DNA of 64,000 nt from the NCBI GenBank assembly GCA_015075635.1, contig JABTUA010000001.1, forward strand, positions 1-64,000, written 5' to 3'. The translations under genes were made by a program, and so were the position numbers. The DNA is from Polyangiaceae bacterium (GTDB lineage Bacteria; Myxococcota_A; Polyangia; Polyangiales; Polyangiaceae). The notes under the pieces are model-generated. The model did not search any database, had not been told where the DNA came from, and saw only the letters and a list, made by a program, of their open reading frames with translations. Position 1 is the first letter of the stretch. Every line of letters starts with the position of its first letter. Below are positions 1 through 64,000 of this stretch, in pieces.

Positions 1-15
1 CGCGGTAGTCGTTCA

Positions 16-204
16 TCAGCAACTACCCCCCCTTTGTCTCACCTCCGCGCGCAGCCTCACCTGCAACGCGGTGTTGTCGTCTCGCACCCGCACGAGCAGG
101 TCGAGTACGAGCGCGATGAGCTCATCGGAGCGACCGGCAGCGGCGAGCTCGCTGAGCTTGACGCGAACGTCTTCGAGGTCAGCACTCTGCTTCTGCCCAG
201 CCAC
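16..204 (-). pseudogene. tnpC: N-terminal fragment of IS66 TnpC (DDE transposase), frame broken
   Basis: A 62-residue reading frame with a GTG start follows tnpB by 98 bp, exactly where IS66 transposase genes begin. Its helical, leucine-rich N-terminus (LIALVLDLLVRVRDDNTALQ) matches the leucine-zipper-like start of TnpC. Family members run to about 500 residues, but this one stops right after a run of seven G on the minus strand (positions 26-32). A one-base slip there would explain the stop. Because only 15 bases lie beyond it, I cannot tell whether the frame resumes. Truncation, programmed slippage or a sequencing error in the homopolymer are all possible. Confidence 0.5.
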
Positions 205-302
205 GCGACATCGGTATAGCCACCACGATCACGGGCGCAAGACCATCGTGAAATTTTGATCGCACCTTTCACTACGAGGTGCGATCCGCGCCAGCCCGTG
301 GG

Positions 303-674
303 TCACAGAGGCGCGTGTGCCGAGTCGAGCCGGAAGCGCTTGTGGCGCTTGGCGGTCGACAGGTCGATGCCCTCGAGAATGAGCGCGAGCTCCGCCGCGT
401 CGATCTGCACGCAAGCGCGGTCCTCGCGCAAGATGCTCGCGAGGCGGAATCGCCCCCGGGCCAAGCGCTTCGCCACGATGCACCACCCCGTACGATCCCA
501 GAACAAAACACGCACCTGATTCGCGCGCCGATTGAAGAAACAGAACAGATGCCCGCTCGTCGGATCGAGGCGCAACACGCTGCCGACCGCGATCGAAAGG
601 CCGTCGAAGCTCTTCCTCAGATCTGTCGGCTGCGCTGCCACGTACACGCGAACGGTCGACGGCAGCGTCAGCAC
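303..674 (-). CDS. tnpB: IS66 family accessory protein TnpB (IS66 Orf2)
   Basis: The 123-residue product carries the characteristic IS66 Orf2 pattern: VYVAAQPTDLRKSFDGL near residue 10, then HLFCFFNRRANQVRVLFWDR, a Trp/Cys pair (GWCIVAKRLARGRF) and a C-terminal ALILEGIDL. Its length is typical for the family (about 115-120 aa). TnpB is required for IS66 transposition, but its biochemical role is not settled. The gene overlaps the 3' end of tnpA by 7 bp, which suggests coupled translation. It looks intact. Confidence 0.9.
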   Translation of the reverse strand: MLTLPSTVRVYVAAQPTDLRKSFDGLSIAVGSVLRLDPTSGHLFCFFNRRANQVRVLFWDRTGWCIVAKRLARGRFRLASILREDRACVQIDAAELALILEGIDLSTAKRHKRFRLDSAHAPL

Positions 675-1042
675 CGCTCGTCCTCGCGTCGGTCGAGGAC
701 CACGAGCACGCGCTCGAGCGTGTCGCTGTCGAACCCACTGCGAACGCGCACTGCCGCGGCGGCCGTCACGATCTCGATGGCGGACTCCGCGCTGGCGACG
801 CCAGCCGCGGGCACCAACTGCACGACTCGAACCGGCACGAGCCCGGTCTTCTTCTTGGACACCGGGCGCGCCGCTCGCTTACCCTTGGAGCGTGATCGCT
901 GAGCCTTCGACAGCCGCCAGCGCCACCACATCAGCGTGGAGAGCGGGACGCCCACCCGAACCGCGAACTCGGGCAGCTTCGCACCGCTCCGCTCCCACTG
1001 CCGCAACACGCTCGCCCATTCCGCTGCCGACCTTCGCGCCAT
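668..1042 (-). CDS. tnpA: IS66 family accessory protein TnpA (helix-turn-helix)
   Basis: A 124-residue protein starting MARRSAAEWASVLRQWERSG. Its N-terminal 40 residues form a helix-turn-helix typical of IS66 TnpA (EFAVRVGVPLSTLMWWRWRL). A basic linker rich in Lys/Arg and a short beta-rich C-terminus follow. It is the first gene of the tnpA-tnpB-tnpC set and overlaps tnpB by 7 bp. TnpA is thought to bind DNA or regulate the element. Start and stop look normal and there is no sign of decay in this gene. Confidence 0.88.
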   Translation of the reverse strand: MARRSAAEWASVLRQWERSGAKLPEFAVRVGVPLSTLMWWRWRLSKAQRSRSKGKRAARPVSKKKTGLVPVRVVQLVPAAGVASAESAIEIVTAAAAVRVRSGFDSDTLERVLVVLDRREDERC

Positions 1043-1111
1043 TGTCGGCTCCGCGACCAGGATCCGCGGAAGTCAGCCGGAAATCGACGGTGCACCTGCT
1101 CGGGCGGTTAC

Positions 1112-1228
1112 GAAGCGGCGGCAGTCGCGGTGCGGCTCCGGCCACCCGAGCGTCTCGCTTGGTACCGAGCGTCCCTGAGCCTGGTCGCCAACTTGCTCGA
1201 TCGATTTGGCCCCGAGGACTATCCCTAA
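1112..1228 (+). pseudogene. 3' remnant of a gene that may have been interrupted by the IS66 element
   Basis: Immediately outside the proposed IS66 end, an open frame encodes 38 residues (including RLRPPERLAWYRASLSLVAN) and then a TAA at 1226-1228. Its composition resembles the C-terminus of a real protein more than random GC-rich sequence. If so, the rest of this gene should lie to the left of the IS, outside the window. I do not recognise the protein. Confidence 0.3.
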
Positions 1229-1411
1229 CGGCCCGTGGGATTTGGTGGAGGGCGCGTTCGCGGGGTACTACGCGGTGCCGTGGGTACTGGCATCTGTGGT
1301 CTCTCCCACCAATAGTTTCCACTGCGAAACTCGGACCTGGTCGGATTCGGGCAAGCACTGGTCGGATTCGACTACTTCTCGCGGAGCGCGCAGTGAGCGC
1401 GGTGCCCACGC
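1229..1411. other. Spacer with a 13-bp direct repeat
   Basis: No gene is supported here. The only structure I see is a 13-bp direct repeat, CTGGTCGGATTCG, at 1337-1349 and 1358-1370 (21-bp period). It may be a scar of past insertion or a binding site, but nothing confirms either. Confidence 0.4.
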
Positions 1412-2098
1412 CTACGGAGTGCAAGCCCAATCCGCGGACCGAAAAACGGCGCCTTCGATCACGATCGGGCCGGAGTCGGCGTTGGTATTGTGTCCCTCTT
1501 CCAATAGCTCTCCATACGCCTGTTTCTCGTGCTTGAACTGCGTCTTGAGAACTCGGTTACTGAGGGCCCAGGTTTGGGTCCAGCCATACGCGTAGGTGCC
1601 GCTGATTTCGTCGTCCGAGAGTTGCATGGAAACCGAGCCGTCAAGAACTTCGGCCTGGAACTGGACTGGCGCGTCCAGCACGAGCTGGAGGGCAGTGTCG
1701 CTCGTGACGATCTGGAGTTTGCCGACAACTTCCAAAGAGGAACCGCAGTACAACCCTACATCGGGGCTGCCGCCAACGCGTTGGGAGTCAAGTAAGTAGA
1801 CCGGGCCTCCATCGTACGAGAGGGACATTTCGGCTTTCACTTCCCCAGGCGAAGGCGTCATGCTTCCGGCCGACCCCGGGTCGTTCCAGTTCCAGGTGCA
1901 CGTCCGCTGTCCGGCCACCGGGGCGAATCTGTCCGCGCCTGAGAACCCCAAGGCGGAAGGCTCGCCGAAGGCGAGGTCGACGCGTTGCACCTCGCACTTC
2001 GGCTTTTCGTGCGTTTCAGTCGGATTGGAGCAGGCCGCAACGAGTGCGGCGTAGCCCACGAGAACGCTAGCGTGTCTCAGAGTGCTACTGGCGGACAT
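1412..2098 (-). CDS. Predicted lipoprotein of unknown function
   Basis: A 228-residue product starting MSASSTLRHASVLVGYAALV, followed by the lipobox Leu-Val-Ala-Ala-Cys near residue 22, so it should be exported and lipid-anchored. I chose the ATG at 2098 because it places the lipobox at the usual distance, although the frame is open 90 bp further upstream. The mature part has scattered Cys residues (CEVQRVDLAFGEPSALGF, TCTWNWNDPG, GLYCGSSLEV, DWACTP) and looks beta-rich. No domain is recognised. The start overlaps the 3' end of the next upstream gene by 14 bp, so the two were probably co-transcribed. Confidence 0.6.
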   Translation of the reverse strand: MSASSTLRHASVLVGYAALVAACSNPTETHEKPKCEVQRVDLAFGEPSALGFSGADRFAPVAGQRTCTWNWNDPGSAGSMTPSPGEVKAEMSLSYDGGPVYLLDSQRVGGSPDVGLYCGSSLEVVGKLQIVTSDTALQLVLDAPVQFQAEVLDGSVSMQLSDDEISGTYAYGWTQTWALSNRVLKTQFKHEKQAYGELLEEGHNTNADSGPIVIEGAVFRSADWACTP

Positions 2099-2711
2099 CG
2101 CCGGTGGCGTTGGGAGCCTCCTCGGTCGCAAGCACAGGCGGTTCACTTGCCTCTCTGAGGGAATACCCCACGGTCTGGCGACGCGCAATTGAAGTGGAGG
2201 CTCCGTCGGTATGCCTGGCGGCGTAGGTGTAGATGCGGAGCGGTTCCACTACTCCTTTTTGCTGGTCAAGCGGCATGAAGTACATGATCGCTGTCGTTTC
2301 GTGCATGCGATCCGGAGGTGAGATCTTCGCATGGCGAGCCGCAATGACCTCATCAGAGACCGCCCGATGAAGCGCGGGCCCTGGTGTGGTCGGAGACTCG
2401 CCCTCCGAGGTCTTCACACTAAGCAGCGAAGGCCCGAACAGAAACACGCTCTCGACACGCCCATCGCGGCGAACCGTGATGGTCAGCCGCGTGTTGTAGA
2501 AGGGTATTCCGTTGACCAGGCGGAGAAGCACAAACTGCCGCCCGACGAGTTCCAGGGGAGGGAGGGCTTGGTCGGACCGCCCGGTTGCGGCCAGCTTCGG
2601 TGAGACACGTGCTGTGTCCAAATTGAAATCGGTGGCGTCAACGACTCCCCCCGAAACCAAGCCGTCGAGAATCTTCGCCGCGGCTGCCTTGCCCACGGTG
2701 GAGACGATCAC
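2085..2711 (-). CDS. Hypothetical protein, probably 5'-truncated
   Basis: A 208-residue frame beginning at a GTG (MIVSTVGKAAAAKILDGLVS). The body contains a plausible folded segment (LELVGRQFVLLRLVNGIPF, TRLTITVRRDGRVESVFLFG). There is no ribosome binding site and no signal peptide, yet its partner downstream is a lipoprotein. Sense-looking sequence continues upstream in frame (including SLSPNQEPHGTAQVQ) to a TGA at about 2793 with no start codon, so the 5' end is probably lost or frameshifted. Function unknown. It overlaps the lipoprotein start by 14 bp. Confidence 0.45.
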   Translation of the reverse strand: MIVSTVGKAAAAKILDGLVSGGVVDATDFNLDTARVSPKLAATGRSDQALPPLELVGRQFVLLRLVNGIPFYNTRLTITVRRDGRVESVFLFGPSLLSVKTSEGESPTTPGPALHRAVSDEVIAARHAKISPPDRMHETTAIMYFMPLDQQKGVVEPLRIYTYAARHTDGASTSIARRQTVGYSLREASEPPVLATEEAPNATGDVRQ

Positions 2712-3047
2712 GCGAAAGCGCGGCCCTCTGATCGCAACCGGGCTCGACTGTACCTGAGCAGTTCCATGGGGTTCCTGGTTCGGCGAAAGTGATCAAAGCG
2801 CGGCGCAAACCGACGATCGTCTCCAGACACGCCACTGGATCGCGACCAGCCGCTGACGATGAGCGGTCCACCGCCAACCAGGAGTCGCTGCTTGGATGCG
2901 TGCGCCGCAGGCCCCGTGGTTATTGAAGCGTTCTGCCGAACGATCAGGAACAAGCAGAAAGCGGCACAGTGCTGGTCAAAGGTCCACGAGCCCGAACAGG
3001 AATGCCGTAACTGGTGTTACGATGCATTTTAGAACGTAGACGTCAAC
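2712..3047. other. Gene-poor spacer, possible decayed 5' end of the neighbouring gene
   Basis: No complete gene is supported. On the minus strand, 2712-2792 continues the frame of the gene ending at 2085 but lacks a start codon. A second minus frame (2708-2953) could encode about 80 residues without recognisable features. No terminator hairpin or strong promoter was seen. Confidence 0.35.
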
Positions 3048-3506
3048 ATGCCGCGAAGCCATAGTAGTCCGCTGCCGAGCGCCTCGCTCATCGCATCTCG
3101 GAGACTGCGGTCGGTCCGCGGCAGGGGTTGGGTGGACGTTGCATTCTTCATGCCGGAGCGATCGAAGGAGCACAAACGTGAATGGGCGTGCCGCGTCGAA
3201 ATCACCCGCGCTTCCAGGCCGGCGATCGAAATCGCCGGCCGCGGCGTTGATGCGTTGCAAGCGTTGGTGAACGCGTTCGCTGCGGCGCGCCACGCTCTCA
3301 AGGATGACCTGCGCGAACTCACCTGGCTCGGTGACCCGGGACATATCGGTATTCCAAGAATCGTTCCGGATGACGATCCGGATTTCTTGGAGTTGTTCGA
3401 GCACCTGCTACTGGCTGAACGCTGCCGCGTGTTGCTCGCTGGAAAGCGCGTGGCGCGCGAAGCCGGACGCTTGTCTCGAGGCAGGGCAAGACGGACCTCG
3501 CGTTAG
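3048..3506 (+). CDS. Small hypothetical protein resembling the DUF6968 family
   Basis: A 152-residue cytoplasmic-type protein. The segment from about residue 28 (WVDVAFFMPERSKEHKREWA) through EITRASRPAIEIAGRGVDAL, LQALVNAFAAARHALKDDL and LTWLGDPGHIGIPRIV has the layout I associate with a small domain family common in myxobacteria. That layout is a strand, a W-x-C motif, then GVDALQAL followed by W-L-G. The family number is from memory and should be checked. No signal peptide or TM segment. It sits alone between decayed sequences, and the C-terminal 20 residues are Arg-rich and may be read-through. Confidence 0.5.
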   Translation: MPRSHSSPLPSASLIASRRLRSVRGRGWVDVAFFMPERSKEHKREWACRVEITRASRPAIEIAGRGVDALQALVNAFAAARHALKDDLRELTWLGDPGHIGIPRIVPDDDPDFLELFEHLLLAERCRVLLAGKRVAREAGRLSRGRARRTSR

Positions 3507-3551
3507 GTTCGGGCGCAGTTCCCGATCTGCTGATCACCAAGCACGTGACCG

Positions 3552-3881
3552 GTCGGGTCACTCAACCGATCTTTCGCATTCCGCAATACCTCCTCCGACG
3601 GCACCCAGTTCAAGCTCGGTCACGACGGCAACAGCAACACGACCAGCGTGCAGATCCCCACCGGGAGCCCGTCCACCTTCCGCACGCACTCGCTGCCGCA
3701 CCTCGGCACGAACCTGCTCGAGCAGTACGACCCTCCCACGGTCGGCGGCACGGGCACCGGCAGCGTGGACTACGGCTACGACCTCGATCGGCGCCTGACC
3801 CTGGTAGACTGGGCTCAGGCGAACAAGGGCTACACGCCGGTCTGGGACGCGACCACGGGCCAGCTCGACAAGACGCAAACG
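3552..3881 (+). pseudogene. Internal fragment of an RHS/YD-repeat protein gene
   Basis: In one open frame the sequence reads like RHS/YD-repeat units: SSDGTQFKLGHDGNSNTTSV, then HSLPHLGTNLLEQYDPP, then SVDYGYDLDRRLTLVDW. The G-x-D-x-x-N-x-T and Y-x-Y-D-L-D-x-R-L-T patterns are typical of these large secreted or toxin-delivery proteins. There is no start codon in context, no signal peptide, and the repeats fade after about 3865. A complete RHS protein would be over 1000 residues, so this is a remnant. Confidence 0.6.
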
Positions 3882-4205
3882 GAAGTTGCCCGGCTTCAAG
3901 TCTCGGTGGGCCACTTGCAGAAAGTGCGCCCGAGACACGCAACCCCGCGGGCCGCGCCCAAAAACGTGGTCGCCAACAACAGGTGCGCCCCCCACTCCAA
4001 TGGCCGTCATCGCCGACGTTGCTACCGCGCTCCCAAGGAGATCAGCGGAACCCGGGTGCGGGCACGTCGGTGGTTTGAAGCTACCCGCTTCAGCGCGCTC
4101 GCGAGCTGCCCTGCTATTGGGCACCCGTGGGCGGAGGCGCAAGCGCGGTGTGCTTCGGCCCATGCGACGTCAGCGGAGCCCGGACCCGACTTCGTCTGCC
4201 TGCGA
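3882..4205. other. Decayed spacer with a kinase-like motif on the minus strand
   Basis: No intact gene. On the minus strand, positions 3885-3908 encode HRDLKPGN, the catalytic-loop signature of Hanks-type kinases, within VAHRDLKPGNFRLR. No other kinase motif flanks it, so at most this is a scrap of a kinase gene. The remainder, up to the phosphoesterase fragment at 4206, shows nothing recognisable. Confidence 0.3.
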
Positions 4206-6195
4206 CTAACTCCGCCACGCCCTCACGATCTCGACCGGCTTCCCCGTCTGCGCCCTGATCACCGTCCAGCGCCTCGCCGGCAGCTCGAGCACGGCGAACG
4301 TGCCCGGAGTCGGGAGTTCGCGCTCCCAGCTGTCGGCCGGGTCGCGGAGCAGAGCACCCGGGTTGAGCACGAGCTTGTCGCCGAGGCGGAGCGCCATCGC
4401 GCGGTGCGTGTGGCCGACGACGAGAATGTCGGCCTCCGCCGCCTTCAGCACCTCGTCCACCTCGGCCGCGGTCGCGTCGGGCATGACGCCGTTCATGTCG
4501 CTGCCTGGCCTGGCGTGGTGCGCGGCGACGCGCACGCCCTCGATCGTGGCCGACCAGGCCGGCACCGGGGCCCAGCTCGACCACGCGATCGGCCGCGCGG
4601 ATCAGCGCCGGGTCGTGCTCGACCACCAGCACCGTGTTGTGGCGCAGCGCCAGCTCGCGGAAGATGCTGGTCAGGCTCTCGACGTCGCTCGGGTGCAGGC
4701 CCACGGTGGGCTCGTCGAGCACGAACAACGCGTTGTGGAGCGAGGTACCCAGCGCGGCGGTCAGCGTGACGCGCTGGGCTTCGCCGCCGGACAGGGTGCG
4801 CGCCTGGCGATCGAAGGTCAGGTAGCCGAGCCCCACTCGCTCCAGGTACCCGAGCCGGCTCTCGAGCTCGCGCCGCGCGAGCTCGCCTTGCCCGGTGTGC
4901 GTCTCGAGCTCCGCCAGGATCTGCCGCGCCTGCCGGATCTCCATGGCGTGGAGCTCCGCGATGTCGCGCCCCCCCACGTGGTAGGCGAGCGCGGTGTCGC
5001 TCAGGCGCCGCCCGCTGCAGCGGCGGCACACGTCGTAGGAGCGGTAGCGGGAGAGCAGCACGCGCACGTGCATCTTGTAGGTGCGCGTCTCGAGCCAGCG
5101 GAACCAGCCGAGCACGCCGGGGAAATACCCATCGTCCCAGCTACCGTCGCCCCCGATGACGAGCTGGCGTTGCTCGGCGGCGAGCTCACCCCAGGGCACG
5201 TCCAGGGGAATGCCGTGTCGCCGGCACAGCTTCGCGAGCTCGGAGCGTTCCCAGGTGGTGGACTTGCCGGCCCAGGGGCGGATGGCGCGCTGCTTCAGCG
5301 TGCGGCGCGGATCGGGGATCACCTTGTCCAGATCGATGCCGATGGTGCGGCCGAAGCCGCGGCACTCCGCGCAGGCGCCGATGGGGGATTCGTAAGAGAA
5401 CAGCCCGGGCCGCGCCGGCTCGAGCGGTCGCGCGCACTCGGGACAGCTGAGCCTACGACGCAGCGTACGCCGTTCTTCGTCCGCGAACAGGCGCGCCACG
5501 CCGTCGCCGCGCCGCCAGGCCTCTTCGAGCGCCGACGCCACGCGCTTCTCGTCGCGCGGCGAGAGCACGACGCGATCGACGACGACGTCCACCCAGCCGC
5601 CGGCGCCCATCACGCTCGAAGGCTTCACGCGATCGAGATCCTCGGCTTGGCCCGCCACCACCAGGCGCCGGTAACCCTCTCGGGCGAGCGTGTCGCGCAC
5701 CTCCAGGTAGCCCTCGACGCCGCCGTGGACGCGGACCGGATAGGTCAGGAGCGCGCGCCGCCCCGCGAGCTCACCGAGCACGCCGCGGGCTGCCGACTCG
5801 GCGTCGAGCGCCCGCGCGGGCAAGCGGTGCTCCGGACAGATGGGCTCAGCTTCACGCACGAACAGCGCCGCCAGGTAGGGCTCCAGATCCGCCATGGTGG
5901 CGACGGTGGAGCGCGAGCTCTTGACCGGCGCGCGGCGGTCGACCGCGATGCCGGCGGGGACCGGCTCCAGCGAGTCGATGGGCGGGCGCTCCAGGCGCTC
6001 CAGGAACTGGCGCGCGTAGGGGCTGAAGCTCTCGACGAAGCGCCGCTGTCCCTCGGCGTAGAGCGTGTCCATCGCCAGGCTGCTCTTGCCGGCCCCCGAC
6101 ACTCCGGTCAGCACCACGACCTGGCCGGGCTCGAGGTCCAGATCGACGCCGGCCAAGTTGTGCGTGCGCGCGCCGCGGAGCTTCGTCTCGAGCAT
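4114..6195 (-). CDS. Truncated UvrA-like excinuclease subunit (first ABC module only), 3' end replaced
   Basis: Residues 1-541 are clearly UvrA: Walker [16 protein letters not shown] (about 30-44), [20 protein letters not shown], a four-Cys zinc module (CPEC...CAEC), [20 protein letters not shown], the ABC signature [18 protein letters not shown] and Walker B with [11 protein letters not shown]. UvrA recognises damage in nucleotide excision repair and needs two ABC modules in about 940 residues. Here module two is absent. Around 4566, just after VVELGPGAG, homology stops. The last 150 codons run out of frame through a phosphoesterase gene fragment to a stop at 4114. It probably cannot act as a normal UvrA. 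Another uvrA elsewhere would be expected. Confidence 0.8.
4206..4565 (-). pseudogene. C-terminal fragment of a calcineurin-like metallophosphoesterase (YfcE/MJ0936 type)
   Basis: The frame encodes 119 residues, with [20 protein letters not shown] followed by [19 protein letters not shown] and [12 protein letters not shown]. The G-H-T-H metal ligand motif and N-P-G-A/S segment are hallmarks of the C-terminal half of small metallophosphoesterases. The N-terminal half with D-x-H and G-D-x-x-D metal ligands is missing. The fragment lies inside the 3' part of the uvrA-derived frame in a different frame and the same direction, so a deletion joined the two genes. The apparent GTG start is incidental. 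Confidence 0.75.
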
Positions 6196-6255
6196 CGGGC
6201 CCGGAGGTCTAAGGCGAGTGGGGTGCGGGCGCCAGCGGCCGCAGCGTAATGTGCC

Positions 6256-8112
6256 TCACTTCGGGATCGGCGGCACGTACACCGTGTTGATGGGCGCCAC
6301 GCTCTCGCCGGCCGGGTACGCGTAGCTGACGTCGCAGGAGTTGTCCGGCTCGTTCGTGTTGCAGGGATCCGGCTTGCCCGGGCGCGTCTCCGGCGAGCCC
6401 CAGCCCCAGACCCAGAGCCCGAAGCTCTCCGCCGAGGTCATCTCGTGCCGGCCGTTGTCGCAGTTTCCCTGCGGCTCGAAGTTGTGCCGCGACAGATCGA
6501 CGCGCGTGTACTCGTAGCTGTCGCCCTTGCCCACCGCTTGCCAGCCGCCGAGCACTCCGGCGCAGCCGAGCGTGACGTCGGCGAACCCCGTCTTGCCCTT
6601 CCGCCGCACTACGACCAGGTTCGTCTCCGGATAGGTCGGGTCCGTGAAGAACACGTAGCGCTTCATGTACTGAAGGCCGGGCACGATGCGCACGAAGTCG
6701 GGGTCGCCGTAGCCCGCCGGACCGCCCTGGTTCGCGATCTGGCCCGAGCCGGACATGTAGGTGAAGACCATGAAGGGGTGATCGGCGTCCTGGCTCTTCA
6801 CCACGAAGGGCAAATCGGTCTCCAACTCGACCACGCTACCGAGCTCGAGGCTCGCCGGAGCGTTCGGCAGCAGAGGATCGAAGCTGAGCTTCGTCCCGTC
6901 CACGGCGCCTACGAGCCGGTGCTTGCGCTTCTCCTCGTAGCCCGGCACGCGGTCGCGGTAGCTCACTACCGCGTATTCGCTACCGAGGGCGCGCACCGGG
7001 GGGATCTGCTGCTCCGCGTGATCGCTCCAGTCGACGTCGTTCGGGATGCGCAGGCCCAGGTGCCCGGCGAACACGCCGATGGGTTTGTCCGACTCGATGG
7101 GGCTGCCGGTGAAGTCCTCGGCCTGGATGATCTCGATGGTCTGACCCGCGTCCAGGGTGTAGGTCGCGACGCTGTTGGCCGGTGAGCCCTTGACGTCGTA
7201 GCCGTCCTTGATGGCGTGCTTCGGCAGGATCTTGACCGTGGTCGCGTCGCTCTTCGCCACCAGGGCGAGCGAGGGTGGGATGGGCAACCCCTGGTAGTCT
7301 CCGGCGGTCCAGGCCTCGACCGCGATGTAGTTCGTGTCCCAGGCGCTGGTGGGCAGGAGCAAGGTCGCGCCGGTCGTCGCCGCGTAAGCCGCCCGGTAGG
7401 GCAACATCTGGTAGGCGACCACGGGTCGATCGGTGGTGATGTGGAACGCCTTGCCGCGACCGGTGCTCAGGTTCACCCCCCAGTGCACGTGGGCGTCGAG
7501 CCCGATGGCCGCCGGCACCGGGCACGCGGCCGGCGGCTTCCAGCTCCCGTGCCACACCGGGTCGTTGGCCAGGAACAAAATCGCGACCTCACCGGGCGGG
7601 ATGCCGACGGCGGGGTCGTAGGGCGCGTAGCTGATGGACGGGCCCGTGCCCTTGGGGAGCTTGGCGTGCTGCGCCATGCTGATGGCGGTGCCGCCCCAGC
7701 TCGCCTGCACGCGCGCCGCTTCCTTGAAGGTGTTGGCGATGAACGCGACGAAGCAGCCGCCGAAGCCGGCCTCCATCGCGTTGAGCGTGACGGCGTAGTA
7801 GTCGCAGCCCACCGTGGAGCGATTCACGGTCGCCGCGTCACACGGCGCCATGCAGGTGCCGGCGCCGCACAGGAGCGAGCCCGGGCAGGTCTCCTTCACG
7901 TTGCCGTCGCAGTCGAGCACCTGCGTGAAGTCGTCCGAGCACGGCTTGCAGCCGGATGCGCCACCCCCGCCGTCGATCACCAGCGAGCCTCCGCTGCCGC
8001 CGAGCCCTCCGCTGCCGCCCCCTGCGGCGCCGCTACCGCGCGCGACGACGTCGGTCTCGGTGCAGGCCAGCGCCAGCACCCAGGCAACACCGCCCCACGC
8101 GATCCAGCGCAT
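6256..8112 (-). CDS. Secreted lipoprotein with an IgGFc-binding N-terminal-type domain
   Basis: A 618-residue protein starting MRWIAWGGVAWVLALACTET with a lipobox (LALAC), then a Gly/Ser-rich linker and a short Cys cluster (residues 55-95: CKPC, CDGNVKETCPGSLLCGAGTC). The remaining 500 residues resemble the IgGFc-binding domain family found in large secreted proteins of deltaproteobacteria. Typical segments are TTDRPVVAYQMLPY, LLPTSAWDTNYIAVE, IEIIQAEDFTGSPIESDKPI, GVFAGHLGLRIP and DHAEQQIPPVRALGSEY. It is probably displayed on the cell surface, and the ligand is unknown. It is divergent from smpB, with 62 bp between the starts, and has no obvious ribosome binding site. Confidence 0.78.
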   Translation of the reverse strand: MRWIAWGGVAWVLALACTETDVVARGSGAAGGGSGGLGGSGGSLVIDGGGGASGCKPCSDDFTQVLDCDGNVKETCPGSLLCGAGTCMAPCDAATVNRSTVGCDYYAVTLNAMEAGFGGCFVAFIANTFKEAARVQASWGGTAISMAQHAKLPKGTGPSISYAPYDPAVGIPPGEVAILFLANDPVWHGSWKPPAACPVPAAIGLDAHVHWGVNLSTGRGKAFHITTDRPVVAYQMLPYRAAYAATTGATLLLPTSAWDTNYIAVEAWTAGDYQGLPIPPSLALVAKSDATTVKILPKHAIKDGYDVKGSPANSVATYTLDAGQTIEIIQAEDFTGSPIESDKPIGVFAGHLGLRIPNDVDWSDHAEQQIPPVRALGSEYAVVSYRDRVPGYEEKRKHRLVGAVDGTKLSFDPLLPNAPASLELGSVVELETDLPFVVKSQDADHPFMVFTYMSGSGQIANQGGPAGYGDPDFVRIVPGLQYMKRYVFFTDPTYPETNLVVVRRKGKTGFADVTLGCAGVLGGWQAVGKGDSYEYTRVDLSRHNFEPQGNCDNGRHEMTSAESFGLWVWGWGSPETRPGKPDPCNTNEPDNSCDVSYAYPAGESVAPINTVYVPPIPK

Positions 8113-8174
8113 CGCGATGATGGTGCCAGAACCTGTTGCGCTTTGTCGCGCGAGCGTCCAATTTGGCGCGCTCG

Positions 8175-8660
8175 ATGGCCAAGGGCGGCTCGGACAAGAA
8201 GGACCTCGGCGGCGACCGGCTGGTCAGCAAGAACCGCCGGGCGTTCTTCGACTACGAGGTGTCCGACACGCTGGAGGCGGGCCTGGTGCTGATCGGCAGC
8301 GAGGTGCGCGCCCTCCGCGTGCAGGGCTGCGACCTGAGCGACGCCTGGGTGGACATCCAACGCGACGAGGCCTGGGTCAAGGGCATGCGCGTGCCCGTCT
8401 TGCCCCACGCCGCCTTCGGCCACGAAGAGAAGCGGCAGCGCAAGCTCTTGCTCCACCGCGAGCAGATCGAGCACCTGCGCGGCGCCAGCGAGCGCGAGGG
8501 CATGACCCTGATCGTGACCAAGTGCTACTTCAAGAACAACCACGCCAAGCTCGAGATCGCGCTGGCGCGCGGCAAGAAGAGGCACGACAAGCGGCAGAGC
8601 ATCCGCGAGCGAGACGCTTCGCGCGAGGCGGAAGCCGCCATGCGCCGGGGCCGCCGCTGA
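8175..8660 (+). CDS. smpB: SsrA-binding protein SmpB
   Basis: A 161-residue protein, the normal SmpB size. Recognisable motifs are NRRAFFDYEVSDTLEAGLVL (the N-R-K/R-A-x-x-x-Y start of the OB fold), GSEVRALRVQGCDLSDAWV, HEEKRQRKLLLHREQIEHL, YFKNNHAKLEIALARGKKRH and DKRQSIRERDASREAE. The tail is the disordered, basic C-terminus that enters the decoding centre. With tmRNA it rescues stalled ribosomes. I chose the ATG at 8175 (MAKGGSDKKDLGG), although the frame opens earlier. The stop overlaps the next gene in TGATG. I did not find tmRNA nearby. Confidence 0.95.
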   Translation: MAKGGSDKKDLGGDRLVSKNRRAFFDYEVSDTLEAGLVLIGSEVRALRVQGCDLSDAWVDIQRDEAWVKGMRVPVLPHAAFGHEEKRQRKLLLHREQIEHLRGASEREGMTLIVTKCYFKNNHAKLEIALARGKKRHDKRQSIRERDASREAEAAMRRGRR

Positions 8661-8911
8661 TGCTCTTCACGTGGGCCGGTGGGGGCAGCGCGCGCCTCCT
8701 GACGACGAACGGCGACCTCGTCACGCTGCTCTCCAGCTCGGCCTGGCCGCCGGGCACGCCCCTGGAAGGCGACTTCGAGGGCTCCACCTACCGAGTCAAG
8801 GTGCGCTCGTGCAAGAGGAGCGGGGAGGATCCGGAGCTGGCCTTCCGCATCGAAGGCCGCTTCCAGAACCTGACGCGCGAGCAGCGCGAGCGTGTGCTCC
8901 GGGTGAGCTAA
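8660..8911 (+). CDS. Small PilZ-like domain protein coupled to smpB
   Basis: The product is 83 residues long. It starts inside the smpB stop (TGATG), so it is very likely translated by coupling. The sequence GTPLEGDFEGSTYRVKVRSC followed by FRIEGRFQNLTREQRERVL resembles the beta-strand layout of short PilZ-type proteins common in myxobacteria. The full c-di-GMP motif (R-x-x-x-R with D/N-x-S-x-x-G) is not evident. No signal peptide. Its role is unknown and the PilZ assignment is tentative. Confidence 0.6.
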   Translation: MLFTWAGGGSARLLTTNGDLVTLLSSSAWPPGTPLEGDFEGSTYRVKVRSCKRSGEDPELAFRIEGRFQNLTREQRERVLRVS

Positions 8912-8923
8912 GCTCGCCGGCGC

Positions 8924-10087
8924 ATGCCCCGCCCGCCCCAGACCTCCGCCGCGACCTCCAGCCTGTCCGATCGCGTGTACGGCGCGCTGCTCGACGAAGC
9001 CAAGCGCCGTCCCGGCCCGGTGCACCTGCTCAACGTCGGCGACACCTACCTGGAGCCGCTGCCCGCTGCGCGCGCGGAGGCCCAGCTCGCGGCGGAGCAC
9101 CCGCGCCTGCACAACTACGCCCCGGTTCAGGGCGAGCCCGCGCTGCTCGACGCCATCCAGGAGCGCGTGGAGCGCGTGCACGGCGTGGCTCTCGAGCGCC
9201 CGAACCTGCAGGTGATGTCCGGCGCCACAGGCGGGTTCACCGTGGTGGCGACGGCGCTGCTCGAGCCCGGCGACGAGGTGCTGCTGCTCTCGCCGTTCTG
9301 GCCCCTGATCCGCGGCATCGTCGAGTCGCGCTCGGCGCGGGCCGTGGAGCTCCCGTTCTACACGCGGCTCGGCGAGCCAGGCTTCGACGCGGAGGCACTG
9401 CTCGAGTCCGCCATCACGCCGCGCACGGTGGCCGTCTACGTGAACACCCCCAACAACCCCACCGGTCGCGTGCTCGCACCGGAGGTCGCCGACGCCATCG
9501 CTCGAGTGGTGACCCGCAGGAACCTCTGGCTCTGGTGCGACGAGGCCTACGAGGAGCTGTGGTACGGCGCCACGCGCCCGAAGGCGCTGTGGGCGCGAGA
9601 CGACCTCGGCGAGCGCGCGATCGCTTGCCACACGCTCTCCAAGAGCCACGCGCTCGCCGGCGCTCGCATCGGCTACACCCACGGCCCCGCCAGCGTGATG
9701 CCCGCCATCCGCGGCGCGCAGACCTTCTTGACGTACTGCGCGCCGCGCCCGCTGCAGTTCGGGGGGGCGCGCGCCCTGGCCGAGGGCGACGCTTGGGTCG
9801 AGAGCACGCGCCGCCTGTATGCCGAGACCGGACGCCGCGCCGCGAGCGCGCTCGGGCTGCCGCCGCCCGAAGGCGGCACGTTCTTCTTCTTCGACGCGAG
9901 CCGCTACTTCCGCGCCGGCGAGGACATCCAGGCGTTCCTGCGGCGCTGCCTGGACGCGGGCGTCCTGCTCACGCCCGGCGCCGCTTCGGGCAAGGACTAC
10001 GAGAGCTGGGCGCGCCTGTGCTTCACCGCGATTCCGCCCGCGGAGCTCGAAGACGCGCTCGGTCGGCTCGCGCCGCTCCTGGGCTAG
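8924..10087 (+). CDS. PLP-dependent aminotransferase, class I/II (fold type I)
   Basis: A 387-residue enzyme. NTPNNPTGRV at 174-183 and CDEAYEELWYG at 205-215 are the class I/II pyridoxal-phosphate binding motifs. HTLSKSHALAGARIGY supplies the Schiff-base lysine at K240. Near the C-terminus, SWARLCFTAIPP holds the Arg that typically binds the substrate carboxylate. The N-terminal segment NVGDTYLEPLPAARAEAQL fits the family. Substrate cannot be told from sequence alone. It lies 12 bp after the PilZ-like gene, and its TAG shares CTAG with the stop of the convergent neighbour. Confidence 0.9.
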   Translation: MPRPPQTSAATSSLSDRVYGALLDEAKRRPGPVHLLNVGDTYLEPLPAARAEAQLAAEHPRLHNYAPVQGEPALLDAIQERVERVHGVALERPNLQVMSGATGGFTVVATALLEPGDEVLLLSPFWPLIRGIVESRSARAVELPFYTRLGEPGFDAEALLESAITPRTVAVYVNTPNNPTGRVLAPEVADAIARVVTRRNLWLWCDEAYEELWYGATRPKALWARDDLGERAIACHTLSKSHALAGARIGYTHGPASVMPAIRGAQTFLTYCAPRPLQFGGARALAEGDAWVESTRRLYAETGRRAASALGLPPPEGGTFFFFDASRYFRAGEDIQAFLRRCLDAGVLLTPGAASGKDYESWARLCFTAIPPAELEDALGRLAPLLG

Positions 10088-11145
10088 AGCAACCCGTCCA
10101 GAATGGTCGCGTTCTTCCGGATGCTCACGGTCGCGGCGTCCTGGTCGGGCGCACCGAGCTCGGTGGGCTCGCCGAGCCACTGCTCCACCGGCGTGCGCGC
10201 GAGCACTCCGTCGAGGTTGTACACGTTCAAGAGAGCGCGCGGGATCCCTGCCGCTGCCGCCGCCGCGAGATCCGCCGCGAGCTCGGAGCCGCTCGCGTAG
10301 GTGCTGGCGGGGGTCACTCCCTCACCCACCATCCCGACGTCCAGCCCGGCCTTGTCGCCGAACAGCTTCCTGGCGTCCTTGCCGTACGAGTGGACGAAGT
10401 AGGCGGTGGGGGGGGTGTCGCCGCCCAGCATGTCGCCGAACAGGGTACGGTACGCCTGGAACGTGACGACGTCCCACCCGATGCCTTCTACCGGGATGCC
10501 CAGCGCCTGCCGCAGCCCGTCGTCGCCGTCGGCGTAGTCGTCGAGCACCTGCGGCAACGTGGTCAGGTGAACCCTCCAGCCTCGGCTCTGCGCCTCCTCG
10601 ACCAGCGTTGCATACTGCTCGGTCGCGCTGGCGTAGCGCGCCGGATCGACGCCCGACTTCATCAGCTCGACCACCCCGAGCACGTCGTCCTTCTTCCAGA
10701 GCGCGTCGAGCTGATCGACGCGGTCCTTGCTCATCTCCATGTCCACGACGAAGGTCGTGGGCGCGAGCCCGTTCTTCTCCCAGACGTCCATCAAGCTCCG
10801 GGCGGCTGACGCGAACACCGGCGCGTTGGTGCTGCCTGGCCAGTAGCCGTCCGCTTCGCTCAGGAGGAGCCAGGGTCGGATCTCGACACCCGCGGCGCTC
10901 GCGCGCTTCACCAGCGTGGTCAGCGCCGGGTCGGACAGCTGCGCGACGGGCCAGGCCAGGTTGACCGCCACCTGGTGGCGCCCGAGCAACGGGAACGCGG
11001 CCTCGATCTGCTCCGGCGGCAGGAACTCCGCCCAGGCGGAGGCGAAGGCCGCCTCCCGCGCCGGCTCCGGGGAGCGACCGTCCTCCCCGGAACAGCCCCC
11101 GCAAAGCCCCACCAAGAGTCCCAACTTCAGTAGTCCGAGCTTCAT
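10084..11145 (-). CDS. Lipoprotein with a predicted TIM-barrel-like fold
   Basis: A 353-residue lipoprotein. The ATG at 11145 follows GAGGAGGGCC, a strong ribosome binding site, and gives MKLGLLKLGLLVGLCGGCSG with lipobox C18. The mature part alternates helices and strands in a barrel-like pattern (HQVAVNLAWPVAQLSDPAL, GVEIRPWLLLSEADGYW, TTFVVDMEMSKDRVDQLD, GWRVHLTTLPQVLDDYADGD, GIGWDVVTFQAYRTLFGD). Aromatic/acidic residues at strand ends suggest a glycoside-hydrolase-like barrel. No catalytic pair can be assigned. The stop codon overlaps the convergent aminotransferase stop through the palindrome CTAG at 10084-10087. Confidence 0.65.
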   Translation of the reverse strand: MKLGLLKLGLLVGLCGGCSGEDGRSPEPAREAAFASAWAEFLPPEQIEAAFPLLGRHQVAVNLAWPVAQLSDPALTTLVKRASAAGVEIRPWLLLSEADGYWPGSTNAPVFASAARSLMDVWEKNGLAPTTFVVDMEMSKDRVDQLDALWKKDDVLGVVELMKSGVDPARYASATEQYATLVEEAQSRGWRVHLTTLPQVLDDYADGDDGLRQALGIPVEGIGWDVVTFQAYRTLFGDMLGGDTPPTAYFVHSYGKDARKLFGDKAGLDVGMVGEGVTPASTYASGSELAADLAAAAAAGIPRALLNVYNLDGVLARTPVEQWLGEPTELGAPDQDAATVSIRKNATILDGLL

Positions 11146-11322
11146 CTGGCCCTCCTCAGGAAATTCGGCCCGCGGGCCGGTCTCTAATCCCACGTCCCGA
11201 CAGAGTCGTCAAGCGACGCAGAAATCCCGTGCATTCGGTGAGGGCCGCCTGCACCCTTGACTCAGGCTGGGGAAACCCTCAAGGTTCGGCCAGCGGGCCG
11301 GTCGTCCGGGGAGGCAGAGGGA

Positions 11323-12510
11323 ATGGCGAAGTCGAGGGCAGTGGGATGTCTGTTGGTGCTCGCAGGAATTGCCGGCGCGTGCAGCGCCAGCAGCGGCGGC
11401 GACGACTCGTCGGGCGGCGGCGGCGGACAAGCCGGTAACGGCGCGACCGGCGGCGGAGGAGGAATTTCCATCGGCGGTAGCTCCGGCAGCGGCGGTGGTC
11501 TCAACATCGACTCGGGTCAAGGCGGCAGCGGCGGCGGCGGAGGCTTCGCCGGGGATGCCTGCGCGACCACCGGGAGCAAGGCGGCCGATCCGACCACGGC
11601 GCCCGCGGACATCATCTGGGCCGTCGATCAGTCCGGCAGCATGAACCAGGAGACCGCGTACGTTCAGAGCAAGATCAATGATTTTGCCAAGGCCATCGGC
11701 AACAGCAACATCGACTACCACGTGGTGATGATCGCCTCGACGAGCGGCGGCAACTCCATCTGCGTACCAGCGCCGCTCTCGAACGGGAGCTGTGGCGATG
11801 GCCCGCGCTTCCGCCTGGTCAACGTTGGAGTGGACAGCAACGACGCGCTCAACAAGATCATCGACCACTACGCCAAGTACTCCGACTTCTTGCGCCTGAG
11901 CGCGACCAAGCACTTCGTCGTGGTCACGGACGACAACGCGACGGACTCGCCGATGAACTCGGCCGCGGCGTTCACCAACAAGCTCGCCACGCTCCAGCCG
12001 ACCGGCATGTTCGCCAAGTGGATCTTCCACTCGATCTACGCCTTCGGCACCATCCCCTTCGTGGGCTGCATCGGCGCCTTCGGCACGGGAGCCGCCTTCG
12101 GCAAGGTCTACGAAGACCTCGTCAAGCAGACCGGCGGCGCGCAAGGCGAGATCTGCCTGGGCGACTGGACGCCGGTGTTCAACGCCATCACCACCGCCGT
12201 GATCATCAACTCCAAGGTCTCCTGCGAGTACGAGATCCCGCAGCCCGGCGCCGGCCAGACGCTCGACCCGAACAAGGTCAACGTCGACTACCTGCCCGGC
12301 GGGCAGCCGCCTGCGAACCCGATCCCGCGCGTCAACGATCTGGCCGGCTGCTCCTCGGGACCGAGCCTGGGCGGCTGGTACTTCGACAACAACGCGGCCC
12401 CGTCCAAGATCCTGCTCTGCCCGCAGACCTGCGCCGCGGTGCAGTCCGACCCGGCGGCGAAGATCGACGTGAAGTTCGGCTGCGAGAGCGTGTTCAAGCC
12501 GCCAGCTTGA
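11323..12510 (+). CDS. Lipoprotein with a von Willebrand factor A-like domain
   Basis: A 395-residue protein with signal MAKSRAVGCLLVLAGIAGAC, a long Gly/Ser-rich linker (residues 22-85) and a VWA-like domain. The segment IIWAVDQSGSMNQETAYVQ contains the MIDAS-type D-x-S-x-S, DFLRLSATKHFVVVTDDNAT a second metal-contact region, and ICLGDWTPVFNAITTAVI a late helix. This is a common myxobacterial surface lipoprotein type. A purine-rich GGGAGGCAGAGGGA precedes the ATG, which supports this start over the upstream in-frame alternative at 11257. Ligand unknown. It diverges from the lipoprotein gene at 11145 across a 177-bp promoter region. Confidence 0.75.
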   Translation: MAKSRAVGCLLVLAGIAGACSASSGGDDSSGGGGGQAGNGATGGGGGISIGGSSGSGGGLNIDSGQGGSGGGGGFAGDACATTGSKAADPTTAPADIIWAVDQSGSMNQETAYVQSKINDFAKAIGNSNIDYHVVMIASTSGGNSICVPAPLSNGSCGDGPRFRLVNVGVDSNDALNKIIDHYAKYSDFLRLSATKHFVVVTDDNATDSPMNSAAAFTNKLATLQPTGMFAKWIFHSIYAFGTIPFVGCIGAFGTGAAFGKVYEDLVKQTGGAQGEICLGDWTPVFNAITTAVIINSKVSCEYEIPQPGAGQTLDPNKVNVDYLPGGQPPANPIPRVNDLAGCSSGPSLGGWYFDNNAAPSKILLCPQTCAAVQSDPAAKIDVKFGCESVFKPPA

Positions 12511-12534
12511 GCCGGGCTCGAAAGCAGCGACACT

Positions 12535-13581
12535 CTACAGCCGCCCCCAAGGGTCGAGCGTGAGGCCCAGCGTCACGCCGAGCCACGCGCCTCCGAGCCG
12601 GTGGCGCTCGCCCGCGGCGTCGTGCACCGGCATCCGCCGCAGCACGGCTCCGAGCTCCGGCCCGACGCTGAGCCGAGTGTGCTTGCCGAGGTGTGGCTCG
12701 AAGCGCACGCGGCCGACCGCGCGCGCCGACCAGGTGTCGTGGCCTCCAGGCTCGCCGTCCACCGCCGAGACGCCGGCGAAGTGAACGGCCGCTGCGCTGG
12801 CGGACAGGCCGACCGCGAGGTCCAGCCCTTGGCCCAGCGCGAAGGCGTGCTCGGGAGCGACGCCGAGCTCGAGCCAGCGCACGCTGGGTGAGCCGCCCAG
12901 CTCGGGAGCGCCGCCGAACAGCCAGCTCGCGCCCAGCGCCATTCGGCTGCCACCCCTCACGCGGGCCTCCATCGCGAGGCCCGGCCCGGCGAGCCAGAGC
13001 TGCCCAGGGCCGACGGCGGCCGCCGAGATGCGCGGCTCGAACAGCACCGCGGGCCAGCGCAGGAGCTCGGCGATGCGCGCTTGCTCGCGCTCCCGCGCCG
13101 CCTTCTCCGCTTCGAAGGCCTTGGCCTCGAGCAGACGGCGTTGCTTGAGATCCCGCACCAACGCGGCGGCGGCCAGCGCGATGCGCCGCGCGAGGAGCTC
13201 CTTCACGTCACGCGAGTCGAGGCGGCGGGCGCCGTAGAAGCCACCCTTGTCCCAGAGCTCGATGCGCAGCGTGTCCGGCGACGTCGCGAGCACGCGGAAG
13301 TAGACGGTGGGGCGCCGCTCGCTGTCGTCGCCCGCTCGGGGCGGCACGTCCGCGTCGGAGAGCTCGATCTCGACCAGGCGGCGCGTCAGGCGCGAGTCGA
13401 CGTAGCGCTCTGCCTTCGCGCTGATCTCGACGATCACGCGCGGGCGGACATCGGCCCCGGCGCCCCCCGAGACCAGCAGCAGAAGAAGACCGAGGAGGGC
13501 GCTACTTGCCCGGCTTCGCCTTGGGCTGCGCTTCGTCGTCGATCTCGTCGAACGGCGTATCGTCCTCGCCAGCGGCGGCAT
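12535..13581 (-). CDS. Secreted or envelope protein of unknown function, last gene of the sigma factor operon
   Basis: About 348 residues from the ATG at 13581, which overlaps the upstream gene by 80 bp. A hydrophobic stretch (ALLGLLLLLVSGGAGA, around residues 28-43) could be a signal peptide. The next segment (VIVEISAKAERYVDSRLTRR, TVYFRVLATSPDTLRIELWD) resembles the N-terminal domain of myxobacterial proteins fused to barrel-like C-termini. The second half (RWLELGVAPEHAFALGQGLD, TRLSVGPELGAVLRRMP, WLGVTLGLTLDP) looks like beta-barrel strands. The long basic n-region is unusual, so a different start is possible. Co-transcribed with the TPR and sigma genes. Confidence 0.6.
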   Translation of the reverse strand: MPPLARTIRRSTRSTTKRSPRRSRASSALLGLLLLLVSGGAGADVRPRVIVEISAKAERYVDSRLTRRLVEIELSDADVPPRAGDDSERRPTVYFRVLATSPDTLRIELWDKGGFYGARRLDSRDVKELLARRIALAAAALVRDLKQRRLLEAKAFEAEKAAREREQARIAELLRWPAVLFEPRISAAAVGPGQLWLAGPGLAMEARVRGGSRMALGASWLFGGAPELGGSPSVRWLELGVAPEHAFALGQGLDLAVGLSASAAAVHFAGVSAVDGEPGGHDTWSARAVGRVRFEPHLGKHTRLSVGPELGAVLRRMPVHDAAGERHRLGGAWLGVTLGLTLDPWGRL

Positions 13582-14521
13582 CCGCTGCGACGGCGCCCGC
13601 GTCTTCTCCGGCGAGCTTGCCGATCCGCGCACGGATCTCGCCGAGGCGGCGACCGTTGGGGAATTCCTTCGCATACTGCTCGGCGAGCTGCTTGGCTTGA
13701 TCGACGTTGCCCTGGGCGATGGCGGCGTCGAGCTGACGGACCAAGGCATCTTCCGCGAAGTCACCCTTCGGAGACAAGGAGCGATACGCCGCGAGGGCCT
13801 TGGCGGCGCCCGCGCGGTCCCCGGCCTTTTCCAGCATGTCGGCCAGCGTGTACGCGGCGAGGGGCGCGCGCGGATCGCCCGAGTGCTTCTCGACCACCGC
13901 GCGCAGCGCCTGCACGGCAGCGGCGCGTTGACCGTTCGCGCGAGCGACGTCCACGAGGCTCATGAGCTGAGCCGCGCTCTGCGCCTTGCCCAAGACGACG
14001 GCGAAGCCCCCCTGACCCTCGACGGCCTTCCAGGCCGCCGGGTAGTCGTCGCGATCCGCCAGGACCTGCCACTCCGGCGCCGCCACTACCGGAGGCAAGC
14101 TCGCCGTGGGCGGAGTCGGTTGCTCCCCGGACGGCACCGAAGGCTCGCCGGGCTCGAGCAACACGCCCGGCGGCGCCACCGGCTTCTTGTCCTTTTCCTG
14201 CTGGGGCTCGTCGAGCTTGTCGGGCTCCTGCGCTACCGGCGCCTGACCGGGCCGCAGCGCCTCGTCGCCGACCGCCGGCGGCTCCGCCTGGAGCGGAGCC
14301 GCGACCGGCGCCGGACGGAACCAGCGCGCGCCGACGAACACGCCGGACCCGAACACGATGACCAGGGCCGCCGGGGCCCAGAGCCAGGCCTGACGGACGC
14401 GCGGGCGCGCGGAGTCGAGCTCGCCTTCGAGGCGCTGCCAGCCGCGCTCCAGACGTTCGTCGGTGCCGTGATCGCGGAGAGCGGACGACGGAACCTCGGG
14501 GAGATGCTTGTTGGTGTTCAT
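13502..14521 (-). CDS. Single-TM TPR-type protein paired with an ECF sigma factor (candidate anti-sigma or regulator)
   Basis: A 339-residue protein. A cytoplasmic N-terminus (residues 1-42, ending RPRVRQ) precedes one TM helix (AWLWAPAALVIVFGSGVFVG, about 43-62), a long Pro-rich linker and helical TPR-like repeats. Examples of the repeats are AALMSLVDVARANG-type helices, APLAAYTLADMLEKAGDRAG and DALVRQLDAAIAQGNVDQAK. The start ATG overlaps the sigma gene stop (ATGA), a tight coupling. This layout matches the transmembrane partner proteins of many ECF sigma factors, which often restrain the sigma factor. No zinc-binding anti-sigma motif is seen, so the anti-sigma role is inferred from position. 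Confidence 0.7.
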   Translation of the reverse strand: MNTNKHLPEVPSSALRDHGTDERLERGWQRLEGELDSARPRVRQAWLWAPAALVIVFGSGVFVGARWFRPAPVAAPLQAEPPAVGDEALRPGQAPVAQEPDKLDEPQQEKDKKPVAPPGVLLEPGEPSVPSGEQPTPPTASLPPVVAAPEWQVLADRDDYPAAWKAVEGQGGFAVVLGKAQSAAQLMSLVDVARANGQRAAAVQALRAVVEKHSGDPRAPLAAYTLADMLEKAGDRAGAAKALAAYRSLSPKGDFAEDALVRQLDAAIAQGNVDQAKQLAEQYAKEFPNGRRLGEIRARIGKLAGEDAGAVAADAAAGEDDTPFDEIDDEAQPKAKPGK

Positions 14522-15165
14522 GTCGATTCCTCCGCGAACGGAGGGACGAAGTGTGCGGTGAGGAAGGCTTGCGCCCGGGAGATGCGCCGCTTGACGGTGG
14601 CCAGCGAGCAACCGACGAGCTCCGCCACGACCTCGAGCCGGTGCCGCTCGATGTAGCGAAGCGTCCAGGCGATGCGCTCGTCCGAAGGAATGGTGCGGAG
14701 CAGAGCGTAGATCTGAGCGAGCTGGGCTCGGACCTCCGGGCTCGCGTCGGTCGCAGCGATGGCGTCGAGATCCACCGGCTCCACCGACGCCATGCCGAGC
14801 GCCGCGAGCAGGCGTCGCCGGCGCATGCGCGAACGAACCAGGCGCACGACGATGGAGCCCAACCAGGGGCGGAACAGCGCCGGCTCGCGCAGCTCGGTCA
14901 GCCGCTGGTGCGCGCGCAGGTAGGCGTCGTGGACGACGTCCTCGACGTCCACCGCGTTGCCTTGTATGCGCACCGCGACGTTGAGGGCGAACGACGCATG
15001 GCGTCGGTACAAGGTCTCGAAGGCAGTCAGGTGGCCTTCCCGCGCAAGCGACACCAGCTGCGCGTCATCCAGCTCGGAGCTCGGCGCGGGCTCGCGCCGG
15101 GGCTTCTTGCTCGCCGCGTCCGTCCCACCGACGAGGCGGAGCCGCGCGTTGTGCTGGGTGGCCAT
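14518..15165 (-). CDS. ECF-type RNA polymerase sigma factor (sigma-70 family)
   Basis: A 215-residue sigma factor. Region 2 is seen in LVSLAREGHLTAFETLYRRH and NAVDVEDVVHDAYLRAHQRL (D-x-x-Q/H-D-x-x-L/Y type). Region 4 is seen in LRTIPSDERIAWTLRYIERH and RLEVVAELVGCSLATVKRRI (helix-turn-helix with the T-V-K-R-R-I-S-R-A ending). A 35-residue N-terminal extension rich in basic residues is unusual. It heads a minus-strand operon with the TM-TPR protein (ATGA overlap) and the secreted protein ending at 12535. Target promoters are unknown, but the operon's own promoter would be the usual guess. Confidence 0.9.
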   Translation of the reverse strand: MATQHNARLRLVGGTDAASKKPRREPAPSSELDDAQLVSLAREGHLTAFETLYRRHASFALNVAVRIQGNAVDVEDVVHDAYLRAHQRLTELREPALFRPWLGSIVVRLVRSRMRRRRLLAALGMASVEPVDLDAIAATDASPEVRAQLAQIYALLRTIPSDERIAWTLRYIERHRLEVVAELVGCSLATVKRRISRAQAFLTAHFVPPFAEEST

Positions 15166-15381
15166 CCAGGTGGATCTCCGTACAGATCATGACGCAGCGC
15201 CAGGCGTTTTCGGCTCACGTCGTCCTGGACTGGCAAGAACACCGGGAAAAAGCACGTGGAACGGTCGTCCGTTCAGTATGGGGTCGTTTTTGCTTGAGCC
15301 GCTCCGCCGATCTCGGGCATCGATCCCTCCGGTCCGGGCAGAGCATGGCTTCGTGCGGACCCCAACAGGAAGGATCCGAAC

Positions 15382-15597
15382 ATGACCATCTCCAAGACTC
15401 TCGCTCTCGTCACCATCGCGGCCCTGGCTTCGCTCTCCGTCGCTTGCGGCGGCGGCGAGGTTCCCGAGGCGAAGGCGCCGGAAGGCCCGGCGACTCCCGA
15501 GGCGAAGGCGCCCGAGACCCCCGAGGCCCCCGAGACCCCCGAGGCTCCCGCGGGCGAGGAGAAGCCGGCGGAGGGCGCCGCCGAAGAGAAGAAGTGA
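15382..15597 (+). CDS. Small lipoprotein with Pro/Glu/Ala repeats
   Basis: A 71-residue protein with lipobox (LSVAC, about residue 22) and a mature part built almost entirely of repeats of PEAKAPE / ETPEAPE, ending GEEKPAEGAAEEKK. Such a tail would be extended and acidic, perhaps a periplasm-spanning spacer. A clear AGGAAGG ribosome binding site precedes the ATG, and a strong terminator follows at 15623, so this is an independent transcription unit. It is divergent from the sigma factor gene, with 216 bp between the starts. No function is known. Confidence 0.72.
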   Translation: MTISKTLALVTIAALASLSVACGGGEVPEAKAPEGPATPEAKAPETPEAPETPEAPAGEEKPAEGAAEEKK

Positions 15598-15622
15598 GCT
15601 GCTGAATCGCAGACGCTTCGTG

Positions 15623-15648
15623 AAAGGGACGGCGCTCGCCGTCCCTTT
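15623..15648. terminator. Intrinsic terminator, probably bidirectional
   Basis: An 11-bp perfect stem (AAAGGGACGGC paired with GCCGTCCCTTT) around a 4-nt loop, followed on the plus strand by a T-rich tract. It ends the small lipoprotein gene. Because the stem is flanked by A's on the left, it can also serve the convergent FHA gene ending at 15657. Confidence 0.85.
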
Positions 15649-15656
15649 TGCTTTTG

Positions 15657-17102
15657 TCAGCTGTTGGCCGCGGGGCTCAGGTCCACGACCAGCCGAGTAC
15701 GGCCCACGAGCAGCTCGTCGCCGTGCTCGAGCTCTTGCTGACCGCGGATGCGCACGAACACCCCGGTGCGCGAGCTGAGATCGGTGAGGTAGACGCTGCC
15801 CGCCTGCTCCTCGATCAGGCAGTGCTGAGGGCCCACCAGCGGGTCGTCGGGGAACACTAGGTCGCCGATGGCGGAGCCGACCTGCAAGGTATTGCCGCGC
15901 GAGACCACGCAGGCTCCGACGAGCCCGCCGACGAACACCTGAAGCACGCGGAACGACGATGGCCACTTGGGCGACGAGTAGAAGTAGGTCGGATCCGGAT
16001 CGGGGCCGTCGTCCGCCACGGGGTTCTTCTCGATCCTGAGCAGCTGATCGCCGATCACGAACTCGTCGCCGAACTCCAGCTCGATGGGGGTCCGGATGCG
16101 CAGGAACACGCCGTTGCCTCGACCCAGGTCCTGCAGCCAGAGGCGGTTGTCCTTGTAGATGAGCATCGCCTCGCGCGGGTGGCAGAAGACCTCCCCGCTC
16201 AACGCGATCTCGCCCTCGCGACCGATCAGCGCCTCGCTGCCGAAGGGCTCGAAGCGCTCGGGGCCACCCCACAAGCTGCGCAGCACGTGCAGGCGGAAAT
16301 ACTGCCTGGACGCTGGCGGCGGCGCGGGACGCGGCACCGGCGGCCGCGCCGAGGGCTGGGTCGGAGGCGGCGGCTCGACCGCCGCCGGCTGCGCCACGGG
16401 CTCGGGTCGCGCCTCCGGGACCGCGGCCTGTCCCGCCTCGGCTCGAGCCTCCTTCTTGCTCGCGAGCTTCTTGACGTTCTCGACGTTCGGCGGCTCCGTC
16501 AGGAGCGACATGCCGCCGATCTCGCGCCCGGCGATGATCGGCTCGAAGCGCCCCTCGCGCAGCATCAGCACCATCTCGAGGTGCTGGGCCTTCATCAGCC
16601 CTTTGACGAAGTCGGCGACATCGCCGCGGTTCACGTGCTCGTGATAGTCACGTTTGTGGCTCTTGATGACGCGCCCGCCGTCGGCGAACAGGTGCGTGAT
16701 GATGTGCGGGGCGTCCAGGCCCGAGTCCTCCGTCTGCACGTGGAAGACCTGGTCCATGAACTTGATGTTGTTGTTGAACCCCATCTGCGCGCGGCGAAAG
16801 CTCGGGCGCCGCGTCTCGGCGTCGAGGCGCGCGACCTCCTGCGCGTTGTAGCGCTCGATGACCGCGTCCAGATCGGCGTGGTCCCCGGGCACTCCCTCCA
16901 TGCGCTCGAAGGCCTGCTGCGCGACGCGCGCGCTCGGATCCACCCGCAGCGCCTCGGCGAGCAGCTGCTGTCCTTCGCTGTCGTTGGGCCCCGCTGCTGC
17001 CCACGCGGCGAGCACCGACACGGCTTCGTCGGGGCGCCCCTTGTCGACGAGCCACTTGGCCACGCGCGACGCGGCGGCGCGGGTCTCGGCGACGTTGCTC
17101 AT
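15657..17102 (-). CDS. Protein with two FHA domains and an N-terminal helical region
   Basis: A 481-residue cytoplasmic protein. Residues 1-100 are helical and TPR-like (VSVLAAWAAAGPNDSEGQQL). A middle segment (about 100-210, including GFNNNIKFMDQVFHVQTEDS and RVIKSHKRDYHEHVNRGDVA) is of unknown type. A Pro-rich linker leads to two FHA domains. The first has LIGREGEIALSGEVFCHPRE and NRLWLQDLGRGNGVFLRI. The second has LQVGSAIGDLVFPDDPLVGP and VYLTDLSSRTGVFVRI. FHA domains bind phosphothreonine, which fits the many Ser/Thr kinases nearby, though no partner is shown. The second Met (17102) is used because the earlier GTG is adjacent and weaker. Confidence 0.85.
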   Translation of the reverse strand: MSNVAETRAAASRVAKWLVDKGRPDEAVSVLAAWAAAGPNDSEGQQLLAEALRVDPSARVAQQAFERMEGVPGDHADLDAVIERYNAQEVARLDAETRRPSFRRAQMGFNNNIKFMDQVFHVQTEDSGLDAPHIITHLFADGGRVIKSHKRDYHEHVNRGDVADFVKGLMKAQHLEMVLMLREGRFEPIIAGREIGGMSLLTEPPNVENVKKLASKKEARAEAGQAAVPEARPEPVAQPAAVEPPPPTQPSARPPVPRPAPPPASRQYFRLHVLRSLWGGPERFEPFGSEALIGREGEIALSGEVFCHPREAMLIYKDNRLWLQDLGRGNGVFLRIRTPIELEFGDEFVIGDQLLRIEKNPVADDGPDPDPTYFYSSPKWPSSFRVLQVFVGGLVGACVVSRGNTLQVGSAIGDLVFPDDPLVGPQHCLIEEQAGSVYLTDLSSRTGVFVRIRGQQELEHGDELLVGRTRLVVDLSPAANS

Positions 17103-17124
17103 CACCCCAATAATCGGTACGAGC

Positions 17125-18657
17125 CTAGCGGGAAGGCAAGGGGTTTCCCCTGCCGCCCCAGTGAACGCTGCTCTCGCCGATTCTCAGCGAGCGATCGCCA
17201 GGCTTCGGCTCTGGAACCAGCAAGAATCCCCCGGGCAAGTCGCTGTAGGGGTAGAACCGCGCTGAATCGCGCCTACGCAGGGCGCCCTGGTGGTCGAGCA
17301 CGTCCAGCATGCGCAGCTCGCCGCTCGGCTCCTCCGTCAGCGTGACCCGCTGGCCCAGCTTCGCCCGACCCGCGCCGTCCACCGAGACCATCCACATGGG
17401 CTGCCCACCGCCCCCGCCGCCGGCCGCCGCGCTGGCGTTGACGAAGGTGATGCGATCGAACAACGCCCCCCACGTGTAGTCACTGACCCAGGTCGGATCG
17501 CAGTAGCCCATGAAGTCTCGCGCCGGCCCCTGTGGATCGAAGAGAGACTTCTCCCCGAGGTCGAGTCCCCAGACCCCGATGCCTCCATCCGGGTACGGAA
17601 AGGCCGGGTCGGTGTTCTGGATGAAGCCCATCGGCGCGCAGGGCGCGTGCAGGCGGCCGTGCGCGTGACCCGTCTCGTGCGCCAGGGTGCTTGCGGCCTG
17701 ATCGCCGACGAAGCCGATGCCCACGCTACCGCGAGCGAACTCCTTGGTCGGGTCGGGCAGCGCGGTGGAGAGGCCGAGCACGCACACCGGACTGCCCGAG
17801 CAGTACAGCGCGAAGCTGGCCTTGGGCATGAAGAGTCCGTAGTAATACTCGTTCGGCAGCGCCTCGTTGGTGATGCGGTCCTGATTCCGACGCATCAGCA
17901 GGAACTGCAGCACCTCGCCCCAGCCGTCCCCGTTCGGGGAGATCACACCGTCGTAGGGGATGGGATCGCGGATGCGGATCTCGACGCTCCCGGTCGGATA
18001 GAGGCCGAGCAGCGTGTCGCGGTACCGCGTCACCTGCGCCTCGTCGAGTGCCGGGAGCCGACCCGAGCCGTCGGCGTCGTATTGGAGCGGCACCAGCACC
18101 AAGCGCAGCGGCCCGCTGGTGCTCTGGGCCGAAATCGCAGCGCGACCGCTCGCCGGATAGCTGGCCGCCGGCGACGGCGCGCCCTGGGCCTTTCCCGAGG
18201 CCTCGCGCAGCGAGACGGCGAACTGGAGATCCGGGGTGAGCGCCTCCCCCGCCAGCTCGAAGTTGAAAGTGGTGGCGAGATCCGCGTCGCTCGAGGGCCC
18301 AGCGACCAGCAGCTTCTGCTCCATCGGAGGCAGCTCACCCGCCGCCGTCCCGAGCTCGAGTCGGGCCACGACCTCCCGGGGCTGAAACCCGGCCTCGGGC
18401 TGAACCGACACGCGCAACAAGCCGGACCGGCCAGCGACGATGGGCGCCGTTCCGGTGACGGCTTGGCCGCCGACCATCAGCGGCACCTGCACCGCTTGGT
18501 TGAGCGACACCGCTGACACGCCCAGACCGGAGACGAGCTCGGATGTCGGACCGGCTCCACCGGCGCCATCCTCCGACGCGCAGCCGACGCACAGCAGCAG
18601 GGGTGTCAGCCGGCGCAGCAAGCCCCTCGGTCTATCACCCAGAGCGCGCCCGAGCAA
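17125..18657 (-). CDS. Lipoprotein zinc metalloprotease of metzincin type
   Basis: A 510-residue lipoprotein with signal LLRRLTPLLLCVGCASEDG. The zinc motif HETGHAHGRLH (H-E-x-x-H-x-x-G-x-x-H) lies near residue 325, and a downstream Met-turn-like DFMGYC lies about 50 residues later. Together these define the metzincin clan. The N-terminal part (residues 40-190) is beta-rich and may be a prodomain or adhesion domain. The exact family (for example M66-like) is not settled. The start codon appears to be TTG at 18657, directly abutting the stop of the upstream Cys-repeat gene, so coupling is likely. A second TTG at 18621 is an alternative. Confidence 0.8.
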   Translation of the reverse strand: MLGRALGDRPRGLLRRLTPLLLCVGCASEDGAGGAGPTSELVSGLGVSAVSLNQAVQVPLMVGGQAVTGTAPIVAGRSGLLRVSVQPEAGFQPREVVARLELGTAAGELPPMEQKLLVAGPSSDADLATTFNFELAGEALTPDLQFAVSLREASGKAQGAPSPAASYPASGRAAISAQSTSGPLRLVLVPLQYDADGSGRLPALDEAQVTRYRDTLLGLYPTGSVEIRIRDPIPYDGVISPNGDGWGEVLQFLLMRRNQDRITNEALPNEYYYGLFMPKASFALYCSGSPVCVLGLSTALPDPTKEFARGSVGIGFVGDQAASTLAHETGHAHGRLHAPCAPMGFIQNTDPAFPYPDGGIGVWGLDLGEKSLFDPQGPARDFMGYCDPTWVSDYTWGALFDRITFVNASAAAGGGGGGQPMWMVSVDGAGRAKLGQRVTLTEEPSGELRMLDVLDHQGALRRRDSARFYPYSDLPGGFLLVPEPKPGDRSLRIGESSVHWGGRGNPLPSR

Positions 18658-20619
18658 TCAGTTGGGCTTCGGCGGCGGTGGTCCGCCCCCACCCGCGCCA
18701 CCCGAGCCGCAGTCCCACGGGCAGGTCTGCCATTCGTTGCCTTCGCAGAGGCCGTTGCCGCACACGCTCATGGAGCCGCAGTCGTAGGGGCAGTTGTAGG
18801 TGGTCTCGCCGGGACCGCACCAGCCGTCCCCGCAGTAGCTCGTGTACCCGCAGTCGTAGGGGCAGGTGTACGAGCTCTCGCCAGGACCGCACCAGCCGTC
18901 GCCGCAGTAGCCGGAGTAGCCGCAGTCGTAGGGACAGGTGTACGGGTTTTCGCCAGGACCACACCAGCCGTCGCCGCAGTAGCTCGGGTAGCCGCAGTCG
19001 TACGAGCAAGTGTACGGAGTCTCGTTCGGGCCGCACCAGCCGTCCCCGCAGTAGCCCATGGACCCGCAGTCGTAGGGGCAGTTGTACTGGTTCTCGCCGG
19101 GACCGCACCAACCGTCACCGCAGTAGCTCGGGTAGCCGCAGTCCGTCGGGCAGTTGTACTGCGTCTCTCCCGGCTCGCACACGTAGTTGCCGCAGTACAT
19201 CGGGTAACCGCAGTCCGTCGGGCAGGTGTATTGCGTCTCTCCCGGCTCGCACACGTAGTTGCCGCAGTACATCGGGTAACCGCAGTCCGTCGGGCAGGTG
19301 TACTGCGTCTCTCCCGGGTCGCAGATGTAGTTGCCGCAATAGCTCGGGTAGCCGCAGTCCATCGGGCAGGTGTACTGCGTCTCTCCCGGGTCGCAGATGT
19401 AGTTGCCGCAGTAGCTCGGGCAGTCCTTGGGGCAGACCTTCGGGTCTTCTGGAGCGCAGATGCCGTCCCCACAGGTCCCTGGGCAGTCGGAGGGGCAAGT
19501 CTTGGGGTTCTCGTTGACGCCACAGACGCTGTCGCCGCACTTACCGGGACAGTCCTTGGGGCAGCTCCACTGATCCTCGCCGGCCTCGCAAGTGCCGTTG
19601 CCGCACACCACCGGCTGCCCGCAGTCCTTCGGGCAGCTGTACTGGTTCTCGCCCGGCTCGCAGATCCCGTTGCCGCAGTACACCGGCTGACCGCAGTCCA
19701 CCGCGCAGTTGTTCTGGTTCTCGGGTGGCACGCACTTGCCGTCGCCGCACCAGCCGGTCGAGCCGCAGTCGTACGGGCAGTTGCTCTGGTTCTCCGGTGG
19801 CACGCACTTGCCGTCGCCGCACCAGCCGGTCGAGCCGCAGTCGTAGGGGCAGTTGTTCTGGTTCTCCGGTGGCACGCACTTGCCGTCGCCGCACCAGCCG
19901 GTCGAGCCGCAGTCCGAGGGGCAGTTGTACTGATCTTCCCAGGGCTCGCACTGGTAGTTGCCGCAGTAGCCGCAGTCGTTGGGGCAGGTGTAGGGGTCTT
20001 CGCCGGGCTCGCACAGGCCGTTGCCGCAGTACTGGTAGCCGCAATCCTGCGGGCAGACGTAGCCGTCCTCGCCCGGGCCGCACCAGCCGTCGCCGCAATA
20101 GCCTGCGCCACAATCCTGCGGGCAGGTGTTCGGGCTCTCGGGATAGCTGCACACGCCGTCGCCGCAGGAGCCGCAGTCCTGCGGGCAGCTCTGAGAGCTC
20201 TCCATCGGATCGCACACGCCGTCGCCGCAGTAATAGCCGCAGTCGTTCGGGCAGCTCTCGAGCGTCTCGCCCGGCTCGCAGTAGCCGTTGCCGCACAGGG
20301 TCGGGCAGTCCTTGGGGCAGGCCCCGCTCTCGCCGGGATCGCACACGCCGTTGCCGCACGACGAGGCGCAGTCGTTCGGGCACGTTCCGGGGTTTTCGCT
20401 CGCCCCGCAGATGCCGTCGCCGCAGTACCCGCCGCAGTCCGCGGGGCACGAACTCGGGCTCTCGCTCGAGTCGCACACTCCGTTGCCGCACACCTGACCA
20501 GTACCGCCGGTGCCGCCAGTGCCGTCGGCGCCGACGTCGGAGCGACTACAGCCGCCGAGGCCCCAGAAGACGGACACCGCGAGCGCGGTACGAACCACCC
20601 AAGAGCTCACTTTTGCCAT
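18658..20619 (-). CDS. Cys-rich lipoprotein made of 26 tandem repeats
   Basis: A 653-residue protein starting MAKVSSWVVRTALAVSV with lipobox Gly-Leu-Gly-Gly-Cys and a good GAAGGA ribosome binding site. From about residue 40 to the end it consists of 26 units of 20-25 residues with the pattern CGDGxCxPxExxxxCPxDCG. Each unit has four Cys and conserved acidic positions (G-D-G, P-x-E, D-C-G) that could bind Ca2+, as in other short disulfide-stapled modules. Units 10-12 and 17-20 are nearly identical, a sign of recent duplication. Two Cys positions vary: unit 12 has CAVDC and unit 22 has CSYDC. It ends in a Gly/Pro-rich tail. It is likely a rod-like surface protein and abuts the protease gene. 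Confidence 0.85.
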   Translation of the reverse strand: MAKVSSWVVRTALAVSVFWGLGGCSRSDVGADGTGGTGGTGQVCGNGVCDSSESPSSCPADCGGYCGDGICGASENPGTCPNDCASSCGNGVCDPGESGACPKDCPTLCGNGYCEPGETLESCPNDCGYYCGDGVCDPMESSQSCPQDCGSCGDGVCSYPESPNTCPQDCGAGYCGDGWCGPGEDGYVCPQDCGYQYCGNGLCEPGEDPYTCPNDCGYCGNYQCEPWEDQYNCPSDCGSTGWCGDGKCVPPENQNNCPYDCGSTGWCGDGKCVPPENQSNCPYDCGSTGWCGDGKCVPPENQNNCAVDCGQPVYCGNGICEPGENQYSCPKDCGQPVVCGNGTCEAGEDQWSCPKDCPGKCGDSVCGVNENPKTCPSDCPGTCGDGICAPEDPKVCPKDCPSYCGNYICDPGETQYTCPMDCGYPSYCGNYICDPGETQYTCPTDCGYPMYCGNYVCEPGETQYTCPTDCGYPMYCGNYVCEPGETQYNCPTDCGYPSYCGDGWCGPGENQYNCPYDCGSMGYCGDGWCGPNETPYTCSYDCGYPSYCGDGWCGPGENPYTCPYDCGYSGYCGDGWCGPGESSYTCPYDCGYTSYCGDGWCGPGETTYNCPYDCGSMSVCGNGLCEGNEWQTCPWDCGSGGAGGGGPPPPKPN

Positions 20620-20783
20620 GGCGTCAGTCCTTCGAAGCAAGAGCCAGGCCAGTGCGAAGACCACGCGATCATCTCCCGTGGGGCTGATTATCCGCTGATG
20701 CGGCCGACGTGTGCCAAGAAGCCCGCGGCGTTTCCTGGCACAGGGTGGGACGCGCTTGGCGTTACGGGCTAGTCTTCCGACCA

Positions 20784-23069
20784 GTGTCCGGGCTGCGCTG
20801 GCTCCTGTCGTCGCTCACTGTCGTGCTGTTCGTGGCGTGCTCGCTCACGAGCTCGTTGGACGACCTGAAGGGGGGTCCCGACGGCGGCGGAGGCAGCGGC
20901 GGCAACGCAGGCGATGGGCAGGCCGGGGACGGCTCGGCAGCGACCGGCAACACCGGTGGCGGCACCGCCGCGGACGGCTCCGCGTGCGGGACCAATGGCG
21001 AGTGCCAGTCGGCGCACTGCGTGGACGGCGTGTGCTGCAACACCGCCTGCGACAGCGACTGCATGGCCTGCACCTCGGCGCTGAAGGGAGGGGGCGTGGA
21101 CGGAGAGTGCGGGCCCTCGCAGGCAGGCACCGACCCGCGCGAGGATTGCACCGACGACGGCGTCGCGAGCTGCGGCAACGACGGCCGCTGCGACGGCAAG
21201 GGCGCGTGCCGCAAGTACGCCGCCGGGCTCGAGTGCGCCGCGCAGACCTGCACCGGCGGCGTGAAGTCGTTCGCGAAGACCTGCGACGGCAGCGGCGCCT
21301 GCCAGGACAACGGCTCGCAGCCGTGCCAGCCGGCTTCTTGCAACGGCGTCGTGTGCACCGGCGACTGCGCCGGCGACAACGAGTGCCAGCCGGGCGAGTT
21401 CTGCGACATCGCCAGCGGCGACTGCACGGCGAAGCTCGCGAACGGCGCGGCCTGCCAGCCGAGCAAGGCGAACCAGTGCGCGAGCGGGCAGTGCGTGGAC
21501 GGCGTGTGCTGCGACGCAGCGTGCACGGGCGCGTGCCAGAGCTGCAAGGCGGCCTTCACCGGCGGCACAGACGGGACCTGCGCGCCCGTCGCGACCGGCA
21601 CGGACCCCGACGGCGAGTGCGCGGACCAAGGCTCGAGCAGCTGCGGCACGGACGGGGTCTGCGACGGTGCCGGTGCCTGCCGCAAGTACGCCGTCGGCAC
21701 GGTGTGCAAGCTCGGTTCGTGCGCGGGCTCCACGCTGACCAACCCGAGCACTTGCAGCACGACCGGGCAGTGCCAGCCGAACGGCAGCACCGCGTGTACG
21801 CCCTACCTGTGCGGCAGCTCCACCACCTGCGGCACCACCTGCTCGAACGACGCGCAGTGCGTGTCCGGCAACGCATGCGACACCACCAGCGGAACGTGCG
21901 GCGCCAAGAAGCCCAACGGCCAGCCTTGCAGCAGCGGCAACCAGTGCACGAGCGGCTTCTGCGTGGACGGCTTGTGCTGCGAGAGCGCCTGCACCGGCGC
22001 CTGCAAGGCGTGCTCCACCGCGAAGAAGGGCTCCGGTGCGGACGGGACCTGCGGCAACGTGGGCAACGGGCTCGATCCGGACAACGACTGCGCGGATCAG
22101 GGCGCCGCGAGCTGCGGCACCAACGGCGCCTGCAACGGCTCCGGAGCCTGTGCCCTGTACGCCTCGGGCACGCAGTGCGCGACCGGCTCGTGCAGCGGCT
22201 CGACCAAGACCAACCCCAGCACCTGCAACGGCACGGGCACGTGCAGCGCGGGCGGCACCTCGAGCTGCGGCGCCTACATGTGCAGCGGAGCCAACTGCGG
22301 CACCAGCTGCGGCACGGACACGCAGTGCACGAGCGGGAACTTCTGTCAGAGCGGCCTGTGCGGCGGCAAGAAGGGCAACGGCTCGACCTGCAGCGCCGGC
22401 AGCGAGTGCTCCAGCAACTACTGCGTGGACGGCTTCTGTTGCAGCACGGCCTGCACCGGCCTCTGCCAAGCGTGCTCGAGCGCGCTCACCGGCGCCGCCA
22501 ACGGCACCTGCGCCAACGTCCCAAACGGGCAAGACCCGCAGAGCGAGTGCGCGGCGCAGGCCGCCTCCACCTGCGGCACCAGCGGCGCCTGCAACGGCAG
22601 CGGGGCCTGCGCGCTCCACGCCGCGGGCACGCAGTGCGTGGCGCCGAGCTGCTCGGGCAACACCACGCTCACGGCCGCGGACACCTGCAACGGCAGCGGC
22701 ACCTGCGTCGACAACGGCAGCGTCAATTGCAGCCCGTACGTCTGCACGGCCAACGCCTGCAAGACCAGCTGCGCCAGCAGCACCGACTGCGCCTCGGGTT
22801 ACTACTGCAACGGGACTACCTGCCAGGCCGGTGCGGCACCCAACGGCACGGCGTGCACGTCCCCCGCCCAGTGCGCCAGCGGGTTCTGCGTAGACGGCTA
22901 CTGCTGCAACTCGTCCTGCACCGGCGTGTGCAAGACCTGCAACGGCGCCTACAGCGACAGCGGGACCAACGGGTCGTGTGACAACGTGGGGGAGTGCTCG
23001 GATCCCTACAACGAGTGTTCGGGTTCGGGCATCTGCTCCTTCGGCAAGTGCTGGAGCATCTGTCCCTGA
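20784..23069 (+). CDS. Cys-rich repeat lipoprotein with about four 155-residue repeats
   Basis: A 761-residue protein from GTG 20784 (VSGLRWLLSSLTVVLFVACS), with lipobox Leu-Phe-Val-Ala-Cys. The frame opens further upstream and the start is uncertain. After a Gly-rich linker it has four full repeats and one partial. Each contains CxSGxCVDGxCCxxACTGxC, then G-T-D-P-D-x-x-C-A-D-Q-G-x-x-S-C-G-T-x-G, then C-x-G-S-G-A-C. These resemble EGF/keratin-like Cys patterns seen in many myxobacterial secreted proteins. It is divergent from the 26-repeat gene across a 164-bp promoter region, suggesting paired surface functions. Ligand unknown. Confidence 0.8.
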   Translation: MSGLRWLLSSLTVVLFVACSLTSSLDDLKGGPDGGGGSGGNAGDGQAGDGSAATGNTGGGTAADGSACGTNGECQSAHCVDGVCCNTACDSDCMACTSALKGGGVDGECGPSQAGTDPREDCTDDGVASCGNDGRCDGKGACRKYAAGLECAAQTCTGGVKSFAKTCDGSGACQDNGSQPCQPASCNGVVCTGDCAGDNECQPGEFCDIASGDCTAKLANGAACQPSKANQCASGQCVDGVCCDAACTGACQSCKAAFTGGTDGTCAPVATGTDPDGECADQGSSSCGTDGVCDGAGACRKYAVGTVCKLGSCAGSTLTNPSTCSTTGQCQPNGSTACTPYLCGSSTTCGTTCSNDAQCVSGNACDTTSGTCGAKKPNGQPCSSGNQCTSGFCVDGLCCESACTGACKACSTAKKGSGADGTCGNVGNGLDPDNDCADQGAASCGTNGACNGSGACALYASGTQCATGSCSGSTKTNPSTCNGTGTCSAGGTSSCGAYMCSGANCGTSCGTDTQCTSGNFCQSGLCGGKKGNGSTCSAGSECSSNYCVDGFCCSTACTGLCQACSSALTGAANGTCANVPNGQDPQSECAAQAASTCGTSGACNGSGACALHAAGTQCVAPSCSGNTTLTAADTCNGSGTCVDNGSVNCSPYVCTANACKTSCASSTDCASGYYCNGTTCQAGAAPNGTACTSPAQCASGFCVDGYCCNSSCTGVCKTCNGAYSDSGTNGSCDNVGECSDPYNECSGSGICSFGKCWSICP

Positions 23070-23070
23070 G

Positions 23071-23090
23071 GCCGTGGCGAGAGCCACGGC
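23071..23090 (+). terminator. Stem-loop just after the Cys-repeat gene
   Basis: A perfect 8-bp stem GCCGTGGC / GCCACGGC with loop GAGA, starting 2 bp after the stop codon. No T-run follows, so it may be a Rho-assisted terminator or a 3' end stabiliser rather than a classic intrinsic terminator. Confidence 0.55.
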
Positions 23091-23118
23091 ACAGGTCCCA
23101 TGCGGCTCGAGCTCCAGA

Positions 23119-23350
23119 GACCGCCGGCTCCGCCGGCGCCTGCGTGAGCGGTGCCAAGGCCTTCGCGCCGACCTGCTCCTTGACAGACTCCGTCTCGATC
23201 ATTGCCCTCGGGCTCCTGCCCCCGTGGGGGCTCGATGGCGCTTGCTCCTGTGCGGCCCATGCTCCTCTCCACCGCCCCGTCCCCGGGTCACCACTTCCCC
23301 GCCGGTGGTGGCGACCCAGCTCGACTCGGGGAGAACCGATCGAGACTGGA
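23119..23350 (+). repeat. 232-bp dispersed repeat, copy 1 (solo IS-end sequence)
   Basis: This segment is more than 90% identical by eye, with two compensating 1-bp indels, to 44228-44459. Copy 2 forms the 3' end of a damaged ISAs1-type element and includes its transposase stop codon. Copy 1 has no transposase next to it and ends at the same GAGAACCGATCGAGACTGGA terminus. It fills most of the 324-bp gap between 23069 and 23394, which otherwise holds no gene. Confidence 0.85.
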
Positions 23351-23393
23351 AGGGCCTTGCCAGGTGTGGCGGGGGGCATGCTATTGATGAACG

Positions 23394-23786
23394 ATGGAGT
23401 TCTGTAACCGCAATCGGTGGTGGCGTTGGTGCGGCGCGGCCTTGCTGCTGGGGTTCCTGGTCCCTACGGGCTGCAGCGATCCGAGCGAGGATGCCAAGGA
23501 AGTCGCCCAGTCCTGCGGCCAACAGAAGTGCCCGGTGGGCACGCTCTTCCACGAAAAGAAGTCGTTCAACGGCAGCTACGACATCAGCGGCGGATACGAC
23601 CCCGCGACCTACAAGGCCGAGGGCGCCTACAAGACCATGGGGTCCGGGTCGTGCGAGTACGTGTGCGCCGTGATGCAGGCCTGCCCGGAGAATCCCCCTA
23701 CCTTCCCGTACATCACCGAGAAGTGCTTCACGTGCGTCGCGGTGCTGTCGGACAACACGCTGGGGCAACCGTCTTGTCCGAACTGA
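23394..23786 (+). CDS. Small Cys-containing lipoprotein
   Basis: A 130-residue protein with signal MEFCNRNRWWRWCGAALLLG and lipobox Val-Pro-Thr-Gly-Cys. The mature part has eight Cys (SCGQQKCPVGTLFHEKK, CEYVCAVMQACPE, EKCFTCVAVLS, SCPN), spaced for disulfides. It starts 44 bp after the dispersed repeat, so its promoter may lie within that repeat. It resembles the next gene in Cys layout (S-x-x-C-E-x-x-C-x-x-x-x-x-C). Function unknown. Confidence 0.65.
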   Translation: MEFCNRNRWWRWCGAALLLGFLVPTGCSDPSEDAKEVAQSCGQQKCPVGTLFHEKKSFNGSYDISGGYDPATYKAEGAYKTMGSGSCEYVCAVMQACPENPPTFPYITEKCFTCVAVLSDNTLGQPSCPN

Positions 23787-23791
23787 AGAGA

Positions 23792-24214
23792 GTGAAGCGC
23801 TGGGCTCGTCGGGCTCTCGCGTCGATCCTCCTGGGTGCGGTGGCGTGCAGCGGTGGCGGCGGTGGGGGCGACGACGCGACGCCGCTCGAGTGCTCGAACG
23901 AGTGCCCGGAGGGCTCGCGTCGCACGTCGTACGACAAAGTCGTCGCCGGCGACGCGGCGGTCGTCGTCTCCTCGGAGTGCGAGACCGCGTGCGAGCCCAT
24001 TCTGCCCTGCACCTACCCCAACCTGCCGTTGATCAAGGACGACGGCAGCGGGAAGGTCGAGTACAGCTGCGAGCCGCTCGAAGGCTACACGAACATCCCC
24101 AAAGACAACGAGGTCGACTTCAGCTGGGCGGCGGCCGCCCACTGCACGGACGGCGCAATGAACGACGACGAGACGGGGATCGACTGCGGAGGTGCGCTGT
24201 GCGCGCCCTGCTGA
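23792..24214 (+). CDS. Small Cys-rich lipoprotein, likely paralogue of the upstream gene
   Basis: About 140 residues from GTG 23792 (VKRWARRALASILLGAVACS). A TTG at 23774 is an alternative. The lipobox Gly-Ala-Val-Ala-Cys is followed by a Gly run, then LECSNECPEGSRRTSYDKVV, SECETACEPILPCTYPNLPL and a C-terminal CTDGAMNDDETGIDCGG. That last motif (D-x-x-x-N-D-x-E-T-G-I-D-C-G-G) is the repeat-like signature found at the end of many myxobacterial secreted proteins. It is 5 bp after the previous gene and overlaps the next by 16 bp, so all three are probably one operon. Confidence 0.65.
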   Translation: MKRWARRALASILLGAVACSGGGGGGDDATPLECSNECPEGSRRTSYDKVVAGDAAVVVSSECETACEPILPCTYPNLPLIKDDGSGKVEYSCEPLEGYTNIPKDNEVDFSWAAAAHCTDGAMNDDETGIDCGGALCAPC

Positions 24215-25227
24215 GCCAGCTCCGCCTGGTGTTGCCGATGTTGATGGCGGCCGCGCTCGCGAACACGGGCTGCAAGGGCGAAGAGGAGGCCACCAGCGGC
24301 ACCAAGCTCGAGGTCGAGTGCATCGGCATGTCGATGCGCCACCCGCTGGGCGGGTACTTCATGCTGGAGTCGGACTACGGCGGGCGCTGCCAGCTTTTGG
24401 TCTCGGACACGGTGTACGACCCCCAGAACGTGCAACTGCTCGAGCAGAGCGGCGCGAACTGGGGCAACGCCAACACCGCCGCGCTGGTCATCAACTTCGC
24501 CAAGAAGACCTGGGTCTCCCGCGGGGGCAGCATCTCGTTCAGCCAGTGGGAGCCCGGCTCGGCCACCGGCACCTACGACCTGGTTGGTGTCGAGTCCTCT
24601 ACCGGCGAGGAGGTGAAGCTCAGCGGACCCATCAGCTTCTGTGACTACGTCGCGAACGCGGATTGTCCGTACCAGACCTCGGGTCTGAACGCGCTCGACA
24701 AGCGGCTGAGCTTCATGGGGCCTGACGGCTTCGCGGCCAACGCGACGAATTCGCGCGCGAACGAGTGCCGCGTGCTGATCGACAAGAAGACGTCGGCCGT
24801 GCGCGTCGACGTCCAGCTCGCGATCCTGAACGGCGTGAACATCGCCCGCTTCCGCGACCGCTGTGGTCCCGCGGTGCCGCCCTCCGCCGGCTTCGTCTTC
24901 ATGGCGCCCAACGTGAGCGGACCCGGCAGCTACGGGCCGTTGACGTCTAAGCCCATCGCGCAGGTCGGTGACGGCCCGGCGTACCTCCCCGACTTCCACC
25001 TGACAGCCCCCACCGTGTACTGGCTGGGCAACTGCGCGAGCTCGCCGGAACGTCTGATGGACGTGCATCCGATCGCCGGCACTTCGTGCACCTTCAGCAT
25101 CGCGGACAATCCCGGCAAATTCGAGCTCGCGTGCACCGGCGCGGAGCACTCCGAGACGGGCCACTTCTACGTCAAGCAGGGCACCTTCGAGCTCTCCTCG
25201 GACTGCGACGTGCGCTACGTGGAGTGA
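24199..25227 (+). CDS. Lipoprotein of unknown function
   Basis: A 342-residue protein from GTG 24199, overlapping the upstream stop by 16 bp. The signal (LRLVLPMLMAAALANTGCKG) ends in a lipobox. The mature region is beta-rich with about ten Cys residues (LEVECIGMSMRHPLGGYFML, RCQLLVSDTVYDPQNVQLLE, SFCDYVANADCPYQ, CRVLIDKKTSAVRVDVQLAI, SCTFSIADNPGKFELACTG). It ends TFELSSDCDVRYVE. No domain recognised. The reading frame shows strong myxobacterial codon bias and looks intact. Confidence 0.65.
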   Translation: MRALLSQLRLVLPMLMAAALANTGCKGEEEATSGTKLEVECIGMSMRHPLGGYFMLESDYGGRCQLLVSDTVYDPQNVQLLEQSGANWGNANTAALVINFAKKTWVSRGGSISFSQWEPGSATGTYDLVGVESSTGEEVKLSGPISFCDYVANADCPYQTSGLNALDKRLSFMGPDGFAANATNSRANECRVLIDKKTSAVRVDVQLAILNGVNIARFRDRCGPAVPPSAGFVFMAPNVSGPGSYGPLTSKPIAQVGDGPAYLPDFHLTAPTVYWLGNCASSPERLMDVHPIAGTSCTFSIADNPGKFELACTGAEHSETGHFYVKQGTFELSSDCDVRYVE

Positions 25228-25298
25228 GCCCGGCCCCCGCCTTCACTCGACCTTCAGCCGCGGCACGCCCCAGTCTGGCAACTCGCATCACGGTCGCA

Positions 25299-28175
25299 TC
25301 AGAGGGCTGCGCGACGCCGCGCGCCGAGCAACGCCAGCGCAGCGAGGGCCAAGTGCGCCGGCAGCGAGCGCGGCGCGCTCTCGCCCGGCATGGAGCAGCT
25401 GCAGCCCGCTTCGACGTCCTCGGCGCTCGAGCCGGGCTTGCCGCCGCTGCTCGGCGAAGCCCCTGGCTTTCCGCCGCTGCTGCCACCGCCGGCGCCGCCG
25501 GTCCAGCCGGAGCCCGAGCCTCCCGCGCCCGAGCCCCCGGAGCCGCCGCTCGGAGCGGGCGCGGGCGTCTCGCCGCACTGCGCCCCGGCGGCGGTGTCGG
25601 TGCAGGGCTCGCCGGCGGGGCAGTCCTCCGCGGAGAGGCCGCCGGCGTCGGTGCAGTGACCGAGCTGCCCGTTCGGCAGACACACGTCATGCGCCTTGCC
25701 AGGTGCGTCGTCGCAGAACAGGCTGGCGCAGCGCGCGCCCTTCGCGTCGTCCACGCATTTGGCCGCGTAGATCGAGCAGTCTCCCGCGGAGATGGCGCCG
25801 TCGTTGCAGTCGCCGATCAGCTTGTCGTCCAGGCACACCTTCTTCTGACCGAGGGCCGGGCAGAAGACGCTGACGCAGCGCGCGCCCTTGGCGTCGTCCA
25901 CGCACTTCGCGCCGTACGCCGAGCAGTCGCCGGACGAGATCGCGCCGTCGTTGCAGTCGCCGATCAGCTTGTCGTTGATGCACACCTTCTTCTGTCCCTG
26001 CGCCGGGCAGAACACGCTGGCGCAGCGCACGCCCTTGGCGTCGTCCACGCAGGTGGCGCCGTAGGCGGCGCAGTCGCCCTTGCCGCAGTCCGCGCCGACG
26101 ATCTTGCTGCCGTCGCAGTGCGGCTTGCAGCTGCCGCAGGGCCCGCCGCCGGGCCCACCGCCCCACCACTCCCAGTGCCAGTTCTCGCTGGGCACGGTGC
26201 GCTTGAAGCCGTAGGCACCGGCGTGCGCCTCGAGCCAGGCGTACACGCCCGCGCTCGAGGTGTTCAGGTCCAGCGCATGCCCACTCTGGTGGTTGCTGTA
26301 GCCGGGCTTGGCGGCCAGGTTGCAGTTGTTGCAGTTGCAGTTGACGTAGCAGCCGTAGAAGTACTGCTGCTCCGCCATGGTGCGGAAGCCGCTGACGATC
26401 TTCAGGTTCACGCCCGCCGCCGCCGCCGCCTGCGCCATCACGTAGTAGGCGTTCGCCGTGGCCTTCTCGACGGGCTTGCCGTCCACGGTCACGACGGTGA
26501 TCGGGAAGGGGCTGCCGCTCGAGTAGCCGGTGTCGCCGTGCTCGCCGCAGTCGATGCTGGAGAGGGCCTCGGCGCTCTGGGCCAGCGTCGGCGCCTCGCA
26601 CTGCTCTTCGTCGGCATCGCCGCCCTCCGGGTTTCCCGCCGAGCAGCCCGCGGCGCCGAGCAACAGGACTGCGAGCGCGGCGAGCCGGGCCTGCTTGCGA
26701 CGGACCGCGGCACAGGCACCGAGCACCAGCAGCACCAGCGCCGGCATCGCTCCGCGCCCAGGTCCGCCCACCGAGCAGCCGGAGTCGTCGGCGACCACCC
26801 CCGCGTCGGGGCTGATCGGGCTGGGCGCTGCGCCTCCCGCACCGCTCGCGCCACCCGAGGTCGGCGCGCTGCCGCCCGTGCCCCCGCTCGACGTCGTGGG
26901 CGGCGTCTCGCCACACTGCGCCCCGGCGGCCGTGTCGGTGCAGGGCTCGTCGGCCGGGCAGTCCTCCGCGGAGAGGCCGCCGGCGTCGGTGCAGTGCCCG
27001 AGCTGCCCGTTGGGCAGGCACACGTCGTGCGCCTTGCCGGGTGCGCCGTCGCAGAACAAGCTGGCGCAGCGCGCGCCCTTCGCGTCGTCCACGCATTTGG
27101 CCGCGTAGACCGAGCAGTCTCCCGTGGAGATCCCGCCGTCGTCGCAGTCGCCGATGATCTTGTCGTCGATGCACACCTTCTTCTGGCCCTGCGCCGGGCA
27201 GAACACGCTGACGCAGCGCGCGCCCTTGGCGTCGTCCACGCACTTCGCGCCGTACACCGAGCAGTCACCGGACGAGATCGCGCCGTCGTTGCAGTCGCCG
27301 ATGAGCTTGTCGTCGATGCACACCTTCTTCTGGCCCTGTGCCGGGCAGAACACGCTGGCGCAGCGCACGCCCTTCGAATCGTCCACGCAGGTCGCGCCGT
27401 AGGCAGCGCAGTCGCCCTTGCCGCAGTCGGCGCCGACGATGGTGCTGCCTTCGCAGTGCGCCTTGCAGCTCTGCACGCAGGGACCCGATGCCTTCAGCAC
27501 TTGGATGTCGCTGCCGTAGTAGAAGCGCAGGATGTCCATGTGGCCCCAGCCCTTGCTCTCCAGGCAGCGCGCGCCCCACTGACCCATACAGCCGCGGTTC
27601 TGACCGAAGCCGGGCGGGCCGATGTAGCCGAGCGAGGTCTGCTTCACGGCGCCGCCGGTCTTGCCCCAGTTGTAGGTGACGTACTTCTCGGTGCTGCCGC
27701 TCGAGCCGACGCAGCCCGAGCCACCGGTGTTGGTGTCGCCCGCGACGTAGAAGCCGTAGGTGAGCGCGCCGGCGAAGGAGAGGTACATACCCGCCGTCTC
27801 CTTCACGGCTTGGAAGTGCTTGGCCTGAGGTGCGGCTCCGCAGGAGTAGACCTGGCAACCCTGCCCGTCGCAGATCGAGCCCTGGGTCGCGATGTTGTAG
27901 TAGGCGACGGAGCGCGCCGCGATCGCCTGCGCCTTCAGCGCTTCCAAGCTGGCGCCGCCGTTCTCGCAGGTGATGACGTGGGGCAGGTAGTCGTCCTCGA
28001 GTGCCTTGACGCCCTTGCCGATGACGTTGATCTGGCAGTGAGCGCTCGGGAGCGGCGCCGACACCACCGCCTGCTCGACCTCGCCCAGCTCTTCGCCCGC
28101 TTCGGGCGGCGCGCCGCACGCGGTCAGCAGGGAGAGCAGGATTCCGAGCAGGCCCAGCCACGCCAGAGGTCGCAT
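25299..28175 (-). CDS. Double-decker lipoprotein: SpoIID-like domain, Cys repeats, MYXO-CTERM, second lipobox, M15/VanY peptidase, Cys repeats, MYXO-CTERM
   Basis: A 958-residue protein in one frame. Order: lipobox C20; SpoIID/LytB-like domain (about 50-225, LKAQAIAARSVAYYN and GWGHMDILRFYYG); Cys repeats (240-425, ACGKGDCAAYGATC type); a MYXO-CTERM-like segment (C467, hydrophobic 478-490, VRRK). With no linker comes a second signal-like segment with lipobox C511. Then a peptidase M15/VanY-like domain (540-672) with SNHQSGHALDLN and ENWHWEWW zinc ligands, the same Cys repeats again, and a final CTERM (GCSCSMPGE, ALAALALLGARRR). SpoIID and VanY domains act on peptidoglycan. It looks like two neighbouring genes fused in frame. 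I used the ATG at 28175 with an AGGA site. Confidence 0.75.
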   Translation of the reverse strand: MRPLAWLGLLGILLSLLTACGAPPEAGEELGEVEQAVVSAPLPSAHCQINVIGKGVKALEDDYLPHVITCENGGASLEALKAQAIAARSVAYYNIATQGSICDGQGCQVYSCGAAPQAKHFQAVKETAGMYLSFAGALTYGFYVAGDTNTGGSGCVGSSGSTEKYVTYNWGKTGGAVKQTSLGYIGPPGFGQNRGCMGQWGARCLESKGWGHMDILRFYYGSDIQVLKASGPCVQSCKAHCEGSTIVGADCGKGDCAAYGATCVDDSKGVRCASVFCPAQGQKKVCIDDKLIGDCNDGAISSGDCSVYGAKCVDDAKGARCVSVFCPAQGQKKVCIDDKIIGDCDDGGISTGDCSVYAAKCVDDAKGARCASLFCDGAPGKAHDVCLPNGQLGHCTDAGGLSAEDCPADEPCTDTAAGAQCGETPPTTSSGGTGGSAPTSGGASGAGGAAPSPISPDAGVVADDSGCSVGGPGRGAMPALVLLVLGACAAVRRKQARLAALAVLLLGAAGCSAGNPEGGDADEEQCEAPTLAQSAEALSSIDCGEHGDTGYSSGSPFPITVVTVDGKPVEKATANAYYVMAQAAAAAGVNLKIVSGFRTMAEQQYFYGCYVNCNCNNCNLAAKPGYSNHQSGHALDLNTSSAGVYAWLEAHAGAYGFKRTVPSENWHWEWWGGGPGGGPCGSCKPHCDGSKIVGADCGKGDCAAYGATCVDDAKGVRCASVFCPAQGQKKVCINDKLIGDCNDGAISSGDCSAYGAKCVDDAKGARCVSVFCPALGQKKVCLDDKLIGDCNDGAISAGDCSIYAAKCVDDAKGARCASLFCDDAPGKAHDVCLPNGQLGHCTDAGGLSAEDCPAGEPCTDTAAGAQCGETPAPAPSGGSGGSGAGGSGSGWTGGAGGGSSGGKPGASPSSGGKPGSSAEDVEAGCSCSMPGESAPRSLPAHLALAALALLGARRRAAL

Positions 28176-28338
28176 GTGGGTCCTGCACTGCAACCCGCGC
28201 ACCAGCGCCCAAGTGCGCGAAATGGGCCCCACGCCTCACCCGCCGAGGAACAGGGGCGCTGGGGCAAGCGCCATGATTACGAGAGTTTGGCGGGACAGGA
28301 CTGTTCCAGAACACCGTCAGCGATAGCCTGGGTGCCGC

Positions 28339-28872
28339 ATGCACCCCCGCCTCCTGACTCCGCGCATCCTTTGGGGCGCGCTCCTCGCGTCCACGGTCCT
28401 GTTCCTGGTGGTGCTGTTCGTGCAGCCCCACCCGCCCTCGATTGCGACGCCGATCCTGGCGCCAGCGCTCGGCGCAGTGGCGATCGGGCTCGCCATCTTC
28501 AGCTTCGTGCTGCCGATGCAACAACAGCGGACCGTGCTCCAGCAGGCCAAGGTCGAGATCACCGAGGCCCCCGACCCGAACGCGTCCGGAGTCATCCCTT
28601 ACCGTGACGCCCCCAAGCGACGGGTGTTCGCCGACCCGAAGGCCGCCGAGAACACCGCCTTCGTCAACTACCAGACGTCCCTGATCCTCGGCTGCGCGCT
28701 CTCGGAGGCGATCGCGATCTTCGGCTTCATGCTCGGCTTCCTGGGGCACCCCCCCGTGGTGTTCTTGCCGTTCTTCGTGGCCTCCTGGGTGCTCATCGGG
28801 GTGCGCTTTCCGACGCTGGCCCGCGTGCGCGGGCCGCTCGAGAAGGCGAAGGGCGCGGTCTTCCCCGACTGA
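28339..28872 (+). CDS. Four-TM membrane protein of unknown function
   Basis: A 177-residue protein with hydrophobic segments near residues 10-28 (ILWGALLASTVLFLVVLFV), 38-58 (TPILAPALGAVAIGLAIFSF), 112-134 (SLILGCALSEAIAIFGFMLG) and 138-156 (VVFLPFFVASWVLIGV). The middle loop is Lys/Asp-rich. Helix three has the C-A-L-S-E-A-x-A-x-x-G-F pattern seen in subunit c-like and related small membrane proteins, but nothing specific is assigned. It starts 163 bp upstream of, and divergent from, the SpoIID/M15 gene. Confidence 0.6.
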   Translation: MHPRLLTPRILWGALLASTVLFLVVLFVQPHPPSIATPILAPALGAVAIGLAIFSFVLPMQQQRTVLQQAKVEITEAPDPNASGVIPYRDAPKRRVFADPKAAENTAFVNYQTSLILGCALSEAIAIFGFMLGFLGHPPVVFLPFFVASWVLIGVRFPTLARVRGPLEKAKGAVFPD

Positions 28873-28893
28873 GGCTCTGCTACCCTCCGAGCG

Positions 28894-30609
28894 ATGGAGG
28901 CGGGCTCGAGCGGAAGGTCGTTCGGCAGCCTGCCTCCCCCAGGGGGCGGCAAGGAAGAGCTGCGCGCCACGCTGTTGCGGCCGTATTTCTTGAGGCTGCG
29001 CGCGGAGCGAGGCGAGTCGGCGTGCCGCAGCCTGGTCGCAACGCTCGGCCTCACCGAGCACGTCCTCGACGACGATTCGGCCTGGCTGTCGGTGGGCGCA
29101 GCCACGCGCGCGCTCTCCGCGCTCGGCACCGCGTTGGGCGAGAGCGCCATCGCTCAGCGAGGCGAGTGGGCCACCCACCCCGAGGCGCTGGGCGCCTACG
29201 TGCGCATGCTCCGCGTCGCGTCGTCGTTGCCCGACGCATACCAGTACCTGTGCGCTCACTCGAGCGAGAGCACTCGCGTCGGCAGCTACACGCTCGATAG
29301 GGCTTCCCGCTCCCAGGTCTCGATCACCTACCGCCCGCGCGAGGAGAGCGGCGACGAGGAGCGCGACCCGCTCTTGTGCACTCTGCGCCGTTCCGAGCTC
29401 GGAGCGCTGCCGCGGCTCTGGGGACAGGCGGACGCCAGCGTGGCCGACGTGGCCTGCCTCGCCCGCGGCGAGGCGAGTTGCAGCTACGTCGTGAGCTGGA
29501 AGCCCGTCGCGCGCCGCCGCGCCGTGCCCATCGCCGCCGGCCTGGGCGCGCTCGCCTGCGCCGGTGGGGTGGCGTTCTCCGGGAGCGCCTTGGCCTCCGG
29601 CATCGCCGGCTCGCTCGGAGGCGTGCTCGGAGCGGCGGTGGGGTTCTTGCAGAACCGCGTCGCCAAGGAGCGCGCCGCGCGGGTGCTCGAGAAGCACCGC
29701 ATCGCCGCGCTGGAGCGCGGGCTCGAGCTGAAGGGCGCCATCGGCAGCATTCCCGGCGACCTGGTCGGCGTGGTGCTGGGCGGCAAGTATCGCATCCGCC
29801 AGCGCATCGCCGCCGGCGGCATCGGCACCGTCTACTCCGCGGAGCACGTCACGCTGGGCTCACACGTCGCGATCAAGGTGCTGCGCGGCGCCGCTGCCGA
29901 AGACGCCGCGGAGGTCGCGCGCCTCCGCCGCGAGGCGCGGGTGCAGGTCTTCGTCGAGCACCCCAACATCGTCCAGGTCCTCGACCTGGACCAGATGCCC
30001 GACGGGTCCATCTACGTGGTGATGGAGCTCTTGCAGGGCATGACGCTGGCCCGCAGGGTCAAGACCGTGGGCCCCCTCGCACCCGAAGAGGCCGTCGAGG
30101 TGTTCAGCCAGGTTTGTCGCGCGCTCGACGCCGCTCACACCTTCGGCATCGTCCACCGCGACATGAAGCCAGGGAACATCTTCCTGTGCGACGACGGCAC
30201 GGTGAAGGTGCTCGATTTCGGCATGAGCAAGCTCGCCCAGGCCGAGTCGATCACCCAGCAGGGCTTCACACTGGGTACGCCAGAGTACATGTCGCCAGAG
30301 CAGTGCATCGGGGCGGAGCTCGACGGTCGCGCGGACCTGTACTCCGTCGGTGTGGTGATGTACGAGGCGCTGACCGGCAGCTTGCCTTTCAACGTGTCGA
30401 AGCGCCGCGCGCTGCTCGAGCTCCACCAGCGCGAGCACCCCGCGCCCCTGCGGGCCCGTCGCCCCGACCTGGGTCTGCCCGAGCGCCTCGATCAGGCGGT
30501 GCTCGCCTGCCTGGAAAAGCGCCCGGCGGACCGACCCGCGAGCGCCCGCGAGCTGGAGCGCCGACTGCAAGCCGCGCTCGGCGCCGTGCGCGCGCGCGCA
30601 AAGCCGTAG
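28894..30609 (+). CDS. Ser/Thr protein kinase with an N-terminal V4R-like sensor domain and TM segment
   Basis: A 571-residue protein. Residues 25-203 are a sensor-like domain ending CLARGEASCSYVVSWK, which resembles the C-terminal strand of 4VR/V4R small-molecule binding domains. A hydrophobic stretch (about 210-250) is a TM segment or hairpin. The kinase (299-560) has a variant glycine loop IAAGGIGTVY, VAIKVL lysine, HRDMKPGN catalytic loop, DFGMSK and TPEYMSPEQC activation segment. The fold is active-type, though the Met in HRDM replaces the usual Leu. It sits between the four-TM gene and a LysM gene. Input signal unknown. Confidence 0.88.
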   Translation: MEAGSSGRSFGSLPPPGGGKEELRATLLRPYFLRLRAERGESACRSLVATLGLTEHVLDDDSAWLSVGAATRALSALGTALGESAIAQRGEWATHPEALGAYVRMLRVASSLPDAYQYLCAHSSESTRVGSYTLDRASRSQVSITYRPREESGDEERDPLLCTLRRSELGALPRLWGQADASVADVACLARGEASCSYVVSWKPVARRRAVPIAAGLGALACAGGVAFSGSALASGIAGSLGGVLGAAVGFLQNRVAKERAARVLEKHRIAALERGLELKGAIGSIPGDLVGVVLGGKYRIRQRIAAGGIGTVYSAEHVTLGSHVAIKVLRGAAAEDAAEVARLRREARVQVFVEHPNIVQVLDLDQMPDGSIYVVMELLQGMTLARRVKTVGPLAPEEAVEVFSQVCRALDAAHTFGIVHRDMKPGNIFLCDDGTVKVLDFGMSKLAQAESITQQGFTLGTPEYMSPEQCIGAELDGRADLYSVGVVMYEALTGSLPFNVSKRRALLELHQREHPAPLRARRPDLGLPERLDQAVLACLEKRPADRPASARELERRLQAALGAVRARAKP

Positions 30610-30615
30610 AGAAAA

Positions 30616-30629
30616 GCCCTCGCGAGGGC
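30616..30629. other. 14-bp perfect palindrome after the kinase gene
   Basis: GCCCTCGCGAGGGC starts 7 bp past the kinase stop. It could be the core of a terminator-like hairpin or an operator for the LysM gene at 30681. No T-run is present. Confidence 0.4.
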
Positions 30630-30680
30630 CCAATGCTGCCGCTCGCGCGAGGCCGGGCTAAGCTCGGTACCCTCTCAGCC

Positions 30681-31595
30681 ATGCGCGCGCCCAAGCTCCT
30701 GATGCTGCTCGGCAGCGCCCTGCTGCTCTCGCTCTCCGCAGACGCCCGCGGGTTCACCCACGTCGTCCAGAAGGGCGACACCCTGGCCGCCATCGCCGAG
30801 CGCTACTACGGGCTGATCCAGCACGAGAAGCTCTTGGTGGCCGCCAATGGGCTGGACGCGCGAGGCGGCGCGCCCATCGTGCTCGGGATGCGCCTGGAGG
30901 TCCCGGCCCTGTCCCACCGTCGCATCAAGAAGGGCGACACCTGGGCGGAGCTCGCCACCGTGCACCTGGGCGCCCCGCATCGGGCGGACGTGCTCAGCAT
31001 GGCAAACGGCTCGAGCCCCTGGCTGCCCCCGGCGGATGGCGCTGAAATCCTGATCCCGTACAACCTTCCGGTGATGGTCACGAATGCCGACAGCATCGTG
31101 AGCATCGCACAGAAGTACATGGGCGACCCCAACAAGGCTTGGGTCCTCGACCACTACAACGGCCTGAAGGGAAAGAAGCTCGTTCCGGGCGACATCGTGC
31201 TCGTCCCCCTGACCGAGCTCCCCTTGACGGAGGACGGCAAGAAGTCCGTCGCAGAGGCCAACCCCCTGCTCTGCTCGCAGGCTGCGGGCGAGACCCGCGA
31301 CAAGCAGCGCAAGGTGCAGGCCGAGCTGCCGGCGCTCACGGCGGACGTGAAGAGCGGGCGCTACGTCGACGCGGTTGGTCGCGGCAACCGCTTTCTCTCG
31401 GTCAGCTCGCAGCTCACCACGGAGCAGCTCGCGGGGGTGCACCGCCAGCTGCTCGAGGCCTACGCCGCGCTGGAAGCCCCGGGCCTGGCGCGCGCGGCTT
31501 GCGCGGAGTGGCGCAAGCTCGACACCAAGGCGGCCCTCGACCCGGTGACGATGAGCCCGAAGCTCCTGGAAGCCTGCGCGGATGCCAGCCCGTGA
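30681..31595 (+). CDS. Exported LysM-repeat protein
   Basis: A 304-residue protein with signal MRAPKLLMLLGSALLLSLSA, cut near ARG/FTHVV. It carries three LysM-like units: VVQKGDTLAAIAERYYGLIQ with LLVAANGLD; IKKGDTWAELATVHLG with VLSMANG; and VTNADSIVSIAQKYMGDPNK with LDHYNGL. LysM repeats bind peptidoglycan or chitin-type glycans. The C-terminus (about 205-304) is helical (LPALTADVKSGRYVDAVGRG, LEAYAALEAPGLARAACAEW). It ends 9 bp before the next kinase start, so the genes may be co-transcribed. Confidence 0.82.
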   Translation: MRAPKLLMLLGSALLLSLSADARGFTHVVQKGDTLAAIAERYYGLIQHEKLLVAANGLDARGGAPIVLGMRLEVPALSHRRIKKGDTWAELATVHLGAPHRADVLSMANGSSPWLPPADGAEILIPYNLPVMVTNADSIVSIAQKYMGDPNKAWVLDHYNGLKGKKLVPGDIVLVPLTELPLTEDGKKSVAEANPLLCSQAAGETRDKQRKVQAELPALTADVKSGRYVDAVGRGNRFLSVSSQLTTEQLAGVHRQLLEAYAALEAPGLARAACAEWRKLDTKAALDPVTMSPKLLEACADASP

Positions 31596-31604
31596 GAGCA
31601 GAGC

Positions 31605-32750
31605 ATGAGCCAGACTAGCAGCTTCAGCCCCAGCTCTGGACCAGTCGGGCCGGGTTCACTGGTGGGCGGACGCTACCGCATCGAGACCGTGCTCGGCGAC
31701 GGCGCGAGCGGGGTCGTGTATCGGGCGGAGTGCGTCGAGGCGCGCGAGTCGGGAGAGTCGTCGGCCGTTCAGGTAGGACAGCGCGTCGCGCTCAAGGTGA
31801 TCCACCGCCACCTGGCGCGCGATCACCAGATCAGCCGGCGCTTCCACCGTGAGGCGCGCATCCTGCGCAAGCTGCGCGGGCCGAACCTGGTGCCGCTGCT
31901 CGACTTCGGGGAGACGGAAGAGGGGCTCCTGTTCATGGCGCTGGAGCACGTGCAGGGAACCCCCCTCGACGTGCTGCTCAAGACCGAGAAGGTCGAGCCG
32001 GCGCGGGCGGTGGAGCTGGTCCGACAGATCTGCTGCGCCTTGGACGTCGCGCACGCGGAAGGCGTGGTGCACCGGGATTTGAAGCCTGGAAACGTCGTCG
32101 TCGAGCGGGACGCCGAGAGCGGCACGGAGACGGCTCGAGTGCTGGATTTCGGTTTGGCCAAGGTGCTGCGCGGCGACGCTAGCCAGTCACTGACCGCGCT
32201 GACTCAGCAGAACATGGTGTTCGGCACCCCGGAGTACATGGCGCCGGAGGCCGCTCGCGGCGACGAGGTGGACTCGCGCAGCGACATCTACGCGGCGGGC
32301 ATCATTCTTTACGAGCTCTTGACCGGGAGCGTGCCCTTCGACGGCAAGAACCCCATTGCGATCATGACCGCACACCTGACGGACACGGTGGTGCTGCCAT
32401 CCGAGCGCGCTCCGGACGCGGGCATCACGCCCGCGCTCGACGCCGTGGTCGGCCACGCGCTGGCCAAGACGCCCGACGAGCGCTACCCCTCCGCCGCGGC
32501 GCTGGCCACGGTGCTGGCCACGGCAGTGCGCCGGCCTCGCGACGTCGCCTCCACGGCCCCGCCGCCACCCGAGCAAGACTTGGGCAGCCGCGACACCGAG
32601 CTCTCCGTCGGCGAACCAGCGCCGTCGCCGGACAAAACGACTCACGCCGAGCTCAGAAGCCCCCCAATGAGCTGGTTCTGGCTGATCGCCGTGGTGGCGG
32701 CCCTGCTCGGAATTGCAGCGGGAGTCGTGCTCAGCTTGACCGGTAGCTAG
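31605..32750 (+). CDS. Ser/Thr protein kinase with C-terminal TM anchor
   Basis: A 381-residue kinase. Its glycine loop LGDGASGVVYRAE is followed by an 18-residue insert (VEARESGESSAVQVGQRV) before the VALKV lysine, a longer beta2-beta3 region than usual. HRDLKPGN, DFGLAK and TPEYMAPEAARGDEVDSRSD are intact, so it should be active. A Pro-rich linker leads to a C-terminal TM helix (WFWLIAVVAALLGIAAGVVL, about 357-376), so the kinase domain is cytoplasmic with almost nothing outside. The next kinase gene starts 35 bp downstream. Confidence 0.9.
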   Translation: MSQTSSFSPSSGPVGPGSLVGGRYRIETVLGDGASGVVYRAECVEARESGESSAVQVGQRVALKVIHRHLARDHQISRRFHREARILRKLRGPNLVPLLDFGETEEGLLFMALEHVQGTPLDVLLKTEKVEPARAVELVRQICCALDVAHAEGVVHRDLKPGNVVVERDAESGTETARVLDFGLAKVLRGDASQSLTALTQQNMVFGTPEYMAPEAARGDEVDSRSDIYAAGIILYELLTGSVPFDGKNPIAIMTAHLTDTVVLPSERAPDAGITPALDAVVGHALAKTPDERYPSAAALATVLATAVRRPRDVASTAPPPPEQDLGSRDTELSVGEPAPSPDKTTHAELRSPPMSWFWLIAVVAALLGIAAGVVLSLTGS

Positions 32751-32785
32751 CGCTCGCCTCGCGACCTTGGCAGAATTGCGCTGTC

Positions 32786-34265
<1,480 letters not shown>

Positions 34266-34288
<23 letters not shown>

Positions 34289-35255
34289 GCTCGTTGCCTG
34301 CGCTCTCGCGCTCACGTTGACCTCCGCCGCGCTCGCGCAGGAGGACGACGCCAATCGGAACGCGGCGCGCGAGCTGGCCGAGCAGGCAGCCAAGGCGATG
34401 GAGGCCGAGGACTGGGCCAAGGCCCAAGACCTCTACCAGCGGGCCTACGCCCTCGTGCCCGCGCCGACGCTCTCGCTCCGGCACGCCCGAGCGCTGGCCA
34501 AGGGAGGGCGCTGGGTCGAAGCCCTGGAGGCCTACGTGCGCACCACCCGCACGCGCTTGGACGCGAGCTCGCCGCCCGCCTTCCGGGAGGCCGTCGAGCA
34601 GGCCCAGACCGAGCTCGCCGAGCTCCGGCCGCGGGTTCCCAGGGCGGTCGTCGTGGTCAAGGGCATCGACCCGAAGTCGAAGGCGCTCGCCGTGAGCGTG
34701 GACGGCAGGCCGCTCGCGGCAGCGTTGCTCGGTGTGCCCGCGCCCTTCGATCCCGGCAAGCACGAGCTCGTTGCCAAGACCAGCGATGGTCGCGAGGCGC
34801 ACGCGACGCTGGAGATCCAAGAGAAGGAGGAGAAGTCGGTCGAGCTCGTGCTGCCCCCGGCGCCAGAAGGCACCGCCCCCGATGCCGAGCCCGGCGAGCC
34901 GAGCGCGCAGGGATCGACCGCCAAGTCCTCCCAGAAGACCTGGGCCTTCGTCGCGCTCGGCGCCGGAGCGGTGGGGCTCGGGGTCGGCGTCACCACGGGG
35001 CTGATGGCGACCAGCAAGCACCAGAGCGCCGAAGACGCCTGCCCGAACGGGCAGTGCGCCGCGGGCTCGAGCGGGGCCGACGACGCCGAGGCGTTCCGTA
35101 GCCTGCGCACCGTCTCCACCATCGGCTACGTGGTGGCCGTCGTGGGGGTGGGCGCAGGCGTCACGCTCTGGCTCACCTCGCCCGAGCGCACGGAGCAAGC
35201 TCGGGTCGGAGCTTGGCTCGGACCCCAGAGCGCCGGCATCCGGGGGAGGTTCTGA
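34266..35255 (+). CDS. Exported protein with TPR-like N-terminus and PEGA-like domain
   Basis: A 329-residue protein with signal (ELVACALALTLTSAALA). Helical repeats follow (AKAMEAEDWAKAQDLYQRAY, ALAKGGRWVEALEAYVRTTR). Then comes a PEGA-like beta-sandwich (RAVVVVKGIDPKSKALAVSV, DGRPLAAALLGVPAPFDPGK, HELVAKTSDGREAHATLEI). PEGA domains are typical of myxobacterial surface proteins downstream of kinases. Two C-terminal hydrophobic helices (about 225-245 and 285-305) suggest membrane insertion. Translation starts inside the kinase gene. Its stop shares TGATG with the kelch gene. A GTG 6 bp upstream is an alternative start. Confidence 0.75.
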
Positions 35256-37855
35256 TGCTCCCCTGGCTCCGGCGCTCGCTCGCGGTGACGCTCGTCGGTC
35301 TGTCCGCGGCCGGCTGCCCGCAGCTCCTGGACGACGGCTTCTCTACGGTGCCGGCGAGCGGCGGTGCCGCTGGCTCGGGCGGTGAGAGCGGCGACTCGAG
35401 CCTGGGGGGTGGTGGCGGCAGCGGCGGCGTCTCCGCCAGCGGCGGCGTCTCCGGCAGCGGCGGCAGCGCGGGGGACGGAGGTCCGTGCAGCGCGTGCAAG
35501 ACCGGCGAGACCTGCTGCGACGACGCCTGCGTCGACACCAGCAAGGCACAGGCGCACTGCGGCGGCTGCGGGCAGGCGTGTCCTGGCACCACCTGCGCCA
35601 GCGGGCAGTGCACCGGCACCTGCGCCCTCGGCCACCTGGATTGCGACAAGAACGCCGTCACCGGCTGCGAGGTGGACTCGGCGGTGGATCCGGCGAACTG
35701 CGGCAGCTGCGGCGCCGAGTGCAGCTTCGACCAGACCTGCGAGCAGGGGAAGTGTACCTGCCCGAGCGGGACGGCGAGCTGCGACGGGCAGACGTCCAAC
35801 GGCTGCGAGGCAAACCTCGGGACGGACAAGGCCAACTGCGGCTCCTGCGGCGCGGCCTGCGGCGCGAACCAGGCGTGCGTAGCCGGTAAGTGCGAGTGCG
35901 CGACCGGTTACGGCGACTGCAACGCCGACAAGAACGACGGCTGCGAAGCGGTCCTTGCCACCGACGCGAAGAATTGCGGGGCGTGCGCAGGAAGCTGCGG
36001 CGTGAACGGCTCCTGCACCGCGGGGAAGTGCGGGTGTCTGGCGGGCTTCCAGGACTGCGACTCGAGCCCCGGCTGCGAGGCAGCTCTCACCGACCCGAAG
36101 CACTGCGGCTCGTGCACCACGGTGTGCAACTCCTCCGCGCCGATCTGCGACGGAACGTCCTGCGTGCTCTCTTGCGGCAGCGGCGAGACCAAGTGCGGAA
36201 ATTCCTGCGTGAACACCGCCAGCGATCCGCTGCACTGCGGCGGCTGCAACCAGCCCGTGGGCACCAACCAGCAGTGCTTCAATGGGCAGCCCTCCTGTCT
36301 GAGCGGGTTCGCCAACTGCAACAGCCAGCCTGCCGACGGCTGCGAGGTGGACCTGACCAAGGACCCGCTGCACTGCGGCGCCTGCAGCTCGGCCTGCAAG
36401 CCCGGCGCGGTTTGCTCCGGCTCGAGCTGCCAGTGCGCGACCTCGACCCCCAACGACTGCGGCAGCGAGTGCCGCGAGTGCTGCTCCGCCGCGCACTGCG
36501 CGGACTCCGATCCGTGCACGACGAACAGCTGCGACGGCAGCGGGAAGTGCGTCTCTTCGGCCTGCGCCAGCGGCACGTTGTGCTGCTCGACCGGTTGCTT
36601 CGAGTGCTGTGTGGACACCGATTGCAGCGGCGGCAAGGTGTGCAGCGGAAACACCTGCGTCGCCCCGACCTGCACCAGCCCGCAGCTCTTGTGCGGCGGC
36701 GGCTGCGTGAACCCGAACACGGACCCGAAACACTGTGGAGGCTGCGGCATCGACTGCGGCGTAGGGCGGAGCTGCGCGGCCGGAGTCTGCTCGCCGGCCT
36801 GGGTGCCTCTGAACAGCGTGGGCGCGCCGGCGGGCCGCAGTCGCGCGGCATACGCGCCCTTGTCCGGCCTGGGCCAGGTCTTCATCTGGGGTGGGCTGAA
36901 CGCCGCCGCCGTGGCGCTCGACGACGGCGCCATCTACGACGTCGCCACGAACACCTGGACGCCCGTGAACAAGGACGCGAACACTCCTTCACCGCGCGTG
37001 CTGGCGTCGGCGGTCTGGACCGGCGATCGCGTCTTCGTCTGGGGCGGTGGCAGCGGATCTTCCGACTTCGACAACGGCGCGTTGTACGACCCGGTCGCCA
37101 AGAGCTGGAAGACCGTGTCCAGCTCGAACAAGCCGAGCGCCCGCCGCGCGCCGTACCTCTCCTGGACCGGCTCGGAGGTGCTGCTCTGGGGCGGCGTGGA
37201 CGCGGCGGGTGCGCCGCTCACCGGCGCCTTCCGCTACAACCCGACGACCGACGTTTGGACGGTGGCGAACGGCAACGGCGAGCCGTCGCAGCGCGCTCAC
37301 TCCACCACCGGTTGGTCCGGCACCGACTTCATCGTCTACGGAGGCAAGCAGGCGAACTCGAACTTCAACCAGACCCACCGCTATCGCCCTGCGACCGATG
37401 CATGGGCCCCGCTCCCCAACGGCCCCACGCAGCGCTTCGGCGCCTTCGGTACCTGGGACGGCAGCAACCTGATCGCCTGGGGCGGGCGCAAGGAGACCGG
37501 CGGTGCCCCCGCGACGTACGACGACGGCAGGCGCTTCGACGGGAGCGCCTGGACGAATCTCCCCACGGCGGGCGCGCCTGGCGCGCGCTATGCCCTGCAC
37601 CGTCAGGTTGGCTTCAGCGCGCGCATCGCCAACGGCGCCACGTTGATGGTGGGCGGCTTCTCCGCGGCAGGCGCTGCGCTCAAGGACGGTGCCATCTATC
37701 GCTCCGGTACGAACGCCTGGACTGCTGTGCCGGCCTGGCCATCGGGCGAGGACCACCAGTGGGCCGTTTACGCATTTGCCGGTGGTGAGCTGGTGATCTT
37801 CGGCGGGCTTCACGGCTCGGCAGCGACGGCGACCGGTGAACGCTTCCGGCCCTGA
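35255..37855 (+). CDS. Lipoprotein with Cys-rich repeats and a C-terminal kelch-type propeller
   Basis: An 866-residue protein with signal MLPWLRRSLAVTLVGLSAAG and lipobox cysteine, then a Gly/Ser linker. Residues 80-530 form Cys-rich repeats such as NCGSCGAACGANQACVAGKC, with a regular C-G-x-C-x-x-x-C spacing. Residues 535-866 hold about six kelch-like units (VFIWGGLNAAAVALDDGAIY, VLLWGGVDAAGAPLTGAFRY, FIVYGGKQANSNFNQTHRYR, LIAWGGRKETGGAPATYDDG, LVIFGGLHGS), enough for a beta-propeller. It is likely a surface binding protein. Its start overlaps the upstream stop, and the next gene begins 20 bp before its end. Confidence 0.82.
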   Translation: MLPWLRRSLAVTLVGLSAAGCPQLLDDGFSTVPASGGAAGSGGESGDSSLGGGGGSGGVSASGGVSGSGGSAGDGGPCSACKTGETCCDDACVDTSKAQAHCGGCGQACPGTTCASGQCTGTCALGHLDCDKNAVTGCEVDSAVDPANCGSCGAECSFDQTCEQGKCTCPSGTASCDGQTSNGCEANLGTDKANCGSCGAACGANQACVAGKCECATGYGDCNADKNDGCEAVLATDAKNCGACAGSCGVNGSCTAGKCGCLAGFQDCDSSPGCEAALTDPKHCGSCTTVCNSSAPICDGTSCVLSCGSGETKCGNSCVNTASDPLHCGGCNQPVGTNQQCFNGQPSCLSGFANCNSQPADGCEVDLTKDPLHCGACSSACKPGAVCSGSSCQCATSTPNDCGSECRECCSAAHCADSDPCTTNSCDGSGKCVSSACASGTLCCSTGCFECCVDTDCSGGKVCSGNTCVAPTCTSPQLLCGGGCVNPNTDPKHCGGCGIDCGVGRSCAAGVCSPAWVPLNSVGAPAGRSRAAYAPLSGLGQVFIWGGLNAAAVALDDGAIYDVATNTWTPVNKDANTPSPRVLASAVWTGDRVFVWGGGSGSSDFDNGALYDPVAKSWKTVSSSNKPSARRAPYLSWTGSEVLLWGGVDAAGAPLTGAFRYNPTTDVWTVANGNGEPSQRAHSTTGWSGTDFIVYGGKQANSNFNQTHRYRPATDAWAPLPNGPTQRFGAFGTWDGSNLIAWGGRKETGGAPATYDDGRRFDGSAWTNLPTAGAPGARYALHRQVGFSARIANGATLMVGGFSAAGAALKDGAIYRSGTNAWTAVPAWPSGEDHQWAVYAFAGGELVIFGGLHGSAATATGERFRP

Positions 37856-38768
37856 GTCTCGGCGAAGCATCGAGCGACGGCTCGACTGGGGCGAGCTCGC
37901 GCCGCTGCGCATCAGCGCGCGCCACGCCGCCGACGGGGTCTACGCCGGGGGCCACCGCAGTCAGCGCCGGGGCGCGGGCGTGGAGTTCGGCGGACACCGC
38001 GCCTACACCCCGGGCGACGACCTGCGCTTCATCGATCGGCACGCGCTGATGCGCCACGGTCGCCTCCTGGTGCGCCAGTTCGAGACCGAGACCGATCGGG
38101 CGCTCCGCATCGTGGTCGACGCGAGCGCGTCCATGGCCTTCCGCAGCAAAGGAGCGCCCGGCGCCAAGCTGGCCTTTGCGGCCGTGGTCGCGGCGGCCTT
38201 GGCGCGCATCGCCATCTCCGGCGGCGATCCAGTGGCGCTCGACTGGATCGGCGGCGAGGCCCGGGAGCCGCTGCCCGCGCTCGGAGGGCGCGAGGCCTTC
38301 GAGCGAGTGATCGCGGCGCTGGAGACCGTCCAGCCCGGCGGTGACGTGAGGCTCGACGCGGCAGCGGTGGAGCGGGCGTTCGCCGCGGTCGCCCGCCACG
38401 CGCGCCGAGGCGCGGTGGTGGTGCTGCTGAGCGACCTCGTCGATCTGCCCGAGCACACCCTCGACCGGTTCGCGGCGCTCTCGTCCATGGGTCGCACGCT
38501 GATCGCGGTACGCGTGCTCGACCCCCTCGAGGCGACCTTCTCCATGGAGGGACCGGTGCGTCTGTACGCGAGCGAAGGCGAGGTCCACGTCGAGACCGAC
38601 GCCAGCCTGGTGCGTGACGGGTACCTGGCCCGACTGGAGAGCATCGCCCAGAGCTGGGACGACCGACTGGCGGCGAGCGGCGGGCGCTTGATCAAGTGCG
38701 TGACCTCGGACGACCCGGTGACCGCCGTCCGCGAGATCGTGCTCGGTGCCCGCGGAGGCGAGCGATGA
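37836..38768 (+). CDS. DUF58 domain protein
   Basis: A 310-residue protein from GTG 37836, inside the kelch gene's 3' end. DUF58 hallmarks: GHRSQRRGAGVEFGGHRAYT, PGDDLRFIDRHALMRHGRLL and LVRQFETETDRALRIVVDAS with the D-x-S-x-S metal motif (DASASM), then VVLLSDLVD. DUF58 proteins usually sit in moxR-DUF58-VWA operons. Here the VWA/BatA-like gene follows (ATGA overlap), but no moxR ATPase gene is visible within the window. Exact role unknown. Confidence 0.88.
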   Translation: MNASGPESRRSIERRLDWGELAPLRISARHAADGVYAGGHRSQRRGAGVEFGGHRAYTPGDDLRFIDRHALMRHGRLLVRQFETETDRALRIVVDASASMAFRSKGAPGAKLAFAAVVAAALARIAISGGDPVALDWIGGEAREPLPALGGREAFERVIAALETVQPGGDVRLDAAAVERAFAAVARHARRGAVVVLLSDLVDLPEHTLDRFAALSSMGRTLIAVRVLDPLEATFSMEGPVRLYASEGEVHVETDASLVRDGYLARLESIAQSWDDRLAASGGRLIKCVTSDDPVTAVREIVLGARGGER

Positions 38769-40813
38769 GCTTCGTGGTGGGCCTCGCCCTCGCCATCGGC
38801 GCGCTGGTCGTGGTGCCCTTCGTCGCGCACTTGCTGCGCCGCTCGCGGGCGGAGGAGCGCGAGTTCCCGCCGGCCCACCTGGTGCCGGTGGCGGAGCCGG
38901 TCGCGCGCCAGCGCAGTCGGCTCGAAGACCGCTTGCTGCTCGCGGTCCGGGCGCTGATGGTGCTGGCGCTGGCGGTCCTCGGAGCCACGCCGCTGGTGCG
39001 CTGCTCGCGGTTGTCCATCGCCCGCGAGAGCGGCGGCTCGGTCGCCCTGGCCATCATCGTGGACGACTCGCTCAGCATGCGCGCAGCGACGGCGTCGGGA
39101 GCCACGCGCTTCGAGCTCGCGCTCCGCGGCGCCCGGGACCTCCTGGCTGCGGCCCGGGAGGGCGACGCCGTGGCCATCGTCCTCGGCGGTGCTCCGGCGC
39201 GCCTGGCGCTCTCGGCTACCACGGATCTCTCCGCGGCCAAGCGCACGCTCTCCCAGCTGCGGGTCACGGACCGCCCCACGGATCTGTCGTCCGCGGTGCA
39301 GCTGGGACGCTCGTCGGTGAAGGCGCTGCCCCACGTGGATCGCAAGGTGGTGCTGCTGAGCGACTTCGCCGGGGGTCCGCTGCCAAGTGGCGAACCGCCG
39401 GTGTGGGCTCCGCTCTCGGAGATCCGCAAGCCCGCCGACGACTGCGCCGTGGTCTCGGCGGAGAGCCGCGGGCGGCGCGTCAGCGTGACGATCGCCTGTT
39501 CCTCGGCGCAGGCCGCCCGCGGGCGCTCCCTGGAGCTGGTGGTCGGCGACGGGGAGCCGGCGCGAAGCGACACGGACGCGGGCACGGACGCACCCAAGGC
39601 CAAGGCCGGCGAGCTCGTCGCGAGCGCGAAGCTCGACGCGCGAGCGGGTGAGCAGAACGTCTCGCTCGAGCCGTCCATCCTGAGCGTGGGCCTAGACGCG
39701 CGGCTGTCCGGCAAGGACGCCATCGCGCACGACGACCAGGCGCCGGTGGCGCCGGAGTCTCGGAGCTTGGGCGTCGGCGTGCTCTCCGACCTGGCGACCG
39801 CCAGCGCCACCACCGGAGGCGCGACGGTCGTCGAGCAAGCGCTGGAAGCGCTGGCGCACGACGTGAGCGTGCGCCCGCTCACCACCTTGCCCGAAGAGGC
39901 GAGGGAGCTGAGCGGCCTGGCGGCCCTCTTGCTCGACGACCCGTCGGGTCTCGCACCGGAGGCCCGCGCCGCCCTGGTCGAGTGGCTGGAGCGCGGGGGC
40001 GTGGCCGTCGCGTGGCTCGGACCGCGCGCCGAGAGCGTGCAGCTCGGAACCACGCTCGAGCCCTTCGCGCGCGGCGCGCTGTCATGGGAGCTCACCAAAG
40101 CCAAGGGCGTGGACGCCGCCAGCATCGCCTGGCTCGGTGCCCCAGGTGCGAGCCTCTCCAGCTTGGCGCCGAGAGGCCGCGCGCGCCTCGACAGCGCGCT
40201 GCCGACGGGTGCCGCCGTACTGGCCCGTTGGGACGATGGGCAGCCCTTCCTGGCGGAGCAGAAGCTCGGTCGCGGGCTCGCCCTCGCGGTGGCGTTGCCC
40301 ACCTCTCCCGACCAGAGCGATCTGGCGCTCCGGCCGGGGTTCTTGGCGCTGCTCGAGCACGTCGTGGAGCAGGCCGAGCGCCGCGCGGGACCGCGGCGCA
40401 GCGTGGCCGGCACGACGTGGAGCTTCCCGGCAGCAGCCCGGGTCGAGATCGAGGGGCCGGGAGGAAAGCTCGAGTCCGAGACCTCCGGTGGCGGCTCGGA
40501 GGCCCAGCGCACCTTCACTCCGGAGCTCGTCGGCCGCTACCGCGTGAGCCTGGACGGCGCCGCCGAGCGACGCGTCGTCACGCTGGAGGCGAGCGAGATC
40601 ACCGACGCGCCCCGCGAGCCGGACCAGGCCGACGAGCGGGTGGTCACCGGCGGCGTCCAGAACGAAGTCGACGTGTCGTCGGACGTCGCGCTGCTTCTCT
40701 TGGTGCTCCTGGCGCTCGAGCTCGGGCTGCGCGCGTTCCGGCGCTTCGAGCCCAAGCGCAGGCGCCGCCGCGGCGATCTGCCCGCGCGCGCCGCGCCCTC
40801 TTCGGGTGGGTAG
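38765..40813 (+). CDS. BatA-like membrane protein with VWA domain
   Basis: A 682-residue protein. The N-terminus (MSFVVGLALAIGALVVVPFV, AHLLRRSRAEEREFPPAHLV) and a second TM segment (LLLAVRALMVLALAVLGATP) match the aerotolerance (Bat) N-terminal double-TM module. VWA features are VALAIIVDDSLSMRAAT and KVVLLSDFAGGPLP. A beta-rich region and a C-terminal TM helix (VALLLLVLLALELGLRAFRR) follow. It pairs with the DUF58 gene through an ATGA overlap. Bat-type proteins are linked to envelope stress or chaperone-like complexes with MoxR ATPases, but the partner ATPase is not here. Confidence 0.85.
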   Translation: MSFVVGLALAIGALVVVPFVAHLLRRSRAEEREFPPAHLVPVAEPVARQRSRLEDRLLLAVRALMVLALAVLGATPLVRCSRLSIARESGGSVALAIIVDDSLSMRAATASGATRFELALRGARDLLAAAREGDAVAIVLGGAPARLALSATTDLSAAKRTLSQLRVTDRPTDLSSAVQLGRSSVKALPHVDRKVVLLSDFAGGPLPSGEPPVWAPLSEIRKPADDCAVVSAESRGRRVSVTIACSSAQAARGRSLELVVGDGEPARSDTDAGTDAPKAKAGELVASAKLDARAGEQNVSLEPSILSVGLDARLSGKDAIAHDDQAPVAPESRSLGVGVLSDLATASATTGGATVVEQALEALAHDVSVRPLTTLPEEARELSGLAALLLDDPSGLAPEARAALVEWLERGGVAVAWLGPRAESVQLGTTLEPFARGALSWELTKAKGVDAASIAWLGAPGASLSSLAPRGRARLDSALPTGAAVLARWDDGQPFLAEQKLGRGLALAVALPTSPDQSDLALRPGFLALLEHVVEQAERRAGPRRSVAGTTWSFPAAARVEIEGPGGKLESETSGGGSEAQRTFTPELVGRYRVSLDGAAERRVVTLEASEITDAPREPDQADERVVTGGVQNEVDVSSDVALLLLVLLALELGLRAFRRFEPKRRRRRGDLPARAAPSSGG

Positions 40814-40847
40814 CTCCCTCGCGCACGGCGTGATACTGCCAGGCGCC

Positions 40848-41387
40848 ATGTTCGGCCGTCTTCTCTTGCTCTCGTCTCTCGCTCTCGCGAGCTGTCACTC
40901 TCCCGGCATGTACGGGCACAGCCGCGTATACGCCCCGCTCGGCGACGAAGAAGCCGCGACCAAGGGCGCGAGGGAGTACGACCCGGTGATGGCGCAACGC
41001 GCTCCCGACGAGTGGAAGGGCAAGACCGTCACGCTGTTCGGCGTGGTGAAGGCGCGCCATCCGGGCCCCGGGGGCAACGCCGACCTGACGCTCAGCGTGC
41101 GCACGCTCGAGCCCCGGAACCTCTGCGACACCGCAGACGAAGACAGCTGCCGCGTGACCGTCGGCGATCGCGAGCACGCCGTCGTGCACGCCCTGGCCAA
41201 GCTCTCCGGCGAGGACGACATCGGCCAGAAGAGCGTCAGCGCCGGCTCGCTGGTGCGGGTGGTGGGGACACTGACCGACGGCGTGGACCCCGACGACGGC
41301 GCGCAGGTCGTCAGCGTCAAGTACCTGCGCCACTGGCCGCGGGACTTCTACGTGACGACCGCAGATCGCGCCCACATGCGCCGGTGA
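40848..41387 (+). CDS. Lipoprotein with an OB-fold-like domain
   Basis: A 179-residue protein: MFGRLLLLSSLALASCHSPG has lipobox Leu-Ala-Ser-Cys. A central segment (KTVTLFGVVKARHPGPGG, LTLSVRTLEPRNLCDTADED, SLVRVVGTLTDG) shows the V-x-G-V-V strand pattern of OB-fold nucleic-acid or glycan binding lipoproteins such as NlpE/YgiW-type folds. The call is tentative. The frame opens 42 bp upstream, but the ATG at 40848 places the signal properly. Its stop lies 5 bp before the left end of the nested mobile structure. Confidence 0.68.
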   Translation: MFGRLLLLSSLALASCHSPGMYGHSRVYAPLGDEEAATKGAREYDPVMAQRAPDEWKGKTVTLFGVVKARHPGPGGNADLTLSVRTLEPRNLCDTADEDSCRVTVGDREHAVVHALAKLSGEDDIGQKSVSAGSLVRVVGTLTDGVDPDDGAQVVSVKYLRHWPRDFYVTTADRAHMRR

Positions 41388-41392
41388 CGGCG

Positions 41393-41417
41393 GTCCAGTC
41401 CCGCTCGGTAGTTCTCC
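41393..41417. repeat. Left outer inverted repeat of the mobile region
   Basis: GTCCAGTCCCGCTCGGTAG followed by TTCTCC. It matches in inverted orientation the terminus shared by both 232-bp repeat copies (ends at 23350 and 44459). Confidence 0.6.
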
Positions 41418-42108
41418 ATCCGCGGGCCGCGGACCCCGTTGGATGAAACCGGGTGGCATCGGGTAGGCTTCGGCGGTCGGTCGGCACCGAGGTCGGCAAG
41501 ACTATGGTGCGTTCGAGCCCCTTCGGTAGTTGGGCCGGACAGAGGTTGAGAAGCGACGCGTTCTCGAAGAGTTGAGGACGGTCACGGGCACGGCGCGCGA
41601 GCAGGCGCAAATTCGCACTCGACAGGACGGGCCGGCGCTGGAGGTCGGGGCGTGGCTCTCGGGCGGCGCCGGGCGTTGGTGAAGCGCTGGCGGCGTCGGC
41701 GCAGCGGTCGAGCGCACGACGCAGAGCTCGATGACCGCGAGTGCGGCACTGCGTGCAGCTGCCTGGAGGGAGCGCCATCGGACTCGAGCTCGACGCGCAG
41801 CTTCCGGACCCACGGCGCTGCCGCTGACAAAGACCACCAAGGGCATCCCGTGCACGCCCGTTTGTTTGCGGGCGTGCGAGCAGCGTTTCAGCGTACGGTG
41901 ACCTGAAGGAAAGAGCATCGAGACGTCGATTTCTCTTGACGCATTCTCGAGCGACGCGCGTTCGCGTTCGACGACCACGCGGGTGAGGGCCTCTCGCTCG
42001 CGCGTGGTGACGCGCTCGTGCGCGTTCGTGCGCGCGACGACGCGCGACGCGTTCAGATGCCCGAAACGCGCTCAGCGTGTCAGCAGCGAGCTCGAAAAAT
42101 CGCGTGAT
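41418..42108. other. Gene-poor left arm of the mobile region
   Basis: About 690 bp without a supported gene. It contains one copy of a 47-bp repeat (41809-41855). Between roughly 41940 and 42070 there is a very CG-rich stretch with many near-repeats of GCGCGTTCG. No promoter was recognised. Confidence 0.45.
41809..41855 (-). repeat. 47-bp inner inverted repeat, left copy
   Basis: Matches 43434-43480 in inverted orientation at 44 of 47 positions. Read on its minus strand it encodes VHGMPLVVFVSGSAVG, which the right copy mirrors as VHGLPLVVIVSGSAVG. It may be a fragment of a transposase core or a genuine end sequence. Confidence 0.8.
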
Positions 42109-43400
42109 ATGCCAGAAAGCATGAACGCTCTCTCTTCGGTCTCCGACCACGAGCTCCGCGAGCGACTTTCGGCCGCCGTGAGCTCGGAGCGGTCGGCGTG
42201 CGCCAACGTCATCTTCCACCTGGCAGAGCTCGACCGCCGCAGGCTGTGTTGTTCCCGTTCCACGCCACACCACCGACAGCGATTCCGCGACTGCGGCAGA
42301 CCGGAAGCGAGTTCCTCCGGCTCGGCCGGACTGTCTATTTCGATGCGTGTTCCTCCCTCTTCGCCTACTGCACCGAGCGCCTCGGCTATTCCGAGGACAG
42401 CGCGACCAAGCGTGTGCGTGTGGCCCGCCTGGCCCAGCAGTTCCCCCAGGTGCTCGATGACCTCGCCAGCGGCGAGCTCCACCTGACGGGGCTGTTCCTG
42501 CTCTCCGGCCACCTGACGGACGACAACGCCGAGCAGCTCCTCGCCGAGGCGCGAGGGAAGTCCAAGCGACAGCTCGAGGAGCTGCTCGCCCGCTGGTTCC
42601 CGCGGCCGGCCGTGCCGCCGACCATCACCCCGGTCACGCCCGAGCCGGTACAAGGGCAGTTGTCCACATGGTCCGGGGCAGGTACCCCGGCCCCGCCGGC
42701 CCAGGCGCCTCGCCCTCGCGTCGAGCCGCTCTCGCCGGAGAGCGTTCGCGTGGAATTCAGCGCCCACGCTGCGTTCCGCGACAAGCTCGAGCAGGCCCGG
42801 GCGCTGCTCAGCCACACGGTGCCCAGCGGCGACCTCGCGACGATCCTCGAGCGCGCGCTGGACCTGCTCATCGAGCGGGAGACGAAGCGCCGCGCCGGCG
42901 CGGGCAAGCCCCGCAAGCGCCGCGAGACGAAGCCGGGCTCGCGGCACGTTCCGGTGGAAGTCCAGCGAGCGGTCAGGGAGCGGGACGGCGACCAGTGCAC
43001 CTTCACCGACGCCGAAGGGCGGCGGTGTTCGGCGACGCGCTTCTTGACCATCGAGCACATCGACCCGTTCGCGAAGGGCGGGCCCACGACGGTGGACAAC
43101 TGCTGCTTGCTTTGCAGACCTCACAACGCCCACCGAGCGCGCCAGGTCTTCGGTGAGGACCACATCCAGAACGAGATCTCGGAGGCGCGAGCGAGGCGAA
43201 GACAGAGCACGCCACCGGCGCCACCAGCGCCGACGCCCGCGCCCGAGGGCGGCGTGTCCGAAAAGGTGCTCGGAGCGCTGGTTCGGATGGGGTTCAAGCG
43301 AGCGGACGCGCGGCGAGCCGTCGAGCAAGCGCGCCTCTGCGAGGTGGAGCCGCTGCTCGAGCCGATGCTTCGCGCGACGCTCGCCATTCTCACACCGTGA
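42109..43400 (+). pseudogene. HNH endonuclease family gene, frameshifted by an 89-bp insertion
   Basis: The N-terminal part (MPESMNALSSVSDHELRERL to CANVIFHLAELDRRRL) and the rest (YFDACSSLFAYCTERLGYSE onward) are in different frames. They are separated by about 89 bp (42247-42335) that fit neither part. The downstream frame holds LFLLSGHLTDDNAEQLLAEA, a basic linker, the HNH core (DGDQCTFTDAEGRRCSATRF, EHIDPFAKGG, NCCLLCRPHNAHRARQ) and a UBA-like tail (VLGALVRMGFKRADARRAVE). HNH proteins cut DNA with a single-metal His/Asn site. Removing the insert would give roughly 400 residues. It is probably inactive now. Its 47-bp inverted repeat flanks suggest past mobility. Confidence 0.75.
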
Positions 43401-43433
43401 GACGGTTCGGGCACACCCCACGTCGAATGGGGT

Positions 43434-43480
43434 GTGCACGGATTGCCCTTGGTGGTCATTGTCAGCGGCAGCGCCGTGGG
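43434..43480 (+). repeat. 47-bp inner inverted repeat, right copy
   Basis: The partner of 41809-41855 in inverted orientation (44 of 47 matches). It begins 33 bp after the HNH frame ends and lies just upstream of the transposase remnant. Confidence 0.8.
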
Positions 43481-43512
43481 CACGCATGCGGACGAAGGAA
43501 AGGAGCTCATCT

Positions 43513-44257
43513 GTGCCTCGAACAGGTCGCACTCAACGCAGAGTCATCGGCATGCTCGTCAAACGCTTCGGCGACGCGCGCCTCGACGAGGTCCGCGACC
43601 CGCGCAACCCACGCGGGCGTCGCTGGCGCTCGGGCGGTGCGCGACCTCGGACTTCACTACCTGTTTGCCGTCAAGAGCACCCAACCCTCCCTCCACACCG
43701 AGGCCGTGCGCTGGATGGGTGGCCTGGAGCCTGACCAGGCCGCCGCCACCAGCACGGATCTCGACCACAGTCGCTCCGTCGTGCGGCGCATCTACCTCGG
43801 TGAAGCCCTTGCCGCGCCGGAAGGTTGGGAGCATCTCAGGACCGTGCTCCGCGTCGAGGTCGAGACCCTCGACTCCAATGGCGTCCGGGTCGCGAACGAC
43901 AACCGCTACTTCGTCTCCAGCTTGCCACGCTCTCGTCTCACCGATGCCGAGTGGCTGCTCGTCGTACGGCGCCACTGGGGCGTCGAGACTGCCCATCAGC
44001 TTCTCGATGGCGCCTTCGCCGAGGACCATCATCCGTGGATCGAACAGAACCCGCGAGCCACGGTCGTCGTGATGGTGCTGCGGCGCATCGCATACACGCT
44101 GCTCGCGCTCTGGCGCGGGGTGACTTTGCGCAGCGACGAACAGCGTAGGCGGCCCTGGCGCGACCTGATGCGCGACATCTGGCTCTGCACAGTCAAGGCC
44201 ACCGCAGAGACCCCTCGAAACTCGAGTGACCGCCGGCTCCCGCCGGCGCCTGCGTGA
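43513..44257 (+). pseudogene. ISAs1-family transposase with an internal deletion and frameshift
   Basis: The first frame (43513 to about 43620) reads VIGMLVKRFGDARLDEVRDP and RNPRGRRW, matching the conserved DPRN-x-R-G-R-R start of ISAs1 transposases. The sequence then jumps to a C-terminal part in another frame: LGLHYLFAVKSTQPSLH, RYFVSSLPRSRLTDAEWLLV, VRRHWGVETAHQLLDGAFAE and NPRATVVVMVLRRIAYTLLA. The middle section with the first catalytic Asp residues is missing. Family members are about 370 residues, and here roughly 240 codons remain in two frames. The stop codon lies inside the 232-bp repeat. Confidence 0.75.
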
Positions 44258-44459
44258 CCCGTGCCGAGGCCTTCGCGCCGACCTGCTCTTTGACAGACTC
44301 CGCGTCGATCACCGCCCTCGGGCTCCTGCCCCCGTAGAGGCTCGATGGCACTTGCTCCTGTGCGGCCCAGTACCTCTCCACCGCCCCGTCCCCGGGTCAC
44401 CACTTCCCCGCCGGTGGTGGCGACCCAGCTCGACTCGCGGAGAACCGATCGAGACTGGA
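44228..44459 (+). repeat. 232-bp dispersed repeat, copy 2 (3' end of the ISAs1-type element)
   Basis: The counterpart of 23119-23350. It covers the last codons of the transposase remnant and the downstream untranslated end, and finishes at GAGAACCGATCGAGACTGGA. The surA-like gene starts only 55 bp beyond it. Confidence 0.85.
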
Positions 44460-44514
44460 CGGCGGTCGCGAAGTCTTGCTCCCCCAGGTGCCTGTGATAA
44501 ACGACTCGCTCCCC

Positions 44515-45492
44515 ATGCGCCTCCGCCTCGCCCCCACCCTGCTCGCCTGCGCCCTCGCGCTCGGCGTGAGCGCGCGCCCGGCTCGGGCCACGGTGGTCGA
44601 GAAGGTCGTCGCCGTGGTCGGCGAGCGCGCCATCCTGCTCAGCGACGTGCGCGACCGGGCCAAGCCCTTCATGCTCAAGATCCACGCCGAGGTCCCCCCC
44701 GGCGCCCAGCGCAACGCGGCCATCTCGCAGACCTACAAGAACGTGCTCGAGCGCATGGTGGACGAGGAGCTTCAGTTCCGCGCCGCCAATCGCTCGAAGA
44801 TCGTGGTGGACGCCAAAGAGGTGGACGACGCCATCGGCCGCGTCGCGGCGCAGAACGGCTTGAGCGTGGACAAGCTGATCGCCGAGGCCGCCAAGTCGGG
44901 CCTCGACGAGAAGGCCTATCGCGGCGAGATCCGCCGTCAGGTGCTGGAGGCCAAGCTGCTCAACCTGCGCGTGCAGGGGCGAATCCGCGTCAGCGAAGAG
45001 GACGTTCGCACCATGTACCGGCGGCTGACCATGGACGAGCGCCGGAAGCTCGGCTTCCGCGCCGCGTGGATCCGCATCGACGCACCCGCCGGGGACAAGG
45101 CCACCGCCAAGGAGAAGCGCGCGCTCGCGGAGTCGCTGGCGGCTCAGGCGCGCTCTGGCTCGAATTTCGCCGCGCTGGCCCGGGAAAAGTCCGACGACGC
45201 CGGCACGCGCGACCGCGGCGGCGAGCTCGGGCGGCTTCAGCCCGGCCGCCTCGCGCCTGCCCTGGATGCGGCGCTGATCAACCTGGAGCCGGGTCAGGTC
45301 TCGGGCGCCGTGCGCGTCGGCGACTCGTTCTTCGTGGTCAAGCTGATCGAACGCGACGAGACCGAGCTGCCGAGCTTCGAGGAAGCAAAGAACGAGCTCG
45401 GCGAGCGGGTCTACCTGGAGAAGATGGGCAAGGCCCGCCGCACCTGGATCGAGGGCCTGCGCCGGCAGACCCACGTCGAAATCCGCATGTGA
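44515..45492 (+). CDS. SurA-like periplasmic peptidyl-prolyl isomerase/chaperone
   Basis: A 325-residue exported protein (signal MRLRLAPTLLACALALGVSA). An N-terminal SurA-like chaperone part (VVEKVVAVVGERAILLSDVR, YKNVLERMVDEELQFRAANR, DDAIGRVAAQNGLSVDKLIA) is followed by one PpiC/parvulin domain (ARSGSNFAALAREKSDDAGT, RDRGGELGRLQPGRLAPALD, VRVGDSFFVVKLIERDE). It should assist folding of outer membrane proteins. Bacterial SurA normally has two parvulin domains, and this has one. The start lies 55 bp downstream of an IS end, so its native promoter may have been replaced. It ends 1 bp before the convergent kinase gene. Confidence 0.88.
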   Translation: MRLRLAPTLLACALALGVSARPARATVVEKVVAVVGERAILLSDVRDRAKPFMLKIHAEVPPGAQRNAAISQTYKNVLERMVDEELQFRAANRSKIVVDAKEVDDAIGRVAAQNGLSVDKLIAEAAKSGLDEKAYRGEIRRQVLEAKLLNLRVQGRIRVSEEDVRTMYRRLTMDERRKLGFRAAWIRIDAPAGDKATAKEKRALAESLAAQARSGSNFAALAREKSDDAGTRDRGGELGRLQPGRLAPALDAALINLEPGQVSGAVRVGDSFFVVKLIERDETELPSFEEAKNELGERVYLEKMGKARRTWIEGLRRQTHVEIRM

Positions 45493-45493
45493 G

Positions 45494-47182
45494 TCAGCCG
45501 CGGCCCGCGCGCCGCCGCGTCGAGCCCCAGGGGAAGAGCTTCACCAGCTGCCAGCCTCTGGAGCGCGTGGCCTCGTCCAGGTCCCCGGTCGAAGCGGCGC
45601 GCAGCGCCGCCGCGAAGCTCTCGACGTTCGGAAAGCGGTCGTCCGGCTTCTTGGCGAGCGCGATGGCCAGCACCAGCTCCACCTCCACCGGGATCTTGGT
45701 GTAGAGCCCGGGCTGCTGCGGCTGGGTGTAGATCACGTCGAGCAGGAGCGGCCCGATGTCTTCGCCCACGAAGGGGGGCTGCCCGGTGATGCCGCGGTAG
45801 GCGATGGCGGCGAGGGCGTACAGATCCGCGCGGTGGTCCACCGGCAGGCCCTGGGCTTGCTCCGGCGGCATGTACTGCGGCGTCCCGACGGCGACCTCTC
45901 GCGTGAGCGCGACTCCGCCCTGGATCTTGGAGAGGCCGAAGTCGAGCACCTTCCACTTCTGCGGCAGCGAGTCCACCAGGAACAGGTTCGCCGGCTTCAG
46001 GTCGCGGTGGACCACGCCCGCCTCGCGCACCGCGGCGAGGGCCCGCGCCGCGTGCTCGACCATGGTGACCACGGTCTCCAGCGGTAGGGCTGGCGTGCGG
46101 CGCAAGTACCAGGCTAGGTCGTGCCCGTCGAGCAGCTCCATCGCGATGAAAGGCCCGCCGTAGGGCGTGAACCCGAGCTCGTAGACCTCCGCCACGTGCT
46201 CGCTGGGCACCGCGGCCGCGGCCTGGGCCTCGCGCATGAAGCGCTGCACGTACTCCTGGTTCTCGACCATGTTCGGGTGCAAGAGCTTCAGCGCGACCCT
46301 CCGCCCGGTCTCCAGATGGCGGGCGGCGTAGACCTCGCCCATGCCCCCGCGGCCGATCAGCTCGTCGATCTGGTAGTTGCCCATGCCCTGGCCGGACATG
46401 TAGCCCTCGCCGGTGCGCAGCGCCCAGTCGAGCTCGTTCCGTGCCTCGGTCAGCTGGGCGTCGCGCTGCTTCAGCGTACGGCGCATCTGCTGCGCGCCCT
46501 CCATCGCGGCCTCGGTGGCACGCCGGCTGCTGCGCGCCAGGTAGAACGTCATGCCGAAGACGAGCTGCATCATCAAGACGCGATACCAACGCGACATCGA
46601 GTCGGCGTGACTCGCGGAGAAGAGGCTCTCGTCCGGGAAAACGCCGGCAGCGATGCCCGCGGAGACCCCGAGGTAGAGCCCGGACCCGGCGACGTAGACC
46701 GCGATCGCAGCGTTTCTGCTGCTCGAGAGCCCGAAGAAGTAGAGCCCGACGGTGAACACCGCGGCGGCGGCCGAGAAGGTTCCCAAGTAGTAGATGACCC
46801 CGACCCCCAAGACGGCGTCCACGATGCCGACGGTCGCCATCAAGCGTGGGGTCCAGCGCGCGTCGTGGCGGAGCACGTAGAGGGTGACCAGCGAGACCAG
46901 AAGCACGGCGCCCGCGAGCACGGCGGTCGTGGCGCGCAACCAGTCGGCCCCGGGCAGAATGGGCAGGGCGGCCTCCAGCACGACCATGATGACCGCGAGG
47001 CTGCGGAAGAACACGCGGGCACGCGCGGCCTCCTCGCTCTGCATCAGGACGTCGATGGACCTGAGGGAGCGCGCGCCCGGCGGCACCGACGCGCGCGGCG
47101 GCGGCACCGACGCCCGCTGCATCACCTCACCCGCTGCCGCTCCCTCCGCCAAGCTCGACTCCGGAGCCTTCTCTCCTAACAC
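45494..47182 (-). CDS. Six-TM Ser/Thr protein kinase
   Basis: A 562-residue protein. A 60-residue cytoplasmic N-terminus is followed by six hydrophobic helices (FFRSLAVIMVVLEAALPILP, TAVLAGAVLLVSLVTLYVL, VGIVDAVLGVGVIYYLGTF, VFTVGLYFFGLS, IAVYVAGSGLYLGVSAGIAA, VLMMQLVFGMTFYLARS). A coiled-coil helix (EGAQQMRRTLKQRDAQLTEA) links to the C-terminal kinase (about 275-540) with LIGRGGMGEVYAAR, VALKLLH, HRDLKPANLFL, DFGLSK and GTPQYMPPEQAQG. It is active by motif. The multi-TM module suggests membrane-derived signal input. GTG 47182 is used, and ATG 47122 is possible. The upstream gene on this strand is the pseudokinase (10 bp apart). Confidence 0.88.
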   Translation of the reverse strand: MLGEKAPESSLAEGAAAGEVMQRASVPPPRASVPPGARSLRSIDVLMQSEEAARARVFFRSLAVIMVVLEAALPILPGADWLRATTAVLAGAVLLVSLVTLYVLRHDARWTPRLMATVGIVDAVLGVGVIYYLGTFSAAAAVFTVGLYFFGLSSSRNAAIAVYVAGSGLYLGVSAGIAAGVFPDESLFSASHADSMSRWYRVLMMQLVFGMTFYLARSSRRATEAAMEGAQQMRRTLKQRDAQLTEARNELDWALRTGEGYMSGQGMGNYQIDELIGRGGMGEVYAARHLETGRRVALKLLHPNMVENQEYVQRFMREAQAAAAVPSEHVAEVYELGFTPYGGPFIAMELLDGHDLAWYLRRTPALPLETVVTMVEHAARALAAVREAGVVHRDLKPANLFLVDSLPQKWKVLDFGLSKIQGGVALTREVAVGTPQYMPPEQAQGLPVDHRADLYALAAIAYRGITGQPPFVGEDIGPLLLDVIYTQPQQPGLYTKIPVEVELVLAIALAKKPDDRFPNVESFAAALRAASTGDLDEATRSRGWQLVKLFPWGSTRRRAGRG

Positions 47183-47191
47183 GGGCGCGTC

Positions 47192-49744
47192 TCAGCGGAC
47201 GCCGCAGAGCGCGTCGTAGACCCGACTTCGAGGCGTTCCCCCCGCGACCAGGTTCCGGGCGCTCTCCAGCTCTTCCTTGACCAGGGACTCGAAGCGCTCC
47301 AGCGGCTGCGCGCCGCTCAGCAGGCGGCCGTTCACGAAGAACGCCGGCGTGCCGCGCACGCCGAGCTTCTGGCCCAGGCGAGCGTCGGCGTCGATCTTCG
47401 GGTCGCGCGCCCGCTGCCGCGAGGCCTCGAGGAGCGGCTCGGCGGGCATGCCCAGCACCCCGGCGATGGCGGAGAGGCCCGAGTCGCCGAGATCGTTCTG
47501 GCTCCCGAAGAGCTGGTCGTGGGCCTTCCAGAACTTGGTCGGACCACCCTTCTCGTACACCTCCAGGGCGAACGCCGCGGCGGGCCGTGCGCGCCGGTGG
47601 TGGTCGAGCGGGAAGTTCTTCCACACGATGCGCAGGTCGCCGCCGTGGCGGGCCAGCAGCGTGTCCAGGGCCGGCTGGACGCGCCGGCAGAACGGGCACT
47701 CGAAGTCGGAGAACTCGACCACGGTGACCAGGGCGTCCGCCGCACCGCGGACGGGCGAGCCGGCGATCGGCGGGCAGGTCCGCTCCGCGACGTCCTTGCC
47801 GAGCCCGATCAGGTTCTTGCGCACGCGCGTGGCGTAGAGCTCGGAGAGGGAGGTCCCCAGGGCGAGCACGCTGCGCGCGGTCCCGAGCTCTCGCTCGATG
47901 GTGCGCTTCAAGTCGTCGTAGGTCGTGAAGCCCTCGACGCGCGCGCCGTTGACGAACAGCGTGGGCGTCTCGCGCACGTCGAACAGGCCGGCCAGGAGCA
48001 GATCGCGCCCGACCTCGTTCTCGGTCTCGCTCTGCTCGAGCCAGGTCTCGATGCGACTCTCCTGGCCACCTGCGGCCTTCACCCATCTGGCGAGCAGGAT
48101 GCGGTTCGCGTCGTCGGTGGTGCTCGCGGCCTGGGCGACGAAGCGCCAGAAGCCGGCGTCGCCGTGCTCGCGGCGCATGCCCACGGCCACCCGCGCTGCG
48201 TCCTTGGCCCGGGAGTGGATGCTGAGCGGGCGGTGGCGAAACGCGACGCGCACCTCGTCGGGAAAAGCGCGCAGGATCGACTCGATGGCGCGGTAGGCCC
48301 GGCGCGTGTGCGGGCACTCCAGATCGCCGAACAGGACCAGCGTCACCAACGCCTTCTCGCTGCCCCACACCGGCACGTCCGCCGGCAAGGGCAGCGGCGA
48401 GTCCAAATCGGAGGCGCTCGCGACGCGGGTGCCCACGGCGGGCAGCGGCACCGCCGCGTCCGGCTCTGCTGCGGCGAGCCCAGCGTCCTCATCGGCACCG
48501 GCATCCGGGGTGGCCGGCGCTGGCTCGGGCAGCGGCGGGACGACGGGCGGCGTGGTGGCGCTGGGCGCGGGCGACGTCGTGCCCGTCGGTGTGCCCCGCC
48601 ACAGCGAATACGCGAACAGCCCGCCCACGCCGGCGAGCATCAGCAACACCCCGCCCACCAGCGCGACGATCCAGAGCGCGCTCTCGCCCTTCCGCTTGGA
48701 GGGCGGCATCGAGTCCCGCGGGGCTGGCGGTGGCGGAGGGCGCGTCACCGGCGGCTGCCCCGCCGGGGGCTCGGGCGCTACCGCCACCTGCGGCGCGGGC
48801 TCGGGCGGCGCGGCCCACGGCGGCGGCGCATCGGGCGCTGGGGCTTCCGCCGCCACCGGAGCTGGCGCGAGCGGCACGTGCGGACGCAGGAGCGCTTCGG
48901 CGAGCTCCTGGGCCCAGCGCACCACGTCGCCGGGCCGCGCCACCGGCGAGCGCGCCACGGCCTTCGAGATCAACGCCTCGACGTCGTCGCTCACGTCCAC
49001 GCCACAGGCGCGCGGGGTCGGCCGCGCGTCAGCCGGTGAGAGCGCTCTGCCGATCACGAGCTGGGTCGCGAGCGCGCCGAGCGCATACACGTCGGCTGCG
49101 GGGCTCGCCGGCCCCGGCGTCGAGCTCGCCTGCTCCGGCGCGCGCGCGGCCTCGGGCGACATCGACACCGCTGCGCGGTCGCCGGCCAGCGTGCGCACCA
49201 GCGCGTCGAGCGCGAAACCCTCGATGCTGACACCCTCCGGCCCGATGCGCGCCAGATCGGCCGCGAGCAATCCGAACGCGATGCCCTGATCGTGGAGCGG
49301 ACCGAGCGCCGCGGCGATGCTGGTCAACGCGTTGCCGGCGGACGCCGCGCTGCTCGGGCCCCGCGCGATCCAGTCGCTGAGGGTCTCCCCGTATCGGCGC
49401 TCGTAGACAAGAACCAGCAGATCCTGCTCCAACCCGACGTCCACGGGACGCGCGATGCCCTGAGCCCCGATGCGGTAGCGATCCTGATCCGCCAGGAGCT
49501 GCTTCACGTCGCGCGGGGTCGCGCCGGGAACGGCCACGGCCAGGAAGCTCAGGCTCGCGCCGGCCTCATCCAGGGCCGCGCCGACCTCGACCCCCGTCCC
49601 GAGATCGCGAACCGACTCGACGCGGTATCGACCGAGCAGGCGCTGACCGACGGAGGGCGACACGCCGCACACGGTATCACCGCCTGCCAGTTTGGCAGCC
49701 CCGCCGGAGGCCGAGACAGCCTGTCCGGCAGCTTCCCCGAGCAT
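47192..49744 (-). CDS. Membrane-anchored fusion of a pseudokinase with two thioredoxin/DsbA-like domains
   Basis: An 850-residue protein. Residues 35-290 have a Hanks-kinase outline (RLLGRYRVESV, APE-type SPEAARAPEQ at about 197, AADVYALGALATQLVIG), but the glycine loop, HRD and DFG motifs are not recognisable: the catalytic loop position reads GIAFGLLAADLARIGPEG. A Pro-rich linker and TM helix (356-380) lead outside. There are two DsbA-like thioredoxin folds. The first (460-625) has CPHT, keeping only the first Cys, and cis-Pro TPTLFVNG. The second (665-830) has CPFC and TPAFFVNG. So the outer part could reduce or oxidise disulfides in envelope proteins, perhaps the Cys-rich ones nearby. The ATG at 49744 is one of several starts (GTG 49672, 49663). 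Confidence 0.8.
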   Translation of the reverse strand: MLGEAAGQAVSASGGAAKLAGGDTVCGVSPSVGQRLLGRYRVESVRDLGTGVEVGAALDEAGASLSFLAVAVPGATPRDVKQLLADQDRYRIGAQGIARPVDVGLEQDLLVLVYERRYGETLSDWIARGPSSAASAGNALTSIAAALGPLHDQGIAFGLLAADLARIGPEGVSIEGFALDALVRTLAGDRAAVSMSPEAARAPEQASSTPGPASPAADVYALGALATQLVIGRALSPADARPTPRACGVDVSDDVEALISKAVARSPVARPGDVVRWAQELAEALLRPHVPLAPAPVAAEAPAPDAPPPWAAPPEPAPQVAVAPEPPAGQPPVTRPPPPPAPRDSMPPSKRKGESALWIVALVGGVLLMLAGVGGLFAYSLWRGTPTGTTSPAPSATTPPVVPPLPEPAPATPDAGADEDAGLAAAEPDAAVPLPAVGTRVASASDLDSPLPLPADVPVWGSEKALVTLVLFGDLECPHTRRAYRAIESILRAFPDEVRVAFRHRPLSIHSRAKDAARVAVGMRREHGDAGFWRFVAQAASTTDDANRILLARWVKAAGGQESRIETWLEQSETENEVGRDLLLAGLFDVRETPTLFVNGARVEGFTTYDDLKRTIERELGTARSVLALGTSLSELYATRVRKNLIGLGKDVAERTCPPIAGSPVRGAADALVTVVEFSDFECPFCRRVQPALDTLLARHGGDLRIVWKNFPLDHHRRARPAAAFALEVYEKGGPTKFWKAHDQLFGSQNDLGDSGLSAIAGVLGMPAEPLLEASRQRARDPKIDADARLGQKLGVRGTPAFFVNGRLLSGAQPLERFESLVKEELESARNLVAGGTPRSRVYDALCGVR

Positions 49745-49811
49745 CTACGGAAAAACCCGCGTGGCGTTCGGTTTGCAGCGTGGCACGCTGTGTGCTCAAA
49801 GGGGCACCGAC

Positions 49812-51029
49812 ATGGCTCTCAGGCGACACCGCTCTATGCAGAAGTGCCTGGTCTCGGCCGCGCTGCTGCTCGCGGCCAGCTCGACCGCGCTCGCGCAGAC
49901 GGTGACGGTCAAGGAAGCCTATACGCGCAAGCTCGGCTTTCGCACCAGCGACAAGGAGCCCAACTGGATCAGCTACTCGGACTGCACGGGTGACGACGAG
50001 CTCTACTTCGAAACCACGCTGGTCAAGGCGGTCGGCTACTCGCTCGAGGTCTGGGTCGGCTCGAGCGCGGACTGCACTGCCTACGAGGCGCGGCTCGGCA
50101 GCTCGCCGACCTGCTGGCAGGTCTTCAAGACCAGCGCGCAGCTCGAGACGCAGAAGGTGACGATCCGCGCGCAAGACGTGATCGCGCAGAACAAGTCCAC
50201 CGACGGGACCTGGGGTCAGGGCTCGGGCACGCTCGCGGACTGCGACGACAGCGGAGCCCCCAGCGACGGCCAGGCGGTCACTTTCTACTTCCTGCTCGTG
50301 GACGGCACGGGTCAGCCGGTGACCGTGGGCGCACCCGCCACGCGTCAGACCACCTACGATCTGGTCGGTCCCCCGGCGCCGGGCAACGTCAGCGCGGGCA
50401 TCGGCGAGGACCTGCTCGTCGTGAGCTGGAGCGCCTCCACGGCCTCGGATTTGATCGGCTACCGGGTCTACTGCGATCCGAAGCCGGGCGCGCAGGCCCC
50501 GGCGAATTCGCCGATGGCCGACGCAGGCCTCGCCGGCGCCACGGCGACGGACGCCGCGACGGACGCTGCCAGCGGCGGCACCAGCGGCGACGCCGCCGCG
50601 GACGCGACCAGCGACGCCGCAGGGAGCGGAGGCGCCAGCGGCAGCGGAGGCAGCGGCGGCGGAGGCGGGAACCCGAACTGCCCGTCCGCCGCCCTCGTCC
50701 CGGGTGAGCGCCCCGACTCGGCCTACCAGTGCGGCTCGGTGACCAGCAAGACCGATACCAGCACCGAGGCCAAAGGGCTTCTGAACGGTGTCAACTACGC
50801 GGTCGCGGTGGCCGGCTTCGATCGCGTCGGCAATTCCGGCCCGCTCTCCTCCGTCGCCTGCGGCAGCCCTCAGCCCGTGGACGACTTCTTCGAGCTGTAC
50901 CGGCGCGCCGGCGGCAAGGGCGGCGGGGGCTTCTGCGCCATCGGCGCCGATCCCAGCCCCGCGAGCCTCGCCCTCGCCGGGCTCGCGCTCGGCGCGTGGC
51001 TCGTTCGCCGGCGGAGGCGCCAGGGATGA
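49812..51029 (+). CDS. Exported MYXO-CTERM protein with an FN3-like domain
   Basis: A 405-residue protein with a signal peptide (CLVSAALLLAASSTALA) and an AAGGGG ribosome binding site before ATG 49812. Residues 30-180 are beta-rich (VTVKEAYTRKLGFRTSDKEP, YSLEVWVGSSADC). PGNVSAGIGEDLLVVSWSAS with IGYRVYCDP is the first strand set of an FN3-like domain, interrupted by an Asp/Ala/Gly-rich linker (about 235-295), and finished by GLLNGVNYAVAVAGFDRVGN. The C-terminus has a sorting-type tail: GFCAIGADPSPA, LALAGLALGAWLV, RRRRR. The next gene starts in its stop codon (ATGA). Confidence 0.78.
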   Translation: MALRRHRSMQKCLVSAALLLAASSTALAQTVTVKEAYTRKLGFRTSDKEPNWISYSDCTGDDELYFETTLVKAVGYSLEVWVGSSADCTAYEARLGSSPTCWQVFKTSAQLETQKVTIRAQDVIAQNKSTDGTWGQGSGTLADCDDSGAPSDGQAVTFYFLLVDGTGQPVTVGAPATRQTTYDLVGPPAPGNVSAGIGEDLLVVSWSASTASDLIGYRVYCDPKPGAQAPANSPMADAGLAGATATDAATDAASGGTSGDAAADATSDAAGSGGASGSGGSGGGGGNPNCPSAALVPGERPDSAYQCGSVTSKTDTSTEAKGLLNGVNYAVAVAGFDRVGNSGPLSSVACGSPQPVDDFFELYRRAGGKGGGGFCAIGADPSPASLALAGLALGAWLVRRRRRQG

Positions 51030-51787
51030 AGCTCGGATCGTCCGCGGCGCTCGTGCTCGCCGCCTTCGCCTGGAGCGCGACCGCCACCGCGCAAGGCACC
51101 GACGAGCTCGGCCCCTACGGCGGGCTCGATCGGCGCCACCAGTTCGAGTCGCCGCAAAACGCTGCGTTCGAGCTGCGCTTCGGGCCATACCGCCCGGAGG
51201 TGGACTCCGAGTTCGGCGGCGCCAAGCCCTTCGACGACACCTTCGGCGGAGACAACCGCTACCTGATCGGCCTCGAGGTGGATTGGCAAGCGCTGCGCGT
51301 GCCGCACTTCGGCAGCTTCGGTCCGGGCTTCGGCTGGGGCTACACCCGCTCCAGCGCCGACGCCCTGTTGGCCGACGGCAGCGGCAACCGCTCCGCGCAG
51401 ACGACCACGCTCAACGTCATGCCCATGTACCTGGTCGGCGTGCTGCGCGTGGATGTCCTCGCCAAGGAGACCTTCGTGCCGCTGGTGCCCTACGCGAAGG
51501 CGGGCTTCGGCTACGCCCTGTGGTGGTCGAGCGACGGCGACGGCACGGCGCACGGCGACGACGGCACGGCCGGGCGCGGCGCTTCCTACGGCATCCAGTG
51601 GGCGCTGGGCGGCATGCTGCTCCTGGACGTCATCGATCAGACCAGCGCGGTTGAGATGGACTCCACCACCGGCGTGAACAACAGCTATTTCTTCATGGAA
51701 TGGTACCGCAGCCAGCTCGGCGCGAGCGGCGACCAGATGAACGTCGGGACCAACACCTGGATGCTGGGGTTGGCGCTCGAGATTTGA
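51026..51787 (+). CDS. Predicted outer-membrane beta-barrel protein (MXAN_2562-like)
   Basis: A 253-residue protein with signal peptide (LVLAAFAWSATATA). The mature region is made of alternating strands: QNAAFELRFGPYRPEVDSEF, RYLIGLEVDWQALRVPHFGS, FGPGFGWGYTRSSADAL, TTTLNVMPMYLVGVLRVDVL, FVPLVPYAKAGFGYALWWS and WALGGMLLLDVI. The final segment (TNTWMLGLALEI) ends in a hydrophobic strand without the classic aromatic last residue. This resembles a barrel family common in myxobacteria. The start overlaps the upstream stop by ATGA, so the CTERM protein and barrel may function together. Confidence 0.75.
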   Translation: MKLGSSAALVLAAFAWSATATAQGTDELGPYGGLDRRHQFESPQNAAFELRFGPYRPEVDSEFGGAKPFDDTFGGDNRYLIGLEVDWQALRVPHFGSFGPGFGWGYTRSSADALLADGSGNRSAQTTTLNVMPMYLVGVLRVDVLAKETFVPLVPYAKAGFGYALWWSSDGDGTAHGDDGTAGRGASYGIQWALGGMLLLDVIDQTSAVEMDSTTGVNNSYFFMEWYRSQLGASGDQMNVGTNTWMLGLALEI

Positions 51788-51812
51788 ACGCCGCGCGAAG
51801 ACAGCGAAACCC

Positions 51813-52586
51813 TCAGCGCGTCTTCAACAGCCGGTGGATGTGCCGGCGCTCCCAATCCATCGCGCGCTCGTAGTGCCGGAACTCGCGCTCGCGCCGCGTG
51901 AACTCGGCGGAGTGCAGGAGCGCGCGGCCGCCTTCCTTCACGCTCGGGACCACGTGGTGCAAGAGCTCGTGGTAGACGATGTACGAGACGAAGTAGCGGG
52001 GCACCCAGTCCTTGTCGATGGCGGGGTGGACCCGGATCAAGCGCTCCGTCGCGCTGTAGCTGCCGAGCTTGATCGTCTTTCGTGGCCCACCCGCCGGGTG
52101 CGTGTGCTTGCCCCAGGTGATGAGCACGTCCGGCGGGGCCGACGAGCCCAGGTAGCGCTGGCTGACCTCGGTCAGGATCGCGTAGAGGTCGTGGACGCGA
52201 CCGCGGGGCCGGAGCGGCCCCCGCGCCGCCTGCACGGCTCGGATGCGATGGGCGTTCGACTCGATGAACGAGCCCACGATCTCGGAGGCGTCGCGGTCAC
52301 CGTCCACCACGTAGCGAACCAGGGCGTCCACTACCCGCTCGGAGGCGTCCAGGAACATCATGTGAACCCGGACCTTGAGCACGCCGTTGACCTGAGTGCG
52401 GGTCACCATCCGGCGCCGGTTGTCGGTGACCGAGAGCTGAACCAGGCCGCCGAAGGCCAGGTTCAGGCGCCGCTCGAGGGCCTGGCGCGCCCCCTCGTGG
52501 ACGAAGATCTGCGGTCCGGTTCCGCTGAAGCGCAGCGGCAGCTCGACTTGCTGCGGGTGTGGGATGCGCACCGCCGAGGGAGCCAT
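51813..52586 (-). CDS. SprT-like zinc metalloprotein
   Basis: A 257-residue protein from ATG 52586. The motif YHELLHHVVPS (H-E-L-L-H) plus HSAEFTRREREFRHYERA provides the H-E-x-x-H and third ligand region of SprT/WSS1-like proteases. SprT-like enzymes cut DNA-protein crosslinks in some organisms, but bacterial members are poorly understood. An upstream GTG (52676) would add 30 residues without a signal. The N-terminal half (RQALERRLNLAFGGLVQLSV, TQVNGVLKVRVHMMFLDASE, VVDALVRYVVDGDRDASEIV) precedes the zinc site. It is convergent with the barrel gene and shares its strand with recA. Confidence 0.75.
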   Translation of the reverse strand: MAPSAVRIPHPQQVELPLRFSGTGPQIFVHEGARQALERRLNLAFGGLVQLSVTDNRRRMVTRTQVNGVLKVRVHMMFLDASERVVDALVRYVVDGDRDASEIVGSFIESNAHRIRAVQAARGPLRPRGRVHDLYAILTEVSQRYLGSSAPPDVLITWGKHTHPAGGPRKTIKLGSYSATERLIRVHPAIDKDWVPRYFVSYIVYHELLHHVVPSVKEGGRALLHSAEFTRREREFRHYERAMDWERRHIHRLLKTR

Positions 52587-52991
52587 GCGCGGCGCGTGCC
52601 CGACCGCCGGACGGCCCTTCGCGAGTCGCGCCGGAGCGACGATCCACGGAAAGCTCAGGGCACGACGGGCAGCCACAGATCACTCGGTAAGGGTCGCGAT
52701 CCGATGCGTCAAGGAACGGAAGTTTGGTCTTTGATTTCGAGCAATTGCACGGGGCGACGGACCCCGATTGCAGAGTCGTCCTAAGTACGCGCCGGGCTTC
52801 GGGATCCGGTCTGCCGAGCGGTCAACTCGGCCCGGATTCGCGTCGAGCCGTCCCCGGGTCGTCCGGACCTTTTCAACGGGTTATCCACAGCCTGTGGACG
52901 CACGCGGTCCCGCGGGACAGCCGGGGATGAAGCCCGGCGGCGGCGCGGCCCGTACCGTCGCGCCACCGCCGGCGGGGACTCTGGAGAGCTC
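52587..52991. promoter_or_regulatory. Intergenic region with a consensus DnaA box in a palindrome
   Basis: TTATCCACA at 52881-52889 is a perfect DnaA box. It overlaps the 15-bp palindrome TCCACAGCCTGTGGA (52884-52898). Only one full box was found, so this is not an origin by itself, but it may regulate nearby genes or titrate DnaA. No gene or terminator is otherwise supported in these 405 bp. Confidence 0.55.
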
Positions 52992-54146
52992 TCAGCTGGG
53001 GCGCTGCGCGACCGGGCGCTTCTGCGCGGGGCCGGGGGCCGCCTTGGAGCTGCCGTTGGCTCCCGCCTTCTCGTCGCCCTGGGTGTCGCCGCCGGCCGCG
53101 GCCGGTGCGTCGCCAATGAGCCGGCGCTTGACCCCGTGCAGCTCGAGCACCTTGGACTCGACCTTGGTCAAGAGCTCCGGGTGCTGCTCCAGGTAGGTCC
53201 GCGCCGTGTCGCGCCCCTGCCCGATGCGCTCGCCGTCGAGCGCGAACCAGGAGCCGCTCTTCTGCACGATGTTGGCGTCCGTGGCCATGTCGAGCACCTC
53301 CCCGGAGCGCGACACGCCCTGACCGTACAGGATGTCGAACTCGCACTCGCGGAACGGCGCCGCCATCTTGTTCTTCACGACCTTCACGCGGGTGCGGTTG
53401 CCGACCACCTGCATGTCCTTGCCGGGCTGGGTCGAGGCTTCCTTGATGGCGCCGATGCGGCGCACGTCGAGCCGCACCGAGGCGTAGAACTTGAGCGCGT
53501 TGCCGCCCGTGGTCGTCTCGGGGCTGCCGAACATGACCCCGATTTTCATGCGGATCTGGTTGGTGAAGAAGAACATGCAGTTCGAGCGCGACACCGAGCC
53601 GGTCAGCTTGCGCAACGCCTGGCTCATCAGCCGCGCCTGCAGTCCGACGTGGGAGTCGCCCATGTCGCCTTCGATCTCGGCCTTGGGCACCAGGGCCGCC
53701 ACCGAGTCCACCACCACCAGGTCGACCGCGCCGGAGCGCACCAGCATCTCCCCGATCTCCAACGCCTGCTCGCCGTAGTCGGGCTGGCTCACGAGCAGCT
53801 CGTCGGTCTTCACGCCGAGCTTCTTGGCGTAGTTGATGTCGAGGGCGTGCTCGGCGTCGATGAAGGCCGCGACACCACCCGCGCGCTGCACGTTGGCGAT
53901 GGCATGCAGGGTGAGGGTCGTCTTGCCGCTCGACTCCGGCCCGAAGATCTCCACGATGCGGCCGCGCGGATAGCCGCCGATGCCGAGCGCCACGTCGAGA
54001 CCCAGCGAGCCCGTCGGGATCACGGTGACGTCGCCGCCGATGGTCTCGCCTTCCTTCAGACGCATGATGGCGCCCTTGCCGAACTCCTTCTCGACGCCGG
54101 CAATTGCGAGCTCGAGCGCCTTGCTCTTCTCTTTCTGGTCCATCAT
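52992..54146 (-). CDS. recA: Recombinase RecA
   Basis: A 384-residue RecA. Walker [10 protein letters not shown] (about 69-77), [20 protein letters not shown], Walker [21 protein letters not shown], loop L1 [20 protein letters not shown] and loop L2 [20 protein letters not shown] with [19 protein letters not shown] are all intact. It catalyses homologous pairing and induces SOS by stimulating LexA cleavage. The start is one of two adjacent ATGs (54146/54143) after GGGAGG. The C-terminal tail ([20 protein letters not shown]) is acidic/Ala-rich and typical in being divergent. A LexA-like motif lies upstream at 54260. Confidence 0.97.
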
Positions 54147-54259
54147 CACGCCTCCCGAAACCTGGTCTCTTCGAACACGACTCCGTGCGGTTGGGAGCCT
54201 GAAGACTCCCACCGACGGGTGGTCTCGGCACCGCGCCGAGCATCGATGTCCGACAGATA

Positions 54260-54276
54260 CTGTGCGGCTGTTCAGA
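54260..54276. promoter_or_regulatory. Possible LexA-type operator upstream of recA
   Basis: CTGTGCGGCTGTTCAGA agrees at about 14 of 17 positions with the myxobacterial LexA consensus as I remember it (CTRHAMRYBYGTTCAGS). It lies 114 bp upstream of the recA start. The match is imperfect and the consensus is from memory. Confidence 0.3.
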
Positions 54277-54339
54277 TGTCAACTGATCGGCGCGCTCGGT
54301 CGGACGTTGCCTGTCCCGCGGCGCGAAATTCGCAGAAAT

Positions 54340-54798
54340 TCAGGGCGAGCAGCTCTGCCCGTAGGCTGGCTCGGGGCACTTCAGGTAGGCGAGCAGCGTC
54401 GCCTTTTGCTCCGCCGAGAGCGGCTCCACCGGCCCGCCCTCGAGGTTTCCGCAGAACGTGCCACCCGCAGCGCAATACGGCATGAAGTCGCTCTTCACGG
54501 CCTTGTACGCCGTCTCGTAGAGCGGTCCTCCGTAGTCGCGGAGCAAGTCGTTCCAGGTCAATAGCGGGAAGGGCGCGCCGTTCTTCTGCGGCGTCTGGTG
54601 GCAGCGCTGGCAGCGGGCCGCGAGGATCTTCTCGATCCCGCAGGGCAGCTCCGCGCTCGGGTCGGGCTCCAGGTTGCAGCTCGACCCGGCGTCGGGGATC
54701 GGCCCTGGCCCCACCCGGTCGATCTCCGGATCGTGCTCGGCGCACGCGGCGAACCCCGCGAGAGCCGCCACCATCCAGAGCCGCATCCCGCGGAGCAT
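54340..54798 (-). CDS. Lipoprotein with a single c-type haem motif
   Basis: A 152-residue lipoprotein. MLRGMRLWMVAALAGFAACA gives lipobox Gly-Phe-Ala-Ala-Cys. CQRCH (about residue 63) is a C-x-x-C-H haem attachment site, followed by LSAEQKATLLAYLKCPEPAY, similar to the C-terminal helix of small cytochrome c domains. A possible axial Met is at FMPYC. Many myxobacterial lipoproteins share this layout, often as electron carriers or haem-binding surface proteins. Lone gene between recA and the kinase, same strand. Confidence 0.72.
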   Translation of the reverse strand: MLRGMRLWMVAALAGFAACAEHDPEIDRVGPGPIPDAGSSCNLEPDPSAELPCGIEKILAARCQRCHQTPQKNGAPFPLLTWNDLLRDYGGPLYETAYKAVKSDFMPYCAAGGTFCGNLEGGPVEPLSAEQKATLLAYLKCPEPAYGQSCSP

Positions 54799-54856
54799 GG
54801 GGCGACGCCTCGCACCTTGTCAACGGCGCGTCAGGAGCTGCCCATTGGGCGGGACG

Positions 54857-56176
<1,320 letters not shown>

Positions 56177-56257
56177 GCCCCGAATTTCATCGGAGCGGAC
56201 GCCTCGCGGCCAACATCTCCGTGCGGGCGCAGGTGCGCCGAGCCCACGACGGCGGAG

Positions 56258-57400
56258 TCAGCCCTTCTTCACCGCGCCGGCCAGCTGCTGCTGCTGCTGC
56301 TGGAGGTACTGCGCGACGGCCCGCGAGCGCTCGATGGCGAACTGCTTCACCTCGCGGTTGGAGGAGCCGGCCAGCGCGTTCAAGAGCTTCGTCACCTTGT
56401 CGAGCTGGCGGGCCTGGAACAGGGCCTCGAAGTAGTTGTTGGCGAGGCGTACGTCGCCCATCATCGAGTTCTCGTGCTTCGAGAGCAGGCCGATCACCTC
56501 GTCCAGCTTGCCCGCCTGGCCGTACAGCGCGGAGAGCGAGATCAGCGCGAGAGAGTCCTTCTCGTTGCGCGCGACGGCCTTCTTGGCCAGCTCGAGCGCC
56601 TTGTCGCGCGTGCTCTCTTCACCCGAGTAGAAGCCCTGTAGCGCGACGTAGGGCGCCGCCGAACGCTTGTGCGTCTCGGCGTCCGCCAGCTTGGTCACGG
56701 CCTCGAGCGCCGCGTCCTCGTTCTCGTTCTCGCGCACGTGCGCGAACAGGTACGCCCAGGCGTCCACGCAGCCGCTGTCCACGGTGATGGCGCGCTCGAT
56801 CCACTCGCGCTCGGCGGCCTTGTCGCCTTTGCCCTTCATCACCTTGGCCAGGTGCAACGCCGGGTAAGGGTTGTCGGCCGCCAGGTTCTGCGCGCCCTTC
56901 AGCGTGCCCTCGGCCTTGTCCCACTTCTCCTGCTGCATCTGCGCGACGCCGAGCCCGAGCCAGTCCTCCCCGGTGCCCCCGGAGGCGACGACCTTCGCGA
57001 GCACCTTCTCGGCGCGATCGAAGCGGTTGTACTTCATCAGCTCCTGCGCCAGCAGCCGTCCGCGGTTCAGGTCGTCCTTGTTCTCGCTCCAGTGCTTCTC
57101 GAGCCCCGAGAGCAGATCCTCGAGCCCGATGGCGATGGGGCGACCTTCCGCGTCCTGCACCTGAACGGCCGGGCCGTTGAAGCCGAGCAGCTTCCACATC
57201 TGCTCGAGCTCCATGGCAACGGGGCCCTTCTTGATCGACTCGACCAGCTCGTCCGTCGGCTTGGACAGAGGCAGCACGATCAAGGCGTTGCCCGGCACGC
57301 CGCCGGGGAACGCGCTCACCGGCGCGACGATGGCAGCGCCGCCTTGGAGCTGCAGGTTGGTGGGTTGTTCGCCGCCGCCGGGCAGATTGGGCTGAGTCAT
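56258..57400 (-). CDS. TPR protein
   Basis: A 380-residue cytoplasmic protein with an AGAGGTG ribosome binding site before ATG 57400. After a Gly/Pro-rich start, several TPR-like helix pairs follow: QELMKYNRFDRAEKVLAKVV, GLGVAQMQQEKWDKAEGTLK, AADNPYPALHLAKVMKGKGD, WIERAITVDSGCVDAWAYLF, VTKLADAETHKRSAAPYVAL and LISLSALYGQAGKLDEVIGL. It ends in a Gln run (QQQQQQ) that could be a flexible tail. TPRs mediate protein contacts; partner unknown. It starts 155 bp from the divergent barrel gene at 57556. Confidence 0.82.
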   Translation of the reverse strand: MTQPNLPGGGEQPTNLQLQGGAAIVAPVSAFPGGVPGNALIVLPLSKPTDELVESIKKGPVAMELEQMWKLLGFNGPAVQVQDAEGRPIAIGLEDLLSGLEKHWSENKDDLNRGRLLAQELMKYNRFDRAEKVLAKVVASGGTGEDWLGLGVAQMQQEKWDKAEGTLKGAQNLAADNPYPALHLAKVMKGKGDKAAEREWIERAITVDSGCVDAWAYLFAHVRENENEDAALEAVTKLADAETHKRSAAPYVALQGFYSGEESTRDKALELAKKAVARNEKDSLALISLSALYGQAGKLDEVIGLLSKHENSMMGDVRLANNYFEALFQARQLDKVTKLLNALAGSSNREVKQFAIERSRAVAQYLQQQQQQLAGAVKKG

Positions 57401-57555
57401 GGAAACACCTCTTTGGGGGCCCGCGCGCGCGCGAGCCGAGCCGCGGCAAACGCCGGCAGGCTCCCCGGTTCGGGGGGGCGGAAGCTAGCAGTGGGCGCCG
57501 TGCCGGGCAACGGGGCTCGACATCGCCGCCGGGTCCGGTAAGAACCAGGTTCGGG

Positions 57556-58071
57556 ATGCGGAAAACGGCCGTCTTCACCTGCGCTCTGGCAACGACGCTC
57601 TCTGCGGTCGCGAGACCGGCGCACGCCGACGAGATGGTGATCAAGCAGCCGGGCCGCCACCCGGACTACAGCTTCGAGGCCGAGCCCCACGTCTTCTTCG
57701 GCTTCGACCCGCCCGGGGCGAAGGCCGGCAAGGGCTATGGTCCAGGCTTCCGCGGCACCATCGAGCTCGTCGACAACGGCTTCATCAAGAAGATCAACAA
57801 CACCGTCGGCCTCGGCTTCGGCTTCGACTGGATCGCGTTCGAGAGCAAGCACCAAGCGGTCTGGGTGCCCATCGTCATGCAGTGGAACTTCTGGCTGAGC
57901 CGTAGCTGGAGCGTGTTCGGCGAGCCAGGCGGCGGGCTTTGGCTGGGCAACGCCAAGGGCGTCCGGCCGGCGATGTACGGGGGCGCGCGCTTCCACTTCA
58001 GCGACAAGATCGCGCTGACCGCGCGCGTCGGTTTCCCTGCCTTGAGCCTGGGAGCGTCCTTCGCGTTCTGA
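57556..58071 (+). CDS. Predicted outer-membrane beta-barrel protein
   Basis: A 171-residue protein with signal (TAVFTCALATTLSAVARPAHA). Strands alternate (SFEAEPHVFFGFDPPG, FRGTIELVDNGFIKK, TVGLGFGFDWIAFESKHQAV, VPIVMQWNFWLSRSWSVFGE, ARFHFSDKIALTARVGFPA) and it ends in LSLGASFAF, the typical final aromatic of outer-membrane barrels. An AGGTTCGGG site precedes the ATG. About eight strands, so a small OmpA/OmpW-like barrel. It lies 80 bp upstream of rseP. Confidence 0.72.
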   Translation: MRKTAVFTCALATTLSAVARPAHADEMVIKQPGRHPDYSFEAEPHVFFGFDPPGAKAGKGYGPGFRGTIELVDNGFIKKINNTVGLGFGFDWIAFESKHQAVWVPIVMQWNFWLSRSWSVFGEPGGGLWLGNAKGVRPAMYGGARFHFSDKIALTARVGFPALSLGASFAF

Positions 58072-58151
58072 GCCTCCCCGCTGGAGAAATCCCCGAGCGC
58101 CCCGAGTCCCACATGGCAGGCCGAGGCCGGGGAGGCTATAGAAAAGCCTAG

Positions 58152-59165
58152 GTGACCATCCTCGTCAGCATTCTCGGCCTCGCCCTCCTGATGGTGATCC
58201 ACGAAGGCGGCCACCTCCTCGCTGCACGCGCGTTCGGGATGCGCGTCATCCGCTTCAGCATCGGCTTCGGACCGGCGCTCTGGCGGCACCAGCCCAAAGG
58301 CAGCGACACGGTCTACCAGGTCGCGCTGATCCCGTTCTTGGCCTACGTGCAGATCGCGGGGATGAACCCGCTGGAGGAGGTCGATCCCGACGACAAGGGC
58401 AGCTACGCCAACGCCTCGTTGGTCGGACGCATCTCGGCCATCGTAGCCGGTCCGCTCGCCAACTACCTGTTCGCCTCGGTGTTCTTCTTCGTCGCGTTCC
58501 TGATCGGCGGCGAGGCTACGAAGGTGCAGGTGATGAAGGACGGAGCCGCCGAGCGCGCCGGACTCGCGAACGGAGACAAGGTGCTCAGCATCGACGGCAC
58601 CAAGATCGAACGCTGGGAGCAGATCCCGGAGATGGTGCTGCCCCGCGCGAACAAGAAGATGAGCATCGTCGTCCAGCGCGGCGCCGAGCAGAAGACCATC
58701 GAGGTCGTGCCCGAGCCCAAGGCCAAGGGTGGCGGCGGGCAGATCGGCGTGCGGCCCGTCTCCGCGGTCCCTGCCCTGGGCGTGAAGGAGGCGGCCGTGG
58801 AGTCGATCGTCCACCCGGCGAAGGTGGTGGAGGCCCTGGTGGTCGGGCTCGGGCGCATGATCACCGGACGCGAAAAGCCCGAGGTGTCCGGCCCGGTCGG
58901 CATCGTCAAAGAGACGAGTCGGGCGGCGGAGCAGGGGCCCGCGGAGTACCTGTTCTTGCTCGGCCTGCTCAGCGCCTATCTCGGCGGCTTCAACCTCCTG
59001 CCTTTCCCGGCCCTCGACGGCGGCCGGCTCATGTTCCTCTCGTACGAGGCCGTGACGCGGCGGCGGCCGAACGCGAAGATCGAGGCACACGTCCACGCGG
59101 TTGGCCTCTTGATGCTGCTGGCGCTGATCGCGGTGGTCAGCGTCTTCGACATACGTGGCAAGTGA
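58152..59165 (+). CDS. rseP: Site-2 protease RseP family (intramembrane metalloprotease)
   Basis: A 337-residue protein from a GTG start. HEGGHLLAA (residues 17-25) is the intramembrane zinc motif, and NLLPFPALDGGRLMF near residue 285 provides the third ligand Asp. In between lies a single PDZ domain (GAAERAGLANGDKVLSIDGT) and typical segments NASLVGRISAIVAGPLANYL and VSGPVGIVKET. E. coli RseP has two PDZ domains; single-PDZ members are common outside gamma-proteobacteria. It cleaves membrane anti-sigma factors or remnant signal peptides. It overlaps lpxC by GTGA. Confidence 0.93.
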   Translation: MTILVSILGLALLMVIHEGGHLLAARAFGMRVIRFSIGFGPALWRHQPKGSDTVYQVALIPFLAYVQIAGMNPLEEVDPDDKGSYANASLVGRISAIVAGPLANYLFASVFFFVAFLIGGEATKVQVMKDGAAERAGLANGDKVLSIDGTKIERWEQIPEMVLPRANKKMSIVVQRGAEQKTIEVVPEPKAKGGGGQIGVRPVSAVPALGVKEAAVESIVHPAKVVEALVVGLGRMITGREKPEVSGPVGIVKETSRAAEQGPAEYLFLLGLLSAYLGGFNLLPFPALDGGRLMFLSYEAVTRRRPNAKIEAHVHAVGLLMLLALIAVVSVFDIRGK

Positions 59166-59965
59166 GCTACGTCGAGCTCCACGGGCGGGGCTTGCACACG
59201 GGCGCCCGCACGAGCGTACGCTTCGACGCGCGACCCGGGCCACTGCTCTTCCGTCTCGGACTCGACGAGGCCAGTCTCGAGGAGCTGGTGCTGGTCCGCG
59301 CCGATCATGGCGTGTGCCTTCGGAGCGACCACGGCGAGCACTGCGTGGATCTCTGCGAGCACCTGCTCTCGGCTTTGGCGGGCCTGTCGATCCGCAGCGG
59401 CCTGGTGGTCAGCTTGCCCGGACCGGAGGTGCCGCTGCTCGACGGTGGGGCGCTCGAGCTCGGGCGAGCGCTGGCGACGCTCGGCCTCCAGCGCAGGCCG
59501 CCCCGGCTCGCGGTCGCGCGGGACGCCGAGCTCAGCGACGGGGCCAGCCGCTACCGGTTCGAGCCGGGGGACACACCGGCGCTCGAGGTCGTCGTCGACT
59601 TCGGCGCAGGCCTTCTCCAGCGCGCGGAGCACGGCGCGAGCGCCGAGCGGTATCTGACCGAGATCGCTCCGGCCCGCACCTTCGGCTTCGAGAGCGACGG
59701 CGAGGTGTTGCGGAGCCACGGGCGCGCGCGCCACGTCGATCCTGCCGCGGTCGCGGTGCTGGACGCCGAGGGGCGCGTGCTGCCGCCGGCGGCCCCGCTC
59801 GGCAAAGACGAGCTCGCGCGGCACAAGCTGCTCGATCTGATGGGCGACCTCTACCTGTACGGCGGGCCGCCTCGCGGGCGGGTGCGCGCCGAGCGCCCCG
59901 GGCACGCGGCCACCCACCGCGTCGTCGCGGCGGCGCTCGGGTCCGGCGTTCTGGCGCGAGTCTGA
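59162..59965 (+). CDS. lpxC: LpxC-family deacetylase, short form
   Basis: A 267-residue protein resembling UDP-3-O-acyl-GlcNAc deacetylase, the committed lipid A step. HGRGLHTGARTSVRF starts the domain. CEHLLSALAGL (E66/H67), ARTFGFESDGEVL, ARHKLLDLMGDLYLYGG (H221/D225) and PGHAATHRV (H248) are the zinc and catalytic residues, so the active site appears complete. It is about 40 residues shorter than E. coli LpxC and lacks some of the insert region, so the substrate could differ. It starts inside the rseP stop codon (GTGA), a strong sign of co-translation. Confidence 0.85.
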   Translation: MSYVELHGRGLHTGARTSVRFDARPGPLLFRLGLDEASLEELVLVRADHGVCLRSDHGEHCVDLCEHLLSALAGLSIRSGLVVSLPGPEVPLLDGGALELGRALATLGLQRRPPRLAVARDAELSDGASRYRFEPGDTPALEVVVDFGAGLLQRAEHGASAERYLTEIAPARTFGFESDGEVLRSHGRARHVDPAAVAVLDAEGRVLPPAAPLGKDELARHKLLDLMGDLYLYGGPPRGRVRAERPGHAATHRVVAAALGSGVLARV

Positions 59966-60036
59966 TCCCGCCAAGACTGCCCGGTCTGAGCCGCAAACTA
60001 CAAATGACCCCGACGAGGCGCTACGATCGCTGGACC

Positions 60037-60720
60037 ATGGCGCGGCGCGCTCTTGCCCTCTGTCTCGTCGCCTGCGCGCTCGTTGCGTGCTCGCAGCCGA
60101 AGGTGCCGCTCGCCGAGGGGCCCCGCGAGTACGCGCCGACTGACTACGAGATCGTGCTCGACCGCTGGACGCGCAGCGAAGAGCTGGTGACCGTCACCGA
60201 GATGGACAACGTGCTCAACGTCACCGCGACCTGGGAGTCGTGGGACTTCCGCTGGGCCTACGTAGTTCGCTACGCGGACGACTACCGCCTGACGGTGGAC
60301 CAGCGGCGAGCGCTGCTGGAGCGCTCGCTGGCCGAGAGCCGCTCCTCGCACACGTTCTACGTCGCGCTCTACGCTCAGCGGCACAAGTGGGGCGACTTGA
60401 AGGCGGACAGCCCGGCGTGGATCGTGCGACTGATCGACGACCAAGGCAGCGAGACGGCGCCCATCGAGATCGAAGCGATCAAGAAGCCGGGCGCCATCGA
60501 GCGCACCTACTTCCCCTACACCACCCCCTGGCGCAGCGCGTATCGCATCCGCTTCCCCCGAGCGCGCTCGGACGGGCGCTCGACGATCTCGCCGAGCGCG
60601 CGCTGGATCGGCCTGCGCTTCGCCGGTGCGCAAGGCAACCAGGCGCTGGTCTGGGAGATCGAAGGGGGCTCCGAGCGGGCGGTCAGCCAGCGAGGATCTC
60701 GAGCAGCGGCGGTACACTGA
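60037..60720 (+). CDS. Predicted lipoprotein of unknown function
   Basis: A 227-residue lipoprotein (MARRALALCLVACALVACSQ). The mature part is mixed alpha/beta with DYEIVLDRWTRSEELVTVTE, WRSAYRIRFPRARSDG and GNQALVWEIEG. No family recognised. It starts 72 bp after lpxC, and its last 38 bp overlap the convergent cNMP-binding-like gene. An upstream ATG (60004) would leave an 11-residue n-region extension, so 60037 is preferred because the signal then begins at once. Confidence 0.65.
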   Translation: MARRALALCLVACALVACSQPKVPLAEGPREYAPTDYEIVLDRWTRSEELVTVTEMDNVLNVTATWESWDFRWAYVVRYADDYRLTVDQRRALLERSLAESRSSHTFYVALYAQRHKWGDLKADSPAWIVRLIDDQGSETAPIEIEAIKKPGAIERTYFPYTTPWRSAYRIRFPRARSDGRSTISPSARWIGLRFAGAQGNQALVWEIEGGSERAVSQRGSRAAAVH

Positions 60721-62254
60721 GCATCAGCTCGTGCGCCGCGTGGCGCTCCGCGAACAGGAGCAGCGCGCCGCCGGCACCCGCCCGCGCGCCCATCGGCGCT
60801 TTGGACGCGGCCATCACGCTGGTCGCGAACAGAAACTCGCCGGGCCCGAGCTCGCCGACCACGTCCTCGCCGCTGGTCAGCTCGACCGTGCCACCGCCGA
60901 CGATGAACATGCCGGGCACCGGCTTCTGCGCCTCCACGATCTGCTCGCCGCTCATCACGGTCCGCACGTCGCAGCGGCTCGTGACCATCTGCCGCAGCGT
61001 GTCGTCGAGCCGCTCGCCGAGCGGCCCCATGCTGGCGCCGGCCAAGGCCTGAAACCGATCGGCGACCAGCCTGAGCTCGTCCGCGACCCAGGGGCAGGCG
61101 GAGGTCGCGTGCTCGAGCGCTGCCCGGTCCCAGACCGCGATGCGCGTGTCGGTCTCACCGGCCACCACGCGCAGCGAGACGCTGTCCTCGAGCGTGCCGT
61201 GCGTGAACACGACCTCGCCGACCTGAGCGAAGGCGCAGGCCACGTCGGCGATCGAGGGCATGATGCTCGCCCAACCTTCGATGACCAGGGCGACCGCGAA
61301 CGCGCTCACCTCTTCGTCCACGTCCAGAGTTTCGACGCGCGCGGTCCGCACGAGCTCGGCCTGCCCCTCGGGGGGCAAGTCCTGTAGGCCCGCCACGTCT
61401 GCGAGCTTCACGCCGCCGATGCGGGGCTCGTCCTCCGGGCCAGCGGGCTCGGTGGTGGCGGGCGCGAGCTCCGCCGGCGCGGTGGGACCCGCAGCGGCCG
61501 CCAGGAGCGCCGCGATGTCCGGCTCGCCGCCCTCCGGCGGAAGCTCCGAGAACGGCGGCGGCGCTGGCACCGAAGGCGCCGCGTCCAGGTGCGACAGGTC
61601 GCCGATGATGTCTGCTTCGGTCGCCGACACCGTCGGCATGGAGTCCGGCACGACCTCGGGCTCGTGGGGGGCGGGCACGACCGTCTGCGCCTCGAACACC
61701 TGCGCCGGCACGTCGAGGCGCGCGGCACCCGGTGGACCCGGCAGGTTCGGCGGCGGAGGTGCGGAGGTCGCTTTGGGCAACGACGAAGGCGGCGGCGGCG
61801 GCCTCACCCGGCGCTTCTTCGGCTCGGCCGGCGTGGTCGGGAGCGCCACCGGCGGCGGCGGCGGCGGCGTGGCGGGCGGCAGCAGGTTGGCCGGCGACAC
61901 GATGTCGGTGCTCTCGTTCTCGTCGTCGAACTCGATGTCGATGCTCTGGCGTCCGGTCTGCACCGTGGTGTCGAGCAGATCGTCGACGGCGCCGGAGTCG
62001 TCGACTGGCGGCGGCGGCGACGAGAACACGTCCGCGACGATGCGCTCCTCGACACCGGCGATCAGCGCGTTGAGCTCCATCGCCCGGGGGACGTGACCAA
62101 CCTCCATGGCGGACTCCACCGCGCGGCGCAGCCACAGCACCGCGTCGGGCTTGGCCCCCCGGCGCCACTGCACAGCAGCCGTTTGGAGCGCCCACGCGAC
62201 GTCGTCGTCGTCGTTTTCGAGCGGCAGCGGGATGACGTCGTCCGGCGCGGACAT
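60683..62254 (-). CDS. Protein with cNMP-binding-like domains and a long Pro-rich linker
   Basis: A 523-residue protein. Residues 1-75 are helical, 75-290 Pro/Ala/Glu-rich and likely disordered, and the C-terminal half resembles two cyclic-nucleotide-binding folds. The last one (VMSGEQIVEAQKPVPGMFIV, GGGTVELTSGEDVVGELGPG, EFLFATSVMAASKAPMGARA, GGALLLFAERHAAHELMLSV) has the G-E-L/x-A-P-x-x-A/R type phosphate-binding cassette in altered form. No DNA-binding domain is present, so this is not a typical Crp. Its partner may be a protein. It lies 56 bp from the start of ftsK on the same strand. Confidence 0.72.
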   Translation of the reverse strand: MSAPDDVIPLPLENDDDDVAWALQTAAVQWRRGAKPDAVLWLRRAVESAMEVGHVPRAMELNALIAGVEERIVADVFSSPPPPVDDSGAVDDLLDTTVQTGRQSIDIEFDDENESTDIVSPANLLPPATPPPPPPVALPTTPAEPKKRRVRPPPPPSSLPKATSAPPPPNLPGPPGAARLDVPAQVFEAQTVVPAPHEPEVVPDSMPTVSATEADIIGDLSHLDAAPSVPAPPPFSELPPEGGEPDIAALLAAAAGPTAPAELAPATTEPAGPEDEPRIGGVKLADVAGLQDLPPEGQAELVRTARVETLDVDEEVSAFAVALVIEGWASIMPSIADVACAFAQVGEVVFTHGTLEDSVSLRVVAGETDTRIAVWDRAALEHATSACPWVADELRLVADRFQALAGASMGPLGERLDDTLRQMVTSRCDVRTVMSGEQIVEAQKPVPGMFIVGGGTVELTSGEDVVGELGPGEFLFATSVMAASKAPMGARAGAGGALLLFAERHAAHELMLSVPPLLEILAG

Positions 62255-62310
62255 CTATTGGCTCGGAATCATAGGCCGAGCGCGCCGCCGCCGGCAAAAC
62301 CCGGGCAATT

Positions 62311-64000
62311 TCAGGGCGGAGGCATCAGGATCTCGCGATCCTTCGCCCCGTTCGGCGGCCCAACCAGCCCGCGGCGCTCCATCATCTCCACCATCTTCGC
62401 CGCCCGGTTGTAGCCGATGGTCATCTTGCGCTGAAGCCAGGAGGTCGAGCAGCGGCGCGTCTCTTGCACGATGCTCACTGCTTCGTCGAAGCGCGAATCG
62501 AGCTGCTCGTCGGCGTCGGCGACCTCGTCCGGTTCGTCGGCAGCCGCGAGGATCTCTTCATGGTAGTTCGGCGTGCCCTGCTTGCGCACGAAGTCGGTGA
62601 GCGCCGCGACCTCCTCCTCGCTCACGAACGGGCACTGCACGCGTCGCGTCTCCGTCGAGCCGTTGAGCTTGACCAGCATGTCGCCCTTGCCGAGCAGGAG
62701 CTCCGCGCCCTGCTCGTCGAGAATGGTGCGGCTGTCCACTTTTTGCGCGACCCGGAAGCCTATCCTCGAGGGGAAGTTCGCCTTGATCATGCCGGTGATG
62801 ACGTCCACGCTCGGGCGCTGCGTCGCCAGCACCACGTGCATGCCGGCGGCGCGCGCCTTCTGCGCCAGGCGCGCGACGCTCACCTCGACCTCCTTGCCCT
62901 GCTGCATCATCAGATCGGCGAACTCGTCCACCACGATCACGATGTACGGCAGCGCGTGGGGCAGCTGCTTGCCGTCGGAGCCGTCCTTGGCCGTGGGCAC
63001 GCTGACCATCGAGCCGTCCGGCGCCAGCGCCTCGACGACCTCCGGAGCGGGCGCGGGCACCTCGCCGGACACGACGCGCTTCACCCAGGCGTTGTAGGTC
63101 GCGATGTTCTTGGTGCCGGCGTTGGCGAAGAGCTGGTAGCGGCGCTCCATCTCGTCCACCGCCCACTTCAGTGCGGTCGCCGCCTTCTTCATGTCGGTGA
63201 CCACGGGCAAGAGCATGTGCGGGATGCCGTCGAAGGGCGCCAGCTCCACCACCTTCGGATCCACCATCAGGAAGCGCAGCTCCTCCGGGGTGCGGCAGAA
63301 GAGCAGGCTCGACAGCATCACGTTCAGGCCGACGCTCTTTCCGGCGCCCGTCGCGCCGGCGACGATCACGTGGGGCATCGAGGCCAGGTCCGCGTAGAAG
63401 GGCACGCCGACGATGTCGCGGCCCAGAACGACGGGCAGCGGGGCCTTCTCTGCCAGCTTGGCGAAGTGCTTGTCCTCGATCAGCTCCCGCAGGTTGACGG
63501 GGATGCGCTCGTCGTTGGGGATCTCGAAGCCGATGCGGTTCTTGCCGGGGATGGGCGCCACGATGCGCACGGTCCGCGACAAACCGAGCGCCAGGTCGTC
63601 GGCCAGGCTCGCGACCTTGCTCACCTTCGTTCCGGCCTCGGGCGCCACCTCGTACATGGTCACCGTCGGCCCCGGGTGGACCTCCTCGACGCGCGCCGAG
63701 ACCCCGTAGTCCGCCAGCGTCTTCTCGAGCAGCGCTGCGTTCTGGCGAATGTGCTCGCGATCGACGTCGCTCTGCACGTGAGACGACGGCGCGAGGAGCT
63801 CCGGCGACGGGAACGCGTAGCCGTGCACGCTCGCCGGCGCCGGACCGTCCCCACGCTTGACGACCTGCGCCTGCTTGGTCTCGACGATGCGCAGCTCGGG
63901 GACCTTCTTCTTCGGCCGCTTCTCCACGGGCGGAGGCGGCAGCGACTCCGCCGCCGGCTCGGGCTCCGCCGCCTCGAAGGCCAGCGACGCGAGCTCCGGA
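62311..64000 (-). CDS. ftsK: FtsK/SpoIIIE DNA translocase, C-terminal part (5' end beyond the window)
   Basis: The frame remains open to the right edge, so the N-terminus (normally the membrane domain) is outside. Visible parts are HGYAFPSPELLAPSSHVQSD; the alpha/beta translocase module with Walker A GATGAGKSVGLN and Walker B YIVIVVDEFADLMMQQ; AAGMHVVLATQRPSVDVITG; and the C-terminal winged helix gamma domain (FDEAVSIVQETRRCSTSWLQ, IGYNRAAKMVEMMERRGLV). This is a hexameric ATP-driven motor that moves chromosomes through the septum and activates XerCD at dif. A GTG at 63927 should not be taken as the start, because the upstream frame reads on without a stop. Confidence 0.93.
   Translation of the reverse strand, partial: PELASLAFEAAEPEPAAESLPPPPVEKRPKKKVPELRIVETKQAQVVKRGDGPAPASVHGYAFPSPELLAPSSHVQSDVDREHIRQNAALLEKTLADYGVSARVEEVHPGPTVTMYEVAPEAGTKVSKVASLADDLALGLSRTVRIVAPIPGKNRIGFEIPNDERIPVNLRELIEDKHFAKLAEKAPLPVVLGRDIVGVPFYADLASMPHVIVAGATGAGKSVGLNVMLSSLLFCRTPEELRFLMVDPKVVELAPFDGIPHMLLPVVTDMKKAATALKWAVDEMERRYQLFANAGTKNIATYNAWVKRVVSGEVPAPAPEVVEALAPDGSMVSVPTAKDGSDGKQLPHALPYIVIVVDEFADLMMQQGKEVEVSVARLAQKARAAGMHVVLATQRPSVDVITGMIKANFPSRIGFRVAQKVDSRTILDEQGAELLLGKGDMLVKLNGSTETRRVQCPFVSEEEVAALTDFVRKQGTPNYHEEILAAADEPDEVADADEQLDSRFDEAVSIVQETRRCSTSWLQRKMTIGYNRAAKMVEMMERRGLVGPPNGAKDREILMPPP

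Follow-up and report, generated by a model that had tools for sequence, protein, structure and literature searches.

A predicted envelope polyprotein in a Polyangiaceae bacterium: two wall enzymes joined through an internal MYXO-CTERM tag and a second lipoprotein signal

C-terminal sorting tags are defined and annotated as the ends of proteins. In the MYXO-CTERM/myxosortase system (TIGR03901, NF040593, NF040594) the tag is tripartite: myxosortase cuts MYXO-CTERM proteins, the Cys of the tag is required, and its Arg-rich tail is cytoplasmic (PMC11980579). An internal MYXO-CTERM has been described in MXAN_5598 of Myxococcus xanthus, read by its authors as a possible two-gene fusion whose N-terminal part is processed and anchored; they compare it with the overlapping traA/traB ORFs, call such ORFs rare, and regard sorting tags as able to work from within a protein (PMC11980579). 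The locus analyzed here shares the internal tag with MXAN_5598, whose downstream part is, in contrast, an outer-membrane barrel with OmpA domains, no second lipobox or enzyme pair having been described for it. With the MYXO-CTERM/myxosortase system it shares the tripartite tag and an encoded MrtC, but it departs from that system by having the tag inside the chain, with another export signal coming after it. Its second signal has the basic n-region, hydrophobic core and AAGC lipobox of substrates of the lipoprotein pathway (Lgt, LspA), although this signal, too, lies within the chain and takes the cytoplasmic tail of the preceding tag as its n-region. Finally, both enzymatic domains, including the catalytic residues that were checked, resemble the LdcB/VanY M15 carboxypeptidases (4d0y, 4ox5) and SpoIID (5i1t), from which they differ in being fused through a sorting tag and in each carrying a Cys-rich tail.

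The window (the whole 64,000-nucleotide stretch of DNA that was analyzed) contains a single ORF of 958 codons plus stop on the minus strand (25299..28175; ATG at 28175, stop at 25299-25301), which encodes, in this order, a lipobox at C20, a SpoIID domain, a Cys-rich tail, a linker, a MYXO-CTERM, a second lipobox at C511, a VanY/M15 domain, a second tail, a linker and a terminal MYXO-CTERM, all features given below lying on the same strand. The likely flanking genes (about 23845-25227 and 28339-28872) are on the plus strand, so that the fused ORF appears to stand alone on its strand. A kinase gene at 28894-30609 could not be used as a synteny marker, kinases giving about 150 matches per genome.

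The first half starts with a signal peptide recognizable in the sequence, ending in the lipobox LTAC (C20; 28116..28175), followed by a SpoIID domain (residues 61-133 in Pfam PF08486; 27777..27995; 45 bits versus a cut-off of 23), with family similarity extending to about residue 231. The conserved Glu preceding the ALKAQ block is Glu71, and its counterpart in the alignment is the Glu of the solved SpoIID structure 5i1t. The first half is a divergent relative of SpoIID/LytB and not a full member of TIGR02669, against whose model it scores 65.8 bits, below the cut-off of 83.3. The second half contains a VanY/M15 peptidase domain (residues 569-672 in Pfam; 26160..26471; 58 bits versus a cut-off of 25) in which the M15 zinc-ligand motifs (SxHxxGxAxD and E-x-W-H) are present, with H629, D636, E664 and H667. 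Each domain is followed by a Cys-rich tail (residues 232-423, 26907..27482; residues 680-869, 25569..26138). These tails are 92% identical in protein and align locally over 618 columns of DNA at 91%, third positions accounting for 30 of the 49 substitutions; the Cys-rich tail has no Pfam match, and its AlphaFold model (pLDDT 75, pTM 0.45) gave no fold match at E <0.001.

Two matches to TIGR03901 are found in the protein, both above the cut-off of 20: the terminal MYXO-CTERM (C925; 25311..25412) reaches 30.8 bits, and the internal copy (G466-C467 to VRRK494; 26694..26780), separated from the first Cys-rich tail by a Gly/Ser-rich linker, barely clears it with 20.9 bits. The first-pass annotation had described one 958-codon frame in which a SpoIID-like half, a CTERM, a second lipobox and a VanY/M15 peptidase follow each other, with the same Cys-rich block and tag on both halves; the ORF itself, the Pfam and TIGR03901 matches and the identity of the tails all confirm this description.

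The internal tag comprises C467 (position 26777), hydrophobic residues 477-491 and the basic cluster V491-R-R-K494, after which come QAR and then directly LAALAVLLLGAAGC, with the lipobox at C511 (position 26645). The second export signal, RRKQAR-LAALAVLLLGAAG-C511 (26643..26702; read from the sequence), thus shares residues with the tag, and the "zero linker" previously proposed between the two elements is rather a short one, RRKQAR. With its basic n-region RRKQAR, uncharged core and small-residue-Cys lipobox (AAGC), it meets the criteria of a lipoprotein signal with the exception of N-terminal position, being internal and without a start codon. The internal MYXO-CTERM fails the complementary criterion of C-terminal position, with 465 residues after the match; for this reason its reading as an ordinary terminal tag was rejected, and only the claim that it works like one was kept.

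The interpretation that we favor, with fair though far from full confidence, is that the fused gene encodes an envelope polyprotein, i.e., a membrane hairpin that is cut by myxosortase and signal peptidase II to give the two enzymes in a 1:1 ratio. Export of the first half would depend on its own lipoprotein signal. Transfer would then be halted by the helix of the internal MYXO-CTERM, so that the Arg/Lys loop stays on the cytoplasmic side, until the next hydrophobic stretch, acting as a new signal sequence, restarts export with the M15 half; a two-helix hairpin in the inner membrane would result. The positive loop suits the positive-inside rule for both hairpin helices. Myxosortase (MrtC here) would cut at C467, and Lgt and LspA would modify and cut at C511, so that one cistron would yield a SpoIID-like and an M15 enzyme, both of them anchored; the terminal CTERM would also be processed by myxosortase. 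This machinery is encoded in the bacterium's own genome, where MrtC scores 307 bits (cut-off 195) and genes for LspA and Lgt are present. Topology, both cuts, lipidation and enzyme activities are all inferred, no data on cleavage, lipidation or localisation being at hand, and the AlphaFold model of the junction (pLDDT 38) was of no use. A protein cut into two lipid-anchored enzymes, as already put forward in the first-pass annotation, is the best-supported mechanism, although the cleavage itself has not been observed. Four Lgt-like matches occur in the same genome (C3:705202, C1:300104, C1:2896197 and C1:3311593), one of them over the cut-off and one close to lspA; the unidentified MYXO-CTERM acyltransferase could be sought among the extra copies.

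The composition of the ORF speaks for one continuous chain. GC3 is 0.87-1.0 in every 60-codon block, junction included, there is no stop in frame across the junction, and both halves share one frame; moreover, no in-frame ATG, GTG or TTG follows the basic cluster before the second hydrophobic core begins. A single substitution of CAG495 to TAG would close the first gene, but the peptidase would then have no usable start codon, the sole candidate, TTG505, falling within the hydrophobic core. With one frame, uniform GC3 and no usable start after a restored stop, a base or sequencing error at the junction is unlikely from the sequence itself, and hardly any weight can be given to sequencing or assembly having joined two genes: this exact gene comes from one assembly only, yet the same architecture is found in many independent assemblies. 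The absence of a start codon from the loop, together with the uniform GC3, also implies that the second enzyme is producible only as part of the fusion, inasmuch as gene starts are predicted. It is very improbable that internal initiation produces the M15 half as a lipoprotein of its own, whether in addition to the fusion or instead of it. A GTG or TTG does occur just ahead of the basic cluster at several other junctions (see below), whereas none is present at the window junction, at one of the two junctions of a three-unit chain in genome G024, or at a MopE-type junction; and since no stop precedes any junction, the long chain must be produced in any case.

The internal tag of the window is not isolated within its own genome (G000). 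Of 105 MYXO-CTERM matches followed downstream to the stop codon, 82 ended within 10 residues of it and nine had at least 40 further codons, three of the latter being excluded by inspection (one in the wrong frame, one with a stop inside the match, and one continuing for only 44 residues). The six real internal CTERMs (C1:26697, in the window; C3:999117; C1:2829345; C3:2009878; C3:2022354; C2:2874864) continue for 182-713 residues, and in each of them a basic loop leads to a hydrophobic stretch with a lipobox-like Cys at its end. As lipobox-like N-termini occur in 16-25% of genes under a very permissive rule (a background drawn from stretches around CTERM genes, not from a random sample), six out of six would not be expected by chance (0.25^6 = 2e-4 at worst; 1e-8 to 1e-6 with an assumed 5-10%). 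Three fused ORFs of this genome (L211 1660-5205, L197 2396-5407 and L197 14116-17499) are of unknown content, DUF2330 and MopE/FG-GAP type, with a lipoprotein-like part after each joint.

A junction profile, applied to 108 genomes from the family and 184 from the order and followed by a local re-scan of stretches, revealed further wall enzymes chained in relatives, most of the compared and supporting genomes being metagenome assemblies. VanY/Amidase_2 chains joined in this way are present in four genomes (G000 C3, G001, G002 and G022; domains were scanned in G000 and called by similarity in the other three). SpoIID/VanY occurs again, with thrombospondin-3 repeats, in an uncultured Myxococcales assembly (G064 C372, L122), whose contig C137 (L275 1895-7426) encodes three units, SpoIID/Amidase_2/VanY, in 1844 aa with S-layer-homology repeats. 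The chain in G024 likewise has three units (unit/M23/SpoIID), and a GH25/peptidase C39 chain is found in G035. Units of one locus tend to share the kind of tail, which is 87-96% identical in G064 C137—as if copied or converted within the locus—44-57% in G000 C3 and 56% in L122. Myxosortase scores above cut-off in all 12 tested genomes with such fused ORFs. An M15 gene in G039 (L040) was not counted as fused, its upstream part being cut by the contig end, and a SpoIID protein with later M15/extensin-type domains (L057) was left out, no CTERM-lipobox joint having been found in it.

No conserved orthologue of the exact SpoIID/M15 fusion was found in these comparisons, the order with this Cys-rich tail being seen only in the bacterium's own genome. 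Homologue comparison of the first half shows that its nearest relative (64% over residues 18-495) is a single gene with a CTERM and then a stop (G022, L039), and in G000 C3 the ATG of a SpoIID gene overlaps by one base with the stop codon ending the VanY/amidase chain. Both observations support the earlier proposal that two ancestral neighbors were fused: the fusion may have originated from neighboring co-directional genes, like the one-base-overlapping pairs seen elsewhere. Loss of a stop and start, which had been listed beside that proposal, is a possible route to the fusion, CAG495 being one step from TAG, rather than a rival to it. The same three facts, i.e., the codon one step from a stop, the separate gene for the first half and the missing orthologue, can also be read as a neutral accident, in which a stop between overlapping genes was lost and the product was tolerated because its membrane segments fit, without any benefit of fusion. 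This is improbable, given six such ORFs within one genome and repeated fusions among peptidoglycan enzymes, and such tolerance would itself presuppose a working hairpin or cut.

A further point against an accident comes from a family of about 1400 aa unrelated to the window fusion, represented in the same genome by a protein of 1447 residues (L198 2682-7022, i.e., G000 C1:2826681-2831021) with no Pfam match and of unknown function. L198 relatives were identified in 148 of the 241 genomes of the class, usually as one ORF, and all 42 distinct fused ORFs, which were drawn from several families of the class, have a CTERM that is followed by a basic loop and then by a second hydrophobic stretch leading up to a Cys. 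The loop carries a net charge of +4 to +11 in 42/42, and Gly precedes the second Cys in 41/42. The second Cys signal is mostly GCxC. The Cys-to-Cys distance takes 22 values between 44 and 92 residues, and parsimony on a tree built without the linker requires at least 28 linker-length changes, all of whole codons, each of which would keep the frame with a chance of about one third if the frame were indifferent. These changes, through which a class-wide family has kept its frame, indicate that the fused frame is under selection, if only because the second half cannot be made otherwise. The combination of an internal tag with an adjoining second signal, initially considered very unusual, is recurring in this lineage and deeply conserved in one family.

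In rare relatives the same L198 pair is encoded by two overlapping genes, in G027 C25 (L328; 1 base) and G010 C367 (L329; GTGA, four bases), which suggests that the separate products work. Fused and split forms thus both seem to give working products, which fits what cutting at the joint predicts. Processing by signal peptidase II is less sure in this family, as position -3 of its second signal is mostly occupied by F, A, S or W instead of L/V/I. Four further loci (L330, L331, L332 and L337) contain only the first half, ending in a terminal CTERM.

Whether the hairpin is cut at all is the point at which the preferred polyprotein reading meets its most serious alternative. The hairpin might never be cut, or be cut on one side only, the enzymes remaining tethered together on a two-helix anchor in the inner membrane. 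Topology would permit this, fusion is ancient in the L198 family, and the surface-sorting defect of a myxosortase mutant is not absolute, its authors offering uncleaved export as one explanation (PMC11980579). However, both processing Cys residues and their small neighbors are kept, which a plain hairpin would not need, split versions exist, and tail and CTERM are repeated on each half. We consider such an uncut anchor unlikely, without dismissing it.

A literature search for internal tags or bacterial envelope polyproteins, which missed most subscription papers, returned MXAN_5598 only, and within the same limit no earlier report was found of the second-lipobox pairing, of serial wall enzymes, of the six-of-six rule or of the conserved family. 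The internal MYXO-CTERM is therefore already known once, while the joint of CTERM and restart signal counts as a new variant and is widespread. Its recurrence in many relatives suggests one long chain that is threaded through the membrane and cut into anchored enzymes. The broader proposal, that a stop-transfer tag plus a restart signal forms a general joint by which envelope polyproteins are built in this class, providing lipid-anchored wall enzymes in fixed ratio, stands evenly poised between acceptance and doubt. If true, the chain would cross the inner membrane repeatedly, with up to three wall enzymes per ORF, and two unrelated intramembrane peptidases, each meeting its site in the opposite topology to the other, would cut at neighboring Cys sites.

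The SpoIID-like and M15 enzymes may together trim glycan strands and stem peptides, either of the own wall or of prey, a joint role that is an inference. Tags annotated as protein ends would serve here as internal joints to a second export signal, and the fusion is a naturally occurring case in which joint action of myxosortase and signal peptidase II on a single chain can be examined, together with the order of lipidation and cutting, left open by the myxosortase authors, and the means by which bacteria fix the proportions of their wall-cutting enzymes. In this class, some genes now read as encoding a single large surface protein probably encode two or three.
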